Part shown: positions 1-64,000 of the stretch, in pieces
Layout of the letters: each line of letters starts with the position of its first letter
How positions within the stretch are numbered: position 1 is the first letter of the stretch
NCBI RefSeq assembly: GCF_001456355.1
Contig: NZ_CP010271.1
Location: 1,860,001-1,924,000, forward strand
Source: Mycobacteroides saopaulense
GTDB lineage: Bacteria > Actinomycetota > Actinomycetes > Mycobacteriales > Mycobacteriaceae
Direction: 5' to 3'
DNA: 64,000 bases
Notes under the pieces: generated by a model
Database searches by the model: none
Told to the model about the DNA's origin: nothing
The model's input: only the letters and a program-made list of their open reading frames with translations
Program-made: the position numbers and the translations under genes

Positions 1-1152
1 GAACGCAAGGTACTGGCCTGGATGCAGCGTCGGATAGGCCCCAACCGGGTGGGCCCGTTCGGTCTGCTGCAGAGCCTGGCCGACGGCGTCAAACTCGCCC
101 TCAAGGAGGGCCTGACACCGGCGGGGGTGGACAAGCCCATCTATCTGCTCGCGCCCATCATCTCGGTGGTGCCGGCGATTGTCGCCTACGCGGTCATCCC
201 GTTCGGGCCCGTGGTGTCGGTCCTCGGTCACCGCACACCACTGCAGCTCACCGACCTGCCCGTGGCGATTCTCTTTGTACTGGCGGTTACTTCGGTCGGC
301 GTGTACGGGATCGTATTGGGAGGCTGGGCATCCGGATCTACCTACCCGCTGTTGGGTGGATTGAGGTCTTCCGCACAGGTCATCTCCTACGAGATCGCGA
401 TGGGTCTCACATTCGCGGCGGTGTTCCTACTCGCCGGAACGATGTCGACGTCGGGGATCGTGGCGGCGCAAGCCGGCCGCTGGTACGTCTTTCTGCTGTT
501 GCCGTCCTTCCTGGTGTACGTCACCGCGATGGTGGGGGAGACGAACCGGGCACCCTTCGACCTGCCCGAGGCCGAGGGAGAACTGGTCGGTGGCTTCCAC
601 ACCGAATACTCCTCGCTGCGCTTCGCCATGTTCATGCTCGCCGAATACATCAACATGGCAACTGTTTCCGGGCTGGCTGCCACCATGTTCTTGGGAGGCT
701 GGCATGCCCCGTGGCCACTGAGCCTCGTCGATGGCGCAAACGCCTCCTGGTGGCCGGTGCTGTGGTTCGTGGCCAAGGTCTGGGGCTTTATGTTCCTGTT
801 CATGTGGCTGCGTGCCACTCTGCCCAGGCTGCGCTACGACCAGTTCATGCGATTGGGCTGGGAGATCCTGATCCCGGTGGCATTGGTATGGATCGTCATT
901 GTCGGCGTGGTGCAAGCCATGGCGCTCTACGGACACGGAAACCCGTCGATCATCCTCGGGATCACCGGATTGGTGGTCTCGGTCGGCGCCATCGCCTTGG
1001 TGGGCGTCCTCTCCCGACGAACAGAAACACCAAAGCCCTTGTTGTCCAAAAATTTCGATCCGATGGCGGGCGGATTCCCGGTGCCGCCACTGCCGGGCCA
1101 GCACGTTGGTACCACCCCACATCCGACCAGAAAGGAGGACGCACATGCCTGA
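1..1152 (+). CDS. nuoH: NADH-quinone oxidoreductase subunit H (5' truncated)
   Basis: Membrane-arm subunit of respiratory complex I (NADH to menaquinone, proton pumping) at the junction with the peripheral arm and the quinone site. The reading frame is open from base 1 (ERKVLAW precedes the first internal Met), so the real start lies before the window; 383 residues are visible. It shows the NuoH signature [12 protein letters not shown] close to the start and the conserved loop [20 protein letters not shown] that forms part of the quinone chamber, among about eight hydrophobic helices. The long hydrophilic C-terminal tail is usual in actinobacteria. Its last 8 bases overlap the nuoI start, so it is translationally coupled to the rest of the operon. 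Confidence 0.97.
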
Positions 1153-1681
1153 TCTTCTGCGACGTTCGGCGGATGCCATGGCCGGGTTCTGGGTGACGTT
1201 CTCGTCCATGTTCAAGAAGCGGCTCACCGAGCAGTACCCCGAGAAGAAACAGCCCACCGCGCCGCGCTACCACGGGAGACACCAGCTCAACAGGTACTCG
1301 GATGGGCTGGAAAAATGCATCGGCTGCGAACTGTGCGCCTGGGCCTGCCCAGCCGACGCCATATTCGTCGAGGGCGCGGACAATTCCGAGCAGGAGCGGT
1401 TTTCGCCGGGGGAACGGTACGGCCGGGTCTATCAGATCAACTACCTGCGGTGCATCGGCTGCGGATTATGCATCGAGGCGTGCCCCACGCGGGCGCTCAC
1501 GATGACCAACGACTACGAGATGGCCGACGACAACCGGGCCGACCTCATCTACGGCAAGGACAAGCTGCTGGCGCCGCTGCAGCCGGGCATGGCGCCACCA
1601 CCGCATGCGATGTATCCCGGCACCACGGACACCGACTACTACCTGGGCAACCTGCCGAGGGCCGGAGGGGAAGCCAGGTGA
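1145..1681 (+). CDS. nuoI: NADH-quinone oxidoreductase subunit I
   Basis: Peripheral-arm subunit of complex I carrying the two [4Fe-4S] clusters N6a and N6b that pass electrons towards the quinone. The 178-residue protein has two classical CxxCxxCxxxCP motifs, with cysteines at about 58, 61, 64, 68 and 103, 106, 109, 113. The ATG at 1145 is chosen because it follows a good ribosome site (AAAGGAGG) inside the end of nuoH and gives the usual NuoI N-terminus. Its TGA overlaps the GTG of nuoJ by 4 bases. Confidence 0.97.
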
Positions 1682-2439
1682 GTTTCGATGTCGTGGCCGC
1701 CCACGCGGCAGTGCTTGCGGCCGAGGGCTTGTCGCGCACTCCGACGTGGGAAGGAGTGACGTTCTGGGTACTTGGTGCCATCGCGGTGCTGGGCGCACTC
1801 GGTGTGATCGCGGCCCCCAAGGCGGTGTACTCGGCGATCTTCCTGGCGATGACGATGGTCATTCTGGCGGTGTTCTTCGTGACCCAGGGCGCGCTGTTCC
1901 TGGGTGTGGCTCAGGTGGTGGTGTACACCGGTGCGGTCATGATGCTTTTCCTGTTCGTGCTGATGTTCGTGGGCGTGGATTCCTCGGACTCACTGGTGGA
2001 GACCCTGCCCGGACAGCGGGTGGGTGCCGTCGCGGCGGGGCTGGGATTCGGGATACTCGCCGTCGCCGGCATCGGAAATGCTTCTACCACGGCGTTCGTC
2101 GGACTCGACCAAGCCAACAGCCGAGGAAACGTCGAAGGTTTGGCCGAGCGCATCTTCATCGATTATCTCTGGGCGTTCGAGTTGACCGGAGCACTGTTGA
2201 TCACCGCGACGATCGGTGCGATGGTGCTGGCGCACCGCGAGAAACTGGGCCACACCGGCGGTCAGCGCGAATTGGTCATTCGACGGTTCCAGCAGGGAGA
2301 CCGCGCCACTCCGCTGCCGAATCCCGGTGTATACGCCCGTCACAACGCTGTCGATGTTCCCGCACTGCTTCCCGACGGGTCGTTCTCGGAGTTGTCGGTC
2401 AGCGGTGTGCTCACCCCTCGGGACATGGAGGCGCGGTGA
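1678..2439 (+). CDS. nuoJ: NADH-quinone oxidoreductase subunit J
   Basis: Membrane subunit of complex I (253 residues) involved in coupling redox to proton translocation. About five hydrophobic helices lie in the first 180 residues, including the NuoJ-type segment [19 protein letters not shown], followed by a polar C-terminal tail of roughly 80 residues as in other mycobacteria. The GTG start overlaps the nuoI stop (GTGA) and is preceded by a purine-rich GGAGGGG site. The 3' end overlaps nuoK by 4 bases in the same way. Confidence 0.95.
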
Positions 2440-2735
2440 ATCCCGATAACTATCTCTATCTGGCCGCACTCATCTTCACCATCGGCGCTGCGGGCGTGAT
2501 GTTGCGCCGCAACGCGATAGTTGTCTTCATGAGCGTGGAACTAATGCTCAACGCTGCCAACCTGGCGTTCGTCACTTTCGCCCGCATGCACGGGAACCTC
2601 GACGGGCAGGTCATCGCATTCTTCACCATGGTTGTCGCGGCCACGGAAGTGGTTGTGGGGCTGGGGATTATCATGACCATCTTCCGCACCCGCAGGTCGG
2701 CTTCGGTCGATGACGCCGATTTGTTGAAGTTCTAG
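2436..2735 (+). CDS. nuoK: NADH-quinone oxidoreductase subunit K
   Basis: Small antiporter-like membrane subunit of complex I (99 residues, the normal family length), homologous to MrpC. Three transmembrane helices are evident, and the buried glutamates expected for proton transfer are present in [13 protein letters not shown] (helix 2) and in the third helix (ATEVVVGLG). The GTG start sits in the nuoJ stop (GTGA). A 16-base gap with GGGAAGGAAAG precedes nuoL. Confidence 0.96.
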
Positions 2736-2751
2736 GGAAGGAAAGCCGCCC

Positions 2752-4617
2752 GTGACATGGCTCATGCCGGCGCTACCCCTCGCGGGTGCGGCCGTACTCC
2801 TGCTCGTCGGTCGTCGCGGGGATGCGTGGGGGCACCTGTTGGGTTGCGCGACAGCCCTGGCATCCTTCCTCGTCGCTGTCGTCTCCTTTCTCGGAATGCT
2901 CGGCCGCTCCGGCACCGAACGAGCAGTACACGAAACGCTTTTCAGCTGGGTTCCGGTTGGATCGCTGCACGTCGATTTCGGGTTGACCCTCGATCAGCTG
3001 TCCGTGTGCTTCGCGCTGCTGATCACCGGTGTGGGTTCACTCATCCACATCTACTCGATCGGCTACATGGCACACGATCCTGACCGACGCCGCTTCTTCG
3101 GCTATTTGAACCTCTTCCTGGCGGCCATGCTGTTGCTGGTTCTCGCCGACAACTTTCTCGGTTTGTACGTGGGCTGGGAAGGTGTCGGCCTGGCGTCCTA
3201 CCTACTGATCGGCTTCTGGTACCAGAAGCCGTCGGCAGCGGCCGCGGCGAAAAAGGCCTTCATCGTCAACCGGGTAGGCGATATGGGGTTGGCGCTGGCC
3301 ATGATGTTGATGTTCGCGACATTCGGCTCGGTCGGCTTTGGGCAGGTGCTGGGGTCGGCGGGCGCTGCCGGTGAGAGTCGTGACACCGCAATCGGATTGG
3401 CTCTGCTACTGGCGGCCTGCGGAAAATCGGCTCAGGTGCCGTTACAGTCCTGGCTTGGGGACGCGATGGAGGGCCCCACCCCGGTCTCGGCACTCATCCA
3501 CGCGGCCACCATGGTGACCGCGGGTGTCTACCTGATCACCCGGTCCGGGCCGATCTTCGAACGCGCCCCCTCTGCCCAGGCGGCGGTGGTGCTCGTCGGC
3601 GCCGTCACTCTGCTCTTCGGGGCGATCATCGGGTGCGCCAAGGACGACATCAAGAAGGCTCTCGCCGCGAGCACGATGTCGCAGATCGGGTACATGGTGC
3701 TGGCGGCCGGGCTGGGGCCCGCCGGGTATGCGGTGGCGATCATGCATCTGCTGACACACGGTTTCTTCAAGGCGGGGCTGTTCCTCGGTGCGGGATCGGT
3801 CATGCACGGCATGAACGACGAGACCGACATGCGTCGTTACGGCGGATTGCGTACGGTCATGCCGATCACCTTCGTCACTTTCGGGCTGGGATACCTTGCC
3901 ATCATCGGTGTTCCGCCGTTCGCGGGTTTCTACTCGAAGGACAAGATCATCGAGGTCGCTTTCGGGCACGGTGGCGCGGGAGGTCTTCTGCTGGGGGCGG
4001 TGGCGCTGCTGGGGGCCGGGATCACCGCGTTCTACATGACCCGGGTCATGCTCCTCACCTTCTTCGGTAAGCGCCGTTGGCGTGAAGACGCGCATCCTCA
4101 CGAATCTCCGTCGGTGATGACATGGCCGATGATGGTGCTCGCCGTCGGTTCGGTGGGCGCGGGCTTGGTGCTGAGCTTCGGTGGGGCTCTGCAGAATTGG
4201 CTGGAACCTGTCGTCGGCGCGCATCATGGTGAGCTACCCGTTCCGGCATGGGTGATCAGCGCGGTTACCGTCACGGTGGTGCTCTGCGGAGTCGGTGCCG
4301 CCTATCGGATGTACCGCACCGATGTTCCCGAGACGGCGCCGCAGGGTTCGCGGTTCACCGCCGCCGCACGTCGCGATCTTTATGGTGATGCCGTCAACGA
4401 AGCGGTGTTCATGCGTCCCGGACAACGACTCACCCGTGGTCTGGTTCTCGCCGACAACCGCGCCGTCGACGGTCTCGTCAACGGCGTGGCCTCCGCTCTC
4501 GGCGCGGTTTCGGGTCGGGTGCGGCAGATGCAGACCGGCCATGTCCGGTCGTACGCGTTGTCCATGTGTGCCGGCGCGGCCCTGGTGGTCGCGGTGTTGA
4601 TGGCAGTGAGGTGGTGA
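2752..4617 (+). CDS. nuoL: NADH-quinone oxidoreductase subunit L
   Basis: Largest antiporter-like proton-pumping subunit of complex I (621 residues, typical). Conserved segments are [22 protein letters not shown], where the Glu of WEGVG is the pump glutamate of helix 5, [32 protein letters not shown] (discontinuous helix), and the lysine-bearing [21 protein letters not shown]. The C-terminal part holds the lateral helix region and a final membrane anchor. GTG start 2752 has the ribosome site AAGGAAAG. Its TGA overlaps the nuoM GTG. Confidence 0.97.
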
Positions 4618-6209
4618 GTGTCGTGGGTGCGGTGACTGCTCTGTGGCTCATTCCCTTGGCGGGCGCCGCCGTGGTGCTGCTGATACCGACGCACCAGCGC
4701 ACGTTGGCGAAATCGGCCGCCCTGGGTGCGGCGGTGCTCGCGCTGATCGTCGCGATCGGACTGGCGGTCGCGTTCGACCCCTCCGGTCCGCAGTATCAGT
4801 TCGTCGAATCGGTGTCCTGGATACCGGCCTTCGGGATGAAGTACGCAGTGGGTCTCGACGGGATCGGCCTGGCATTGGTGCTGTTGACCACGGGCCTTCT
4901 TCCCGTTCTGCTGGTGGCTGGGTGGAACGACGGCGCCGAGGTCCCCGGCTACGGCAGTCGTCCGGTGGCGCACCGCTACGTGGCACTGATTCTGGTCGTG
5001 GAATCCATGGTGTTGCTGTCCTTTTCGGCCCTGGATGTGCTGTTGTTCTACATCTTCTTCGAGGCCATGCTGATCCCGATGTACTTCCTGATCGGAGGAT
5101 TCGGAAGCATGCACTCCGACGTCACGCAGCGTTCGCGGGCGGCGGTGAAGTTCTTGATGTACAACCTGTTCGGTGGCCTGATCATGCTGGCGGCGGTCAT
5201 CGGGCTGTATGTGGTCACCGCACGTGGCCAGGCCGGTACCTTCGACCTGCGGGACATCACCGAACTGGTCGCCACCGGCGCGCTCGACATCGATCCCGGA
5301 GTGGCCAAGGCACTCTTTCTGGGATTCATGTTCGCGTTCGCGGTCAAGGCACCGCTGTGGCCGCTGCACACCTGGTTGCCCGATGCCGCCGTGCACGCCA
5401 CCCCGGCCAGCGCGGTGCTCATGATGGCGATCGTCGACAAGGTAGGCACCTTCGCGATGCTGCGGTATTGCATCCAGCTGTTCCCCGATGCCAGTAGGTA
5501 TTTCACCCCCGTCATCATCACGCTGGCGGTCATCGGCATCATTTACGGTGCCATCGTGGCGATCGGTCAGGTCGACGTGATGCGTCTGATCGCCTACACC
5601 TCGATATCGCACTTCGGCTTCATCATCTTGGGCATCTTCGCGATGACAAGTCAGGGGCAGTCTGGTTCGACGCTGTACATGGTCAATCACGGAATCTCAA
5701 CGGCGGCGCTGATGTTGGTCGCGGGATTCCTGGTATCCCGCAATGGCTCTCGACTCATCGCGACATACGGGGGAGTGCAGAAGGTGGCCCCGGTGCTCGC
5801 CGGGTCTTTCTTGGTGGCGGGTCTGGCCACGTTGTCGTTGCCCGGATTGGCGCCCTTTATCAGTGAATTCCTGGTTTTGGTGGGCACATTCACTCGTTAT
5901 CCGGTAGCCGCGGCGTGTGCGGTGATCGCGTTGGTGTTGGCGGCGATCTACGTGCTGTGGATGTATCAGCGCATGATGACCGGACCGTTGGCTCCGGGAA
6001 ACGAGAATATCGGCGATTTGAAGCGCCGTGAGCTGACTGTGGTGGCGCCGCTGGTCGCGCTGCTGCTGGTGTTGGGTATCTACCCCAGGCCGCTGCTGGA
6101 TATCGTGAATCCCGCCGTCGAACAGACGTTACGTACGGTCAACGAGAAGGATCCTCCGCCCGCGGTGGCCGATGTCGCCCTGCGACATGGCGAGAGTGAG
6201 GGCCGATGA
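4614..6209 (+). CDS. nuoM: NADH-quinone oxidoreductase subunit M
   Basis: Second antiporter-like pump subunit of complex I (531 residues). Hallmarks are the pump glutamate segment [17 protein letters not shown], the [25 protein letters not shown] broken helix, and [21 protein letters not shown]. The GTG at 4614 is preferred because it forms the GTGA overlap with the nuoL stop seen throughout this operon; a second in-frame GTG lies one codon upstream. The end overlaps nuoN as ATGA. Confidence 0.96.
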
Positions 6210-7822
6210 CCGAGATTGGGATACTGCCCGCTCCGTCGATCGCCTACGGTGCGCTCTCGCCCATGCTGGTCATGTTCGGGGTGGCGGTGGTATCGGTACT
6301 CGTGGAGGCGTTCGTACCGCGACGCCATCGGCTCACGACCCAACTGGCATTGGCGGTGGGCGGAATCCTCGGCGCCTTTGTGGCCGTGCTGGCATTGGGC
6401 GGTTCACGCCAGGTCGTGATGAACGGTGCGGTGGCGATCGACGGTCCCACGCTCTACCTGCAAGGGCTCATCCTGGTGGCCTCCGGGTTGGCGTTGGCGG
6501 TCATGGCGCAACGCAGGACAGCCGTGGCCGTCCCGAGTGCGGTGGGCGGCGGCGCCGGCGGCGGGCTGGATGCCTTCGCCGTGCAGGCGTCCAGCGTCCC
6601 CGGAAGCGAACCGGAACGGGTGTTGAACCGCACCGGCATCACGCAGACAGAGATCTTCCCGCTGACACTGTTCGCGATCGCGGGCATGATGCTGTTCCCG
6701 GCCTGCAACGACCTGCTCACCATGTTCGTTGCGCTGGAGGTGTTTTCGCTGCCGTTGTACGTGATGTGTGCGCTGGCGCGACGCCGGCGGCTGCTGTCTC
6801 AGGAATCGGCACTCAAGTACTTCCTGCTCGGTGCGTTCTCGTCGGCGTTCTTCTTGTTCGGGTCGGCGTTCGTGTACGGATACGCGGGGAGCGTCGAACT
6901 CGACGCCGTCGCGCGGGCGATCGGTGCCGATGCAGGAGAGCGCTCCTTCCTGCTGCTGGGTGTGGCCATGCTGTCGGTGGGTCTGTTGTTCAAGGTGGGG
7001 GCGGTGCCCTTCCATTTCTGGGTCCCGGACGTGTACCAGGGGGCACCGACCCCGGTGACCGCGTTCATGGCGGCCACCACCAAGATCGCGGCCTTCGGAG
7101 CGCTGCTACGGGTTCTGTATGTCGCGCTGCCGGGGATCACCGCCGAGTGGCGGCCGGTGCTGTGGGCGGTGGCGATCGCCACCATGTTGATCGGATCGAT
7201 CGGTGCGGTAACGCAGACCGACGTCAAACGCATGCTGGCCTATTCCGCCGTGGCGCATACCGGGTTCCTGCTGACGGGTGTGGCCGCCGCCAATGATCGG
7301 GGTGTGTCGTCGACGCTGTTCTATTTGGCCGCATATGGTTTCAGCACCGTAGGGGCGTTCGCCATCGCCGGGCTGGTGCGCTCCGGTGGCGCAGATGACG
7401 GTGCTGACGGCGACTTCGACGACGATGACGAGGTGAGCGAGCTGAGGCGGTGGGCCGGAATCGGCCGCCGGTCGCCGGTGTTGGGCATCGTGTTCGCACT
7501 GTTTCTGCTGGCGTTCGCGGGTATCCCGTTGACGAGCGGATTCGTCAGCAAGTTCGCGGTCTTCGAGGCTGCCGCGTCCGGTGGCGCCGTGCCCCTGGTG
7601 GTGGTGGGCGTCGTGTGCAGTGCCATAGCGGCGTACTTCTACGTGCGCGTCATCGTGCTGATGTTCTTTGCCGACCCGGTGGAGGACTCCGGGGTGCTGC
7701 GGATGCCCGGACCCGCGGTGACGATATCGATCGGAGTGAGCGCGCTCGTCACCGTTCTGCTCGGTGTGGTACCCCAGCCGCTGCTCGATCTTGTCGGGAA
7801 TCTCGCCGACTTCGTCAGGTGA
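6206..7822 (+). CDS. nuoN: NADH-quinone oxidoreductase subunit N
   Basis: Third antiporter-like pump subunit and last gene of the nuo operon (538 residues). The protein has the NuoN-type segments FVALEVFSLPLYVMCALARR, AVPFHFWVPDVYQGAPTPVTAFMAATTK and TQTDVKRMLAYSAVAHTGFLLTG. An acidic insert (DDGADGDFDDDDE, about residues 394-408) lies in a loop between helices, and a Gly/Ala-rich insert occurs near residue 115. ATG 6206 overlaps the nuoM stop. A strong nested inverted repeat follows directly. Confidence 0.96.
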   Translation: MTEIGILPAPSIAYGALSPMLVMFGVAVVSVLVEAFVPRRHRLTTQLALAVGGILGAFVAVLALGGSRQVVMNGAVAIDGPTLYLQGLILVASGLALAVMAQRRTAVAVPSAVGGGAGGGLDAFAVQASSVPGSEPERVLNRTGITQTEIFPLTLFAIAGMMLFPACNDLLTMFVALEVFSLPLYVMCALARRRRLLSQESALKYFLLGAFSSAFFLFGSAFVYGYAGSVELDAVARAIGADAGERSFLLLGVAMLSVGLLFKVGAVPFHFWVPDVYQGAPTPVTAFMAATTKIAAFGALLRVLYVALPGITAEWRPVLWAVAIATMLIGSIGAVTQTDVKRMLAYSAVAHTGFLLTGVAAANDRGVSSTLFYLAAYGFSTVGAFAIAGLVRSGGADDGADGDFDDDDEVSELRRWAGIGRRSPVLGIVFALFLLAFAGIPLTSGFVSKFAVFEAAASGGAVPLVVVGVVCSAIAAYFYVRVIVLMFFADPVEDSGVLRMPGPAVTISIGVSALVTVLLGVVPQPLLDLVGNLADFVR

Positions 7823-7891
7823 GGCCGGTCACCGTTCATCGGCTTTGACACGCCTTGGATTCAACCGGAACTCGGCGTGTCGACACCGGCC
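7823..7891 (+). terminator. Nested inverted repeat at the end of the nuo operon
   Basis: Immediately after the nuoN stop, two perfect inverted repeats are nested: GGCCGGT (7823-7829) with ACCGGCC (7885-7891), and inside it GACACGCC (7847-7854) with GGCGTGTC (7874-7881) around a 19-base loop. There is no T-run, which fits the stem-only terminators proposed for mycobacteria. Function is inferred from position. Confidence 0.55.
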
Positions 7892-7936
7892 GTGGCCTGG
7901 TTGTCACCACCTGTGGCGTGTCCATTTACCAGCGAG

Positions 7937-7958
7937 TAACCTACGGGACCGTAGGCTA
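7937..7958. promoter_or_regulatory. 22-bp palindromic operator upstream of desA3-like gene
   Basis: The site has the form TAACCTACG-N4-CGTAGGCTA, one mismatch from a perfect palindrome. It lies 29 bases before the desaturase start, just upstream of a possible -10 (TATCGT, 7963-7968), so a bound repressor would block transcription. The same architecture occurs before the DesA1-like gene at 17526-17547. It suits a TetR-type lipid regulator; MadR, reported to control mycobacterial desA genes, is a candidate by recall only. Confidence 0.65.
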
Positions 7959-7986
7959 TAGGTATCGTGGGCGCGGAAGGAGGCCG

Positions 7987-9237
7987 ATGGCGATCACGGA
8001 CATCTCGGCATTCGCGCATCTCACAAGCGAGGACGTCGAGAATTTGGCCGTCGAGCTCGATGGGCTCCGGCGTGAGATCGAGGAGTCGCGCGGTGCGCGC
8101 GACGCCCGGTATATCCGCCGCACCATCGCCGCGCAGCGCGCCCTGGAACTGACCGGCCGCGTGCTGCTGGCGGCGAGCAAGAAGCGCTCGGCGTGGTGGG
8201 CGGGAACGGTGACTCTGGCCGTCGCCAAGATCATCGAGAACATGGAGATCAGCCACAACGTCCTGCACGGGCAGTGGGACTGGATGAATGATCCCGAGAT
8301 CCATTCCTCGACCTGGGAGTGGGACATGGCGGGCGCCGCGAAGCATTGGCGCATCACACATAACGTGGCCCACCACAAGTACACCAACATTCTGGATCTG
8401 GACGACGACGTCGGCTACGGCTTGCTGCGGGTCACCCGCGATGAGCCGTGGACGATCCGGAACCTGTTCAACATCCCCTTCAATTTCATGCTGGCTGCGG
8501 GCTTCGAATGGGGAATTGCCTTACAGCACTTGGAACTTCGGAAGATCTGGAATAGCGAAACGCGCGAGGCCACCAAGCAGCGGTTGCGGGAGCTGGCCAC
8601 ATCGGCGGGTTCGCAGGTGCTCAAGGACTACGCCGTCTTTCCGGCGATCACCGCGCTGTCTCCCGGTGCCACCTTCCGGTCGACCCTGACCGCCAATGCG
8701 GCGGCCAATTTGCTCCGGAACTTCTGGTCGAATGCCGTGATCTTCTGCGGGCATTTCCCAGACGGGGCCGAGAAGTTCACCGTGACCGACATGGAGAACG
8801 AGACGCGCGGCCAGTGGTACCTGCGCCAGCTGCTGGGCAGCGCGAATTTCGATGCCGGGCCGACCATGCGGCTGATGAGTGGCAACCTGTGTCATCAGAT
8901 CGAACATCACCTGTATCCGGATCTGCCGAGCAACCGATTGCACGAGATCTCGTTGCGGGTACGGGAGATCTGCGAGCGCTACGACCTGCCCTACACCACC
9001 GGCTCGATGCTGTTCCAGTACGCGAAGACCTGGCGCACCATCGCCAAACTCTCACTGCCGGACCGATTCCTGCGGGCCACGGCTGACAACGCGCCCGAAA
9101 CCCGTAGTGAGCGCATGTTCGTGGTCTTGGAACCGCGATCGACCGATGTGGATTCGGTGCCATCCGTGCCACGGCGGGGACTCAAGACCGCTATCGCCAT
9201 GGTTCGCGAGCGCCGCCGCCACAAAGTCACGGTCTAA
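7987..9237 (+). CDS. desA3: DesA3-like membrane acyl-CoA desaturase
   Basis: Membrane di-iron fatty acid desaturase, closely resembling mycobacterial DesA3 (Rv3229c), which introduces a delta-9 double bond into stearoyl-CoA to give oleate for phospholipids and triacylglycerol. The 416-residue protein carries the three histidine boxes: H90-N-V-L-H94, H125-N-V-A-H129-H130, and H303-Q-I-E-H307-H308. The ATG at 7987 is chosen over an upstream in-frame TTG because AAGGAGG lies just before it and the N-terminus MAITDISAFAHLT matches the family. The electron-transfer oxidoreductase found beside desA3 in M. tuberculosis is not adjacent here. A palindromic operator upstream suggests repression by a TetR-type sensor. 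Confidence 0.92.
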   Translation: MAITDISAFAHLTSEDVENLAVELDGLRREIEESRGARDARYIRRTIAAQRALELTGRVLLAASKKRSAWWAGTVTLAVAKIIENMEISHNVLHGQWDWMNDPEIHSSTWEWDMAGAAKHWRITHNVAHHKYTNILDLDDDVGYGLLRVTRDEPWTIRNLFNIPFNFMLAAGFEWGIALQHLELRKIWNSETREATKQRLRELATSAGSQVLKDYAVFPAITALSPGATFRSTLTANAAANLLRNFWSNAVIFCGHFPDGAEKFTVTDMENETRGQWYLRQLLGSANFDAGPTMRLMSGNLCHQIEHHLYPDLPSNRLHEISLRVREICERYDLPYTTGSMLFQYAKTWRTIAKLSLPDRFLRATADNAPETRSERMFVVLEPRSTDVDSVPSVPRRGLKTAIAMVRERRRHKVTV

Positions 9238-9349
9238 CCTCTCGCAGGGCGGACCGTCACCGCCGTGGCAGTTGTTCCCAGCTACATCGACCGGTCGTGC
9301 CCCCCGTGGAGATCTTGATGATTCCGCCACGGAGGGCGACGTAACGCGA

Positions 9350-9365
9350 TATGTAGTGAGGTGTG
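9350..9365 (+). promoter_or_regulatory. Probable leaderless promoter of the yrbE-like gene
   Basis: A -10-like hexamer TATGTA (9350-9355) is followed by 7 bases and then the GTG at 9363, which would put the transcription start on the start codon. No ribosome site is evident, in keeping with a leaderless message. Confidence 0.45.
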
Positions 9366-10031
9366 ACCACGTATCTAGACGCGCCTCGGCTGACAGAAGC
9401 GACCCGAGAAGGGGGCGTCGCCCCGGGTTCCGTGGAGAAGCCCATTCGCTCGCTGATCGGCTTCCTGTCGATGACAGTGGACACGTTTGTCGCGATGCTG
9501 CGTCGCCCGCCTGCCGTGCGCGAGTTCTTCCGCCAGGCGGGATCGATAGCCAGGGTGTCGGTCCTGCCGATGTGCATGGTGGCGATACCGCTTGCCGTGC
9601 TGATTGTGCTTGTCCTGGAAGCCCTGGTGTTCGGCCCCACGGGATTCCCGACACACGCGGTACTGGTGGCGGCCGCCGCAGGTGCGACGGTGGTGTTCGC
9701 CGAGGCTGATTCGGAGCGAATACAACAGGAGATCGATGCCATGCGCGGACGGGGCGCGGACGTCACGCACGCGTTTATCGTCCCGCGTGTGCTCGCCACG
9801 GCCGTTGCGGCAGTGCCGTTGGCGTTCATAGCCGTTGGAGCAGCAGGTGTCTACTTCTTCTCCGCTTTCGGCAAGCACACTCCGTTGAGCCTGTTCGTCG
9901 GAAACCTGGCGCAACTGCTGAGTCCGTCCAATGTCCTCATTGTGGTCCTCGAAGCCGCCGCCCTGGGGCTCGTTGCGGGCCTCATCGCCTGCTACCGGGG
10001 ACTCTCCGCACTCAGTGGCCCGGACGCCTAG
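9363..10031 (+). CDS. Orphan YrbE/MlaE-type ABC transporter permease
   Basis: The 222-residue protein has the MlaE/YrbE permease fold: an N-terminal amphipathic region, a helix FLSMTVDTFVAMLRRPP, then about five membrane helices. The family hallmark loop is visible as AEADSERIQQEIDAMRGRG followed by VPRVLATAVAAVPLAF. MlaE proteins move phospholipids or sterols with an MCE protein and an MlaF-type ATPase. Mycobacterial yrbE genes normally occur as yrbEA-yrbEB pairs leading mce operons; here a single copy stands alone with no mce or ATPase gene nearby, so its partners must be encoded elsewhere. GTG 9363 is used because it fits a leaderless promoter. Confidence 0.82.
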   Translation: MTTYLDAPRLTEATREGGVAPGSVEKPIRSLIGFLSMTVDTFVAMLRRPPAVREFFRQAGSIARVSVLPMCMVAIPLAVLIVLVLEALVFGPTGFPTHAVLVAAAAGATVVFAEADSERIQQEIDAMRGRGADVTHAFIVPRVLATAVAAVPLAFIAVGAAGVYFFSAFGKHTPLSLFVGNLAQLLSPSNVLIVVLEAAALGLVAGLIACYRGLSALSGPDA

Positions 10032-10053
10032 ATCCATCCGGCCACATCCTCCG

Positions 10054-10734
10054 CTAGCGCCTCGCGGTCAGCGCGGTCGCCAGGCGAAACACCGGTGCGA
10101 CCAGACTGGCAGCGCGTAGTCCGACTTTCTGGAGATTGCGATTGCGTACCAGGGGTCCGAGTCCGGCAAGCTGCGCGGCGCCGTAGAGCATGTCCCAGTC
10201 GGTGTCGATGTGTGTGATCTTGAAGTCCTCGGTCAGGGTATAGCGGTCAATACCAATGAAGTTCAGGCAACGCCCTGTTCCCTTGAGTTTGGCTCCGGTG
10301 TTGGGTTCGACGGTCTGACCGATCATTCGGCCGATGCCCCGCCACGGGATGGTCACCCGCCACTCGTCCTGGAAGTAGTCCCAGTAGGGCAGTGACCGGT
10401 TGGTCCCGTCCTGTGGGTAGAAGGCGAAGTCGGGAAAGACGTCGAAGGCGGCCTGACAGTTGTCGATCGTGAACTGGCGTCCGAGCCGGTTCTCCTGGAA
10501 CGTGGTGCTGTCGATATAGCTGCAATCATCGGCGATGCAATAGTCGATCTTCTTGATGTCTTGCTCGGCCCAGGCGTCGAACCAGGTGTACGCGAATTCG
10601 GTGCGTCCCTGGGCGGGAAGCCCGCGCTCGATGTCGTTCTTTTCCTGCTGCTGCACCTTCTTCCAGAACTCCGGCATCAGTGCCTGATATTGCGCATGTT
10701 CGGGAGAGGGCCCCAACTTGTCCAATCTGCTCAT
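10054..10734 (-). CDS. SnoaL/NTF2-like protein linked to a P450
   Basis: The 226-residue protein looks like a SnoaL-like (NTF2 fold) protein: an alpha+beta domain with FAYTWFDAWAEQDIKKIDYCIADDCSYIDSTTF, where a small domain surrounds a polar pocket, and a C-terminal helical extension. Members act as cyclases, isomerases or hydroxylase partners, so function cannot be fixed. The start at 10734 has a good ribosome site (AAAGGAA) and the gene lies 44 bases downstream of the P450 on the same strand, so the two are probably co-transcribed and act on the same substrate. No signal peptide is seen. Confidence 0.65.
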   Translation of the reverse strand: MSRLDKLGPSPEHAQYQALMPEFWKKVQQQEKNDIERGLPAQGRTEFAYTWFDAWAEQDIKKIDYCIADDCSYIDSTTFQENRLGRQFTIDNCQAAFDVFPDFAFYPQDGTNRSLPYWDYFQDEWRVTIPWRGIGRMIGQTVEPNTGAKLKGTGRCLNFIGIDRYTLTEDFKITHIDTDWDMLYGAAQLAGLGPLVRNRNLQKVGLRAASLVAPVFRLATALTARR

Positions 10735-10778
10735 GGTTTTTCCTTTCGTGGTGGGCAATGTGTGGTGAATCTGTTGGT

Positions 10779-12155
10779 TCAGCGAGCGAACAGTCGTGTC
10801 GGTAGACCTCCGGCAAGGCCGGTGGATACGCGCACGCGATGCCGGGGTGTCCATCCGTCCCGGATCTGAAATGCGTAGCGTTGCAAGATGGCCCCGAGGG
10901 CCAGTGTTCCCTCGATGTAGGCCATGCGGGTTCCCATGCACTTCCGAGGGCCGATGCTGAACGGCAGGAAGGCATTTCGATTGACCTTGTCGGTCAGGAA
11001 TCGGTTGGGGTTGAATTTGTCGGGCTCGGACCAGAATCGGGGGTCCCGCTGCAGTGCGTATTGGGTGATGATGACCTGTGAGCCCCGCGGAATGAAGTAG
11101 CCGCCTATCTCGTCATCCTCGACGGCCGTGCGGACATTGGCGGGTGCGGCCTGAAAGCGTTGCGCCTCATCGAAACACGCTCGCAGGTACCTTAGGTTTT
11201 CCAGGTCCTCGTATTCCAGCGATTTCCCACCGAGCGCGTCGACTTCCGCATAGGCCTTGCCCAGCGCGATGGGATTGCGGCACAGCAGTGCGATGGTCCA
11301 GGCAAGTGCGGCGGCAGTCGTCTCGAATCCCGCGAACACCAGGCCGGCGGCTTCGGAGCGCCGACGCCGTTCCTGGGTTTGGGGACAGCCGTCGAACTCC
11401 AGCCCAACCAGGGTGTCCACGAGATCTGGAGTGTCGGATGCCGGGCAGCCCCTGCGCTCGTCGACGAAGCGATCGAGGATGCCAAAGAGCTCGGTCTTGG
11501 CTTCTTCGCCACTGCGGCGTAATGGATTTGGTATCCATTGAGGCAGGAAATGCAGCACGACACGGCTGATGACGTAGACACCGTAGCGACGCGCGCCGTC
11601 GACGGCGCGATCGATCTCGGCGGGACTGAGTCGCACCTTGAACATCGAACGCATCAACCCGTCCATGACGACCGCACCGAGTTCGTGTTCGAGGTCCACC
11701 AGTTCGCCGCTGTCCACGTGACGCGACCAGGCATCGACTCGCTCGGCGATGCCTTCCATCATCAGCGGGGTCGCACCCGCCAATGCGCGCTCACCGAAGT
11801 AGGGATTGAACGCCGAGCGGACCCGCTTCCACTCCTGGCCCTCCAGCAGGGGCAGGGCTACCGGCTCGCCGGACACGAGCTCGATGGTGGCCTCGTGCTT
11901 GACGTATCGGTCGTGGTGCCGGGTGAAGACATGGTCGACGTAGTCGGGATGGTTGATCAGGGTGAGCGTGAGTGACGGCGTCGGACCCGTGAACAGGCGC
12001 ACGATGTCGCCGTATCGGTTCGCGATCTTGGGCAGCAGTAGATACGGCAGGCGAGACGGATCGCCCATGCAGCTCAACCCCAGCAGGGCCGCCCGATGGA
12101 GGGGCACCTTGGGCGGTAGTTCCCGGGTATGGGCATTCGTGTCGATGGCCGGCAT
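10779..12155 (-). CDS. Cytochrome P450
   Basis: Heme-thiolate monooxygenase (458 residues). The heme loop is FSIGPRKCMG with the thiolate Cys at 406, the I-helix oxygen-binding motif is AGFETT near residue 270, and the K-helix ExxR is EAQR near residue 335. The PERF-like segment DKFNPNRF lies between them. The substrate is unknown. ATG 12155 has an upstream AGAGGAAA site. It is divergent from a TetR gene across a 129-base region with two copies of a TTGAWTCAA palindrome, and it precedes the SnoaL-like gene, so this looks like a TetR-regulated oxidation cassette. Redox partners (ferredoxin, reductase) are not encoded next to it. Confidence 0.95.
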   Translation of the reverse strand: MPAIDTNAHTRELPPKVPLHRAALLGLSCMGDPSRLPYLLLPKIANRYGDIVRLFTGPTPSLTLTLINHPDYVDHVFTRHHDRYVKHEATIELVSGEPVALPLLEGQEWKRVRSAFNPYFGERALAGATPLMMEGIAERVDAWSRHVDSGELVDLEHELGAVVMDGLMRSMFKVRLSPAEIDRAVDGARRYGVYVISRVVLHFLPQWIPNPLRRSGEEAKTELFGILDRFVDERRGCPASDTPDLVDTLVGLEFDGCPQTQERRRRSEAAGLVFAGFETTAAALAWTIALLCRNPIALGKAYAEVDALGGKSLEYEDLENLRYLRACFDEAQRFQAAPANVRTAVEDDEIGGYFIPRGSQVIITQYALQRDPRFWSEPDKFNPNRFLTDKVNRNAFLPFSIGPRKCMGTRMAYIEGTLALGAILQRYAFQIRDGWTPRHRVRVSTGLAGGLPTRLFAR

Positions 12156-12223
12156 GCCGCGTTTCCTCTTCCGGTCGGTGACGTCTGGTGGCGAAGTGTA
12201 TGGCGGATTTGAGGCATATGCAA

Positions 12224-12254
12224 CATTGAATCAAAAATAATACATTGATTCAAT
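12224..12254. promoter_or_regulatory. Double TTGAWTCAA operator between P450 and TetR genes
   Basis: Two copies of ACATTGAWTCAA occur in the divergent intergenic region, each containing a 9-bp palindrome (TTGAATCAA at 12226-12234 and TTGATTCAA at 12245-12253), centres 19 bp apart. Together they also form a 9-base inverted repeat, ATTGAATCA (12225-12233) with TGATTCAAT (12246-12254). The AT-rich core stands out in this GC-rich sequence. This is the expected place for the adjacent TetR protein to bind. Confidence 0.65.
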
Positions 12255-12284
12255 CGCCAGGTAGATGGCACGAAGGGAGTTGTC

Positions 12285-12950
12285 GTGAGTCGTTACGACA
12301 GTGCGCCGGCCGACACCGTTACTATCGGCTCCGTGGTAGAGCTGGACTCGTTGCTGCGGCAACTGGCCACGGGAACCCTGTCCGATACGAATGTGGCGAC
12401 ATCCCGTTTACTGGACGCCGCGCGCGAAGAATTCATCGCCCATGGCATCGCGCGCACCGCGGTTGGCGACATCGCGCGCCGGGCGGGCGTCTCGCGTCCG
12501 ACGCTGTACCGGAAGTGTGGGGACAAGGAAGACATTGTCGCGGCCGTATTGGTCCGGGAGACAACGGAATTCTTCGTCCGGGCGCAGGCGGTGCTCGCTC
12601 CTCTGCCGCATGCGGAAGGCAGGATGGTGGAAGCATTCGTCATGGGGATGCGGGAAGCGCGGGATCATCCCCTGGTGATGGCACTGAAGGAGTTCGACTC
12701 CGAGTCCTTCTCGCGGAACGTTTTCGACGTGAACGCGACGGGATACCAAGGTCTACTGGCTGTCATCGCGGAACTGCTGGCCGACGACGACTACCCCGTT
12801 CCGGCGGTGAAGCGTTCCCTCGACTTGGCCTTCCGGTTGACGTCGACGTTCTTGGTGAATCCGTCGGTGCTGCTGCCAACGGACACCGATGAGAACACCC
12901 GTGAATTCGCGACCAGGTATCTGCTACCGCTCATGCGCGCCGCCCGCTAG
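12285..12950 (+). CDS. TetR-family transcriptional regulator
   Basis: One-component ligand-responsive repressor (221 residues). The N-terminal helix-turn-helix is clear: RLLDAAREEFIAHGIARTAVGDIARRAGVSRPTLYRKCGDKEDIVAAVL, about residues 41-90, preceded by an unusually long 40-residue extension. The C-terminal ligand domain is helical and not diagnostic. GTG 12285 follows GAAGGGAG. It is divergent from the P450 gene and probably controls it and itself through the TTGAWTCAA sites between them. Confidence 0.88.
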   Translation: MSRYDSAPADTVTIGSVVELDSLLRQLATGTLSDTNVATSRLLDAAREEFIAHGIARTAVGDIARRAGVSRPTLYRKCGDKEDIVAAVLVRETTEFFVRAQAVLAPLPHAEGRMVEAFVMGMREARDHPLVMALKEFDSESFSRNVFDVNATGYQGLLAVIAELLADDDYPVPAVKRSLDLAFRLTSTFLVNPSVLLPTDTDENTREFATRYLLPLMRAAR

Positions 12951-12978
12951 CGCGTGACGGCCCGGAAGGCAGACTTCG

Positions 12979-12993
12979 TATCCTGTACAGGTG
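12979..12993 (+). promoter_or_regulatory. Probable leaderless promoter of the MOSC gene
   Basis: TATCCT (12979-12984) followed by 6 bases and the GTG at 12991; there is no Shine-Dalgarno sequence. The spacing fits a transcript beginning at the start codon. Confidence 0.4.
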
Positions 12994-13647
12994 GCGACAG
13001 TCTTAGCGGTGAATGTGGGGAAGCTGCGGTCTAATCCTGCCGGCGGGCCGGTACCTACCGGGATCGACAAGCGTCCAACCGATCTGGCGATCGCCGTCAG
13101 CGCACCCGTCGGGGGCCTCGGTAGCGGGCTGGCGGGCGACGCCATCGGTGACCACAGCCACCACGGCGGCGACGATCAAGCCGTCTATACCTATGCCCGG
13201 GAAGACCTCGACTGGTGGCAGGGCGAACTTGGGCGGGATCTAGGCAACGGCCAGTTCGGCGAGAACCTCACCACTTGTGATGTCGACGTGACGGGTGCGC
13301 GGATCGGTGAGCGATGGCATATCGGCACCGACGGGCTCGTGCTGGAGGTCTCGTCACCGCGGATACCGTGCCGGACATTCGCGGCTTGGCTTGATCGGCA
13401 GGGCTGGGTGAAAACCTTTACCGTGCAAGCGGTTCCCGGAGCCTATCTGCGTGTGGTCTCGCCCGGGGTGGTCCGACAGGGCGACTCTGTCACCGTCCGC
13501 AACCGTCCAGATCACCAGGTGACGGTAGGGATGGCATTCCGTGCGCTGACTCTTGAGCCCGCGCTGCTTCCCGCGCTGCTCGAAGCCCCTGGATTGTCGG
13601 AGCGCATCAGGGAAACTGTGCGCCGTAGGAGCGGGGTGTTGAAGTAA
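12991..13647 (+). CDS. MOSC domain protein (YiiM type)
   Basis: The 218-residue protein is a stand-alone MOSC domain of the YiiM kind. The segment GDHSHHGGDDQAVYTYAREDLDWW and the following FGENLTTCDVDV and SSPRIPCRTFAAWL, with the conserved Cys, are characteristic. MOSC proteins bind or transfer sulfur or the molybdenum cofactor; YiiM reduces N-hydroxylated compounds using that cofactor. Here the specific reaction is not known. It lies alone, with a 4-base gap to the convergent thioesterase gene. Confidence 0.85.
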   Translation: MATVLAVNVGKLRSNPAGGPVPTGIDKRPTDLAIAVSAPVGGLGSGLAGDAIGDHSHHGGDDQAVYTYAREDLDWWQGELGRDLGNGQFGENLTTCDVDVTGARIGERWHIGTDGLVLEVSSPRIPCRTFAAWLDRQGWVKTFTVQAVPGAYLRVVSPGVVRQGDSVTVRNRPDHQVTVGMAFRALTLEPALLPALLEAPGLSERIRETVRRRSGVLK

Positions 13648-13651
13648 TCCT

Positions 13652-14461
13652 CTACCGCCGTTGGACCAAGACCGTTTGCGCACTGGATCCGATGTAGCCC
13701 AGCCGGTCGAAGATCTCCGCGGTGGTGACCCCGACTCCGTCGGGTCCGACCGACATGCGGGCGCGCACCCCGAACTCGTCGCCCTGAGGAATCCGGTGTA
13801 CGTGCATCACGGTGTCGGTGTTCATGTAGACGAATCGCAGCGGGTTGAGTGTTGCGCCTATCCCGTTGGCGGAGTCGATCACGGACGCCAGGCGTTGCCA
13901 CGGAGTGGTGGGTTCGGTATCGACAATGTGCACGTGTGGCCGCATCCACGCCACCTGCGGTTCCCCGTCTGGTACCGAATACCATTGAAAATCGACGGAT
14001 TTCGAGTAATTGGAACCCTCGAAGCCGAAGGCCGGCGGCGTAGGGCCCCGCGGGTACTCGGGCAGCGGCGGATATCGGTCGCTGGCCTTGTCGGCCGTCA
14101 CCGACGTCGCCAGCAGCCAGGCGCTAGCCCGCGCGACGGAGCGATATCCGCCGTTGGCGTGTGCCTCCATCTCGGCGACGGCGAGCGCGATCCTGCGGCC
14201 GGGACGTTCGATCCACGCCCGTACCCGTACCGGTTCCAGCGGCACCGGCCCGAGGATGTCGAGCGCGACGCGGCCGATCCGCAGGCTTTCGCGTGGCTCG
14301 GGCAGTTCTTCGATGGCCTTGAGTAGCAAGGCCATCGGGGGAGATCCGTGCTGGAGATTCGGTCCCCAGCCGCTGGCGGTCAGTTCGGTGGACTCGAAGA
14401 CCTGGAACTCGCCGTCAGTATCCAGTCGTCGGTAGTAACAGCCCGTCAGGTCCAATGTCAT
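13652..14461 (-). CDS. Acyl-CoA thioesterase-like (hotdog fold) protein
   Basis: The 269-residue protein resembles mycobacterial double-hotdog thioesterases of the TesB/4HBT_3 type: FESTELTASGWGPNLQHGSPPMALLLKAIEEL in the first hotdog, and a second half with PQVAWMRPHVHIVDTEPTTPWQRLASVIDSANGIG. It probably hydrolyses acyl-CoA; chain length cannot be told. Its ATG overlaps the stop of the RecB-like gene by 4 bases (ATGA), so translation is coupled. Confidence 0.75.
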   Translation of the reverse strand: MTLDLTGCYYRRLDTDGEFQVFESTELTASGWGPNLQHGSPPMALLLKAIEELPEPRESLRIGRVALDILGPVPLEPVRVRAWIERPGRRIALAVAEMEAHANGGYRSVARASAWLLATSVTADKASDRYPPLPEYPRGPTPPAFGFEGSNYSKSVDFQWYSVPDGEPQVAWMRPHVHIVDTEPTTPWQRLASVIDSANGIGATLNPLRFVYMNTDTVMHVHRIPQGDEFGVRARMSVGPDGVGVTTAEIFDRLGYIGSSAQTVLVQRR

Positions 14462-15348
14462 GCGGCATCTCCCGGGACGGCGGTCGCGGCGGCTTCGGCG
14501 TCTTCGATATCCGCGTCGGTGACACCGTAGTCGGCGGGCCAGCCCGGGTAGGGGGGTGGTGTGCCGCCGAATGCGGGACATAACGATTGATGGGCGCACC
14601 AATCGCACAACCGGGACGGATTAGGGCGGAAATCGCCGGTGGCGCCGAGGTTTTGAATGGTCCGCCAGATTGCCATGAGCGTCTTCTCGAATTTGAGTAG
14701 CTCGGCCTCATCCGGTGAGTAGTCCAGGACCTCGCCATCGGATAGGTACAGCAGTCGCAGCCGTCGCGGCACCACGCCGCGGGTGCGATACAGCGCGACG
14801 GCGTAGAACTTCATCTGGAATAAGGCCTTGGCCTCGAAGAGGGCGCGAGGTGCGCGGCCGGTCTTGTAATCCACGAGTCGCATCGCGCCCCCGGGGGCTA
14901 TGTCGATGCGGTCGATGAATCCGCGCAGCATCGTGCCATCGGAGAGCTCGACCTCGACGCGCTCTTCGCAGCTGTCGGGGTCGAATCGGGTGGGGTCTTC
15001 CAGACGGTAGTAGCCCGATAGCAGGTCACGTGCCTCGTCGAGGAGCCGTGGAAGGTGCTCGGTCTCGACCACCTCGGCCAGTTCGGGATTGGATTCGACG
15101 AGCCGCTCCCACGCGGGCCGCACCAGCCCCGCCGCGGTGGCGTATTCGCGCTCGATCGCGGGCCGCGCGTACAAATCCTCCAGGGCGGCGTGCACCAGGC
15201 TGCCGCGCACCTGTGCGGTGGACGGCGGCTCGGGGAGCCGGTCGATGGCGCGAAACCGGTACAGCAGCGGGCATTGCTTGAAGTCGCTGGCACGAGAAGG
15301 GGACAGCGCGGGACGGCGCGTCGGCCGCTCCTGCGTGGGTTCCTCCAT
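14458..15348 (-). CDS. RecB-like PD-(D/E)XK nuclease with Fe-S cysteines
   Basis: A stand-alone RecB-family exonuclease domain (296 residues), counterpart of Rv2119 of M. tuberculosis, which also lies near trmI and mpa. Motifs in order: SRASDFKQCPLLYRF with the first Cys, GSLVHAALEDLY (motif I His), FIDRIDIAPGGAMRLVDYKTG containing the catalytic D-x(n)-D-Y-K, a QMKFYAVALYR motif, and a C-terminal CDWCAHQSLC. The four cysteines are placed as in Cas4/AddB proteins that hold a [4Fe-4S] cluster. The ATG at 15348 sits 7 bases after a TAGGCT hexamer, indicating a leaderless message. A repair or processing role is inferred. Confidence 0.85.
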   Translation of the reverse strand: MEEPTQERPTRRPALSPSRASDFKQCPLLYRFRAIDRLPEPPSTAQVRGSLVHAALEDLYARPAIEREYATAAGLVRPAWERLVESNPELAEVVETEHLPRLLDEARDLLSGYYRLEDPTRFDPDSCEERVEVELSDGTMLRGFIDRIDIAPGGAMRLVDYKTGRAPRALFEAKALFQMKFYAVALYRTRGVVPRRLRLLYLSDGEVLDYSPDEAELLKFEKTLMAIWRTIQNLGATGDFRPNPSRLCDWCAHQSLCPAFGGTPPPYPGWPADYGVTDADIEDAEAAATAVPGDAA

Positions 15349-15361
15349 GGTTGGCAGCCTA
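15346..15361 (-). promoter_or_regulatory. Probable leaderless promoter of the RecB-like gene
   Basis: On the minus strand TAGGCT (15361-15356) is followed by 7 bases and the ATG at 15348. The identical hexamer and spacing occur before dop and pafA. Confidence 0.5.
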
Positions 15362-15520
15362 GGCACCGAGTCCGACAGGTGCCGACGCCACGCCGCGCAC
15401 AAACCCGGCGGAGGTTGTTCAACACATGTCACAAGTCGTCCCCAAAATACCCGTACTACAAGTAACGTGCATCTCCATGTCAGATACGGGCAACGATGCC
15501 CCCGTCCGGGAGGGACCGCA

Positions 15521-17488
15521 GTGACCACGGCAAAGTATCGAAGTTCCCAGGTTGCCGCACGGACGATCGACACCTCACTGGCCGGTGCGAGTCTGGCCGA
15601 GCAATGGACTGCGGTGGCAGACGGTCCCGGCCGATACCCGCGCGTCTCATTCACTCCCAATGTGTCGATACCGCTCGCCGACGGCACGGTGCTCAAGGCT
15701 CAGGTTTTTCGTCCTGCCGATGCCGACGGCACTCCGGTGGGTGATCGGGTGCCGGTGCTGTTCAATCTGACCCCGTACAACAAGTCCGTCACCCACGTGG
15801 CGGCCTGGCTGCTGCGGGGATTGGCACGGTTCGGCATTACCGTGCCCGCCGCACCGCCGAAGAATCCGCGCCTGTTCGAACTCGCCGAGCTGGCCCGAGC
15901 ACTGCCGGGCGGTGGCCTGACGACGTTCGGTGTGAATGACGCGCTGATCCGTAGCGGCTATGCGCAGGTGGTCGTCGACGTGCGCGGCACCGGTGCGTCC
16001 ACCGGTGACTGGGGAATGTTCAACGATGTCGAGCAGCGCGATACCGCGGAGGTGGTCGCCTGGGCGCGGGCACAGCCATGGTGCGACGGGACGGTCGGGA
16101 TGTACGGCATTTCGTACTGTTCGATCAACTCCTTGCAGGCCGCGGGTAATCGGGTGCCCGGGCTCGGTGCGGTGTTCGCGGTGGAACCGGTCAGTGACAT
16201 CTCTCGTGACCTCATGAAAACCGGTGGGGCGCAGACGTTCTTTTTGCCCGTGTGGATGCTGGCGGTGGCCCTGGGCAAGTGGCTGCCATCGCCCTCGGAC
16301 GTGGTACGGGGCGGTATCGGGCTGGGCTGGCTGGCGGGGAGGCTGCGTGCACCACTGAATCGCGTGGTGCGGTACATCTTCGAAGGATTGCGTGGCGGGG
16401 GCGCTCTGATCGACGACGACGAGTATTTCCGGCAGATCAGCCCTCGGTTCGAGGACATCGAGATTCCGACATTCGTCTACGGGGCCTGGGACGACATCTT
16501 CGGCCCGGCCGCGCTGCGAATCCATCGTCGGGCTGCGCTGCCGGCCGGCAGGATTCAGGTCCTCATCAACGAGGGCTACCACGGATCTCCGGGCTCGCAG
16601 CTGGGCAGGCCGAACGGCCCGCCACGGCTGGATGTGTTGCAGCGTGCGTGGTTTGACAAGTGGCTCAAGGGTATTGAGAACGGAATCGATGGTTACGGTC
16701 CGCTCACCTTGCAGCAGCAGAACGGCGGATGGCACACCCTGGACACGTATCCGCGGCCCGAAGCCACGCCGCGACGGTTCTATCTGGATGCCGAACCCTC
16801 GGGGTTCGCGGCGCATACCGCCTTTGACGGCTCGCTGGGCGGCGCCGCACCGCTCAACCGCACCGAGCATCTCCTGCAACGCAGGATGGGGCTACTGAAG
16901 TCGCCCACGACGTCCCGGATGACGGCGGGTATCACGGCGGCGTTGGGCACCTCGGGTCTGAAGGACTCGCGTTACTTCGAACGCGGCGCACTCACCTTCA
17001 CCAGCGCTGCTGCCGAGGAGTCGTGGGTGATCTCCGGTCCGCTCAACCTGCATCTGCGCACTAAAGCCTTAGGTAAGGAGGCATTTTGGGTTGTTTCGGT
17101 AACGGACGTCGCGCCGGACGGGTTTTCTCGGATGCTGGCCGAGGGCGCTCTGTTGGCCTCGCGCCGCGGCGTGGACGAGGGTAGGAGCCTGCGTACCGCC
17201 GACGGTGACTACCTGTCGCCGTGGCATCCCACGGGTAAGGGGCACAAAGTTCCCGTGGTGCCGGGTGTGCCGATGACTCTCGAGATCGACCTGACCGAGG
17301 TCGATGCGGTGATCGCGGTCGGTCATCGGCTGCGGGTGGTCATTTCGGCGGCCAGCTTGCCCCGGTACATTCCCTCGATTCCGGAGCTGTGGGCGAGTCG
17401 CCACGGCCAGTCGGTGGTGTTGGACCCGAGTGAGCCGAGCTATCTGGTGGCGCAGGTGGTCGCGCGTCCGGACGCCGGGGCCGCATAG
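15521..17488 (+). CDS. CocE/NonD-family hydrolase (X-Pro dipeptidyl-peptidase-like)
   Basis: Alpha/beta hydrolase of the CocE/X-Pro dipeptidyl-peptidase S15 class (655 residues). The catalytic triad is visible: Ser198 in GISYCS, Asp324 in YGAWDDIFG, His354 in NEGYHGSPG. A C-terminal jelly-roll domain (about residues 480-650; VISGPLNLHLRTKALG... LVAQVVARPD) is typical of the family. It likely cleaves an ester or peptide bond of an unknown, possibly acylated, substrate. GTG 15521 follows a GGGAGGGA ribosome site. No signal peptide is seen. It is divergent from the RecB-like gene; the 172-base region between them shows no clear operator. Confidence 0.85.
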   Translation: MTTAKYRSSQVAARTIDTSLAGASLAEQWTAVADGPGRYPRVSFTPNVSIPLADGTVLKAQVFRPADADGTPVGDRVPVLFNLTPYNKSVTHVAAWLLRGLARFGITVPAAPPKNPRLFELAELARALPGGGLTTFGVNDALIRSGYAQVVVDVRGTGASTGDWGMFNDVEQRDTAEVVAWARAQPWCDGTVGMYGISYCSINSLQAAGNRVPGLGAVFAVEPVSDISRDLMKTGGAQTFFLPVWMLAVALGKWLPSPSDVVRGGIGLGWLAGRLRAPLNRVVRYIFEGLRGGGALIDDDEYFRQISPRFEDIEIPTFVYGAWDDIFGPAALRIHRRAALPAGRIQVLINEGYHGSPGSQLGRPNGPPRLDVLQRAWFDKWLKGIENGIDGYGPLTLQQQNGGWHTLDTYPRPEATPRRFYLDAEPSGFAAHTAFDGSLGGAAPLNRTEHLLQRRMGLLKSPTTSRMTAGITAALGTSGLKDSRYFERGALTFTSAAAEESWVISGPLNLHLRTKALGKEAFWVVSVTDVAPDGFSRMLAEGALLASRRGVDEGRSLRTADGDYLSPWHPTGKGHKVPVVPGVPMTLEIDLTEVDAVIAVGHRLRVVISAASLPRYIPSIPELWASRHGQSVVLDPSEPSYLVAQVVARPDAGAA

Positions 17489-17505
17489 TCCTCTCGAGTT
17501 CACCT

Positions 17506-17552
17506 ATCTCTAACCTACTGTCCCGTAACTTACGCTACCGTAGGTTAGAGAT
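17506..17552. promoter_or_regulatory. Tandem overlapping TetR-type operators before the DesA1-like gene
   Basis: A perfect 13-base inverted repeat, ATCTCTAACCTAC (17506-17518) with GTAGGTTAGAGAT (17540-17552), encloses two overlapping 22-bp sites: TAACCTACT-N4-CGTAACTTA (17511-17532, three mismatches) and TAACTTACG-N4-CGTAGGTTA (17526-17547, one mismatch). The second matches the operator at 7937-7958. The two are offset by 15 bp, so two dimers could bind side by side. Confidence 0.7.
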
Positions 17553-17583
17553 CGCGGTCAGGCCGCACAGAGAGGTGGATGAG

Positions 17584-18513
17584 ATGGTGACTGGACTACA
17601 AACACGACTACTCACCGAGCTGGAGCCCGTTGTCGAGGCCAATCTCGAGCGGCACCTGGGGGTCGCGCGGCCTTGGGCGCCACACGATTACGTGCCCTGG
17701 AGCAGGGGCCGGGACTTCGCCTTTCTCGGGGGCGAGGACTGGAAACCGGAGGACAGCCCGCTCGATCCGGTCGCCCAGGCTGCGCTGGTCGTCAATCTGT
17801 TGACCGAGGACAATCTGCCGTCCTATCACCGTGAGATCGCGACCAGGTTCGGCCGAGATGGGGCATGGGGGACATGGGTGGGCCAATGGACCGCCGAAGA
17901 AGGGCGGCACAGCATCGCGCTTCGCGACTATCTGGTCGTTACCCGCGGTGTCGATCCGGGCAGTCTGGAAGCAATGCGTATGGCGCATACGGTGGCCGGC
18001 TACGACTCGGGGGACAAGACGCCCCTGGAGGCGTTGGCGTACGTGTCGTTTCAGGAGTTGGCCACGCGCATATCGCATCGCAACACGGGTAAGGCCTCGG
18101 GCTGCCCGATCGCCGATCAGCTGTTGGCGCGGGTGGCGCTGGACGAGAACCTGCACATGATCTTCTACCGCAATCTGATGGCAGCGGCACTGGATATCGA
18201 GCCCGATGCGGCGATGCAGGCGATCTGCAAGGAGATCGTCGGATTCGCGATGCCGGGTATGGGAATGGAAGGTTTTGCCCAGAACGCCATCGCCATCGCC
18301 AAGGCCGGGATCTACGACCTGCGTATCCATCACGACGACGTCCTGCAGCCCACCCTGCGCTTCTGGCGCGTGTTCGATCGGGCCGATATCGGCCCCGACG
18401 GCGAGCAGGCTCGTGAAACCCTCGCGAAATTCCTTGCCGCCGTAGACGAACGCGCCAAGTACTACGAGGAGAAGGCGGCTGCGCGCTTGGCACAGCGCGC
18501 TGCACTCGCCTAG
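17584..18513 (+). CDS. DesA1-like soluble acyl-ACP desaturase
   Basis: Soluble di-iron acyl-[ACP] desaturase (309 residues), most like mycobacterial DesA1, an essential enzyme thought to desaturate mycolic acid precursors. Iron ligands are visible in LTEDNLPSYHRE, AEEGRHSIALRDYL, FQELATRISHRNTG and DENLHMIFY. It is about 30 residues shorter than DesA1 at the C-terminus, so it may be a paralogue rather than desA1 itself. ATG 17584 is preferred to GTG 17575 because GAGAGG then lies at normal distance. Its TAG overlaps the opposite-strand helicase stop in the tetramer CTAG. The palindromic operators upstream suggest acyl-CoA-responsive repression. Confidence 0.9.
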   Translation: MVTGLQTRLLTELEPVVEANLERHLGVARPWAPHDYVPWSRGRDFAFLGGEDWKPEDSPLDPVAQAALVVNLLTEDNLPSYHREIATRFGRDGAWGTWVGQWTAEEGRHSIALRDYLVVTRGVDPGSLEAMRMAHTVAGYDSGDKTPLEALAYVSFQELATRISHRNTGKASGCPIADQLLARVALDENLHMIFYRNLMAAALDIEPDAAMQAICKEIVGFAMPGMGMEGFAQNAIAIAKAGIYDLRIHHDDVLQPTLRFWRVFDRADIGPDGEQARETLAKFLAAVDERAKYYEEKAAARLAQRAALA

Positions 18514-19862
18514 TTCGACGCGCTGTTGCCCGCTCGGCGGGTGGATCGCTGCTGACCGCGCCCGCCGCGCCGCGGCGTCCGGGCCGGCCGGCCCTCGCCG
18601 GATTCGGTGTGCTTGCGCACCCGGCGTCCGGGCCGCTGCTTGGCCGCGGCGGGAGCCGAAGGCTTCTGAGCCGGAGCGGGTTTCACATAGGGTGCGACCT
18701 CGCCGACGAGGCTGGTGACCTCGGCCGAGTCTGCCGTCACCTGACGTGGAGTGGCCTTGATGGCTGCCTTGCGCAGCAGCGCGTCGACATCGCGGCGCTG
18801 TTCGGGCAGGACGAGCGTCACGACGTCACCCGTGCCGCCGGCGCGTGCCGTCCGCCCCGACCGGTGCAGGTATGCCTTGTGCTCGGCGGGCGGATCGACG
18901 TGCACGACCAGGGCAACATCGTCGACATGGACCCCACGGGCGGCGACATCGGTGGCCACCAGCACTCGGGCCTCGCCGTTGGCGAAAGCGGCCAGATTAC
19001 GGTCGCGTGCCCCCTGGGAGAGGTTGCCGTGCAAGTCAACCGACGGAATGCCCGACTTGGTGAGCTGCTGAGCAAGGCGCTTGGCGTGATGCTTGGTGCG
19101 CATGAACAGAATTCGGCGCCCGGTGCCGGAGGCCAGGGTGTTGACGAGATCGCGCTTGGCGTCCGGCCCCGACACGGTGAACACATGGTGTGTCATCGCG
19201 GCGACGGGAGAGTCGACAGGATCAACCGAATGCTCGGCGGGGGAGTGCAGGAATCTCTTGACCAACTTGTCGACATCGTTGTCCAGGGTGGCCGAGAACA
19301 GCAGGCGCTGACCGGAACTCGGTGTCGCGGCCAGCAAGCGGGTAACAACCGGCAGGAATCCGAGATCGGCCATGTGATCGGCCTCGTCCAGGACGCTGAT
19401 GTCCACGCCGTCCAGCGTCAGCTGACGCTGCTTGAGCAGATCCTCCAGGCGGCCGGGGCACGCCACCACGATGTCCACACCGGCCTTGAGTGCCTGGACC
19501 TGTCGGTGCTGCGACACCCCACCGAAGATGGTGGTGACCTTCATCCGGTAGGCGGAGGCCAATGGTTCTATGACGGCGCTGATCTGGGTGGCCAGCTCGC
19601 GGGTAGGGGCCAGCACGAGTGCGCGTGGGCGGCCCGGCACCCGAACGCCCTCGGCGACACGAGCGACCACGGGGATGGAGAAGGCGAGGGTCTTTCCGCT
19701 ACCGGTCTTGCCGCGCGCCAGGACATCGCGACCGGCGAGGGTGTCGGGCAGGGTGGCGGCCTGAATGGGGAAAGGTGCCTCGATACCGCCTTGCGTCAGG
19801 ACATCGACGAGGGCCTCGGACACGCCGAGTGATGCGAATGTGGTTGTGGATGTTGAAGACAC
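18510..19862 (-). CDS. DEAD-box RNA helicase (RhlE type)
   Basis: ATP-dependent RNA helicase (450 residues). In order: Q motif region FASLGVSEALVDVLTQGGIEAPFPIQAATLP, Walker A ARGKTGSGKT, PTRELA, DEAD box in VLDEADHM, SAT in LFSATLD, and the second RecA domain ending in HRSGRTARAGG. The C-terminal tail (last 50 residues) is rich in Arg, Lys and Gly and probably binds RNA. Such helicases act in ribosome assembly or RNA decay. GTG 19862 gives the short N-terminus before TTTFASLG; AAAGG is 12 bases upstream. The long 5' region (to 20126) has no other gene. Confidence 0.92.
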   Translation of the reverse strand: MSSTSTTTFASLGVSEALVDVLTQGGIEAPFPIQAATLPDTLAGRDVLARGKTGSGKTLAFSIPVVARVAEGVRVPGRPRALVLAPTRELATQISAVIEPLASAYRMKVTTIFGGVSQHRQVQALKAGVDIVVACPGRLEDLLKQRQLTLDGVDISVLDEADHMADLGFLPVVTRLLAATPSSGQRLLFSATLDNDVDKLVKRFLHSPAEHSVDPVDSPVAAMTHHVFTVSGPDAKRDLVNTLASGTGRRILFMRTKHHAKRLAQQLTKSGIPSVDLHGNLSQGARDRNLAAFANGEARVLVATDVAARGVHVDDVALVVHVDPPAEHKAYLHRSGRTARAGGTGDVVTLVLPEQRRDVDALLRKAAIKATPRQVTADSAEVTSLVGEVAPYVKPAPAQKPSAPAAAKQRPGRRVRKHTESGEGRPARTPRRGGRGQQRSTRRAGNSASN

Positions 19863-19967
19863 AGCAGTAATACGCCTTTCGAGGCTTGGATAGATGGCGA
19901 GATTGCCGACGGGCAAAATCGATCGCCGTGAGAAAAGCCTGAAATCAGCGGGGCTGACGAAGAATGA

Positions 19968-21559
<1,592 letters not shown>

Positions 21560-21675
21560 GATCCAGGTGACTCCCATTCGGCGTATCGGCTCAGTCATTC
21601 GGTCAAGTGTGGTGACGATATCGGCGAGTGAGGTTATGGAGATCGTCCAACCCTCCTTGCGCTCCTTGCGTACGT

Positions 21676-22209
21676 CTACCTTCCAGACTTACCGGATGCC
21701 GCTTGAATCAGCGAAATGGCCGAGGCCTTGCTGATCTTCCAGCCGTCCTGGTTCACGAAGTTGATCTTCGTCGTGTAGGCCTGGGTCTTGGGTCCGGTGA
21801 TGGTGACCGCAGCCGCTGCGGTGCCCGGCGCGGTGGACTTGATGTCGGACACCGTGAAAGCGAGGGGCAGGAAACCGTCACGGTTGGCGTTCTTGAAGGC
21901 ACGGTCGGCGTAGATGGCCTCCCCGGCACCGATGCCGCCCTCGACCAGACCGCCCTTGGCAAGGGCCGACACGCCCGGATCGGCGAGCGAATACAGCAAA
22001 CCGCTCAGTTCGTCGGAGCTGGGTGCCGCGTCGGCCGGCTCGGAGGGCACATCCCCAGGGACATCCCAGGAGGCCGGGACGATGCCGGAGGCCGTCACTG
22101 TCGTTGCTGTCGGACCAGGAGAGCTGGCTGTCGGCATGGCCGAGCCAACCGCTGCCGCCGCGAGTAAACCCAGCATGGCGACCCCTGACACACCGGTTCG
22201 TGAGCTCAC
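21676..22209 (-). CDS. MTB12-family secreted antigen
   Basis: Exported protein of 177 residues with an N-terminal signal sequence (VAMLGLLAAAAVGSAMPTASS) lacking a lipobox, a Ser/Pro/Ala linker and an MTB12-like domain (ELSGLLYSLADPGVSALAKGG ... INFVNQDGWKISKASAISLIQAASG). It is a paralogue of the lipoprotein gene immediately downstream: both have the pattern L-x-x-L-x-D-P and a C-terminal DGWKISKxxA/TS-type motif. The GTG at 22209 follows AAAGGA at ideal distance. The family is abundant in mycobacterial culture filtrate but of unknown function. Confidence 0.82.
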   Translation of the reverse strand: MSSRTGVSGVAMLGLLAAAAVGSAMPTASSPGPTATTVTASGIVPASWDVPGDVPSEPADAAPSSDELSGLLYSLADPGVSALAKGGLVEGGIGAGEAIYADRAFKNANRDGFLPLAFTVSDIKSTAPGTAAAAVTITGPKTQAYTTKINFVNQDGWKISKASAISLIQAASGKSGR

Positions 22210-22354
22210 GGTTGTCCTTTCGATCGACCTGAATGTGACGAACGCTAACAGCGTAGACGTCACAGCCAACGGGTAGACCCCGCACGGGCGGCCAATCGCC
22301 GGTAGCGTTGAAGCATCCACCGCACCAATTCTCGGTGTGGGAAAGGAGGACATC

Positions 22355-24163
22355 ATGAGTGAGTCGGAGCGTTCTGAGGCGTTCGGCACACCGGATGCCG
22401 CCGAAGTGGAGCGGCTACGCCGAGAGATTGCGGCACTTCGCGAACAGCTGGAAGACGGCGCGGCACGCGGGTCCGGTGATACCGGTCGGCTGCGCGACCT
22501 GAACCAGCTCGAGGCCCGTATCGACTCCCTGAACGCGCGGAACGCCAAGCTGATGGACACCCTCAAAGAGGCCCGTCAGCAGCTCCTGGCGCTACGCGAG
22601 GAGGTCGACCGGCTGGGACAGCCGCCGAGCGGTTACGGCGTGCTGCTGGCCGTCCAGTCCGACGAGACGGTGGACGTGTTCACCTCGGGCCGCAAGATGC
22701 GGGTGACCTGCTCGCCCAACATCGAGACCAGCGAGTTGCGCCGGGGGCAGACGGTTCGCCTCAACGAGGCGCTCACCGTGGTCGAGGCGGGCAACTTCGA
22801 ATCCGTCGGTGAGATCAGCACCCTGCGCGAGGTGCTGGACGACGGGCACCGGGCACTCGTGGTGGGGCATGCCGACGAGGAACGCATCGTCTGGCTGGCC
22901 GATCCGCTGACCTCTCCTGACCTTTCCGATGTCTCCGAGGACGCTGATGGTGCGGATCTCAAGCCCCGGAAACTGCGGCCCGGTGATTCGTTGCTGGTCG
23001 ACACCAAGGCAGGGTATGCCTTCGAGCGCATCCCCAAGGCCGAGGTCGAGGACCTGGTGCTCGAAGAGGTGCCGGACGTCAGCTACAGCGACATCGGTGG
23101 TTTGGCGCGGCAGATCGAGCAGATCCGCGACGCCGTCGAGCTGCCCTTCCTGCACAAGGATCTGTACCAGGAATACTCGTTGCGTCCGCCCAAGGGCGTG
23201 CTGTTGTACGGCCCGCCCGGATGCGGAAAGACGCTCATCGCCAAGGCCGTTGCCAACTCGCTCGCCAAGAAGATGGCCGAGCTGCGGGGCGACGACTCAC
23301 GCGAGGCGAAGTCCTACTTCCTGAACATCAAGGGCCCGGAGCTGCTCAACAAGTTCGTCGGCGAGACCGAGCGACACATCCGCTTGATCTTCCAGCGGGC
23401 CCGTGAGAAGGCCTCAGACGGCACGCCGGTCATCGTGTTCTTCGACGAGATGGACTCGATCTTCCGCACGCGCGGCACCGGCGTCAGCTCGGACGTGGAG
23501 ACCACGGTGGTGCCGCAGCTGCTCTCGGAGATCGACGGTGTCGAAGGCCTGGAGAACGTCATCGTCATCGGTGCCTCCAACCGTGAGGACATGATCGATC
23601 CGGCGATCCTGCGGCCGGGCCGCCTGGACGTCAAGATCAAGATCGAGCGGCCGGATGCCGAATCGGCGCAGGACATCTTCTCCAAGTACCTGACCGAGAA
23701 GCTGCCGGTGCACTCGGAGGATCTGGCCGAGTTCGGCGGCGACCGCGGATTGACCATCAAGGCAATGATCGAGAAGGTCGTCGACCGGATGTATGCCGAG
23801 ATCGACGACAACCGGTTCCTGGAAGTCACCTACGCCAACGGCGACAAGGAAGTCATGTACTTCAAGGACTTCAACTCCGGTGCCATGATCCAGAACGTCG
23901 TGGACCGTGCGAAGAAGAACGCCATCAAGTCGGTGCTGGAAACCGGCCAGCGGGGTCTGCGGATCCAGCACTTGCTCGACTCGATCGTCGACGAGTTCGC
24001 TGAGAACGAAGACCTGCCCAACACCACCAATCCGGATGACTGGGCACGGATCTCGGGCAAGAAGGGCGAGCGGATCGTCTACATACGCACCCTGGTCACC
24101 GGCAAGAGTTCCAGCGCATCGCGTGCGATTGACACCGAATCAAGCCTGGGCCAGTACCTGTAA
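22355..24163 (+). CDS. mpa: Mycobacterial proteasome ATPase Mpa (ARC)
   Basis: Hexameric AAA+ unfoldase that recognises Pup-tagged proteins through its N-terminal coiled coil and feeds them into the 20S proteasome. The 602-residue protein shows the coiled coil (about residues 15-85), the interdomain OB folds, Walker A GPPGCGKT (286-293), Walker [11 protein letters not shown] (D364, E365), and the C-terminal GQYL whose penultimate Tyr docks on the proteasome. ATG 22355 is selected for the AAAGGAGG ribosome site and the [11 protein letters not shown]-terminus; an in-frame GTG 6 codons upstream is less likely. A -10-like TAGCGT lies at 22302-22307. A strong terminator follows. Confidence 0.97.
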
Positions 24164-24174
24164 GTACCTTCTCT

Positions 24175-24219
24175 ATCGCCGGGTGTGGGCCTTCATTGCT
24201 CACGCCCGGCGATTTTTTT
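24175..24219 (+). terminator. Intrinsic terminator after mpa
   Basis: ATCGCCGGG (24175-24183) pairs with CCCGGCGAT (24205-24213), extended inwards by GTG/CAC, and is followed by seven T residues (24213-24219). It is a textbook Rho-independent terminator, uncommon in mycobacteria, and closes the mpa transcript before the convergent membrane protein gene. Confidence 0.88.
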
Positions 24220-24306
24220 CACCCAGCGCATACCAGGTGCAGGGATATCGCTCCAATGGCCTGCATCCGGTATGCGTTCGGCGAGGATCCTGGCGTGGCG
24301 GATGCG

Positions 24307-25455
24307 TTAGACGCGTGAGGCCACCAGATAGGCGTCACGCCCGGCCAGGCTCACCGCGACATCGGCGATCAACGGTTCGAAGAACCGGCTGCGGTACTGA
24401 GGGTCCACGCTGCTGTTGACCGTGAAATACAGCCCTGAAAGCACTGCGACCAGCAGTGCCATGTGAATGAGGGTCTGTGGCAATCCGATTCGGATGCCGA
24501 ACCATGTTCCCGCGCAGGGCGGCACGGCCCCGGAGGGGCAGACGGCTTCGCTGGACCACAATGCCATCACATCGTGGGGCACCGCCACGATGCCGAGCAG
24601 CATGAAGAAGGCGAACACCCCGGTGGTGAAGAAGACGACCTGAATCGCCTGCGAAACAACCATGACCAGCAGCACATTCAGGCGTTCCGGCCACCGCAAC
24701 GCGGGCCTGGGTGCGTCGCCGTCGATGAGATCGGCCAGCGGAGTCCCCGCGAGCAGCGCCGCGCTCGCGTGCTGTTCGGCACGGTTGTCCCGGAGGCTGG
24801 CCAGCTCGTCGCGCACGGTCACCGCCATGAAGGCCACGGCCGTGAGCGCCAGGAAACCGATTGTCTGCCACAACCTTTCCCTGGTCATGCGGGCCGACAG
24901 CTGCCAGAGTTCGCCGGTGAAGAACACCACGACGGTCAACATCAGCAACGGCAGCGCGCGTGACATCAGTGTGCCGAGCGCCCCGAATTGTGTTGAGGCG
25001 TATCGCAGCGCCCACAGGCCGATGGATCCGGCGCCCAGGTAGGTCAGCCAGATCAACACCAGTGCGGCAAGCAGGAACGCGGGCATCGTGGCGGCGGCCG
25101 CGGTCCACGATCCGGTGTCGGCCAGGGGAAGCATGATCACGAAGATCGCGATGACGAGCCAGGACAGGATGCGGCGCACCGTGTCGCCCCGGACGGTGCC
25201 GAGACGTTGCAGTGCCGTCAGCACCAACGGCTGCGCCGCCAACAGCAGCGCGAGCACGATCAGCACGACCATCAACACGATCGACCGGGTGTCGTTGTCG
25301 GTGGAGACCAACTCATACAGCGACACGCCCGCGCCGGCCACCCCGATCATGGGTGCGGCGCGGTCCAACAATTCGCGGGAACGCACACGGCGGTCCAGAA
25401 CGACGGGCAGCCCCCGGCTCAGGAACCACTCATGAACCTCCTCAAGATTGCGCAC
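24307..25455 (-). CDS. Conserved integral membrane protein (Rv2113-like by position)
   Basis: The 382-residue protein has a short N-terminal cytosolic part (RNLEEVHEWFLSRGLPVVLDRR) and about nine hydrophobic helices, including VLMVVLIVLALLLAAQPLVL and LLMLTVVVFFTGELWQL, with a short cysteine-bearing loop (VCPSGAVPPCAG) near residue 320 that could form an extracytoplasmic disulphide. No enzyme motif is recognised. Size, topology and its position opposite mpa suggest the counterpart of Rv2113, an uncharacterised membrane protein. The GTG start lies close to and divergent from sigL. Function unknown. Confidence 0.75.
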   Translation of the reverse strand: MRNLEEVHEWFLSRGLPVVLDRRVRSRELLDRAAPMIGVAGAGVSLYELVSTDNDTRSIVLMVVLIVLALLLAAQPLVLTALQRLGTVRGDTVRRILSWLVIAIFVIMLPLADTGSWTAAAATMPAFLLAALVLIWLTYLGAGSIGLWALRYASTQFGALGTLMSRALPLLMLTVVVFFTGELWQLSARMTRERLWQTIGFLALTAVAFMAVTVRDELASLRDNRAEQHASAALLAGTPLADLIDGDAPRPALRWPERLNVLLVMVVSQAIQVVFFTTGVFAFFMLLGIVAVPHDVMALWSSEAVCPSGAVPPCAGTWFGIRIGLPQTLIHMALLVAVLSGLYFTVNSSVDPQYRSRFFEPLIADVAVSLAGRDAYLVASRV

Positions 25456-25502
25456 CCGATCATGATGACAAGCCTGTCGGAGGTGGCAAAACAGGCGTAC
25501 GT

Positions 25503-25530
25503 TGAACCGATCGGGCGGTCGGATCGTGTA
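25503..25530 (+). promoter_or_regulatory. SigL-type promoter of sigL
   Basis: -35 TGAACC (25503-25508), 16-bp spacer, -10 CGTGTA (25525-25530). This agrees with the SigL consensus recalled for M. tuberculosis (TGAACC...CGTGTR) and predicts autoregulation. An identical element lies before the TPP operon at 26954-26981. Confidence 0.75.
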
Positions 25531-25547
25531 ACCGTCGGAGGTGTTTC

Positions 25548-26087
25548 ATGGCGGATGGGCAGGCGAGGCCTGATGCGCTTCGCGTAAACGGCTCATCAGG
25601 GCTTATGCGGGCCTTTTACGACGAGTACGCGGGCCCGCTGCATCGTTATGTCATGCATCTGACCCATGACTCGGCGCTGGCGGAGGACATCGTGCAGGAG
25701 GTGCTGTTGCGGGCCTGGCGGCATCCGACGCTGGTCAACCAGACCGAAGGGTCCGCCCGCGCGTGGCTGTTCACCGTCGCCCACAATCTGGTTCGCGACA
25801 ACGCACGTAGCTCGCGATTTCGCAGCGAAATAGCCACCGCCGAAACGCCCGAGTTTGCCTCCCCGGATCAGGTCGATGCCACGTTGGATGCGTGGCTGGT
25901 CGCCGAGGCGCTGCGCTCACTGTCCACCGATCATCGGGCAGTCATCCTGCGCGCCTACTACCGCGGGAGTTCGGTCGCCGACATATCCGCTGAGCTGGGG
26001 GTGCCCGAGGGTACCGTCAAGTCACGCCTTCACTACGGTGTGCGCGCACTTCGGTTGTCGCTGCAGGAAATGGGGGTCACGCGATGA
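25548..26087 (+). CDS. sigL: ECF RNA polymerase sigma factor SigL
   Basis: Extracytoplasmic-function sigma factor (179 residues). Region 2 runs FYDEYAGPLHRYVMHLTHDSALAEDIVQEVLLRAWRHP, with RAWLFTVAHNLVRDNARSSRF after it; region 4 is LRSLSTDHRAVILRAYYRGSSVADISAELGVPEGTVKSRLHYGVRALR. The C-terminal sequence and adjacent HCC-type anti-sigma gene match M. tuberculosis SigL/RslA, which respond to redox and control cell-envelope and polyketide genes. The ATG has GGAGG upstream. Its stop overlaps the rslA ATG by 4 bases. In M. tuberculosis sigL lies elsewhere, so its presence in the mpa-dop interval is notable. Confidence 0.9.
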   Translation: MADGQARPDALRVNGSSGLMRAFYDEYAGPLHRYVMHLTHDSALAEDIVQEVLLRAWRHPTLVNQTEGSARAWLFTVAHNLVRDNARSSRFRSEIATAETPEFASPDQVDATLDAWLVAEALRSLSTDHRAVILRAYYRGSSVADISAELGVPEGTVKSRLHYGVRALRLSLQEMGVTR

Positions 26088-26830
26088 CTGTCGAACATGT
26101 TTATGCCGATTGGGACGCCGCCTATGTGCTGGGCGCGTTGTCGTCGACCGAACGGCGTGAATACGAACAACACCTGGTCGACTGCGTGAGCTGCCAGCGC
26201 GCGCTGTCCGAGGTGACCGCGATGCCCGGGCTGCTGTCCAAGGTAGACCGCGACTACGCCGAGAAGATGGAACTCGAGGACCCGCCGGCACTGGCCAAGC
26301 CTGCCACCAGCTGCCCGGTGCAGGCGTTGTGGCCCAAGCTGCAGGCGCGCTGGCGCCGGCAGAGCGCGGTGCGCCGGCTCGCGTATGTGGGTGCGGTCGC
26401 GGTGGCCGCCGCCGTCGCATTGACGGTTTCACTGGTACCGCCGCCGTGGTATCACCGGCCCGCGCCGATGAACGTGGCGGCGGGTTCGCTGCCCTCGGGT
26501 GAACATTGGCAGCCGATGCGTCAGGTGACACCCTCGCCGATGAGTGCGCAGGTGGCACTCGTTCGCGACGGTGCCGGCACCCGTATCGAGATGTGGTGCA
26601 GTTATCCGGCGTACGGAGACGACACCGATGACTCGGCGGCGCCGTACGCGCTGCGAATCGGCACCCGCGCCGGTGGGAACATCATCGCCGGTTCGTGGAC
26701 CGCCAAACCCGGTTCGACGATGATGACGTCGACGACCGTTCCGATGGCTCAGGACCAGATCGAGAGCGTTCAGGTGATCGACAATCACGGCGACGCCACG
26801 CCGCTGGTATTCCTCGAACTACGTCGCTGA
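26084..26830 (+). CDS. rslA: Anti-sigma factor RslA
   Basis: Zinc-associated anti-sigma factor for SigL (248 residues). The N-terminal domain carries HxxxCxxC (H30, C34, C37) in AAYVLGALSSTERREYEQHLVDCVSCQRAL, the redox-sensitive zinc site that releases the sigma factor on oxidation. One membrane helix (about 105-125, GAVAVAAAVALTVSLV) separates it from an extracytoplasmic domain with two further Cys candidates (C85 region, C178). The ATGA overlap with sigL ensures coupled synthesis. About 160 AT-richer bases then lead to the SigL-type promoter of the TPP operon. Confidence 0.88.
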   Translation: MTVEHVYADWDAAYVLGALSSTERREYEQHLVDCVSCQRALSEVTAMPGLLSKVDRDYAEKMELEDPPALAKPATSCPVQALWPKLQARWRRQSAVRRLAYVGAVAVAAAVALTVSLVPPPWYHRPAPMNVAAGSLPSGEHWQPMRQVTPSPMSAQVALVRDGAGTRIEMWCSYPAYGDDTDDSAAPYALRIGTRAGGNIIAGSWTAKPGSTMMTSTTVPMAQDQIESVQVIDNHGDATPLVFLELRR

Positions 26831-26953
26831 GATCCTCCTCCCACACAGGGCGCGTGGGCCTTTGACATGCCCATATTGCGATTACCTGAAACCTGATTCA
26901 TGTTGTGCCATCACATGATTGAGATGACTCGATCACTTTTTCTCGTGGATTGT

Positions 26954-26990
26954 TGAACCCGTCACGTGTGACAGTCGTGTACTAGTCATG
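26954..26990 (+). promoter_or_regulatory. SigL-type leaderless promoter of the TPP operon
   Basis: -35 TGAACC (26954-26959), 16-bp spacer, -10 CGTGTA (26976-26981), exactly matching the sigL promoter. Only 6 bases separate the -10 from the ATG at 26988, so the transcript should start at or next to the start codon (leaderless). The spacer holds a small palindrome GTCAC-GT-GTGAC (26961-26972) that could be an extra operator. Confidence 0.75.
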
Positions 26991-28709
26991 ACCACGCCGA
27001 TATGTGCCGGGAACGGGAACATACGAGTGGTTGACTGGCTCGCCCTTGAGCTGCGTCGCCACGGTGTCGATTTCGTCTTCGGAGTCGACGGTGCCAACAT
27101 CGAGGACCTTTACGATGCCGTGCACTACACACCGGGTATCCAGGCGATCGTCGCCAAACACGAGTTTTCGGCGGGCACCATGGCCGACGGCTATGCGCGC
27201 GCCACCTCGCGGATGAGTGTGGTGGCCACGACCTCGGGCGGTGGCGCCGTCAATCTCGTTCCTGCGCTTGCCGAATCGTATGCAAGCCGGGTGCCGGTGC
27301 TGGCGATCGTGGGCCAGCCACCCCGTCCCTTGGAAGGCAACGGCGCGTTTCAGGATGGAAGCGGACGGGCCGGAAGCATGGACCTCCAGGCGGTCTTCCG
27401 TCCCGTCTCCGGACACTGCGCGCGCGTGGAGCGCCCCGAGGAAATCGCGGAGGCACTCGCGCATGCCCTGGCCGCTATGCGGGATGACCTGCCTGCGGTT
27501 CTCTTGATCCCCAAGGATGTTCAACAGGCGCACCTGACCGCCGTGCCGCCGCTACAGGGTCGGCCCGAACGCCGCCCGGCGGTGCCCGCGCAGCTCGCCG
27601 ACTTCGCGCAGCATCTGGCCGATACGCCCGGCCGGATCTTGGTGGTGGCGGGGCCCGAGGTGGCTCGACACGACGCCCGCGGCGAGCTGTCGGACCTCGT
27701 CGATCGTTTGGATGCCTTTGTCGCGGTATCCCCGGACGCCAAGGACGCCGTGGACGGTGAGGATCCGCGACTGCTGGGCGTCATCGGAGTCATGGGACAT
27801 CCGGCGGTGGAAAAGGTGCTACGCCACGGTGTCACGTGTGTGTGCATCGGAACCACCATGCCGGTGATGACGCGAGGGGGTGTCGACTTTTCCGAGACGC
27901 CGGTCCTGTCCATCGGTTCGGTGACGCCGCATATCGAGTCCCGTCACCTGCAGACCGAGAACCTGGCATCGACTCTGGCCCGGCTTGCCGCCGTCCTGCC
28001 CACGCGCGTGGACGCTCCTGATAGCGAAACACTCTATGCACCAGCTCATCTCGAACCTCCTGCCCATGACGGCGGCGGAGTCCGATACCACGATGGGATG
28101 CATGTTCTGGACAGGGTGATTCCCGACGACGCGGACATCTTCGTGGACGCCGGCAACACCGGAGCCGCCGCTGTGCACTATGTGGGCGCGCGGCGGCGAG
28201 GGCGCTATGTCGTCGCGCTCGGGATGGGCGGCATGGGATATGCCTTCGGCGCCGGCATCGGCTGCGCGTTCGCGCGGGGCGGCCGCACCGTGGTGATCGC
28301 GGGTGACGGCGCATTCTTCATGCATGGCATGGAGATTCATACCGCCATCGAGCACCGGCTACCGGTGACATTCGTCATCGTCAACAACAACGCACACGCC
28401 ATGTGCGTCACCCGTGAACAGCTCTACTACGGGGGAAACTACAGCTTCAACCGCTTCGCGCTCTCGCATATCGCGTCCGGCCTCGGTGCGATGTTTCCTG
28501 GTCTGATGTGCCATTCGGCCGAAACCGTGGCCGATTTCGAGGCCGCCATGCACGACGCGATGGCTCACAGCGGCCCCGCCGTGGTGGAGGTCATCTGCTC
28601 CACAGACGAGATACCACCGTTCGCCCCGTTCCTGTCATCCGAGATCGCTAAGGAGAAAACGCATGACCGACACGATTTCCGAAACCACCAAAGCCTTGCC
28701 CGCGCTTAG
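26988..28709 (+). CDS. Thiamine diphosphate-dependent enzyme (acetolactate synthase-like)
   Basis: The 573-residue protein has the three-domain ThDP decarboxylase/carboligase fold. The cofactor-activating Glu59 is in KHEFSAGTMADGYARATS; the central domain spans about residues 190-330; the ThDP/Mg motif is GDG (439-441) followed by NNN (466-468). Relatives include acetolactate synthase and benzoylformate decarboxylase; the pocket gives no clear substrate. It probably decarboxylates a 2-oxo acid and may transfer the resulting acyl anion. The start ATG sits at a SigL-type promoter without a ribosome site. Its 3' end overlaps the next gene by 47 bases, unusually long, so the last 15 residues share DNA with the following N-terminus. 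Confidence 0.85.
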   Translation: MTTPICAGNGNIRVVDWLALELRRHGVDFVFGVDGANIEDLYDAVHYTPGIQAIVAKHEFSAGTMADGYARATSRMSVVATTSGGGAVNLVPALAESYASRVPVLAIVGQPPRPLEGNGAFQDGSGRAGSMDLQAVFRPVSGHCARVERPEEIAEALAHALAAMRDDLPAVLLIPKDVQQAHLTAVPPLQGRPERRPAVPAQLADFAQHLADTPGRILVVAGPEVARHDARGELSDLVDRLDAFVAVSPDAKDAVDGEDPRLLGVIGVMGHPAVEKVLRHGVTCVCIGTTMPVMTRGGVDFSETPVLSIGSVTPHIESRHLQTENLASTLARLAAVLPTRVDAPDSETLYAPAHLEPPAHDGGGVRYHDGMHVLDRVIPDDADIFVDAGNTGAAAVHYVGARRRGRYVVALGMGGMGYAFGAGIGCAFARGGRTVVIAGDGAFFMHGMEIHTAIEHRLPVTFVIVNNNAHAMCVTREQLYYGGNYSFNRFALSHIASGLGAMFPGLMCHSAETVADFEAAMHDAMAHSGPAVVEVICSTDEIPPFAPFLSSEIAKEKTHDRHDFRNHQSLARA

Positions 28710-29355
28710 CGATATCGCCGCGGACGCCGGCACCGAGGATGCGCTTCCCGGAGTGCACCGTATCGAGACCTCACCCCGTGAGAAGGCGACGCCGATCATC
28801 ATGGACATGATGCGGTCGGTGTACCCGCACGATCAGGTGTTCGGGCCGTTCTGCACCGTTCAGGAGTATGTGGACTGCCCGCCCGATGAATTGCATCGCT
28901 ATCTGTCGGACACCCGCTGCCTGGAGGAATGGACGTACAGTCTGCGTGGCTTCGAGGAGACCGATGAGCCCGGCCTGTGGGTTGCCCACGACCGCTTGGG
29001 ATCTGACACGCTGATCTATACCCGGACAGAATCGAACGCCGAATCCGGGACCGTGGACTACCACTGTGCCTGGGATCAGGGCGATCACCTGTGGATGATC
29101 TACCTCATGCGAGTGGTCGATGCGCAAGTGGTGCTCAACAAGCCGGGCTCGGTTGTGCTGTGGACCAATTGCCATCACCCGTTCTATGACGAGAATCCCT
29201 ATCCGGAAACCGCTCCACCGCAACGTAAACCGTGGGTCGGGGACTTCTGGGACATGTTTGGTGCGGGCCACCTGTTGGAGCTGCTGAACCTGAAGGCCAT
29301 TGCTGAATATCGACACAGCCACGGGCTGCCGATTGTTCCGGAGTGGATGAAATGA
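28663..29355 (+). CDS. Putative SRPBCC/START-like protein of the TPP operon
   Basis: The 230-residue soluble protein has a disordered N-terminus and a core (about residues 55-190) with alternating strands and a long C-terminal helix: VQEYVDCPPDELHRYLSDTRCLEEWTYSLRGFE, GTVDYHCAWDQGDHLWMIYLMRVVDAQVVLNKPG. This resembles the helix-grip (SRPBCC) fold of polyketide cyclases and lipid-binding proteins, but the assignment is tentative. Tyr and Trp are frequent (Y-x-W clusters), which fits a hydrophobic ligand cavity. AAGGAGA precedes the ATG; the stop overlaps the KAS III start (ATGA). Its place between the TPP enzyme and KAS III implies work on the same intermediate. Confidence 0.5.
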   Translation: MTDTISETTKALPALSDIAADAGTEDALPGVHRIETSPREKATPIIMDMMRSVYPHDQVFGPFCTVQEYVDCPPDELHRYLSDTRCLEEWTYSLRGFEETDEPGLWVAHDRLGSDTLIYTRTESNAESGTVDYHCAWDQGDHLWMIYLMRVVDAQVVLNKPGSVVLWTNCHHPFYDENPYPETAPPQRKPWVGDFWDMFGAGHLLELLNLKAIAEYRHSHGLPIVPEWMK

Positions 29356-30365
29356 CCGTCAGCATCTTCGACATCTCCAGCTATCTTCCCGAGAACCGGG
29401 TCAGTGCTGACTACTTCGCGCAGTACGCGAAGGACGACGATCTGGCCGAGAACGTCATGTTCCGTAGTCCGGCCTATCGGCATCACATCGCGGCCGACGA
29501 GACGGCGGTCGACATGGCCGAGCGCGCAGTGGCTGGTCTGCGGGAGCGCCACGGACAGGCCGTGCTCGACGAGGTCGACATTCTGCTGACCCACACCCAG
29601 CTGCCGGACCTGCCGTTCGTGGGCTGCGGTGGGGAGGTCGCCAACCGGTTGCAGATCCGACCTGAGTGGATCCTGGATGTGCACAACGGTGGCTGCGTGT
29701 CGTTCGTGCTGATGCTCAAACTTGCTCAGCAGATGATGGCCTCGTCGAGTGCGCGCTCCGCACTGATCGTGAACATGCAGAACGCGGCGGGACAGATCTT
29801 CGTACAGGAGCAGGTGCGGTCCACCGCACAGGCGTCGATACCGGGAGACGGTGCTACCGCGGCGTTGATCACCCGTGACGGAGGTTCGCCGGTCTTGGGC
29901 ATCGAGACGCGCAATTTCGGTGAGTATGCCGGTGACATGACCTACGCGGTGACGCCTCATCGCAAGTATTGGGAGGCCGGATCCGGGCAGGGGCGGGTGG
30001 CCTTCACCGAGCACAAGATCAGCAAGGTGCTGGCCCGCGGTAACCGGATGGTGCCGGAAGTGGCGCTCGCCGTGTGCGATCGGATCGGGGTTGCTTCGAC
30101 GGACCTGGACGCATTGGTGACCAATCAGCCCAACCGGATCTTCCTGCGGAACTGGCGCGATGCCCTGCAGCTGCCCAAGGAGAAGCATCCGGACACGTTT
30201 GACGAATGCGGAAACCTGTTCGGGGTGGGCATTCCGCACACGCTCGACCAGGCGATCTCCGAGGGGCAGGTTCGGACCGGCGACACCGTGATGCTGGCGG
30301 GATTCGCCCATGCCGGTGACTATGCGGCTGCGGCCGCGGTGCGATGGGGAGGGAGGGGTCAGTGA
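29352..30365 (+). CDS. KAS III-like acyltransferase with altered triad
   Basis: Thiolase-fold protein of the FabH (beta-ketoacyl-ACP synthase III) class, 337 residues. The nucleophile Cys115 is in VHNGGCVSF and the Asn of the triad is N288 in ECGNLFGVGIP. The catalytic His of the usual HQAN motif is replaced: the aligned segment is LVTNQPNRIF, giving Asn258. Loss of that His is known from KAS III relatives that transfer acyl groups to O or N rather than condense with malonyl-ACP, so housekeeping fatty acid initiation is unlikely. It overlaps its neighbours by 4 bases on each side and is therefore the third gene of a tight operon. Confidence 0.82.
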   Translation: MTVSIFDISSYLPENRVSADYFAQYAKDDDLAENVMFRSPAYRHHIAADETAVDMAERAVAGLRERHGQAVLDEVDILLTHTQLPDLPFVGCGGEVANRLQIRPEWILDVHNGGCVSFVLMLKLAQQMMASSSARSALIVNMQNAAGQIFVQEQVRSTAQASIPGDGATAALITRDGGSPVLGIETRNFGEYAGDMTYAVTPHRKYWEAGSGQGRVAFTEHKISKVLARGNRMVPEVALAVCDRIGVASTDLDALVTNQPNRIFLRNWRDALQLPKEKHPDTFDECGNLFGVGIPHTLDQAISEGQVRTGDTVMLAGFAHAGDYAAAAAVRWGGRGQ

Positions 30366-31402
30366 CGGTGAGTCCGCTCCGACTGGCATTGAACGAAAAT
30401 CCCTATCGTCCATTGCCGTCGGTGCGCGATGCGCTCAGGCACGACATCGCGGAGGTGAATCGATATCCCGAGTTTCTGCCCGTCGTGCTGCCGCGATTGA
30501 TCGCCGAGCGAGTGGGCATGACACCCGAGGAGGTGGTGGTGGGAGTCGGGGCCACCGGGGTCGCGTTGCAGGTGCTGCAGGCCCTGTGCAGGCCCGGTGA
30601 TTCGTTGGTCTTCGCACATCCGACCTTTGACGGGTACCCGATACTGGCCGACATAGCCGGGCTGATTCAGGTTCCTATTCCACTGGCGGACAACGGTATG
30701 ACCGATCTCGATGAGCTATTGGGTGCGGCATACGACGCCGATGCGGCCGCCGTGGTGCTATGCCGACCGCATAATCCGACCGGAACGCTGATACCGGCCG
30801 AGCAGGTTTACGGGTTTGTCCGTCAAGCGCCGCCGACCAGCGTGGTCATCCTCGACGAGGCCTACATCGAATTCGTGGATCCCGATGCTCACCTGGACAT
30901 ACCGCGCTTGATCGCGACGCATCCCAACCTGGTTGTGTTGCGTACCTTTTCGAAGGCATACGGCTTGGCCGGGTTGCGGATCGGCTATGGATTGGCCGCT
31001 CCCGCGGTGTGCGGCGTGATCCGTCGCTATCAGCTCCCGTTCGGCATGAACCGGGCTGCGGCGGTCGCGGTGGCGGCGTCCTACGCGGCCGAGGACGAGC
31101 TGCGGCTCCGGGTCGATTCGATTGTCTACGAACGTGATCAGCTCCGGAAACGGCTCGCCCAGATGGGTGCACACATCCCGCAATCGCACGCCAATTTCGT
31201 GTATCTGCCGGCGCGCGGCGATGGTGCGCCGTGGATGTCGCTGCTGGGAACGGGTGACGTTGTCGCCAAGGAGTATCCAGACGGCGGTGTCAGGCTCACG
31301 GTCGGCGATCCGCGCGAGATGGCCATCGTCGCACGGCGGCTGCTGGAGGTAGATGAACTCGGTGATGGCACAGCACCTCAGTTGAGTAGGCCTGCTTCAT
31401 AG
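30362..31402 (+). CDS. HisC-like PLP aminotransferase
   Basis: Fold-type I, class II aminotransferase (346 residues) like histidinol-phosphate or aromatic aminotransferases. Motifs: N-terminal LALNENPYRPLPSV, RPHNPTGTLIP, DEAYIEF, and the PLP lysine in TFSKAYGLAGLRIGYG. No his biosynthesis gene is nearby, so this is a specialised paralogue serving the operon, presumably adding an amino group to the ketone made upstream or preparing a 2-oxo acid for the TPP enzyme. The GTG at 30362 overlaps the KAS III stop (GTGA). A nested inverted repeat follows. Confidence 0.85.
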   Translation: MTVSPLRLALNENPYRPLPSVRDALRHDIAEVNRYPEFLPVVLPRLIAERVGMTPEEVVVGVGATGVALQVLQALCRPGDSLVFAHPTFDGYPILADIAGLIQVPIPLADNGMTDLDELLGAAYDADAAAVVLCRPHNPTGTLIPAEQVYGFVRQAPPTSVVILDEAYIEFVDPDAHLDIPRLIATHPNLVVLRTFSKAYGLAGLRIGYGLAAPAVCGVIRRYQLPFGMNRAAAVAVAASYAAEDELRLRVDSIVYERDQLRKRLAQMGAHIPQSHANFVYLPARGDGAPWMSLLGTGDVVAKEYPDGGVRLTVGDPREMAIVARRLLEVDELGDGTAPQLSRPAS

Positions 31403-31405
31403 ACT

Positions 31406-31472
31406 GGTTGGCCGCGGCGATCCGTCCCCCCGATTGCCGACCCCGAAACGGCAAGGACCGCCGCGGTCAACC
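31406..31472. terminator. Nested hairpin between convergent genes
   Basis: GGTTGGCCGCGGCG (31406-31419) pairs with CGCCGCGGTCAACC (31459-31472), one G-T wobble. Inside the 39-base loop TTGCCG (31434-31439) pairs with CGGCAA (31449-31454). It lies between the ends of the TPP operon and the convergent methyltransferase and probably terminates both, although no T-run is present. Confidence 0.5.
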
Positions 31473-31480
31473 CCAACTTC

Positions 31481-32305
31481 TCAGAACGCGTAGCGGTGAT
31501 ACTGCGCCATGTATCGAAGCGTCGGCGACAGCGACATCGCCTTGGCCAGTAGCCGATACGCCATCTTGGTTCGTTGGAAGGTCTCCGAATCGAACGGCGA
31601 CTCCCACTCCAGTAGCTGCAGCTTGGGGATGGCGTGGATGAGGTCTTCGGGGCGGTCGATTCCCCAGTACAGCGTCGCTCCCGAGCGCCGCACCACGGCA
31701 TTCGACCATTGTGTCTTGATGCCGAACCGGTTGAACGCATCGAATTGCAGTTCCCCGTAGGGGAAGTGATCGACGATCCGGCGAAACAGTGCAATGCCGT
31801 CCTGCTCCTTGAGGTACATCGTCAACCCCTCGCCGATGGCCAATACCGGACGGCCGCCGGGAATGTTCGCGAGCCATCCGGGATCGATCACCGACGCCGA
31901 AACGACGCGGTAATGATCACGCGTTGGATAGAGCTGGTTACGCAGCGTGGCCACCTCGGGGTAATCGACGTCGTACCACTCGATCCCGGGGCCGGGATTC
32001 AGCCGGAAGTATCTGCCGTCGAGACCGCAACCCAGATGCAGTACGACCGCCTCGGCATGCCTGGACAGGAAGACGCGGGCCCAGTTGTCGAAATGCGCCG
32101 AGCGTGTGGTGACGGCGGGGGAGCGGCCGGCGGTGATGGTCGTCTTGGACCAGTCGTAGTCGATGCGGTCGGCGATATCACGGGCCAGCCGGTCTCCGAG
32201 GATCGGTGTGGGCAGATCGGCGTCGAGCGCCTTGGCGTAGAACGTCGCCAGCATGGTCTGCGGGGCTCCGCTGAGATCGACATGAATCTTCTCTGGGTAG
32301 CTCAT
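31481..32305 (-). CDS. Class I SAM-dependent methyltransferase (LCM/TcmP type)
   Basis: The 274-residue protein belongs to the leucine carboxyl methyltransferase-like group that includes TcmP of polyketide pathways and many mycobacterial paralogues. Motif I is VVLHLGCGLDGRYFRL, with WYDVDYPEVATLRNQLYP and VLAIGEGLTMYL following; the last carries the conserved E-G-L of the family. It likely methylates a carboxyl or hydroxyl group of a small molecule. The ATG at 32305 starts the conserved SYPEKIHVDLSG. It is transcribed towards the TPP operon, so it may tailor that product, but co-regulation is not shown. Confidence 0.82.
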   Translation of the reverse strand: MSYPEKIHVDLSGAPQTMLATFYAKALDADLPTPILGDRLARDIADRIDYDWSKTTITAGRSPAVTTRSAHFDNWARVFLSRHAEAVVLHLGCGLDGRYFRLNPGPGIEWYDVDYPEVATLRNQLYPTRDHYRVVSASVIDPGWLANIPGGRPVLAIGEGLTMYLKEQDGIALFRRIVDHFPYGELQFDAFNRFGIKTQWSNAVVRRSGATLYWGIDRPEDLIHAIPKLQLLEWESPFDSETFQRTKMAYRLLAKAMSLSPTLRYMAQYHRYAF

Positions 32306-32385
32306 GAAACCCGACGCTAACGCGGATTTTGAGGCGCGCAGAGCACTCTGAACAGTCCCCGGCGTGGTGTTCAGCCCCGCCTCTC

Positions 32386-32401
32386 TAGGCTGAACGTCAT
32401 G
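32386..32401 (+). promoter_or_regulatory. Probable leaderless promoter of dop
   Basis: TAGGCT (32386-32391) is followed by 7 bases and the dop ATG at 32399; no ribosome site exists. The same hexamer and spacing precede pafA (44520) and the RecB-like gene, and TAAGCT at the same distance precedes pafB. Further upstream CTGAACA (32348-32354) and TGTTCAG (32368-32374) form a 7-base inverted repeat. Confidence 0.55.
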
Positions 32402-33895
32402 CAACGGATCATCGGTACAGAGGTCGAGTACGGCATTTCGTCGCCCACGGACCCCGCCGCCAACCCGATCCTCACCTCCACGCAGGCGGTGCTGGCATAC
32501 GCCGCGGCAACGGGGATTCAGCGGGCCAAGCGCACCCGCTGGGACTACGAGGTCGAGTCGCCGCTGCGCGATGCCCGTGGATTCGACCTGGGGCGTACTA
32601 CCGGCCCGGCTCCGATCGTCGATGCCGATGAGGTCGGGGCGGCCAACATGATTCTCACCAATGGCGCCCGGCTCTACGTCGATCACGCGCACCCGGAGTA
32701 CTCGGCCCCCGAATGCACCAACCCGCTGGACGCCGTCATCTGGGACAAGGCCGGAGAGCGCGTCATGGAGGCCGCCGCCCGCCACGTCGCCAGCGTGCCC
32801 GGCGCCGCACGGCTGCAGCTGTACAAGAACAACATCGATGGAAAGGGTGCCTCCTACGGCACCCACGAGAACTACCTGATGGACCGCCAGACGCCGTTCT
32901 CCTCGATCATCGCGGGCCTGACCCCGTTCTTCGTGTCGCGCCAGGTCGTCACCGGTTCCGGCCGGGTGGGTATCGGGCCCTCGGGCGACGACGCGGGATT
33001 CCAGCTCTCCCAGCGTGCCGACTACATCGAGGTGGAGGTGGGCCTGGAAACCACCCTGAAGCGCGGCATCATCAACACCCGAGACGAACCGCACGCCGAC
33101 GCCGACAAGTACCGCCGGCTGCACGTCATCATCGGCGACGCCAACCTTGCCGAAACCTCGACATTCCTCAAGGTGGGCACCACCTCGCTGGTGCTCGACC
33201 TGATCGAATCCGGCGCGGATCTATCGGACCTGCAGCTGGCCCGACCGGTGCATGCGGTGCATGTGATCAGTCGTGATCCGTCGCTGCGGGCGACGGTGGC
33301 GCTCGCAGACGGTCGGGAGCTGACGGGCCTTGCGCTGCAACGTATTTACTTGGATAGGGTGGCGGAGCTGGTCGCCTCTCGCGATCCGGACCCGCAGGCC
33401 GACCACGTCTTGCAGGTCTGGGCCAAGGTGCTCGATCTACTGGAACGCGATCCGATGGAGTGTGCGGACCTGCTGGACTGGCCCGCCAAGCTGCGGTTGT
33501 TGGAAGGATTCCGGCAGCGCGAAAATCTGAGCTGGTCGGCACCGCGGCTACACCTGGTTGACCTGCAGTACTCCGATGTCCGCCTCGACAAGGGCCTCTA
33601 CAACCGGCTCGTGGCCCGTGGCTCCATGCAGCGGATGGTCACCGAGCAACAGGTGCTGGACGCGGTGACTCGGCCTCCTTCGGACACCCGGGCCTACTTC
33701 CGCGGCGAGTGCCTGCGGCGGTTCGGTGCGGACATCGCCGCCGCGAGCTGGGACTCGGTGATATTCGATCTGGGCGGGGATTCGCTTGTCAGGATTCCGA
33801 CGCTGGAGCCGCTGCGTGGCAGCAAGAGCCATGTGGGCTCTCTGCTGGACTCGGTGGATTCGGCTGCTGAGCTGGTCGATCAGCTCACCACATAA
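32399..33895 (+). CDS. dop: Deamidase/depupylase of Pup (Dop)
   Basis: Glutamine synthetase-fold enzyme (498 residues) that deamidates the C-terminal Gln of Pup to Glu and also removes Pup from substrates. The metal/ATP site begins at once with [13 protein letters not shown]; the dop-specific loop (about residues 40-80, [19 protein letters not shown]) and the catalytic Asp region [14 protein letters not shown] are present. The N-terminus [12 protein letters not shown] matches the M. tuberculosis protein. It is followed by pup after 89 bases. A leaderless start is likely. Confidence 0.97.
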
Positions 33896-33946
33896 CGGGT
33901 TGGGCGACGCACACTTGTGAAACGTCACCTCGTCGGCGCTGCCCGG

Positions 33947-33952
33947 TAGGCT
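33947..33952 (+). promoter_or_regulatory. Possible -10 element of pup
   Basis: TAGGCT, the same hexamer as before dop and pafA, here 32 bases before the pup ATG, which has its own ribosome site AGGAGG (33976-33981). The message would carry a leader of about 25 bases. Confidence 0.4.
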
Positions 33953-33984
33953 GAACGGAACCGACCTAGAGTCAGGAGGCAGCG

Positions 33985-34179
33985 ATGGCGCAGGAACAGA
34001 CCAAGCGCGGTGGTGGCGGAGACGAGGACGACGTCACCGACCTGGGAGGACCGGCCGGGCAGGAGCGCCGCGAAAAGCTGGCGGAGGACACTGACGATCT
34101 GCTCGACGAGATCGATGACGTGTTGGAAGAGAACGCCGAGGACTTCGTGCGGGCATACGTCCAAAAGGGTGGCCAGTGA
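33985..34179 (+). CDS. pup: Prokaryotic ubiquitin-like protein Pup
   Basis: Intrinsically disordered 64-residue protein modifier. It is very acidic, with the conserved helix-forming segment [38 protein letters not shown]. The C-terminal GGQ must be deamidated by Dop before PafA ligates it to lysines of target proteins. The helix binds the Mpa coiled coil. The start has a strong AGGAGG. Its TGA overlaps the prcB GTG, so modifier and protease are made together. Confidence 0.98.
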
Positions 34180-35024
34180 TCTGGCGCGATGACTCGATCG
34201 CGCCCCAGCAGTTCACCCGGCACTCGCACCTCTCCTCCTTCTCGGAGTACCTGAGGATCCAGGCTCCGGAGCTCCTTCCGGCGCTCGGAAAGGCGAATGG
34301 TGACGTGATCTCCAGCCTGCCGCACGGGACTACCATCGTGGCGCTCACCTATCGCGGTGGGGTGCTGATCGCCGGTGACCGGCGCGCGACCCAAGGCAAT
34401 TACATTGCCAACCGCGATATCGACAAGGTGCAGATCACCGACAACTACTCGGCCACCGGCATCGCCGGGACCGCCGCCATCGCCGTCGAATTCGCCCGGT
34501 TGTACGCGGTCGAGCTGGAGCACTACGAGAAGCTCGAAGGCGTGCCGCTGACCTTCAACGGCAAGGCCAACCGTCTGTCGGCGCTGGTGCGCGGCAACCT
34601 TGCGGCAGCCATGCAGGGCTTGGTGGCGGTGCCGCTGTTGGTGGGTTACGACATCGACGATCCGAACGGCGAAACCGCAGGGCGCATAGTGTCTTTCGAT
34701 GTTGCCGGTGGTTGGCATGTCGAGAGCGACGGCTATCAGGCGGTGGGTTCGGGTTCGGTGTTCGCGAAGTCGTCGATCAAGAAGCTCTACAAGTCCGGTG
34801 GCGACGCGCTGAGCGCGCTGTCGGTGGCCGTGGAGGCGCTGTACGACGCGGCCGAGGACGATTCGGCAACGGGCGGGCCGGATCTGGTGCGCCGGGTGTT
34901 CCCGACGGCGATTCGTATCGATTCCGGCGGAGCGATTCGCGTGCCCGAGGCCGATATCGAAAGCATTGCGCGCGAGGTCATCGAGAAGCGGACCGAAGCG
35001 GCCGAAAGTGGTGATCCCTCATGA
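34176..35024 (+). CDS. prcB: Proteasome beta subunit
   Basis: Catalytic subunit of the 20S proteasome (282 residues). The propeptide (residues 1-51) is removed autocatalytically before Thr52 in [16 protein letters not shown]; the mature N-terminal Thr is the nucleophile, supported by the Asp and Lys of [10 protein letters not shown] and [12 protein letters not shown]. The GTG start overlaps the pup stop. The propeptide is close in length to that of M. tuberculosis but differs in sequence. The end overlaps prcA (ATGA). Confidence 0.97.
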
Positions 35025-35803
35025 CCTTTCCGTATTACGCCTCGGTCGAGCAGCTCATGCGCGACCGTTCGGAGCTGGCGCGCAAGGGAATCAGCCGTGG
35101 CCGGTCGGTCGTGGCGCTGACCTACGCCGACGGAGTGCTGTTCGTCGCCGAGAATCCGTCCAACTCGCTGCAGAAGGTCAGCGAGGTCTACGACCGGGTG
35201 GGTTTTGCGGCCGTCGGAAAGTTCAACGAGTTCGACCGCTTGCGCCGTGGCGGCATCCAGTGGGCCGACATGCGCGGCTACGCCTACGATCGCCGCGACG
35301 TGAGCGGACGGCAGCTGGCCAACATCTATGCCGAGGCGCTCGGCACCATCTTCAACGAACAGGCCAAGCCCTACGAGGTGGAGCTGTGCGTCGGGGAGGT
35401 GGCCCACCACGGTCGCGACACCGAACCGGTGCTGTACCGAATCACCTACGACGGGTCGATCGCGGATGAGCCACATTGGGTGGTCATGGGGGGCAACACC
35501 GAGCCCGTGATCAACTCGCTCAAGGAGAGCTACGCCGAGGGCGCCACGCTCAAGGATGCGGTTGGTTTCGCGGTGAAGGCACTGCAGGCCGGGACGGCCG
35601 GCACCAATGGCTCCGAGGGCCGGGCGCTGGGCGGACTGGAGGTGGCGGTGCTGGAACAGAGCCGTCCCCGCAGGGCCTTCCGCCGGATCAAGGGTGCCGC
35701 TCTTGAGGCGCTGCTGCCCGAAGATTTCTCGCCGGGGCAGACCGAGGGCGGCGGCGATCCCGGGCCCGAGTCCGGCGATTCCAAGGACACCAAGGACAGC
35801 TAG
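35021..35803 (+). CDS. prcA: Proteasome alpha subunit
   Basis: Structural alpha-ring subunit of the 20S proteasome (260 residues). The N-terminus [33 protein letters not shown] includes the gate-forming segment, and the core [37 protein letters not shown] is conserved. The C-terminal 30 residues are Gly/Asp/Ser-rich and disordered. It assembles as alpha7-beta7-beta7-alpha7 with PrcB, and its surface pockets receive the Mpa C-terminus. Confidence 0.97.
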
Positions 35804-35863
35804 CCGCCGTCGTTGTTTGTCCACAGCCTGAAAATCGAGGGAACCGGGCAGCCGCACTGACGG

Positions 35864-35902
35864 TCCTACCTGCTATCGAACCCGTATAGCCCCAGGTAGG
35901 AG
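35864..35902 (+). promoter_or_regulatory. Hairpin sequestering the ribosome site of the EspC-like gene
   Basis: TCCTACCTG (35864-35872) is perfectly complementary to CAGGTAGGA (35893-35901), and CTAT/ATAG can add pairs within the loop. The right arm contains the Shine-Dalgarno AGGAG that serves the ATG at 35908, so folding would hide it. It could equally be a DNA operator. Confidence 0.5.
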
Positions 35903-35907
35903 CAGTC

Positions 35908-36267
35908 ATGTCCCTCGATGACCCGGACACATACATCGACCTCTCGACGCTGCGGCTCGCAGACGGTGCCTGTGAGGAGCTGGCGACGCGCTGCGAGCTG
36001 CTGCGAAGCGCATTTGCGAGCGTCATCGCCCGCCTGGAGACCTTCGCGCCCGTCAACCACGCCATCTTCGGCGACTGCGAAGAGGGGCGGGGGTGGGGCA
36101 GGGTCCTGCATGACGCCGCCCTGGCGTCGAGTGGATCGTTGGGTGCGGTACTCGAACAGCATCGATCCGTGCTGACCGAGTTCGCCGAGAGCTATCGGCG
36201 GATCGGTGACGCCTACCTCGACGTCGACAGGAGCTCCGCCGATCGCTCCCGGAAGGCGATGAGATGA
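35908..36267 (+). CDS. EspC-like small helical type VII secretion candidate
   Basis: The 119-residue protein is predicted to be a helical hairpin: LADGACEELATRCELLRSAFASVIARLETF and a second long helix GSLGAVLEQHRSVLTEFAESYRRIGDAYLDVD. Near the C-terminus it has YLDVD (Y103-x-x-x-D107), the YxxxD/E export signal of mycobacterial type VII substrates. Length, helix pair and C-terminal signal are as in EspC/PE-like partners. Its stop overlaps the next gene (ATGA), which encodes a larger WXG-bearing protein, as expected for a heterodimeric substrate pair. No sequence identity to a named family is claimed. Confidence 0.6.
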   Translation: MSLDDPDTYIDLSTLRLADGACEELATRCELLRSAFASVIARLETFAPVNHAIFGDCEEGRGWGRVLHDAALASSGSLGAVLEQHRSVLTEFAESYRRIGDAYLDVDRSSADRSRKAMR

Positions 36268-37454
36268 CCGGCACCGTACGGTCCGACGAATGGCACGGTG
36301 AGAAGTGGAGCCATGAATCGATCATGGACATGCAGGCGAGGATGGCCCCAGCGGATATCACACGCATCGCTGTAGAGTGGAAAGGCCATCTGCGAGAGCT
36401 TGATTCGCTGTTCTCGACCTTTCTGGAAGACGTGACCGCGACCATCGACGAGAGCTGGAGCGGTCCGGGGGCGAGGGCGGCTCTGCGCACCATGCGGGCG
36501 TATGTCGAGAACTCGCGCACCGCACTGGACCCGGCGCTCACCCTCTCGTCCGGTCTGGACGTGCTGGCGTCGGCGACACGAGAGCTGCAGCAGAAGATCG
36601 CGTCTCCGCCCGCATCGGCACCGGTCAGCAAGTTGGGTGACCTTCCTGGCTGGAGCGCGCCGTTCTCCGAGCACCTGAGCCGGTGGGAGCAGGCCTTGAA
36701 TCAGGTGCAGACCATGTACAGCGGTCCGGCGATAGCGGCCGGAAACGCCGTCGCAGAACTGGTCGGTCCGCGGGAACGACTTCGCTTTGGTTCCGGACCG
36801 GATGCGAGCGTCGCGGCGGCACGCGATCGATCGTCCGATGAACAAGCCGAGCGTGCCGAGGAGTTCCTGGCGCGGTGGGGGCTGGGCGCGCAGGGGCAGA
36901 ACCCGCAGCAGATGGTCTTACCGGGTGGCACCGCCATGGCGCCGCAAATACCTGCCATGACGAGATTTGCGGGTAACGCATTGCCGGGCAAGGGTTTCGG
37001 ATCGGGATCGACATCCGGATCGAATATCGACGAGCTTGGCGAAGACGATGTCTACGCGGGTCAGGACTGGATGCGCGACCCGTTGTGGCGTGAGAGCCCG
37101 ACCCGCAGCGCCGGATTCGAATCGACGGCGACACGCCAGCCGCTGGCTCCCGACCGGATGCCCCCACTCGCTGCGGGACCCACCGCCACGAGTGGCGGCG
37201 GTATCGGCACTGGCGCGGCGCCACGGTCATGGGGCGCGATGATGCCGATGATGGCCGCGTATCCGCCGCACGCAGGTCAGCGGCGAGGCGACGAGAACGA
37301 GCATTACTGCCCGCGGTACCTGGTCAACGGTGACAACACCCGCGAGCTACTCGGCGAGCTGCCCAAGGGAGCGGCCCCGGTCATCGGCCTGTGGGATAGC
37401 GACCCCGACGAGGACACCGGGCCAGCGCTCCGACGTGGGTTTCGTTCGCGCTGA
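36264..37454 (+). CDS. EspA-like WXG-containing type VII secretion candidate
   Basis: The 396-residue protein has an N-terminal helical domain (about residues 25-165) with a WxG turn (W65-S-G67) between long helices IAVEWKGHLRELDSLFSTFLEDVTATI and GARAALRTMRAYVENSRTAL, as in WXG100 and EspA/PPE proteins. A low-complexity Gly/Ala/Pro/Ser stretch follows (about 215-340), with YAGQD (264-268) as a possible YxxxD, then a compact C-terminal domain (HYCPRYLVNGDNTRELLGELP ... VIGLWDSDPDEDTG). Its size is close to EspA (392 residues). The secretion machinery is not encoded here. In M. tuberculosis a PE/PPE pair (PE22/PPE36) lies in the same place beside prcA. Confidence 0.6.
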   Translation: MTGTVRSDEWHGEKWSHESIMDMQARMAPADITRIAVEWKGHLRELDSLFSTFLEDVTATIDESWSGPGARAALRTMRAYVENSRTALDPALTLSSGLDVLASATRELQQKIASPPASAPVSKLGDLPGWSAPFSEHLSRWEQALNQVQTMYSGPAIAAGNAVAELVGPRERLRFGSGPDASVAAARDRSSDEQAERAEEFLARWGLGAQGQNPQQMVLPGGTAMAPQIPAMTRFAGNALPGKGFGSGSTSGSNIDELGEDDVYAGQDWMRDPLWRESPTRSAGFESTATRQPLAPDRMPPLAAGPTATSGGGIGTGAAPRSWGAMMPMMAAYPPHAGQRRGDENEHYCPRYLVNGDNTRELLGELPKGAAPVIGLWDSDPDEDTGPALRRGFRSR

Positions 37455-37456
37455 GT

Positions 37457-37498
37457 CGGACTCTTGAGGGTCCGAGTTTGCGCCGGTATCAATACCGG
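37457..37498. repeat. Two adjacent hairpins after the EspA-like gene
   Basis: CGGACTC (37457-37463) pairs with GGGTCCG (37468-37474), one wobble, around a 4-base loop, followed by AGTTT: a likely terminator. Eight bases later CCGGTAT-CA-ATACCGG (37483-37498) is a perfect 16-bp palindrome that looks like an operator for the ABC transporter operon starting at 37580. Confidence 0.5.
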
Positions 37499-37579
37499 GT
37501 GCCTTCCACACTGTCCGCAGATTGCTGCTGTCGCCTGACGCCGTTCCCTAGCGCCTAGTCACAGAAAGTCATTCGCACA

Positions 37580-38437
37580 GTGTCTATTTTCGTCGACTTC
37601 GTTCCGGACGAGTCACCCGCAGCCGAGGCCACCCCGCGCCCATCGCAGTGGCGTCCGCGGCTCACCCGTGCCGCCCTGCCGCTGCTGTCGGTAGTCGTCT
37701 TCATCGGAATATGGCAGCTGGCGGCGGCCAGCGGCATCTGGAACCAAACCTTCGTGCCGTATCCGAGCAGCGTGTGGCGCGCGTTCATCGAAGTATCCAC
37801 CAACCACGACGGCGTGCACGGCTACGGCGGCTATCTGTTGGTCGAGCACCTGTACATGACGTTGCGCCGCTTGCTGTTCGGTGTGATCATCGGCGTGACG
37901 GCGGGTGTGCTGCTGGGGCTGCTGATGGGATCGATCGGGTGGGTGCGCAGTGTTCTCGAACCCTGGCTGACGTTCCTGCGCACACTGCCGCCGCTGGCGT
38001 ATTTCTTCCTGCTGGTGATCTGGCTGGGCATCGACGAGGCACCCAAGATCACCCTGCTCGCGCTGGCGGCACTGCCGCCCGCGACCGTCGCCACCACGGC
38101 GGCGGTGGTGGCAGCCCCGGTGGGCTTGGTGGAGGCCGCCCGCGCGCTGGGTGCCAGCCGGTGGCAGGTGACCCGAGACGTGGTGATCCCGTCGGCATTA
38201 CCCGAGACCTTCACCGGAATCCGGCTCGCCGTGGGCATGGCGTACTCATCGGTGGTCGCCGCCGAATTGTTCAACGGCATACCGGGTATCGGTGGTCTGG
38301 TGAAAGATGCCAGTAACTACAACAACACTCCGGTGGTGCTCGTCGGGATCTTCTCGATCGGCATCTCAGGGCTGGTGATCGACGGTGCCCTACGTGCGGT
38401 GGAGCGCCGGGCCGTGCCGTGGCGGGGCAAGATATGA
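37580..38437 (+). CDS. Taurine/sulfonate-type ABC transporter permease
   Basis: Inner-membrane permease of a TauC/SsuC-like ABC importer (285 residues, six predicted helices). The EAA loop that contacts the ATPase is EAARALGASRWQVTRDVVIPSALPETFTGIRLAVGMAYSSVVAAELF. A 30-residue polar N-terminus precedes the first helix. The GTG has only a weak upstream AGAAAG. It forms an operon with a lipoprotein and an ATPase, each overlapping. The substrate may be a sulfonate, nitrate or similar small anion; sequence alone does not decide. Confidence 0.88.
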   Translation: MSIFVDFVPDESPAAEATPRPSQWRPRLTRAALPLLSVVVFIGIWQLAAASGIWNQTFVPYPSSVWRAFIEVSTNHDGVHGYGGYLLVEHLYMTLRRLLFGVIIGVTAGVLLGLLMGSIGWVRSVLEPWLTFLRTLPPLAYFFLLVIWLGIDEAPKITLLALAALPPATVATTAAVVAAPVGLVEAARALGASRWQVTRDVVIPSALPETFTGIRLAVGMAYSSVVAAELFNGIPGIGGLVKDASNYNNTPVVLVGIFSIGISGLVIDGALRAVERRAVPWRGKI

Positions 38438-39462
38438 GACTGCGCACGGTCGCGGCTGCCCTTGCCGTGGCGATGTCGGTCCTGTCTGGGTGCGCCATCG
38501 ACCACTCCGGTCTGCAGAACGGCAAGCCCACCATTCGGATCGGCTATCAGAGCTTTCCCAGCGGAGACCTTGTGGTCAAGCAAAACCGTTGGTTGGAAAC
38601 GGCATTGCCCGAATACAACATCAAGTGGACGCGGTTCGACTCCGGTGCCGATGTCAACACGGCGTTCATCGCCAGGGAACTGGACTTCGGAGCGCTGGGG
38701 TCGAGCCCCTTCGCGCGCGGCCTCTCAGCGCCCCTGAACATCGCCTATCGGGTGGCATTCGTGCTGGATGTGGCGGGCGACAACGAGGCGCTGGTGGCCA
38801 GCAACCGCAGCGGCGTCACAACGGTAGCCGAGCTCAAGGGTCGGCGCGTGGGCACGCCGTTCGCGTCCACGGCACACTACAGTCTGCTCTCCGCGCTGGC
38901 GCAGAACGGATTGTCGGCGAAGGACGTTCAGCTGGTGGACCTGCAGCCGCAGGCCGCGCTGGCCGCCTTCGACCGGGGCGACGTGGACGCCGTCTACACC
39001 TGGCTGCCCACCGTCGATCAGGTGCGCAAGAACGGCAGGCAACTGATCACCAGCCGACAGCTGGCAACCGACGGCAGGCCGACCCTGGACCTGGGTGCGG
39101 TATCCAACGCGTTCGCCGATGCGCACCCCGAGATTGTCGATGTGTGGCGCAAACAGCAGGCGCGGGCGCTCAAACTCATCCGCGGCGAGCCGAGTTCGGC
39201 GGCCAAGGCCATCGCGGCAGAGATCGGGCTCAGCCCACAGGAGGTGGCCGACCAACTCAAGCAGGGCATCTATCTGAGCCCGGAAGAGATCGCCTCGCCG
39301 AAATGGCTTGGTGAGGACGGCAAACCAGGCCACATCGCCATCGATCTGCAGAGCGCATCGCAGTTTCTGGCCGATCAGAAGCAGATCCCCGGTGCCGCGC
39401 CGCTGTCGACGTTCGAGAATGCTGTCTACACGAAGGGCTTGCCCGATGTCATTGGTCGATGA
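38434..39462 (+). CDS. Substrate-binding lipoprotein of the sulfonate-type ABC transporter
   Basis: Periplasmic-binding-protein-like lipoprotein (342 residues) with lipobox LSGC (Cys20). The fold is of the TauA/SsuA/NMT1 class: IRIGYQSFPSGDLVVKQNRWLE, then VNTAFIARELDFGALGSSPFARGL and ELKGRRVGTPFASTAHYSLLSALAQNGL, and AAFDRGDVDAVYTWLPTVDQV, typical of taurine-type binders. ATG 38434 overlaps the permease stop (ATGA). The 3' end overlaps the ATPase start by 17 bases. It presumably captures the ligand at the cell surface. Confidence 0.88.
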   Translation: MRLRTVAAALAVAMSVLSGCAIDHSGLQNGKPTIRIGYQSFPSGDLVVKQNRWLETALPEYNIKWTRFDSGADVNTAFIARELDFGALGSSPFARGLSAPLNIAYRVAFVLDVAGDNEALVASNRSGVTTVAELKGRRVGTPFASTAHYSLLSALAQNGLSAKDVQLVDLQPQAALAAFDRGDVDAVYTWLPTVDQVRKNGRQLITSRQLATDGRPTLDLGAVSNAFADAHPEIVDVWRKQQARALKLIRGEPSSAAKAIAAEIGLSPQEVADQLKQGIYLSPEEIASPKWLGEDGKPGHIAIDLQSASQFLADQKQIPGAAPLSTFENAVYTKGLPDVIGR

Positions 39463-40255
39463 TGTGGAAACCGGTGTACAGGACCGAGATACCGGATCGA
39501 TTCGAATCAGCGGGGTGACCCACAGCTACGGCAGCGGTGCGACCAGGACGACGGCATTGGGCCCGGTGGATCTGACCGTCGAGCCGGGAACCTTCCTGGT
39601 GCTGGTGGGTGCCTCGGGCTGTGGTAAGAGCACCCTGCTACGGCTGTTGGCCGGATTCGAATCGCCGAGTGAAGGGGCCGTGCAGGTGGCCGGCGGCGTG
39701 CCCACACCGGGCATCACCTCCGGGGTGGTGTTCCAGCAGCCGCGCCTGTTTCCGTGGCGCACCGTGGGCGGCAATGTCGAGCTCGCGCTCAAGTACGCAA
39801 AGGTGCCCCGTGAACGCTGGGCGCAGCGCCGCGACCAACTACTCACCCGAGTCGGGTTGGAGGGCACCGCGAATCGCCGCATCTGGGAGATCAGCGGTGG
39901 CCAGCAGCAGCGAGTGGCGATCGCCCGTGCGCTCGCCGCGGAGACTCCGCTGTTTCTCCTGGACGAGCCCTTCGCGGCGCTCGACGCGCTCACCCGTGAA
40001 CGTCTCCAGGAGGATGTCCGTCAGGTCAGTGCCGAATCGGGTCGTACCACGGTCTTCGTCACGCACAGCGCCGACGAGGCTGCTTTTCTCGGATCGCGCA
40101 TCGTGGTACTGACCCGTCGTCCTGGCCAGGTGGCGCTGGATATCCCGGTGGGGCTGCCTCGGACCGGCGTCGACCCCGACGACCTACGCCGTTCGCCCGA
40201 GTATGCCGAGCTCCGCACCGAGGTGGGTCGAGCGGTGAAAGCCGCTGCCGCCTAG
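39446..40255 (+). CDS. Taurine/sulfonate-type ABC transporter ATPase
   Basis: ATP-binding subunit (269 residues) with Walker A GASGCGKST, Q-loop VVFQQPRLFPWRTVGGNV, signature ISGGQQQRVAIARALA, Walker B FLLDEPFAALDALTRERL and H-loop VTHSADEA. The FPWRTV after the Q-loop is typical of TauB/SsuB. ATG 39446 is preferred over an upstream in-frame start because CGAAGGG precedes it and the N-terminal part is then of normal length. The stop shares the tetramer CTAG with the convergent ankyrin gene. Confidence 0.92.
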   Translation: MSLVDDVETGVQDRDTGSIRISGVTHSYGSGATRTTALGPVDLTVEPGTFLVLVGASGCGKSTLLRLLAGFESPSEGAVQVAGGVPTPGITSGVVFQQPRLFPWRTVGGNVELALKYAKVPRERWAQRRDQLLTRVGLEGTANRRIWEISGGQQQRVAIARALAAETPLFLLDEPFAALDALTRERLQEDVRQVSAESGRTTVFVTHSADEAAFLGSRIVVLTRRPGQVALDIPVGLPRTGVDPDDLRRSPEYAELRTEVGRAVKAAAA

Positions 40256-41478
40256 CCTGTTTCCGGGTATAGCCGCAGAAGCTCGGCCGCCTCGGTCTGG
40301 TACGCGTGCTCTGCCCAGGCCAGCGGGGTCGTGCCGAAACGGTCATCGGCGATCGTGCGATCGGCTCCGGCCTGCAGAAGTCGTCGGATCAGCTCCAGAT
40401 CGCCGGCCCAGGCCGCATGGTGCAACGGCGTAGCGCCTTCCGCGTCGCGTGCGTTGACATCGGTGGGGAAGGAGGGTGGCACCAGAATGGCCCCCGTGGT
40501 GTCGATTCCGTGTCGGGCCAGTAGCTCCAGGCGGTCGGCGAACCCATGCCCGGCGGCCCACTCGATCTGTCGTCGCCACATCTGCTCGCGGGTCTCCATG
40601 GCCTCGCCCAGGCGGCGTTCCCAGGGGCTGATACCGGCGTCAGCCAGCCCGTGGGAGAACAGCAGCTTCAGATGCGAGTCATCGGGGCGGAACATCCGGT
40701 TGTAGAGGGTCTGCTGATCCACCGGGTGTGCGCCGCGTTCGAGCAGCACAGTGGCCAGCGCCTCGGCGAACGGGTGACGGGGCTGGCGGCCCGGTCCTTG
40801 CTCGCCTTCGCCGAAGGCGCCGGTGAGCGCGGTGAACGGGGTGGACAGCCCACACCACAGGTACCCCGAGTTCGGGTCGGCGCCGGCATCCAGCAGCAGG
40901 TGTGCGGTGGCCAGCGTGTCATCGACGGAGCGGCCCAACGGGGCGCGTCCGTAGCACAGGTACATCAGCGGAAACCATTGGTAAGGGCCGCCGCTCGTCG
41001 TCGCGAGCGTCGGCCGCGCGGCCAGGTGGCGGGTGAGCGCGGCAGGGTCGGCGGCAGAGGCGGCGGCCCACACGTGTTTCTCGACCAGTCCTGGCTCGTC
41101 GGCCAACAGATCGGCTGCCGCCTGCCAACGCGGCGGCTCGTCGTTCTCGTCGTATCGCAGCGACGCCAGGGCGCAGAACCGGTCGGCGGGGTCGAGGGCG
41201 GCCTCGTCCACCGCACTCGGATCGGTGTTCAGTTCGACGACGAGTTCCACGTAGCGCACGAGCGCCGGCCAGCCGGTGAATCCGTAGCGGCGTGCCGTCG
41301 TCGACTGTGCATCGTGCAGTGCGAATCGCTCACTCGCCAAAGCGATATCCGGGCGTGGATGGTATCGGCGCACCGTGGCGATCGCCTCGGGATCTTCGGT
41401 GCGTACCGCGCGCTGCAACCCGCGCGCGTCATCGCGGATGCGATCCAGGGACGGATTGCTGGGAAGGGTGCTGGCCAT
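40252..41478 (-). CDS. Ankyrin-repeat protein
   Basis: Cytosolic 408-residue protein. The first 110 residues are helical (LDRIRDDARGLQRAVRTEDPEAIATVRRYHP); ankyrin-like repeats follow: DTLATAHLLLDAGADPNSGY, PFAEALATVLLERGAHPVDQQTL, and, most canonical, GATPLHHAAWAGDLELIRRLLQAGADRTIADDRFGTTPLAWAEHAYQTEAAELL near the C-terminus. Such proteins mediate protein contacts; partner unknown. The ATG has GGAGG upstream. The stop overlaps the ABC ATPase stop in CTAG. Confidence 0.8.
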   Translation of the reverse strand: MASTLPSNPSLDRIRDDARGLQRAVRTEDPEAIATVRRYHPRPDIALASERFALHDAQSTTARRYGFTGWPALVRYVELVVELNTDPSAVDEAALDPADRFCALASLRYDENDEPPRWQAAADLLADEPGLVEKHVWAAASAADPAALTRHLAARPTLATTSGGPYQWFPLMYLCYGRAPLGRSVDDTLATAHLLLDAGADPNSGYLWCGLSTPFTALTGAFGEGEQGPGRQPRHPFAEALATVLLERGAHPVDQQTLYNRMFRPDDSHLKLLFSHGLADAGISPWERRLGEAMETREQMWRRQIEWAAGHGFADRLELLARHGIDTTGAILVPPSFPTDVNARDAEGATPLHHAAWAGDLELIRRLLQAGADRTIADDRFGTTPLAWAEHAYQTEAAELLRLYPETG

Positions 41479-41581
41479 GACGGCCTCCTCTCGTGAGCCC
41501 GATGTCCGCGAGACCGGGCCGAGAAGAGGTCGGTGAACCTATCCAAGCAAAGCAGGGAGGCTGAGCCTCTTCGGGCGGACA

Positions 41582-41630
41582 CCGGGCGCTCCTGCACGCC
41601 CGGCATCCACATTACCGCGCTACAGCGCGG
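41582..41630. terminator. Tandem hairpins at the end of the amidase gene
   Basis: CCGGGCG (41582-41588) pairs with CGCCCGG (41597-41603), and CCGCGCT-AC-AGCGCGG (41615-41630) is a perfect palindrome overlapping the amidase stop. On the minus strand they lie at the very end of the gene and may act as a stem-only terminator. No T-run is present. Confidence 0.35.
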
Positions 41631-43095
41631 GTCGGCGGTCCGCCCACGGCTGCGTCGCTTCCAGCTGAGCTGCCAGCCGAATGAGCAGCGATTCGCCGCC
41701 GAGTGGGGCGACGAACTGCACCCCGAGCGGCAGGCCATTCGGTGTCTGATACAGCGGCAACGAAATAGCTGGGCGCCCAGTGAGATTCGCCAACTGGGTA
41801 TAGGGGACCCAGCCGAGATTGTCGTTGATCATGCTGTCGACGATGTTCGCGTACTTGAGCACGCGGGCCGTCTTGGTGCGTAGCAGCAGATCGGACACGG
41901 CCGCCAGCGGCGCCGGCAGGTTGAACTCGCCGATACGCGGCGGAACCTTGGCCAGCGTCGGCGTGAGCAGCAGATCGTAGTCGCCGAAGAAGGCCGACAG
42001 GTCCCGCACATAGTTGTGCCGGCGCTCCACGGCCGCAACGTAATCGGGGCCACTGGTGGCGCGGCCCAGCGCGGCGATGAGCAGGGTGTCGCGCTCGAAT
42101 CCCTCGTCGCCCGCTCCGGTTCGCCGCTTGGTGTCGTCCACCTCGTAGGCGGCGTGCACAAACCAGGTCAGCAGGAAATCGCGGGCCAGTTGGCCGTCGT
42201 CGTAAGGGGCACTCACCTGTTCCACCTCGTGGCCCAGGTGAGTCAGAACACGTATCGCGGATTCGACCGCGGCGACCGCGGCGGGGTCGGGATTCGGGGT
42301 GATGACGGTGGGGATGCGCACGCCGATTCGCAGCTTGCCGGGGTCCCGGCCCACCTGTGAGGCATACGAATCCTGCGGTATCGCTGCCAGATACGGCGAC
42401 GTCGCATCGGGTCCGGCGATGACGTCGAGCATGGCCGCTGTATCGCGGACGGTTCGCGATACGGTGCCGCTGACCGCCGCACCGTGCATGGGCTCACCGG
42501 CCATCGGGCCCATCGGAGTGATACCGCGCCCCGGTTTGAGACCTACCAGACCACAACATCCCGCGGGAATGCGGATCGATCCGCCCCCGTCGCTGGCGCC
42601 TGCCACCGGCACGATTCCGGCCGCCACCGCGGCGGCAGATCCGCCCGAGGATCCGCCGGGTGTGCGGTCCAGATCCCATGGATTACGGCTCGCACCAAAT
42701 AGTTCCGGCTCGGTGATGCCCTTCGAACCGAACTCGGGGGTGTTGGTCTTGCCGAAGACGACCAGCCCGGCGTCGAGCCAGCGCTGCACGATGGTGGAGT
42801 GTTCCGTTGCGGGCAGGTTGGACAGCGCCCGGCACCCGCCCGCCGTCGGGTGGCCTTTGTAGTCCTGGCCCAGATCTTTGATGAGGAAGGGGACCCCCGC
42901 GAACGGTCCGGTCAGCTCGCCTTCGGCCTGTTTGTCTGCCTCGGGGATGGTCCTGACGACGGCGTTGATCTTGTCGTCGACCGCGGCCGCGCGCGCACGG
43001 GCGGCCGCGAGCAATTCGACCGGCGTGACCTGCTTGGTGGCGACCAGCTCGGCTAGGCCGGTGGCGTCATATTGGGAGTAGTCGGAGAAGTCCAC
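41620..43095 (-). CDS. Amidase signature family hydrolase
   Basis: Amidase signature enzyme (491 residues). The Ser-cis-Ser-Lys triad is visible: Lys73 in FLIKDLGQ, Ser149 in [16 protein letters not shown], Ser173 in [21 protein letters not shown]. It hydrolyses a carboxylic amide; the substrate range of this family (aryl amides, acyl amides, transamidation) cannot be resolved here. It is not GatA by context, as no gatB/gatC lies nearby. The start is ATG 43095 with no strong ribosome site visible. It is probably co-directional with the glycosyltransferase 27 bases upstream. Confidence 0.9.
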
Positions 43096-43122
43096 CCGGC
43101 CAGCCTATGCCGCCTCAGGAGG

Positions 43123-44367
43123 TCAGGCGTTGGCCTTCTTCAACACGTCGTTGTAGATGGCGACGATTTTCTCGGTCTGCAACGACTGCCGCGGCTCATC
43201 CTGATGCGCGGATACGACCTCGGTCATCTGCCGGAGCTTGGCGCGGTTATCGGCGAGTGCGCGGATGGCCTTCGCGATGGCTTCGACGGACTCGTTCTCT
43301 GTGACCAGACCGCCGCCGTCGGGCACCGATTCGCCCAGGATCTGGTCGCAGAAGATCACCGGGGTCGACATCGAAATCGCCTCCAGCAGAACCAATCCCT
43401 GGGTATCGAAGCCGTAGGAGGTGAACAGCAGGGCGCTGCTGGCTCCCATCGCCGCCAGGCAGCTGTCCTGGCTGACCCGGCCACGCAGCCGGATGCGATG
43501 CGAGGCCCCGTGCGAATCGACGTACTTCTTGATCGCGTGTTCCAGGTGGCCGTCGCCGTAGATGTCCATGACGCAGTTCTGGACCTGGGTGGCCGCCTTC
43601 ACCGCCTCCAGCACCCGCTTCTCGGGAGACAGGCGTCCGCACCAGATCAATCGCAGCGGCTCGTCATCGGTCGGCTTGTCGTCGGCGGCTTCGCGGGCGA
43701 TGTCCACGAGCTCGTCGTCCACACCGTTCGACACCACCGAGATTGGGCGACGTAGACCGCGGTCGGTGAGTGCCTGCGCGAAGTGTGTCGTGGGGGTGAT
43801 CTCGTGATCCACTGCCTGCGCCTGCGCCATCATCAGCTGCCAGGCCCGCCGTGACGCAGCGGACTCCTGCACCGTCGTCAGGTGGAAGTCCTTGGGCAGG
43901 TGGCGCTCCTGCATCTGACTGAAGATCCAGGCCAGCAGCAGGGGATTGGGGCTGGCCTTCTCGAAGTAGACGTCGTACCGCGTGTGCTTGGTCTGCACCA
44001 CCGGGATGCCGTTGCGGCGCGCGGCCTCCACACCGGCGATGCAGACGCCCAAGTCACCCTGGCTGTGAATGATGTCGATGGGTCCGCGGGCGCGCAGCTC
44101 CCGATCGATCAGCTCCCGGTTCGCCGCTCCCGGCCACACGAAGGTGAAGTCGTCGTGCTTACCGAGCTTGCGCATGGCCTCGGCCACGAATGGCACGGGC
44201 TTGACCTCGACGACGTTCGGGTCGGGGTCGACGGTGTGCGCCAACGGTGCGGTGAACACGGTCACCTTGTGTCCCAGCCGCTCCAGGCCGTGACGCTGGC
44301 GGGCCACCGAGATCTGTGCCCCACCCAGGCTCTCGGGGTGAAGATCGGTGAACAGCGCTATATGCAT
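43123..44367 (-). CDS. GT4-family glycosyltransferase
   Basis: Retaining GT-B glycosyltransferase (414 residues). N-terminal: [40 protein letters not shown]-terminal sugar-nucleotide domain: [35 protein letters not shown], and [22 protein letters not shown]. The last corresponds to the E-x7-E motif but begins with Asp (D-x7-E), a small departure. Relatives build phosphatidylinositol mannosides and other mannosylated lipids; the acceptor is unknown. ATG 44367 is chosen over an upstream in-frame start because the conserved core begins there. It is divergent from pafA. Confidence 0.85.
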
Positions 44368-44519
44368 CGTCGAAACCTGTCGTTGTGTGCCAATACGGCG
44401 TGCGGAACCGGGGCCCAACCCGCCCCGAACCGTATCGGATCGCCGGTACTGCCGCTGAGATACCCAGACAGAAGGCCCCGACTAAGGCCAGCCTCCCCAC
44501 CGCGGATGACCTCACCCAG

Positions 44520-44535
44520 TAGGCTCGATCATGTG
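44520..44535 (+). promoter_or_regulatory. Probable leaderless promoter of pafA
   Basis: TAGGCT (44520-44525), 7 bases, then the GTG at 44533. No ribosome site is present. Hexamer and spacing equal those before dop. Confidence 0.55.
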
Positions 44536-45891
44536 CAACGTCGAATTATGGGGATCGAGACCGAGTTCGGCGTCACGTGCACATTTCACGGCCACCGAAG
44601 GCTGAGCCCGGACGAGGTCGCCCGCTACCTGTTCCGCCGCGTGGTGTCCTGGGGCCGCAGTTCCAACGTCTTTTTGCGTAACGGCGCACGGCTCTACCTC
44701 GACGTGGGCAGCCACCCCGAATACGCCACCGCCGAATGCGACAGCCTGGTGCAGCTGGTCACTCACGACCGCGCCGGGGAGCGCGTGCTCGAAGACCTGC
44801 TCATCGATGCCGAACAGCGCCTGACCGATGAAGGCATCGGCGGCGATATCTATCTGTTCAAGAACAACACCGACTCGGCCGGCAACTCCTACGGCTGCCA
44901 CGAGAACTACCTCATCGTGCGGGCGGGGGAGTTCTCCCGGATCTCTGACGTGCTGCTGCCGTTCCTGGTCACCCGCCAGCTGATCTGCGGCGCGGGGAAG
45001 GTCCTGCAGACACCTAAGGCGGCGACCTACTGCTTATCGCAACGCGCCGAACATATTTGGGAAGGTGTGTCGTCGGCGACCACCCGTAGCCGTCCCATCA
45101 TCAACACCCGAGACGAACCGCACGCCGATGCCGAGAAGTACCGGCGCCTGCACGTCATCGTCGGCGACTCCAACATGGCCGAGACCACCACCATGCTCAA
45201 GGTGGGCACTGCGGCCCTGGTGCTGGAGATGATCGAGTCGGGTGTGGCCTTCCGTGACTTCTCGCTGGACAACCCGATCAGGGCTATCCGCGAGGTCAGC
45301 CATGACCTCACCGGACGGCGCCCCGTGCGACTCGCCGGAGGACGGCAGGCCAGCGCGCTGGACATCCAGCGCGAGTACCACGCGCGCGCCGTGGAACACC
45401 TCAACACCAGAGAGCCCAACGAGCAGATCGAGCAGGTCGTCGAGCTCTGGGGCCGCACGCTGGACGCCGTTGAGAGCCAAGACTTCTCGAAGGTCGATAC
45501 CGAGATCGACTGGGTGATCAAGCGCAAGCTGTTCCAGCGCTACCAGGACCGCTACGACATGGAGCTGTCCGATCCCAAGATCGCGCAGTTGGACCTGGCG
45601 TATCACGACATCAAGCGTGGCCGCGGCGTGTTCGACCTGCTGCAGCGCAAGGGTTTGGCTGCCCGGGTCACCACCGACGAGGAGATCAAGGCAGCCGTCG
45701 ACCAGCCGCCGCAGACCACCCGGGCCAAGCTGCGCGGTGATTTCATCACCGCCGCCCAGGAGGCGGGACGCGATTTCACGGTGGACTGGGTGCACCTCAA
45801 GCTCAACGACCAGGCGCAGCGCACCGTGTTGTGCAAGGACCCGTTCCGGTCGGTCGACGAGCGGGTGGAACGTCTCATCGCCAGCATGTAG
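44533..45891 (+). CDS. pafA: Pup-protein ligase PafA
   Basis: Glutamine synthetase-like ligase (452 residues, same as in M. tuberculosis) that phosphorylates the C-terminal Glu of Pup and joins it to a target lysine. The N-terminus [23 protein letters not shown] holds the metal-binding Glu, [18 protein letters not shown] the catalytic Asp, and [21 protein letters not shown] the nucleotide site shared with Dop. A long upstream open frame is not part of the gene: the GTG at 44533 agrees with known PafA N-termini and with the -10 spacing. It is followed by an inverted repeat and pafBC. Confidence 0.97.
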
Positions 45892-45903
45892 CGGCCCATT
45901 TCT

Positions 45904-45965
45904 CGCCGAGATGACATTGGTGCTGGAGATTCGCCTGATTCACCCGCATGAGTGTCATCTCGGCG
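45904..45965. repeat. 13-base inverted repeat between pafA and pafB
   Basis: CGCCGAGATGACA (45904-45916) is perfectly inverted as TGTCATCTCGGCG (45953-45965), loop 36 bases, starting 13 bases after the pafA stop. It may end the pafA transcript, be a dispersed intergenic repeat, or bind a regulator. No T-run follows. Confidence 0.6.
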
Positions 45966-46033
45966 GCCGTAAACGTCGAACAAACTTTCGCAACACCCCC
46001 TAAAGCGCTGGCAGGAAACGCGCCCTGGTCCTC

Positions 46034-46049
46034 TAAGCTTTCCGCCGTG
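46034..46049 (+). promoter_or_regulatory. Probable leaderless promoter of pafB
   Basis: TAAGCT (46034-46039), 7 bases, then the GTG at 46047; no ribosome site. It differs by one base from the TAGGCT elements of dop and pafA. Confidence 0.5.
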
Positions 46050-47048
46050 GCGATCTCCAAAGTCGAGCGGTTGATGAACCTGGTGATCTGCCTGCTGTCC
46101 ACACGCGCCTACGTCACCGCCGAACGCATCCGAACCTCCGTGGCCGGTTACTCGGACTCGCCGAGCGACGAGGCCTTCAGCCGGATGTTCGAGCGTGACA
46201 AGAACGAACTGCGTGATCTGGGCATCCCACTGGAGACGGGGAAGGTGTCGTCCTTCGACGCCACCGAGGGCTACCGCATCCGCCGCGATGCCTACGAGCT
46301 GCCCGACATCACCCTCACCGCCGACGAGTCCGCGGCCGTCGCCGTCGCGACCCAGCTGTGGCAATCGCCCGAGCTGGTCACCGCGGCCCAGGGTGCGCTG
46401 ATGAAGCTGCGGGCGGCGGGGGTCGACGTCGACCCTGCCGCCGAGAACGTCTCGGTGGCAGGGTCCACGGCAAACCTAGCAATGCCCGGTGGGCGCGGAT
46501 CGGAATCGGTGTTGCGAGTTCTGTTGTCCGCCATCGACTCCGGTCAGGCCGTGCAGTTCGGACACCGGCCCTCGCGTGCCGAGCCTTACGTCACGCGCAC
46601 CGTTGAACCCTGGGGCGTGATCACCGATCGCGGACGCTGGTATCTCGTCGGGCACGACCGCGACCGGGATGCCACCCGCACCTTCCGGCTCTCCCGTATC
46701 GGCGAGGACGTCACGATGATGGACAAACCGGGGACGGTACGACGCCCCGAGGGAGTGGATCTGCGCGCCATCGTGGCCAGGGCTGTCGGTGACGGGCCGG
46801 TGCGGATCACCGCACGTGTGTGGATCGCCGAGGGACGCGCCCAGGAACTGCGCCGCATGGGTGCCGTGGTCGAGCCCCGGCGGCTGGGCGAACGTGACGG
46901 AGATGTCGTCGAGATCGAGGTCGCCTCACCGGACCGGCTGGTCCGTTCGATCGCCTCCCACGGCGCCGACGCGGTGGCGCTGGAACCGGCCCAGGTGCGT
47001 GACGAAGTCGTGGCCCGGCTTCAGGAGCAGGCAGGAGTCACCGCATGA
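46047..47048 (+). CDS. pafB: WYL-domain regulator PafB
   Basis: Transcriptional regulator (333 residues) that with PafC activates the LexA/RecA-independent DNA damage response in mycobacteria. The N-terminal winged helix is ISKVERLMNLVICLLSTRAYVTAERIRTSVAGYSDSPSDEAFSRMFERDKNELRDLGIPL; the WYL domain contains PWGVITDRGRWYLVGHDRDRDATRTFRLSRI. The GTG at 46047 matches the family N-terminus (VAISKVERL). ATGA overlap with pafC. Despite its name it is not needed for pupylation. Confidence 0.95.
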   Translation: MAISKVERLMNLVICLLSTRAYVTAERIRTSVAGYSDSPSDEAFSRMFERDKNELRDLGIPLETGKVSSFDATEGYRIRRDAYELPDITLTADESAAVAVATQLWQSPELVTAAQGALMKLRAAGVDVDPAAENVSVAGSTANLAMPGGRGSESVLRVLLSAIDSGQAVQFGHRPSRAEPYVTRTVEPWGVITDRGRWYLVGHDRDRDATRTFRLSRIGEDVTMMDKPGTVRRPEGVDLRAIVARAVGDGPVRITARVWIAEGRAQELRRMGAVVEPRRLGERDGDVVEIEVASPDRLVRSIASHGADAVALEPAQVRDEVVARLQEQAGVTA

Positions 47049-47998
47049 CCGAGCTGTCGAACAGGCTCACGCGACTGCTGAACATGGTTCCGTACTTCCA
47101 GGCCAATCCGGGTATCAGCGCCGCCGACGCCGCCGCGGACCTGGGTGTCACCACCAAACAGCTGATGGCTGACCTGAACCAGCTGTGGATGTGCGGTCTG
47201 CCCGGCTACGGTCCCGGCGATCTGATCGATCTGTCCTTCTCCGAGGAGAGCATCGAGGTCACCTTTTCCGCCGGTATCGACCGTCCGCTACGCCTCACTT
47301 CGCCGGAGGCGACGGCGCTGCTGGTCGCGTTGCGCGCACTGCTGGACATGCCCGGAACCGTCGATCCCGAGGCCGCGCGCAGTGCCATCGCCAAGATCGA
47401 AGAGGCCGCCGGGGCGGCTCCCGCCGACGCTGCGCCCGTGCCGGCGCCCGCCGTCGAATCAGAGGCGGTGAGCGCGGTGCGTTCGGCCGTACGCAACCGC
47501 AAGGCATTGCGCATCGAGTACTACTCGGCATCGCGCGATGCGTTGTCGGAGCGCGTGGTCGATCCCATCCGCATCGCGGTGGTGGGGGACCACAGCTATC
47601 TGGAGGCCTGGTGCCGCGCGTCCGAGGGCGTGCGGTTGTTCCGGTTCGACCGAATCGAACAGGCCGAGGTCCTCGATCAGCGCGCGGCGCCGCCCGCACC
47701 GGCCGTGCAGACGGCCACCGACACCGGTCTGTTCGAGGCCGATCCTTCGCTTCCGGCGGCGACGGTGCTCGTCGGCCCGAGTGCCTCCTGGGTGTTCGAC
47801 TACTTCCCGATGCGTCCGACCGGCACCCAGCATGCCGACGGATCGGTGGAGGCCGCGATGACCTACGCCTCCGAGGATTGGATGGCGCGTTTGATCCTGG
47901 GATTTGGTTCGGCGATCCGCGTGCTGGCGCCGGAGTCGTTGGCGCGACGCGTGCGCACCGACGCGGCGGCGGCGCTGGCGGCCTATCAGGCCAGCTGA
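47045..47998 (+). CDS. pafC: WYL-domain regulator PafC
   Basis: Partner of PafB (317 residues) with the same architecture: winged helix LSNRLTRLLNMVPYFQANPGISAADAAADLGVTTKQLMADLNQLWMCGLPGYGPGDLIDL, then a WYL domain (RKALRIEYYSASRDALSERVVDPIRIAVVGDHSYLEAWCRASEGVRLFRFDRI) and a C-terminal WCX extension. PafB and PafC together act as a single activator that responds to single-stranded DNA. Its genes lie directly upstream of tatA, as in M. tuberculosis. Confidence 0.95.
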   Translation: MTELSNRLTRLLNMVPYFQANPGISAADAAADLGVTTKQLMADLNQLWMCGLPGYGPGDLIDLSFSEESIEVTFSAGIDRPLRLTSPEATALLVALRALLDMPGTVDPEAARSAIAKIEEAAGAAPADAAPVPAPAVESEAVSAVRSAVRNRKALRIEYYSASRDALSERVVDPIRIAVVGDHSYLEAWCRASEGVRLFRFDRIEQAEVLDQRAAPPAPAVQTATDTGLFEADPSLPAATVLVGPSASWVFDYFPMRPTGTQHADGSVEAAMTYASEDWMARLILGFGSAIRVLAPESLARRVRTDAAAALAAYQAS

Positions 47999-48055
47999 CC
48001 GCAACCCGCCCTGGGGTAGCATTCAGGGCAGACATGACGTCAGGAGGTGACCACA

Positions 48056-48316
48056 TTGGGCGGTCTACAACCCATGCACTGGGTAATCGTTATCGTCGTA
48101 TTCGCGCTGCTCTTCGGAGCCAAGAAGCTGCCAGACCTCGCGCGTTCGCTGGGTAAGTCGCTGCGGATCTTCAAGTCGGAAGTCAAGGAACTGCAGAACG
48201 ACGGAAAGAGTGCGGATACCGCCGCGCAAGCCGTTGAGCAGCAGCAGGTGCCTCCCGCCGCCGCCGTGGAAGCTCCCCCCATCGAAACGACACCCGGTCA
48301 CAAGCCCGCTGTCTAG
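48056..48316 (+). CDS. tatA: Twin-arginine translocase subunit TatA
   Basis: Pore-forming subunit of the Tat system, which exports folded proteins. The 86-residue protein has one N-terminal membrane helix ([15 protein letters not shown]), the hinge [25 protein letters not shown] and an acidic, Pro-rich tail. The start is set at TTG 48056: the AGGAGG (48042-48047) is 8 bases upstream, and the protein then begins M-GGLQPMHW, like MGSLSPWHW of M. tuberculosis TatA. The nearby in-frame GTG at 48047 overlaps that ribosome site and cannot use it. A -10-like TAGCAT lies at 48017-48022. Confidence 0.93.
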
Positions 48317-48361
48317 CCGCGTTCGACCGCAGGATAGGCCGGCCGGACAGGTCATGCATTC

Positions 48362-49294
48362 ATGAACAAAATCGTCGGTGCTCTTCGGCTGCGCCGACAA
48401 CCCAAGAATCCCGACGGCACCATGTCGCTGGTGGAGCATCTGCAGGAGCTGCGGACGCGACTGCTGATCTCGGTGGCTGCCGTCCTGCTGACCACGATCA
48501 TCGGTTTCGTCTGGTACGAGCACGCCATGTTCGGGATCGAAAGCCTCGGTGAGTGGCTGCGCGAACCGTATTGCTCGCTGCCGGCCAGCGCGCGAGCCAA
48601 CCTCAGCGCCGACGGCGCCTGCCGGCTCTTGGCCACCGCGCCCTTCGAGCAGTTCATGCTGCGCCTCAAGGTGGGCCTGACCGCAGGCGTGGTGCTGGCC
48701 TGCCCCGTGTGGCTCTACCAAATCTGGCGGTTCATCACCCCCGGCCTGTACCGCAATGAACGCAGATTCGCGGTCATCTTCGTGACCGCGGCGGCGGTGC
48801 TCTTCGTCGCCGGTGCGCTGCTGGCCTACCTGGTGCTGGCCAAGGCCCTGCACTTCCTGTTGACCGTGGGTAGCGACGTTCAGGTCACCGGGCTCAAGGG
48901 TGACGAGTACTTCAGCTTCCTGATCAACCTGCTGCTGGTCTTCGGCGTCAGCTTCGAATTTCCGCTGCTGCTCGTCATGTTGAACTTCGTCGGGATCCTG
49001 TCCTACGACAAGCTCAAGAATTGGCGCCGCGGCATCATCTTCGGCCTGTTCGTGTTCGCCGCCTTCGCCACGCCGGGCTCCGATCCGTTCTCGATGACGG
49101 CACTGGGGCTCGCGCTGACGCTGCTGTTGGAGTTCGCGATCCAGGTCGCCCGCGTGCACGACAAACGCAAGGCCAAGCGCGAGGCCGCACAGCAACTCGA
49201 TGACGACGAGGCCTCGGCGCTCGACGCGCCCGAAGCCATTGCCGCGCCCGAACCGATCGGTCCCCCCGAGCGGTTTGACAACATGGGCAAGTGA
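48362..49294 (+). CDS. tatC: Twin-arginine translocase subunit TatC
   Basis: Six-helix receptor of the Tat translocase that recognises twin-arginine signal peptides (310 residues). Conserved features: [17 protein letters not shown] with the substrate-binding Glu, [59 protein letters not shown], and [21 protein letters not shown]. The acidic/Pro C-terminal tail is variable. The stop overlaps the helY GTG (GTGA), so the translocase and helicase share an mRNA. Confidence 0.96.
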
Positions 49295-52032
49295 CCAGCA
49301 TCGGAACCGAGCTCAGCGCCTTCTCCCAAGGGCTGAGCTTCGCGCTCGATCCGTTCCAGGTGCGCGCATGCACCGCCCTGGAGAACGGCCACGGCGTGCT
49401 GGTCTGCGCGCCCACCGGCGCGGGTAAGACCATCGTCGGAGAATTCGCGGTGCACCTGGCGCTGGCGGCCGGGCGCAAGTGCTTCTACACCACCCCGATC
49501 AAGGCGTTGAGCAACCAGAAGTACAACGACCTGGTGTCGGTGTACGGGCCGGAGAAGGTCGGTCTGCTCACCGGCGACTCGTCGATCAATTCAGATGCTC
49601 CCGTGGTGGTGATGACCACCGAGGTGCTGCGCAACATGCTGTACGCGGATTCGCCGGCACTGCATGGTCTTTCGTATGTGGTGATGGATGAGGTGCACTT
49701 CCTCGCCGACCGGTTCCGCGGTGCGGTGTGGGAAGAAGTGATCCTGCACCTGCCCGAGGATGTCGCGCTGGCCAGCCTGTCGGCCACGGTGAGCAACGCC
49801 GAGGAATTCGGCGGTTGGATCAAGACGGTCCGCGGGGACACCACTGTGGTGGTCGACGAGACCAGACCGGTTCCGTTGTGGCAGCACGTCATAGTGGGCC
49901 GGCGGCTGTTCGACCTGTTCGATTACGACGGCAAGAAGACCGATGTCGACCCCGAACTCACCCGCTACATCGCCCAGCGTCGACAGGCCGATCGGTTCGC
50001 CGACTTCGACCGCCCACATCGTCGCGGGCCGCACCATCGGTCCCCGCAATCACGCCCCACCCTCTACCGACCGCCGTCGCGGCCGGAGGTCATCACCCGG
50101 CTCGACGAGGATGGCCTGCTCCCGGCGATCACCTTCATCTTCTCGCGGGCCGGATGTGATGGCGCTGTGGCGCAATGTCTTCGGTCCCGGTTGCGGTTGA
50201 CGACGGAGGAGGAACGGCGCGAGATCGTCGCGATCATCGACCGCCGCACCGAGGGACTGCCCGAGGCCGACCTGGATGTGCTCGGGTACTGGCAGTGGCG
50301 GGAAGGCCTGCTGCGCGGAATCGCCGCACACCATGCGGGCATGCTGCCGGTCTTCCGACACACCGTCGAGGAGTTGTTCACCAAGGGGTTGGTGAAGGCG
50401 GTATTCGCGACCGAGACACTGGCACTGGGAATCAACATGCCCGCGCGCACGGTGGTGCTGGAGCGGTTGGTCAAGTTCAACGGCGAGCAGCACGCCGCGC
50501 TGACCCCGGGGGAATACACCCAGCTGACCGGGCGGGCGGGCCGGCGCGGAATCGACGTCGAGGGGCACGCCGTCGTGCTGTGGACACCCGAGGTGGAGCC
50601 CAGCGAGATCGCGGGCCTGGCGTCCACACGCACCTTCCCGCTGCGCAGTTCCTTTGCGCCGTCGTACAACATGACGATCAATCTGGTGCACCGCATGGGC
50701 CCGGACCCCGCGCGTGAACTGCTGGAGCGATCCTTCGCGCAGTACCAGGCCGACCGCTCTGTCGTGGGATTGGTGCGCGGAATCGAACGCGGTCAGAGGA
50801 TGCTCGATGAGATCGCCAAAGAGACTGGCGGACATGATGGTTCCATCTTGCAGTACGTCCGGCTGCGCGCCAGTCTCTCCGAACGCGAGCGCGCGGCGGC
50901 CCGTGCCTCGCGGCTCGAACGCCGCGGCGCGGCCAATGATGCCCTGGCGGCGCTCAAGCGCGGTGATGTCATCGCCATCCCGCACGGAAGGCGCAACGGC
51001 GTGGCCGTGGTGCTGGAGCCCGCCAACGACGACGAAGATCCTCGTCCGCTGGTTCTGACCGAACATCGTTGGGCGGGAAGGATTTCCTCGGCAGACTATT
51101 CGGGAGGGGCGGAACCACTGGGATCCATCGCGCTGCCCAAACGCGTCGAGCATCGCCAGCCCAAGGTGCGGCGCGATGTGGCATCGGCGTTGCGATCGGC
51201 GCTCGACGAGGGCCGGGTGCGCAGGCCCCAACCCGCGAAGGGCCGCAAGGGTGCCGACGGATCGGATTTCGGGGTGGACGCCGAAGTCCAACGGCTGCGT
51301 CACGAAATCCGGGAGCATCCCGCCCATCACGGCGCCAACCGCGAGGAGCTGGCGCGCACCGGTGAACGCTATCTGCGCATCGAACGCGACAACGCTCAAC
51401 TGCAGAAGAAAGTGGCTGCCGCGACGAACTCGCTCGCGCGCACCTTCGACCGCATCCTGGCGCTGCTGGCCGAACGCGGATACGTCGAGAGCAGCGAAGA
51501 ACTGGGGATGAAGGTCACCGAAGACGGCATGCTGCTGGCCCGCATCTACAGCGAGAGTGATCTGCTGGTCGCCGAGTGCCTGCGGCGCGGGCTGTGGGCA
51601 GGCCTCAAGCCCGCTGAGCTGGCGGCGGTGGCATCGGCGGTGTTGTACGAGTCGCGCGGCGACACGGTATCGGTGACGGGCGAGGCCCCGACAGCCGCGT
51701 TGCGCGGGGCACTCGCCGAGACGCACCGGGCGCTGGCACGCCTGCGGCGCGACGAGCAGCAGCACCATCTGTCGCCGACCCGCGACATCGACGAGGGCTT
51801 CGTGGGGGCGGTCTACCGGTGGGCGACCACCGGAGATCTGGCAGCATCGTTGGAGGCGGCCGGCGATACCGGTACCGCGCTGCCCGCGGGCGATTTCGTG
51901 CGGTGGTGCCGACAAGTGGTGGATCTACTAGACCAGATTCACAAGGCGGCGCCGGATGCCGATGTGCGTTCGGCGGCAAAGGCCGCGGTGGCCGACGTGC
52001 GGCGTGGCGTCGTCGCCGTTGATGGCACATAA
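49291..52032 (+). CDS. helY: Ski2-like superfamily 2 helicase HelY
   Basis: ATP-dependent nucleic acid helicase (913 residues; M. tuberculosis HelY about 906). Walker [12 protein letters not shown], the Ski2-type [28 protein letters not shown] (DEVH box), SLSATVSN, and in RecA2 [19 protein letters not shown] and [12 protein letters not shown]. The C-terminal DSHCT domain covers about residues 700-905. A His/Arg/Pro-rich insert (about 235-262) between the two RecA domains is low complexity. Such helicases act on structured RNA, for example with the exosome or degradosome. Confidence 0.94.
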
Positions 52033-52111
52033 GGTCGAGCAAACGCTAAGGTGGAGCGTCAGCACGCTCTTACACACCGGTAAGTAACAATGTCGCGACA
52101 CGGGAGGAACG

Positions 52112-52819
52112 ATGAGCGGTCCACAGGGAACCGAACCTGGCGGACAGTGGGCGCCGCAACCTGGGCAAGGCCAAGAGCCCTGGCAGACACCGCAATCCTC
52201 AGATCCGGCGCAGCAGGGTGAGCAGGGGTGGCAGCAGCCCGCCTACGGTCAGGGACAGCAGTACCCGCAATACCAGCAGCCGGGTTTCCCGGCCGGTGGC
52301 TTTGGGGATCCGAGCCAGTTCGGTCAGCAGCCCGCCCAGCCGGGATTCGGCGAGCCGAGCCAGTTCGGTCAGCCGGGTGCCTACGGCCAGCCGGGACAGT
52401 ACGGGCAGCAGGGCGCATACCCCGGCCAGTACGGGCAGCAGGGGCAGCCGTTCCCCCAGTTCGGCGCCGGCAAGCCGCAGCGGTCCACCAAGACCATCGC
52501 GATCATCGGCGGTATCGCCGCGGCCACGCTGATCCTGCTCGTGGTGCTGATCACCGCTTTCTTGGCTCCCGGTTGGGCCATGACCACCACCCTGGACGTC
52601 AACAAGGCCCAAGAGGGCGTGACCAAGGTTCTGACCGACGAGACCAACGGGTACGGCGCCAAGAACGTCAAGGACGTCAAGTGCAATGACGGCAACAACC
52701 CCGAGGTGAAGAAGGGCGCCACCTTCACCTGCGATGTCAGCATCGACGGCACCAAGCGTCAGGTCACCGTGACGTTCCAGAACGACAAGGGCACCTACGA
52801 GGTGGGCCGCCCCAAGTAA
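52112..52819 (+). CDS. DUF4333 membrane protein with Gln/Gly/Pro-rich N-terminus
   Basis: The 235-residue protein (like Rv2091c, next to helY in M. tuberculosis) has a long cytosolic N-terminus rich in Gln, Gly, Pro and Tyr with imperfect repeats of the type QYGQQG and PSQFGQ (about residues 40-115), one membrane helix ([25 protein letters not shown]) and an external DUF4333 domain with two cysteines ([18 protein letters not shown]) that probably form a disulphide. GGGAGGAACG precedes the ATG. Function unknown; the tail could drive self-association. A strong terminator follows. Confidence 0.85.
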
Positions 52820-52831
52820 TCCGCCTTTTCG

Positions 52832-52868
52832 AAAACCCCGAGTGTGCAGATCCACACTCGGGGTTTTT
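52832..52868. terminator. Bidirectional intrinsic terminator
   Basis: AAAACCCCGAGTGTG (52832-52846) pairs perfectly with CACACTCGGGGTTTT (52853-52867) around CAGATC; a T-run ends one strand and the complementary A-run gives a T-run on the other. It serves both the DUF4333 gene and the convergent exonuclease gene. Confidence 0.92.
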
Positions 52869-52872
52869 GTCG

Positions 52873-53841
52873 TCAGGGGAGCCCGTCGAGTGCCTTCTGC
52901 AGCCGGTTGATCGCCGACCCGATGCCCAACTCGACGCCCAGTGCGGCCACGCGCTGCGGATCGCGCGCCGTCAGTGGCAGCGCATCGCTGGCCCGATCGA
53001 TTGTCACCGGCGCATCCACCGCCACCCGTACCACGGGTTCGGCGGCGCCGATGTAGTCCGTCGCGGCCTGTAACTTGGCGCGAACCGCTTTGGCCAGTCC
53101 GGATTTCGGATCATCAGCCGCCGTAAGGATGCCTGCCAGCGAGCCGTACTCGGCAAGAAGCCTGGCGGCGGTCTTCTCGCCCACACCCGCGACGCCGGGC
53201 AGGCCGTCGGACGGATCGCCGCGCAGCAAGGCCAGCTCCGCGTACGCCGCACCGGCTCGAGCGGCGGGCAAGCCGTACTGTTCGGCCACCTCGGTGGGGC
53301 CGAACAGCGTGGCCTTGGCGAATCCGCGACCCATGTAGAAGACCCGGACCGGCACCGGGGCCTCGGTGACGACCTGCAGCAGGTCACGATCGCCGCTGAC
53401 GACGACGACAGGGTCACGACGTTCGGCCGCCGCCAGGGTGCCCAGTACGTCGTCGGCCTCGAAGCCCGGCGCGCCGGCAGACGCGATTCCAAACGCATCC
53501 AGCATGGCGGCGATCATGTCGACCTGGGGTGTCAGCTCATCGGGTACCTCCTCGACATCGACGGAAGCCGGCACCTCTTCCGCAACTCGATGCGCCTTGT
53601 ACGACGGAATGGCCGCCACCCGCCATTGCGGGCGCCAGTCCAGGTCCAGACACACCACAAGCCGATGCGGCCGATGCAAGGTGATGAGCTGCGAGATGGT
53701 GTCCAGGAAGCCGCGGACGGCGTTCACCGGCCTGCCATCGGGTGCCTTGATGGAGTCGGGCACTCCGAAGTAGGAGCGGAACCAGAGGCTGGCGCCATCG
53801 AGGAGCAGGACGGGGCGTGCTTGGGCGGGGTCTTCGGACAC
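52873..53841 (-). CDS. Stand-alone 5'-3' exonuclease (Pol I N-terminal-like)
   Basis: FEN-like nuclease (322 residues, homologue of Rv2090) that resembles the 5'-3' exonuclease domain of DNA polymerase I without the polymerase. Metal site residues lie in [43 protein letters not shown] and [12 protein letters not shown]; the helix-hairpin-helix is [28 protein letters not shown]. It probably processes flaps or primers. On the minus strand TAGGTT is followed by 7 bases and the GTG at 53841, so the mRNA is likely leaderless; no ribosome site is seen. Confidence 0.9.
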
Positions 53842-53877
53842 GGCACCCAACCTATGCCAGATAGCCTGGACCGTATG
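53839..53877. promoter_or_regulatory. Divergent pair of leaderless promoters (exonuclease / pepE)
   Basis: In a 33-base intergenic region, plus-strand TAGCCT (53862-53867) is 7 bases before the pepE ATG (53875), and minus-strand TAGGTT (53854-53849) is 7 bases before the exonuclease GTG (53841). Each -35 region would fall within or beyond the other's -10, so the two promoters overlap. Confidence 0.5.
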
Positions 53878-54999
53878 GCAGCCCAGCGTTTCGAATCCGA
53901 TGTGTACGCCGATCGCCTGCGACGTGCCGCCCGAGAGGCCGCGGCGGCCGGGGTGGCCGGGTTGGTGATCACACCCGGATACGACCTGAGATACCTCACC
54001 GGTTCGCGCGCGGAGACATTCGAGCGGCTCACCGCGTTGGTGGTGCCCGCCTCCGGCGCGCCGACCGTGATCACTCCGAGGATGGAGCTTGCGGCGCTGA
54101 AAGATTCGGCGATCGGCGACCTCGACATCCCGGTCAGCGATTGGGTCGACGGTGAGAACCCCTACGAGCTGGTACGCACGGCGTTGGGGACGACGGGAAC
54201 GGTGGCGGTCACCGAGTCGATGCCCGCGCTGCACCTACTCCCGTTGGCGGAACTGATCGGGACAGTGCCCGTGCTGGCCACCGGAGTGCTGCGCAGGCTG
54301 CGCATGGTCAAGGACGCCTCCGAGATCGACGCACTGCGCAAGGCCGGGGCTGCCATCGACCGAGTGCACGCACTGGTTCCCGAGCTGCTGGTGCCGGGAC
54401 GTACGGAGGCTCAGGTGTCCGCGGATATCGCTGAAGCGATTGTGGCCGAAGGCCATTCGGCGGTGGCCTTCATCATCGTCGGTTCCGGACCACACGGGGC
54501 CGACCCGCATCATGAGTGCTCGGATCGGGAGCTGCAGGTGGGGGACATTGTGGTGGTCGATATCGGCGGTAGCTACGAGCCGGGCTACAACTCCGACTGC
54601 ACCCGTACCTACAGCATCGGCGACCCAGACCCCGATGTGGCGCAACGGATCTCGATCCTGGAGCAGGCTCAGCAGGCTGCGGTTCAGGCGGCCCGCCCCG
54701 GGGTGACCGCCGAATCCGTGGACGCCGCCGCGCGCCGTGTCCTGACCGAAGCCGGCATGGGCGAGGCGTTCGTGCACCGCACCGGGCACGGCATCGGGCT
54801 GTCGGTACACGAGGAGCCGTACATCGTGGAGGGCAACGATCTGATCCTGGAGCCGGGAATGGCCTTCAGCATCGAGCCCGGTGTGTATTTCCCGGGGCAG
54901 TGGGGCGCTCGGATCGAGGACATCGTCGTCGTCACCGAAAATGGTTGCGAATCGGTGAATTCGCGGCCACACGGCCTGACGGTTGTGCCTACTCGCTAG
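53875..54999 (+). CDS. pepE: Xaa-Pro dipeptidase PepE
   Basis: M24 metallopeptidase (374 residues; M. tuberculosis PepE 375) that splits dipeptides with C-terminal proline. The N-terminal creatinase-like domain is followed by the pita-bread fold with metal ligands in [21 protein letters not shown] (two Asp), [15 protein letters not shown] (His), [12 protein letters not shown] and [10 protein letters not shown] (two Glu). ATG 53875 is favoured over the in-frame ATG 7 codons upstream because it fits the -10 spacing and the family N-terminus. The 3' end overlaps the opposite-strand reductase by 11 bases. Confidence 0.93.
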
Positions 55000-55414
55000 G
55001 AGTGTCGCCCCGGTTCAGCAGATCCGAGGAACCGAGCACCCGCTCGATCTTGACCTCGATGACCACGCGCTGAGGGTTGACGCGCGGGGTGCGGTAGCGC
55101 TGCGCGTAGCGCAACTCGGCATCGCGGACGGCTTCCTTGTCGGTGACAACCGTGGCTGAGCCCTCCAGTGAGAGCCAGCGTGCCCCGTCCACCTGACTCA
55201 GCACCGCGAGACCGCCGCGCTCGGCGTTGACGGCCTTCTGCGATCCACCGGTGGTGATCACCCGCGCGATATGCGTTGCGGGATCGAAGGTGAATCCGAC
55301 GGCCACCACATGCGGGCTGTTGTCCTGCCGCAGGGTGGTGAGCATCGCCAGATGGCGCTCGGAGAGGAACGCCAGCGCATCGTCGGTAAGTCGGGTCGTA
55401 GGGGTGTTCGGCAT
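54989..55414 (-). CDS. F420-dependent biliverdin reductase-like protein
   Basis: Split-barrel PPOX-type flavin/deazaflavin oxidoreductase (141 residues), very close to Rv2074, which was shown to use reduced F420 to convert biliverdin to bilirubin. Characteristic segments are [67 protein letters not shown] and [23 protein letters not shown] role in heme-derived antioxidant metabolism is inferred. The ATG at 55414 lies 8 bases after a TAGCGT hexamer, again compatible with a leaderless message. Confidence 0.88.
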
Positions 55415-55449
55415 CGGCTCTCACGCTAGCGCAGGACATAATCGCTGAC

Positions 55450-56241
55450 GTGACCGACACGGTGCGACACTCCGGCAAGCTTGGGGATGAACCGCTTGCG
55501 GGAAGACCGTCGACGGTGGTGATTTTCGGTGGCCGTAGCGAAATCGGGGTGGAGGTAGCCACCCGACTGGCGCCAGGAAACACGGTGGTCCTGGCCGCGC
55601 GTCGGGCGGAGGACCTGCGTGAGGAGGAACAGCGGGTTCTCGATGCGGGCGCGATCGGCGTCGATCGCGTCGAGTTCGACGCGGCCCAGCTCGACAGTCA
55701 TGAGTCGGTGCTGGCCTCCGTCATCGAGCGACACGGAGCCATCGACGTGGCGGTCGTCGCATTCGGGCTGTTGGGTGATCAGGCGCGGGCGGAGACCGAT
55801 GCAGAGCATGCCGCCGCGATTGTGCATATCGACTACGTGGCGCAGATCGCGTTGCTGACCAGTCTGGCCGTGCGCATGCGCGGTGCCGGTCGCGGTGCTC
55901 TGGTGGTCTTCTCGTCGATCGCCGGATGGCGGGTGCGGCGGGCCAACTATGTGTACGGGTCGGCCAAGGCGGGGTTGGACGGTTTCGCGAACGGCCTCGC
56001 CGACGCGCTGCACGGATCCGGGGTCCGCTTGCTGATCGTTCGTCCGGGCTTCGTGATCGGCCGGATGGCGGCGGGTATGTCACCAGCCCCCTTGGCCAGC
56101 ACCCCGCCCCAGGTGGCGCAGGCGACGGTGCGGGCGCTGCGTGGCGGAAAACGCACGGTGTGGGTTCCCGGGACGCTGGGCGCGCTCGCCTTCTTGATGC
56201 GGTGGGTACCGTCGTCGGTATGGCGCAGGATGCCGCGATGA
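55450..56241 (+). CDS. Short-chain dehydrogenase/reductase
   Basis: Classical SDR (263 residues; homologue of Rv2073c, next to cobL in M. tuberculosis). The cofactor loop is VVIFGGRSEIGVEVATRL, unusual in having GGRSEIG instead of TGxxxGIG, as in DprE2-like reductases; the active site Ser is in VVFSSIAG and Tyr-Lys in YVYGSAKAGLDGF. The C-terminal helix (LGALAFLMRWVPSSVWRRMPR) is hydrophobic and may touch the membrane. CATAAT lies 7 bases before the GTG (55450), indicating a leaderless start. The stop overlaps cobL (ATGA), which links it to cobalamin genes; the substrate is unknown. Confidence 0.85.
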   Translation: MTDTVRHSGKLGDEPLAGRPSTVVIFGGRSEIGVEVATRLAPGNTVVLAARRAEDLREEEQRVLDAGAIGVDRVEFDAAQLDSHESVLASVIERHGAIDVAVVAFGLLGDQARAETDAEHAAAIVHIDYVAQIALLTSLAVRMRGAGRGALVVFSSIAGWRVRRANYVYGSAKAGLDGFANGLADALHGSGVRLLIVRPGFVIGRMAAGMSPAPLASTPPQVAQATVRALRGGKRTVWVPGTLGALAFLMRWVPSSVWRRMPR

Positions 56242-57422
56242 TTACCGTGGTCGGAATCGGTGCCGACGGCGTCGACGGGCTGTCGGTGCGATCTCGCCGT
56301 GAATTGCAACGCGCCTCAGTCATTTTCGGCTCGCTGCGCCAGCTCGAACTGCTGGCGCAGGAATCTCTGGTTGCCGAATGCCGGGTGTGGCCCTCGCCGC
56401 TGCTGCCCGCGTTGCCCACCATGTTCGACGGACTCGGCGACGTGCACGTACTCGCCAGCGGCGACCCCATGCTGCACGGTATCGGCACCACGCTGACCCG
56501 ACTGTTCGGTGTGCAGCGGGTTCAGGTTCTCCCACATGTTTCCAGCGTGTCGCTGGCCTGTGCCCGAATGGGTTGGGCGGTGAACGATGTCGAGATCATC
56601 AGCCTGGTGAACGCGCCCGCCAAATCGGCCCGCAGGTACGGCGGGCGTGCGGTGGTGCTGAGTCGCAATGCCGATACCCCGGCGGAGCTGGCACGCACCC
56701 TGACCGCCTCTGCGCTGGGCGCCTCGCGATTGACGGTGTGGGAGCAGCTGGGTGGTGCGGCAGAACGTTCGTTCGGCGGCGTCGCCGGCGACTGGAACCA
56801 TGTTCCCGGTGATGCGTTGAATGTCATTGCCGTCGAGTATGTTCCGGCTCAGGAGGTTGCGATCCTGCCCTTGGTCGCGGGGCTGCCCGAGAGCGTGTTC
56901 GAGCACGACGGTCAGATCACCAAGCGTGAGATCCGGGCGGTCACCCTGGCGTCATTGGCGCCGCGGCCCGGACAGCGGCTCTGGGACGTCGGCGCGGGAT
57001 CCGGCAGCATCGCGGTCGAATGGTCCCGCAGCGGCGCCGGCTGTAGCGCCTCGGCCTTCGAGATCGACCCGTCACGGCGGGTCGCCATCGCGGCCAACGC
57101 GACGAAGTTCGGTGTCGATGTCGAGGTTCTCGATTCGGCTCCACAGGATTTCGAGCGGGCCACGGCGCCGGATGTGATCTTCGTCGGCGGCGGCGTGACT
57201 CAGCCCGGCCTGCTTGAGGCATGTTGGGAGCGGCTGCCGGGCGGCGGCCGGATGGTCGTCAACGCGGTGACGGCGGAATCCGAAGCGCTTCTTGTCCAAT
57301 GGTATTCCCGACACGGGGGAGAGCTGCGCAGGTATCGCGTCGAGGATGCCTCCCCGCTGGGAGACTTCACCAGCTGGAGATCCCGGCTACCCGTCGTCCA
57401 ATGGAGCGCCGACAAGCCATGA
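56238..57422 (+). CDS. cobL: Precorrin-6Y C5,15-methyltransferase (decarboxylating)
   Basis: Bifunctional enzyme of aerobic cobalamin synthesis (394 residues). The N-terminal CobE-like tetrapyrrole methylase half begins MITVVGIGADGVDGL and has VLASGDPMLHGIG; the C-terminal CbiT-like half has motif I LWDVGAGSGSIAVEWS and DVIFVGGG. It methylates C5 and C15 and removes the acetate carboxyl at C12. ATG 56238 overlaps the SDR stop; an in-frame ATG 6 codons upstream is an alternative. It is followed by cobM with a 4-base overlap. Confidence 0.95.
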   Translation: MITVVGIGADGVDGLSVRSRRELQRASVIFGSLRQLELLAQESLVAECRVWPSPLLPALPTMFDGLGDVHVLASGDPMLHGIGTTLTRLFGVQRVQVLPHVSSVSLACARMGWAVNDVEIISLVNAPAKSARRYGGRAVVLSRNADTPAELARTLTASALGASRLTVWEQLGGAAERSFGGVAGDWNHVPGDALNVIAVEYVPAQEVAILPLVAGLPESVFEHDGQITKREIRAVTLASLAPRPGQRLWDVGAGSGSIAVEWSRSGAGCSASAFEIDPSRRVAIAANATKFGVDVEVLDSAPQDFERATAPDVIFVGGGVTQPGLLEACWERLPGGGRMVVNAVTAESEALLVQWYSRHGGELRRYRVEDASPLGDFTSWRSRLPVVQWSADKP

Positions 57423-58174
57423 CCGTCTACTTCATCGGCGCCGGACCGGGCGCCCCGGACCTGATCACGGTGCGCGGACAGCGGATCCTGCAGCGGTGCC
57501 CGGTGTGCCTGTACGCCGGCTCGATCATGCCGCGCGACCTGCTGGACGTGTGCCCGCCGGAGGCCAGGATCGTCGATACCGGGCCGATGACCCTCGATGC
57601 CATCATCGAGGAGATATCTGCCGCCGACGCCCAGGGATTGGATGTCGCGAGGCTGCATTCCGGTGATCCCTCGCTGTACAGTGCGGTCGCCGAGCAGTGC
57701 CGTCGGCTGGACGCGCTCGGCATCGGTCACGAGATCGTGCCGGGTGTCCCGGCCTTCGCCGCCGCGGCGGCGGCGCTGGGTGCCGAACTCACCGTTCCCG
57801 GCATCGCGCAGACGGTGACGATCACCCGAGTCTCGACATTGTCCACCGCGATGCCCGCGGGTGAGGATCTGCGGACCCTGGCCGCGCCGGGGGCGACCCT
57901 GGCGTTGCACCTGGCGGCGGCTCAGATCGACACCGTGGTAGCCGATCTCGTCGCCGGTGGATACCCGTCGGACACACCGGTCGCGGTGGTGGCCTATGCC
58001 AGCTGGCCTTCCGAGATCATTCTGCGCGGCACGCTTGCCGATATCGCGTCAAAAATGACGGCGTCCGGTGTGACTAAGACGGCGGTCATTTTCGTCGGCA
58101 AGGTACTTGCGGCAGAGGGGTTCACCGACAGCTATCTGTACTCGGCGGGACGACGGAGAGGGGCGTCGCACTAG
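57419..58174 (+). CDS. cobM: Precorrin-4 C11-methyltransferase
   Basis: SAM-dependent tetrapyrrole methylase (251 residues, the same length as in M. tuberculosis). The family pattern is plain: VYFIGAGPGAPDLITVRGQRIL, VARLHSGDPSLYSAVAEQ, and HEIVPGVPAFAAAAAALGAELTVPG. It adds the C11 methyl group. ATG 57419 overlaps cobL (ATGA); the TAG shares its last base with the GTG of cobK. Confidence 0.95.
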   Translation: MTVYFIGAGPGAPDLITVRGQRILQRCPVCLYAGSIMPRDLLDVCPPEARIVDTGPMTLDAIIEEISAADAQGLDVARLHSGDPSLYSAVAEQCRRLDALGIGHEIVPGVPAFAAAAAALGAELTVPGIAQTVTITRVSTLSTAMPAGEDLRTLAAPGATLALHLAAAQIDTVVADLVAGGYPSDTPVAVVAYASWPSEIILRGTLADIASKMTASGVTKTAVIFVGKVLAAEGFTDSYLYSAGRRRGASH

Positions 58175-58923
58175 TGGCAGCACCAAGGAAGATCCTGATC
58201 CTCGGCGGTTCGGCCGAGGCGCGTGAACTGGCCGAGCGGCTCGCGCCTCGATTCGATGTCACCACCTCGCTGGCCGGGCGAGTGCGGAATCCCGCGGTGC
58301 CGGCGGGCGCATTGCGCGTCGGGGGCTTCGGTGGCGAGGTGGGTCTACGGAAATGGTTGTCGGACAACGCCGTCGATGCGGTCATCGATGCCACCCACCC
58401 GTTCGCGGCGACGATCACCGAGAACGCTGTGGCGGCGTGCGACAGATTGGGCATCCCGCACCTGATCCTGCGCCGTCCACCCTGGCCGGCAGAAGACGCC
58501 ACCGTGGTGTCCTCGGCGGCCGAGGCCAAGGACGCGGTGGTGGCGAGGGGCTTCTCGCGGGTGTTCCTGACCTCCGGCCGCTCCAGTATCGGGGCGTTCC
58601 TGTTCTCGGACGCCTGGTTCCTGATCCGGGTGGTGGAGCCGATGTCGGCCGATGAGTTGCCCGAACGGCACCACCTGCTGTTGTCGCGCGGGCCGTACAC
58701 CGTTGCCGAGGAGACCGAACTCATGCGGCAGTACGAGATCGAGGTGCTGGTCACCAAGAACAGCGGCGGCACGATGACCTCGGCCAAGTTGGACGCTGCC
58801 GCAGCGCTGAATATCCCCGTCGTGATGATCGACCGGCCGGCTCTGCCGGAGCGCGTGTCCACGGTGTCCACCGTGGACGAGGCGCAACGGTGGGTTATTG
58901 AGCGGGATACCGCCGAGGTGTGA
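58174..58923 (+). CDS. cobK: Precorrin-6A reductase
   Basis: NADPH-dependent reductase of precorrin-6A (249 residues). Two Rossmann-like halves: KILILGGSAEARELAERLAPRFDVTTSLAGRVRNP with the AGR motif, and AVIDATHPFAATITENAVAAC, followed by VFLTSGRSSIGAFLFSDAWFLIRVVEP and VLVTKNSGG. GTG 58174 starts on the last base of the cobM stop (TAGTG). The 3' end overlaps the converging cobIJ by 29 bases. In M. tuberculosis sigC and blaC separate cobK from cobIJ; they are absent here. Confidence 0.93.
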   Translation: MAAPRKILILGGSAEARELAERLAPRFDVTTSLAGRVRNPAVPAGALRVGGFGGEVGLRKWLSDNAVDAVIDATHPFAATITENAVAACDRLGIPHLILRRPPWPAEDATVVSSAAEAKDAVVARGFSRVFLTSGRSSIGAFLFSDAWFLIRVVEPMSADELPERHHLLLSRGPYTVAEETELMRQYEIEVLVTKNSGGTMTSAKLDAAAALNIPVVMIDRPALPERVSTVSTVDEAQRWVIERDTAEV

Positions 58924-60388
58924 ACACCTGAGGGCCGGATTCGGTGTCCTGCCACTGGGTCTGTGACGACCCGACGATCAGCAGGGTGCGCATGTCCACC
59001 ACCGATGGGTCCAGCTCGCCCAGTGTCGTCACGTGCACGGATTCTCCCGAGCCGCCGACATCGCGTCCCACCACCACGGGAGTAGCCGGGGCGCGGTGTT
59101 CCAGCAGTACGTCGCGCATCGACGCGACCTGCCACGTGCGCGACTTCGAGGCGGGGTTGTACACGGCCAGCACCAGATCGGCCGCCGCCGCGGCACGCAA
59201 CCGCGACTCGATGATGTCCCAGGGCTTGAGACGGTCGGACAGGGAGATCACGGCGTAGTCATGCCCCAGGGGAGCACCCACACGGCTGGCGACGGCCTGC
59301 GCCGCCGTCATCGCCGGAAGAACCCGCACCGTGACATCGGGCCAGGCCCGGGCCTCCTCCAACACCGCCGCGGCCATCGCGAACACCCCCGGGTCGCCGG
59401 ATGAGACCACTGCCACCCGCCTGCCTCCGGCCGCAAGTTTGAAGGCGAGCTCGGCGCGCGCGGGTTCGTCACGGTTGTCGCTGGCGTGCCGAATCTGGCC
59501 GTCGCGGCAGGGAATCCGGTCCAGGTACGGACCGTAGCCGATGAGGTCGGTGGCCCGTGCCAGCTCCTGACGCACCTCGCTGGTGGTCCAATCGTGATGG
59601 CCGGGCCCCAGGCCGAGGACCGTCACCATCCCATCGGGCTCGGCTTCGGCGACCGGCTGTGCTCCGGGAACCAGAACCAGTGAGAAGTACGGAACCGAGG
59701 ACGGATCGACGTCGGCCGCAGGAAGCACCCGCTGCCCGGACGTGCTGGCGCGTTCCACGTAGTAGGCGCGGTTCAGCAGGCCAGAGTTCTGAAGCGCCTG
59801 ACGGACGGTGCCATAGGAGCGGCCCAGCTTCATGATGACCGCGGCATCGGAATCGCCGAGCCTGCGGGCGATCTCGTCGGCGGGCAGCGTGCCGGGGATG
59901 ACGGTGAGGGTCTCGTCGCCCTCGACCAGGGGCGTCCCCGTAGCGGCCGAGGCGGCGCTGACCGAGGTCACGCCGGGGATGATCACCGCGTCGAACCTGT
60001 CGGTCAGGCGGCGATGCATATGCATGTACGAGCTGTAGAACAACGGGTCGCCCTCGGCGAGCAACGCCACGTTCCGGCCGGAATCCAGATGAGCGGCAAT
60101 CCGATTCGCGGACTCTTCGTAGAAGTCGTCGATCGCACCGCGGTATCCACCCGGGTGGTCGGTGGTTTCGGTGGTGACCGGATAGACGAGATGCTCCTCG
60201 ATTTGACCGGGCCGCAGATACGGTTCGGCAATCGAACGAGCGATGCTGCGGCCGTGCCGCGCGCTGTGGAACGCCACCACGTCGGCCTGGCCGATCACCC
60301 GTGCGGCCTTGACGGTCACCAGCTCGGGATCACCAGGGCCCAGCCCCACGCCCCACAGCACCCCGCGGGGTTTGTTCGGATCGGTCAT
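58895..60388 (-). CDS. cobIJ: Fused precorrin-2 C20- / precorrin-3B C17-methyltransferase
   Basis: Natural fusion (497 residues) of two tetrapyrrole methylases. The N-terminal CobI part has GVLWGVGLGPGDPELVTVKAARVI, VALLAEGDPLFYSSYMHMHRRL and VIIPGVTSVSAASAATGTPLVEGDE; the CobJ part begins near residue 250 (VTVLGLGPGHHDWTTSEVRQEL) with VAVVSSGDPGVFAMAAAVLEEA and VYNPASKSRTWQ. It performs C20 methylation and, after CobG, ring contraction with C17 methylation. It is transcribed after cobH, 6 bases apart. Confidence 0.95.
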   Translation of the reverse strand: MTDPNKPRGVLWGVGLGPGDPELVTVKAARVIGQADVVAFHSARHGRSIARSIAEPYLRPGQIEEHLVYPVTTETTDHPGGYRGAIDDFYEESANRIAAHLDSGRNVALLAEGDPLFYSSYMHMHRRLTDRFDAVIIPGVTSVSAASAATGTPLVEGDETLTVIPGTLPADEIARRLGDSDAAVIMKLGRSYGTVRQALQNSGLLNRAYYVERASTSGQRVLPAADVDPSSVPYFSLVLVPGAQPVAEAEPDGMVTVLGLGPGHHDWTTSEVRQELARATDLIGYGPYLDRIPCRDGQIRHASDNRDEPARAELAFKLAAGGRRVAVVSSGDPGVFAMAAAVLEEARAWPDVTVRVLPAMTAAQAVASRVGAPLGHDYAVISLSDRLKPWDIIESRLRAAAAADLVLAVYNPASKSRTWQVASMRDVLLEHRAPATPVVVGRDVGGSGESVHVTTLGELDPSVVDMRTLLIVGSSQTQWQDTESGPQVFTPRRYPAQ

Positions 60389-60394
60389 GCTCCG

Positions 60395-61021
60395 TTAATC
60401 CTTATCGCTCGCAATCGCGTTCACCGCGGCGGCGGCCATCGCACTGCCTCCGCGTCGTCCCCGCACCAGTAGGTAGTCCATGCCGCGCGGCCGGTCGATC
60501 AGCTCTTGTTTGGACTGTGCCGAGCCGACGAATCCGACCGGACCGCCGAGGACCGACACCGGGGGAGCCACCCCGTCGTCGACGAGTTCGAGAATGCGGA
60601 ACAGCGCGGTGGGGGCATTTCCGATAGCGGCAACCGATCCCGGTAGTCGATCAGCCCAAAGGTCCACGGCGGCAGCCGACCTGGTGGTTCCGGTGCGCTG
60701 CGCCAGGTCGGCGGCGCGTGGATCGGCGACCAGGGACACCACCTCGTTGTCGGCGGGCAGTCGCAGACGGGTGATTCCCGCCGCGACCATCGAGGAATCG
60801 CACAGAATCGGTGCACCCGCATCCAGGGCAGCCCGGGTGCGCGTCACCACATCGGCAGAGAAGGCGATCTCGCCGGGCAGATCGACCTGCCCACAGGTGT
60901 GTATGAGTCGGACCACCACACGCGCGACGTCGTCGGGGAACGCCGAGAGATCGGCCTCGGCCCTGATGGTCGCGAACGACTGCCGATAGATTTCGGCTCC
61001 GTCCCGTACGTAGTCCAGCAC
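60395..61021 (-). CDS. cobH: Precorrin-8X methylmutase
   Basis: Enzyme moving the C11 methyl to C12 to form hydrogenobyrinate (208 residues). The catalytic His is in [18 protein letters not shown], and [39 protein letters not shown] and [16 protein letters not shown] are family blocks. GTG 61021 gives the N-terminus (V)[23 protein letters not shown] as in M. tuberculosis. TAGGGT lies 6 bases upstream of the start, so this mRNA, which continues into cobIJ, is probably leaderless. Confidence 0.95.
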
Positions 61022-61116
61022 GCGCTAACCCTACGGGTGCCGATGCGCAATTCTTGAACCTGGCCCGCTCACCCCCGATAGCATCGGGCAATGAACGCCG
61101 TGCGGGGGACGGACCG

Positions 61117-61872
61117 GTGAGAGGCGCCGTGTTGCTCGCGGTGCTGGCCCTGCTCGGGGTGCTGACCGCGCCCGCACGGGCAATGGCCGAACCGTTGCCC
61201 GACTGCACGGCGGCATATGACCACCAGCTGCCGTCGTGGCAGTGCAGCGCCCGCTCATCCGATGCCAATCATCTCCAGGTGGTGGTGAGCCTGGCCGGCC
61301 GGGCGTCGACCTCGCCGGTCTATTCGCAGTCGACGGTGAAACTGCTGACCTCGGTGTCTGACAGTCGGGCCATCTACGAGGGCCGCGCGATCGGGCCCCC
61401 ACATTGGGCGGATATCGACCGAGTAGGGCTCGATGAGCTGCTCTTGCCGGTTTCGGCCGGCACCGGTGGCACCGGTGGCACCGTATGGCGGGTATGGCAC
61501 CAGGCCGACCGGGACCGAATTCTCGTCGACGCGGGAGAGCTGTTCGGTAAGACGATCACCGTTTCGGACGAGGGCTACATCGTGGACGTGTCGCCGGGAA
61601 ACGGATACGGCGGAGCGGGTTTTCATCGTTTCGACGAGGGGCGATTGCACACCTACGCGAAGGTCGAATGGAACGACCGATCGGGCACATTCGAGTGTGC
61701 GCTGGCGCGATTGCCCGACGGAACAGCTCACGCGGATCTTTCGGTACTGAACATGGACGAGGTCCAGGCCCGCGATCACTTCTGCGGGGAGGCCGGAAGG
61801 TTGTTGGGAGCGACTTTTACCGAGCCAGTGGGCGATAGCCCAGCTCCGTTGCCACCAATACCTGGCCGTTAG
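61117..61872 (+). CDS. Small secreted protein of unknown function within the cob locus
   Basis: The 251-residue protein has a Sec signal peptide (basic VRGAV, hydrophobic LLAVLALLGVLTAP, likely cleavage after ARAMA) and a mature part with about four cysteines (C-x-A-A-Y, W-Q-C-S, F-E-C-A, H-F-C-G), a Gly/Thr-rich loop (GTGGTGGT) and many beta-prone strands. No family was recognised. GTG 61117 follows GGGGGACGG; an ATG 21 codons upstream would add a polar leader before the signal and is less likely. It is divergent from cobH and its last 56 bases overlap the 3' end of cobG. A link to cobalamin is only positional. Confidence 0.72.
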   Translation: MRGAVLLAVLALLGVLTAPARAMAEPLPDCTAAYDHQLPSWQCSARSSDANHLQVVVSLAGRASTSPVYSQSTVKLLTSVSDSRAIYEGRAIGPPHWADIDRVGLDELLLPVSAGTGGTGGTVWRVWHQADRDRILVDAGELFGKTITVSDEGYIVDVSPGNGYGGAGFHRFDEGRLHTYAKVEWNDRSGTFECALARLPDGTAHADLSVLNMDEVQARDHFCGEAGRLLGATFTEPVGDSPAPLPPIPGR

Positions 61873-62992
61873 CGGGGCTGCCGCAGGCGCGCGGGCAGCC
61901 GACCCAGTGCCGGTGCACCGGCGAATGAATACCGCTGGCGATCTCTTCGGCGACTTCGAGCCGCACGTCGGCGTGAACGTCGGTTCGTGAGCGTCCACAC
62001 CCCGGCAACCCGGTGCACGAGCTGGCATTGAGCCAAGGGGAGCGCTCGTCGAAAACCAGGCCCAGGGGTGCCAGCACCCGCAGCACCGCATCGGCGTCCT
62101 CGTGGGGCAGATCGCATAGCAGTACCGACCGCCATGGGGTGATGACGAGGGGCTTTTCGGCGGCGGCCAGCAGCGCGGCCACCCGTGCGGGCAGTTGCCC
62201 GAGCGGAACGGCGGCACCCAGCGTCACCAACTCGCCGTCGGGATGCTGTTCGATCCATCCCACGGGCGCGTGCGGTCCGGATACGGCCTCGCCCGGGCCC
62301 GTGACCACTGTTGCGCCGATCGCCTCGGCAAGCGTCCGGGCGCCGGCCGGCAGCTCCCGGACGCGCCATGCGTCTCCCCGGATATCGACGAAGGTGTGCG
62401 CTGCCGCGAGCATGTGGTCGATGGCGGCGCCGGGTTCGGCGACGCACACGGAGGTGGCGTGGCCGTCGAGCAGCACGCGCCAGCCGCCGGGCTCGTGGAC
62501 CAGCCCGATGTCGGCACCCATGGTCACCATGTCTGCTCGTCCGTCGTCGAGGCTGAACAGGAAGCGGCCCGGCAGGTCGGCGAGCGCGGAAGCTGAGATC
62601 AGCCCATGGTCGAGCGCGAGGACAAGCGGCCGCACATCGGGGAAGTCGCCGGCTCGCCCCGACAGCGGCGAGGCCACGATGTTGCGCACTCGTTCGTGGC
62701 TCGGCGACGGCAGCAGACCGGCGTCCGATAACAGGGTGCCCACCGCGTCCGCATCCCGGATCGACCGAAGCTGAACGTTGCCGCGGGACGTCAGCTCCAA
62801 AACGGGTGCGCCATGGCTGCCTGCTGCTGTGGCCAACGCGGCCAACTGCGCCGACGAGAGCATTCCGCCGGGCAGCCGGATGCGTGCCAGCGCTCCATCG
62901 GCCGCCTCATGTAACCGCAGCGCACCGGGGCACGCGTCGTCGGCGGTGCCTCGTGGTCTTCGCGCAAGCGGCTCGTCACCAGAGCGGGTCAC
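61817..62992 (-). CDS. cobG: Precorrin-3B synthase
   Basis: Fe-S monooxygenase of the aerobic cobalamin pathway (391 residues), related to sulfite/nitrite reductases, that hydroxylates precorrin-3A using oxygen. The N-terminal half has LHEAADGALARIRLPGGMLSSAQLAALATAA and VLELTSRGNVQLR; the [4Fe-4S] and siroheme-type ligands are in SSCTGLPGC and GCPRACG near the C-terminus. Its presence, with cobK, shows the oxygen-dependent route. GTG 62992 is divergent from cobN; TACGGT lies 6 bases upstream. Confidence 0.92.
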   Translation of the reverse strand: MTRSGDEPLARRPRGTADDACPGALRLHEAADGALARIRLPGGMLSSAQLAALATAAGSHGAPVLELTSRGNVQLRSIRDADAVGTLLSDAGLLPSPSHERVRNIVASPLSGRAGDFPDVRPLVLALDHGLISASALADLPGRFLFSLDDGRADMVTMGADIGLVHEPGGWRVLLDGHATSVCVAEPGAAIDHMLAAAHTFVDIRGDAWRVRELPAGARTLAEAIGATVVTGPGEAVSGPHAPVGWIEQHPDGELVTLGAAVPLGQLPARVAALLAAAEKPLVITPWRSVLLCDLPHEDADAVLRVLAPLGLVFDERSPWLNASSCTGLPGCGRSRTDVHADVRLEVAEEIASGIHSPVHRHWVGCPRACGSPANGQVLVATELGYRPLAR

Positions 62993-62994
62993 CT

Positions 62995-63009
62995 ACTCAC
63001 CGTAGGACT
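62995..63009. promoter_or_regulatory. Short inverted repeat between cobG and cobN
   Basis: In the 33-base divergent gap, CTAC (62993-62996) preceded by CAC and CGTAGG (63001-63006) form an imperfect palindrome CCTAC-N5-GTAGG overlapping the start regions of both genes. It could be a shared operator but is short. No cobalamin riboswitch would fit in this gap. Confidence 0.25.
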
Positions 63010-63025
63010 ACGGTACGAATGTCCT

Positions 63026-64000
63026 GTGAGCGATGCCCCGATCCTGATTCTGTCGACATCGGATACCGACCTGCTGAGCGCGCGCGCCAGCGGTGCGAAC
63101 TATCGATGGGCCAACCCCTCTCGTATCCACGTCGATGACCTCCCGGACCTACTGAGCGGGATGGGTGCGGTGGTCGTCCGCCTGCTCGGTGGTCGTCGCG
63201 GCTGGGAAGAGGGCATCGATGCCGTCGTCGCCTCCGGAGTACCGGCCGTCGTGGTCTCCGGTGAACAGGCTCCCGACGCCGAGCTCATGGAGTGCTCCAC
63301 GGTCCCGGGCGGTGTCGCCCTGCAGGTCCACCGCTATCTGGCCGAGGGCGGGACGACAAATCTGCAGCAACTGCACGCATTTCTCTCCGATACGGTCTTG
63401 ATGACCGGTATCGGCTTTGAGCCGCCGGCGACCAACCCGGCCTGGGGTGTGCTGGAGCGTGACGGCGGAAATGCCGACGGACCCACGGTTGCGGTGCTGT
63501 TCTACCGCGCACAACAGCTGGCCGGTAACACCGGCTACATCGACGCTCTTTGTACTGCCATCGAAAACCTTGGCGGAAAGGCGCTTCCGGTGTTCTGCGC
63601 TTCGTTGCGTACCGCACCGCCCGAGCTTCTGGACACGCTCTCCGCTGCCGACGCCATGGTGGTCACCGTGCTGGCGGCCGGTGGTGCGACCCCCGCGTCG
63701 GCGGGGGCCGGGGGAGCCGACGACGAGTGGAACGTCGCCCACCTCGCGGCACTGGACATCCCGATTCTGCAGGGGCTGTGCCTGACCAGTCCCCGGGAGG
63801 ATTGGGACGCCAACGACGACGGCATGAGCCCGTTGGATGTCGCCACTCAGGTTGCCGTGCCGGAGTTCGACGGACGCATCATCACCGTGCCGTTCTCGTT
63901 CAAGGAGATCGACGGGGACGGGCTCATCACATACGTGCCCGACGCCGAGCGCTGCGCACGGGTGGCGGGTATCGCCTTGCGGTACGCGAAGCTTCGCTCG
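63026..64000 (+). CDS. cobN: Cobaltochelatase subunit CobN (3' truncated by window)
   Basis: Large subunit of the ATP-dependent cobaltochelatase that inserts cobalt into hydrogenobyrinate a,c-diamide with CobS and CobT. The frame opens at GTG 63026 and is still open at the last base, giving 325 of about 1,200 residues. The N-terminus reads ILILSTSDTDLLSARASGANYRWANPSR, with FLSDTVLMTGIGFEPPATNPAWGVLE, VAVLFYRAQQLAGNTGYIDALC and LDIPILQGLCLTSPRE later, all close to mycobacterial CobN. A short ribosome site is not evident. It is divergent from cobG. Confidence 0.95.
   Translation, partial: MSDAPILILSTSDTDLLSARASGANYRWANPSRIHVDDLPDLLSGMGAVVVRLLGGRRGWEEGIDAVVASGVPAVVVSGEQAPDAELMECSTVPGGVALQVHRYLAEGGTTNLQQLHAFLSDTVLMTGIGFEPPATNPAWGVLERDGGNADGPTVAVLFYRAQQLAGNTGYIDALCTAIENLGGKALPVFCASLRTAPPELLDTLSAADAMVVTVLAAGGATPASAGAGGADDEWNVAHLAALDIPILQGLCLTSPREDWDANDDGMSPLDVATQVAVPEFDGRIITVPFSFKEIDGDGLITYVPDAERCARVAGIALRYAKLRS

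What the first reader, a model, noticed from the sequence alone, without database searches (positions are those of the whole stretch)
25503..31402. SigL-controlled TPP / SRPBCC / KAS III / aminotransferase operon: candidate new small-molecule pathway
Seen: sigL and the TPP-enzyme gene are preceded by identical elements, TGAACC, exactly 16 bp, CGTGTA (25503-25530 and 26954-26981). Four enzyme genes follow as a tight operon (overlaps of 47, 4 and 4 bases). Known: SigL autoregulates and is held by RslA through a redox zinc site; ThDP enzymes, KAS III relatives and PLP aminotransferases often combine to make amino-ketones and related signals or pigments. Inference: envelope or redox stress releases SigL, which switches on a dedicated metabolite pathway. 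I know of no described product for this gene set.
Basis: partly seen in the sequence, partly recalled or inferred. Interest (0 to 1): 0.82.

Follow-up and report, generated by a model that had tools for sequence, protein, structure and literature searches.

The report
SigL-controlled carbazole-type pathway in mycobacteria
A stress-sensor protein pair that most mycobacteria carry sits beside, and almost certainly switches on, four genes whose relatives in soil bacteria build antioxidant carbazole molecules; some mycobacteria have lost these genes and kept only the switch.

Summary

The SigL part holds well beyond the window. The CqsB2-like gene is in 267 of 396 sampled Mycobacterium-genus genomes, and in Nocardia, Gordonia and Tsukamurella. 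In operon-centred loci the strict promoter occurs 142 times with a 16-base spacer against 0-5 at each other spacer tested. Published M. avium paratuberculosis expression data list the same four genes, by order and annotation, rising with sigL. Genomes without the operon can keep sigL-rslA-MarR, some with broken remnants between; M. tuberculosis is published with rv0737 directly after sigL-rslA, so its SigL probably outlived this target.

Unproven: the product, the acyl donor, and the meaning of an Asp for CqsB2 Glu105 and an Asn for the KAS III catalytic His. Tsukamurella pseudospumae, the species that makes lipocarbazoles, carries the same three-gene core, which suggests a lipid-tailed antioxidant.

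The parts
25503..25530 (+). SigL-type promoter of sigL-rslA, TGAACC-N16-CGTGTA
   Evidence: exact match; motif before sigL in 28 of 33 loci, spacer 16 in 27 of the 28
25548..26087 (+). sigL, ECF sigma factor
   Evidence: NCBIfam PRK09645 226.5 bits vs cut-off 202; M. tuberculosis SigL 6dv9 E 5.1e-59; only SigL-like gene in this genome, the seven other matches 27-37% identity; tree
26084..26830 (+). rslA, zinc anti-sigma factor (HxxxCxxC)
   Evidence: 3hug_B E 2.6e-16; Pfam zf-HC2; HxxxCxxC in 65 of 65 homologues kept for the count
26916..26935 (+). terminator-like hairpin between rslA and the operon promoter (weak)
   Evidence: scan hit, but 3 found against 3.0 expected in shuffles
26954..26981 (+). 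SigL-type promoter of the biosynthetic operon; a start 6-7 bases on would give a leaderless mRNA
   Evidence: exact match; ATG exactly 6 bases after the hexamer in 14 of 34 loci with the motif, 10 of them the window and its close relatives
26988..28709 (+). ThDP-dependent carboligase, CqsB3/NzsH-type role
   Evidence: Pfam TPP_enzyme N, M, C; best solved match BbmA 8x3x E 2.5e-56; Glu of the KHE motif and GDG motif invariant in 120 of 120
28663..29355 (+). CqsB2-type carbazole synthase (SRPBCC fold)
29343..30365 (+). KAS III-like enzyme, CqsB1/NzsJ-type role (probable ATG start 29352)
   Evidence: Pfam ACP_syn_III and ACP_syn_III_C; Cys kept, FabH His replaced by Asn, Asn kept in 134 of 134
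30344..31402 (+). HisC/Pat-type aminotransferase, CqsB7-type role (probable GTG start 30362)
   Evidence: Pfam Aminotran_1_2; putative phenylalanine aminotransferase 4r2n E 2.8e-58; PLP Lys motif 110 of 110

Best explanation
The operon is a SigL-controlled pathway for an indole-derived carbazole-type compound. Proposed order: the aminotransferase turns L-tryptophan into indole-3-pyruvate; [quoted passage not shown] the KAS III-like enzyme condenses this, with loss of CO2, with an acyl thioester (probably beta-hydroxyacyl-ACP or -CoA taken from fatty-acid metabolism, as no ACP or second KAS III lies in the operon); the CqsB2-type protein closes and aromatises the third ring. SigL, held by the zinc anti-sigma RslA, is freed by redox or envelope stress and transcribes both its own operon and this one from promoters with identical boxes, TGAACC-N16-CGTGTA. 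Shown here: homology, fold, conserved active sites, gene order, promoter conservation. In print for a relative: co-induction with sigL. Inferred: the substrates, the product and its antioxidant role.
For: CqsB2 homology and fold. CqsB2 catalytic Tyr144, Tyr172, His206, Glu209 kept in 139 of 139 homologues. A ThDP gene stands with the SRPBCC gene in 79 of the 80 best named loci, and a relative of the window aminotransferase follows the KAS in 70 of 80; the known pathway uses these four activities (PMC7466098). Tsukamurella pseudospumae, species of the lipocarbazole producer, holds the ThDP-SRPBCC-KAS core (L117). Promoter: strict motif 142 times at spacer 16 against 1, 5, 1, 3, 2, 2, 0, 0 at spacers 12, 13, 14, 15, 17, 18, 19, 20 in 155 loci; 71 before the ThDP gene, 48 before sigL. 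SigL-like gene (E up to 1e-40) in 261 of 267 genomes with the CqsB2-like gene against 73 of 129 without. In M. avium paratuberculosis sigL, rslA and MAP4208-MAP4211 (ilvB, 'transcriptional regulator', fabH, pat) rise together with homologues of known SigL targets under a rhodanine drug (PMC2806251, passages).
Against: No product has been seen. CqsB2 Glu105 is Asp in 138 of 139 homologues and the KAS catalytic His is Asn. The dedicated KAS III and ACP of the carquinostatin cluster are missing from the operon. In Tsukamurella (0 of 8) and Gordonia (0 of 10) no SigL-type motif precedes the operon. 22 of 56 ThDP loci in one set and 34 of 79 in another lack the motif. The M. avium paratuberculosis genes were matched by order and annotation only, and a furA deletion also lowers them.
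Confidence: 0.7

Rival explanations
1. Same chemistry, other aromatic keto acid. The aminotransferase supplies phenylpyruvate or 4-hydroxyphenylpyruvate, and the cyclase makes a naphthalene-type quinol or quinone rather than a carbazole. SigL control is unchanged.
For: The aminotransferase is closest in the PDB to a putative phenylalanine aminotransferase (4r2n). The cyclase is only 37-46% identical to CqsB2 over the aligned part and has Asp for Glu105; the ThDP enzyme could be compared with no known carbazole enzyme.
Against: Four of five residues named as catalytic for CqsB2 are invariant; Tsukamurella pseudospumae, where carbazoles are the known product, carries the same core with the same active-site letters. 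The aminotransferase chlCz1 proposed for chlocarbazomycin is likewise a histidinol-phosphate-transaminase-like protein (PMC10100901, passages).
Confidence: 0.17
2. The KAS and ThDP enzymes make an open-chain acyloin or alpha-hydroxyketone signal, and the SRPBCC protein only binds or protects it.
For: NzsH relatives in Clostridium make the acyloin core of sattazolins (PMC9822442, passages); KAS III-like proteins have many uses.
Against: Outside the window's own group the SRPBCC protein is the most conserved of the four (about 74-81% identity where ThDP is about 50% and KAS about 60%) and keeps catalytic residues.
Confidence: 0.06
3. The boxes are read by another ECF sigma factor, or the operon is constitutive, and its place beside sigL is history.
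For: ECF boxes of GAAC type are shared (recalled); the looser motif is not specific in this genome (13 vs 7); another ECF gene in this genome has such a box upstream. In M. avium paratuberculosis a furA deletion lowers the four genes 6.7- to 10-fold (PMC4319475), so other inputs exist.
Against: Spacer of exactly 16 in 34 of 34 operon promoters found with 15-17 allowed; same boxes before sigL itself; co-occurrence with SigL; published co-induction.
Confidence: 0.05
4. Primary metabolism: a branched-chain or histidine pathway module, as automatic names (ilvB, fabH, hisC/pat) suggest.
For: The best NCBIfam scores include acetolactate synthase and histidinol-phosphate transaminase models.
Against: For these three enzymes every score shown lies below its curated cut-off; a canonical FabH and nine other matches to the aminotransferase exist elsewhere in this genome; the CqsB2-like gene is absent or broken in many relatives.
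Confidence: 0.02

Closest known systems
Carquinostatin A cluster of Streptomyces exfoliatus (CqsB1, CqsB2, CqsB3, CqsB7; CqsB2 = PDB 6ipv)
   Same: Carbazole synthase homologue with the same fold and 4 of 5 named catalytic residues; ThDP enzyme, KAS III-like enzyme and aminotransferase beside it.
   Different: No own KAS III/ACP pair (CqsB5, CqsB6) and no prenyltransferase (CqsB4) in the operon; Asp for Glu105; SigL promoter; four genes only.
Neocarazostatin A (nzs) and chlocarbazomycin (chlCz) clusters of Streptomyces
   Same: Same core set by description (nzsH, nzsI, nzsJ; aminotransferase chlCz1).
   Different: Sequences not compared here; those pathways have ACP, oxidase, prenyltransferase or halogenase genes (some outside the cluster) that the window operon lacks.
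Lipocarbazoles of Tsukamurella pseudospumae (product known; no gene cluster named in the review parts read)
   Same: A T. pseudospumae genome (JCM 13375) carries the ThDP-SRPBCC-KAS core in the same order (L117), with the same Asp variant.
   Different: No relative of sigL, rslA or the window aminotransferase found in the 16.6-kb locus and no SigL-type motif before the operon; the sequenced strain is not the producer Acta 1857.
SigL-RslA system of Mycobacterium tuberculosis (Rv0735-Rv0736)
   Same: Orthologous sigma and zinc anti-sigma; in the tree M. tuberculosis SigL groups with SigLs of other mycobacteria, two of which sit beside the operon.
   Different: In M. tuberculosis rv0737 follows sigL-rslA directly (PMC13002591); targets named in the passages seen are pks7/pks10, Rv1138c-Rv1139c and others, not this operon.

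Membership tests
Bacterial carbazole core pathway (CqsB1/B2/B3/B7) | CqsB2-type carbazole synthase | tested here: met
Bacterial carbazole core pathway (CqsB1/B2/B3/B7) | CqsB2 catalytic residues Tyr144, Tyr172, His206, Glu209 | tested here: met
   Tyr147, Tyr175, His203, Glu206 in the window protein; 139 of 139 homologues
Bacterial carbazole core pathway (CqsB1/B2/B3/B7) | CqsB2 Glu105 (proposed helper of C4 proton abstraction) | tested here: inconclusive
   Asp110 in the window, Asp in 138 of 139; conservative change of a residue whose role is only proposed (PMC7466098)
Bacterial carbazole core pathway (CqsB1/B2/B3/B7) | NzsH/CqsB3-type ThDP carboligase for indole-3-pyruvate plus pyruvate | tested here: inconclusive
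   ThDP family and motifs met; NzsH/CqsB3 sequences not held; substrate not testable
Bacterial carbazole core pathway (CqsB1/B2/B3/B7) | CqsB1/NzsJ-type KAS III-like condensing enzyme | tested here: inconclusive
   KAS III family met; 59% identity to the gene beside the SRPBCC gene of a same-class genome G931; CqsB1 sequence not held; His replaced by Asn
Bacterial carbazole core pathway (CqsB1/B2/B3/B7) | CqsB7-type tryptophan aminotransferase | tested here: inconclusive
   class I/II aminotransferase family met; CqsB7 sequence not held; substrate not testable
Bacterial carbazole core pathway (CqsB1/B2/B3/B7) | Own KAS III plus ACP for the 3-hydroxybutyryl donor (CqsB5, CqsB6) | tested here: not met
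   The four overlapping genes leave no room for one (flanks not scanned for an ACP); the genome has one other KAS III match, a canonical FabH at G000:999579-1000532. The review says 3-HB-CoA also serves, so this is not fatal to the core pathway
Bacterial carbazole core pathway (CqsB1/B2/B3/B7) | Carbazole product | not testable with these tools
   needs chemistry
SigL-RslA regulon | SigL orthologue with zinc anti-sigma partner | tested here: met
SigL-RslA regulon | Promoter of one type before sigL and target, fixed spacing | tested here: met
   that this is the published SigL consensus is recalled, the 2005 paper was not held
SigL-RslA regulon | Expression depends on SigL | not testable with these tools
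   co-induction in M. avium paratuberculosis in print is correlation

The most novel reading that the evidence does not exclude
Mycobacteria, Nocardia and Tsukamurella share an old 'Asp-type' carbazole synthase branch that makes lipid-tailed, mono-oxygenated carbazoles (lipocarbazole-like radical scavengers), with the acyl tail drawn from fatty-acid synthesis. In Mycobacterium and Nocardia the redox-sensing SigL-RslA pair grew up with this operon, so that oxidation of RslA turns on an antioxidant. Where the operon was lost, as probably in M. tuberculosis, SigL survives as a regulator parted from its first target. The Glu105 to Asp change would be the missing switch between di- and mono-oxygenated carbazoles.
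Probability: 0.28. Interest if true: 0.92.

Novelty: new variant of a known kind. Interest (0 to 1): 0.78.

Why it matters
SigL of M. tuberculosis has a solved structure and some known targets, but to my knowledge no clear purpose. The comparative evidence says that its gene once sat beside, and shared a promoter type with, a carbazole-type pathway that about two thirds of sampled Mycobacterium genomes still hold (267 of 396) and that others have lost. That makes the question 'what is SigL for' testable in harmless species, points to an alkaloid class that I found reported for no mycobacterium, and offers gene candidates for the lipocarbazoles of Tsukamurella. Published expression tables already list what look like these genes as ilvB, hypothetical, fabH and pat, so their meaning can be re-read.

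Tried and rejected
Acetolactate synthase / FabH / HisC as primary-metabolism enzymes: scores below NCBIfam cut-offs, paralogues elsewhere. A genome-wide SigL regulon from the looser motif: 13 sites vs 7 control sites, many inside genes; besides sigL and the operon, the site upstream of another ECF gene was the one that looked plausible. Locus-tag search for the presumed M. abscessus genes: 20 of 176 papers listed, none on mycobacteria by title (tags seem to collide with antibody names). BbmA/CsmA search: 3 papers listed, none on these enzymes by title. The 2005 SigL paper is not held. I looked for M. tuberculosis itself among the sampled genomes with its SigL sequence: best identity 93%, so it was not in the sample, and absence of the operon there rests on print. 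The background rate is inflated by real sites; the spacer control replaces it. Many loci are close relatives and some places were fetched twice, so counts are of loci, not of independent events. The Asp at the Glu105 place is also in the one CqsB2-like gene from the f18 genome G931, so it does not mark Mycobacteriales alone, which weakens the mono-oxygenation guess.

Papers: PMC7466098 parts 1-2 of 5 and passages; PMC10100901, PMC9822442, PMC13002591, PMC2806251, PMC4319475, PMC2877774, PMC10449499, PMC4821874 passages only; others search listing only. Statements that something is not in print rest on the searches in the held open library only.
Full report
What is there. The window lies at 1860001-1924000 of a 4.65-Mb single-contig genome. 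Its genus (g1) is Mycobacterium in the GTDB sense: several g1 contigs have the same length as named Mycobacterium contigs. I take it for a rapid grower of the abscessus-chelonae group; this is inference from memory. sigL (25548-26087) and rslA (26084-26830) are followed by a ThDP enzyme (26988-28709), an SRPBCC protein (28663-29355), a KAS III-like protein (to 30365) and a HisC/Pat-type aminotransferase (to 31402). TGAACC-N16-CGTGTA stands 17 bases before the sigL ATG and 6 bases before the ThDP ATG, so the second transcript may be leaderless.

How common. The CqsB2-like gene is in 267 of 396 genomes of the genus sample (255 of 361 good ones), in 41 of 397 of the order sample (9 of 85 genera) and in 14 of 396 of the phylum sample (4 of 236 genera); the window's own genome is counted in each, and a few of the 267 are fragments. 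A scan of named genomes found 512 relatives, of which the best 80 were kept: Tsukamurella first (8, including T. pseudospumae), then Gordonia, Mycobacterium, Nocardia, Skermania and others. In these 80 the ThDP gene stands with the SRPBCC gene in 79, a relative of the window aminotransferase follows in 70, and sigL and rslA lie in the locus in 37, with rslA alone in one more.

SigL control. With boxes GAAC[CT] and CG[TA]NT and spacers of 15-17 allowed, the motif precedes the ThDP gene in 27 of 37 loci and sigL in 27 of 29; reverse-complement controls gave 1 of 37 and 0 of 29, and the reversed control gave none in either set. In the larger set it precedes the ThDP gene in 34 of 56 loci (spacer 16 in all 34) and sigL in 28 of 33 (16 in 27). 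In the named set 45 of 79 have it, with none in 8 Tsukamurella and 10 Gordonia loci. Over 155 operon-centred, partly redundant loci the strict form occurs 142 times at spacer 16, and 1, 5, 1, 3, 2, 2, 0, 0 times at spacers 12, 13, 14, 15, 17, 18, 19, 20. Of the 142, 71 precede the ThDP gene, 48 sigL, 3 rslA and 2 a lone SRPBCC gene; among the other 18 are sites before FAD monooxygenases and an MMPL transporter, which look like tailoring and export genes. Genomes with the CqsB2-like gene have a SigL-like gene in 261 of 267 cases, those without in 73 of 129 (relatedness and genome completeness not corrected).

Print already holds hints of the regulation. In M. avium subsp. paratuberculosis a rhodanine drug raised sigL, rslA, homologues of known SigL targets and MAP4208-MAP4211 (ilvB, 'transcriptional regulator', fabH, pat) together (PMC2806251, passages). 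In a furA deletion the same four fell 6.7- to 10-fold (PMC4319475, passages). I matched these to the operon by order and annotation, not by sequence. None of the passages seen names a carbazole pathway.

History. In L034, L037, L043 and L195 the order is secY, map, sigL, rslA, the operon, a MarR gene. In the window and nine close relatives the whole block sits instead between ORFs that I recognise, from memory, as mpa and dop; that it moved there is inference. Fourteen genomes with a SigL but no CqsB2-like hit were fetched. In 13 a MarR gene lies 0.06-1.8 kb after rslA (after sigL in L208, where rslA was not detected); parts of the ThDP, KAS or aminotransferase genes remain between in 4 of the 13 (L197, L200, L203, L207); in L206 no MarR relative was found. 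For M. tuberculosis a 2026 paper says rv0737 lies immediately downstream of sigL-rslA (PMC13002591, passage), the same emptied arrangement. Its SigL falls in a weakly supported fork of four (80/80) with two SigLs beside the operon (L051, L195) and one beside the emptied site (L196). Four genomes of 3.1-3.3 Mb, the size of the leprosy bacilli, keep only broken pieces of the CqsB2-like gene.

Mechanism and product. I commit to a carbazole-type tricycle (0.7 with SigL control). The acyl donor is open: no ACP or second KAS III lies in the operon, and the tail may come from fatty-acid metabolism. Lipocarbazoles, 3-oxygenated carbazoles reported with antioxidative activity, come from T. pseudospumae Acta 1857 (text and reference title in PMC7466098); strain JCM 13375 of that species carries the core (L117), with the same active-site letters as the window protein. 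The review says the machinery for mono-oxygenated carbazoles remains to be identified. The Asp variant at a position proposed to act at C4 is a candidate for it. The same Asp in G931, of another family (f18), shows that it is not confined to this order. This is a guess with a clear test.

What stays uncertain. No product, no direct proof of SigL dependence, no sequence comparison with CqsB1, CqsB3 or CqsB7, and an unnamed host.

Noticed in passing
L039:13309-14934 (-); same gene cluster in L042, L054, L055, L056, L062, upstream of sigL: In L039 a 541-residue protein joins an N-terminal zinc anti-sigma-type motif (zf-HC2, E 5e-7) to an RPE65-type carotenoid oxygenase domain (E 2e-109); only the L039 copy was scanned. 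A second ECF-like ORF lies before it, with a strict SigL-type motif in front in L039, L042, L054 and L055.
   Followed up: partly
G098, G138, G352, G112 (3.1-3.3 Mb genomes): Only broken pieces of the CqsB2-like gene remain, as in reduced leprosy-type genomes; in G098 and G138 pieces of other operon genes lie beside them.
   Followed up: partly
L035, L036, L040, L041, L047, L052, L061: Operon copies flanked by various sets of MMPL transporter, O-methyltransferase (PF00891) and cytochrome P450 genes, none of the seven with the SigL motif before the ThDP gene: a possible second, tailored version of the cluster.
   Followed up: partly
L038, L046, L049, L050: A lone CqsB2-like gene with no ThDP or KAS relative in the fetched 20 kb, near ABC/FtsX transporter or FAD monooxygenase genes; two of them (L038, L046) with a SigL-type motif before it.
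   Followed up: no
G000:C1:4409945-4409970 (+): GAACC-N16-CGTGT site a little upstream of another ECF sigma gene in the window's genome: possible cascade or self-control by that sigma.
   Followed up: no
window 31481-32314 (-): A SAM-dependent methyltransferase gene (LCM family) converging on the operon; found whole at this place in 7 of 9 close relatives (79-90% identity), in pieces in L025 and not found in L032.
   Followed up: no
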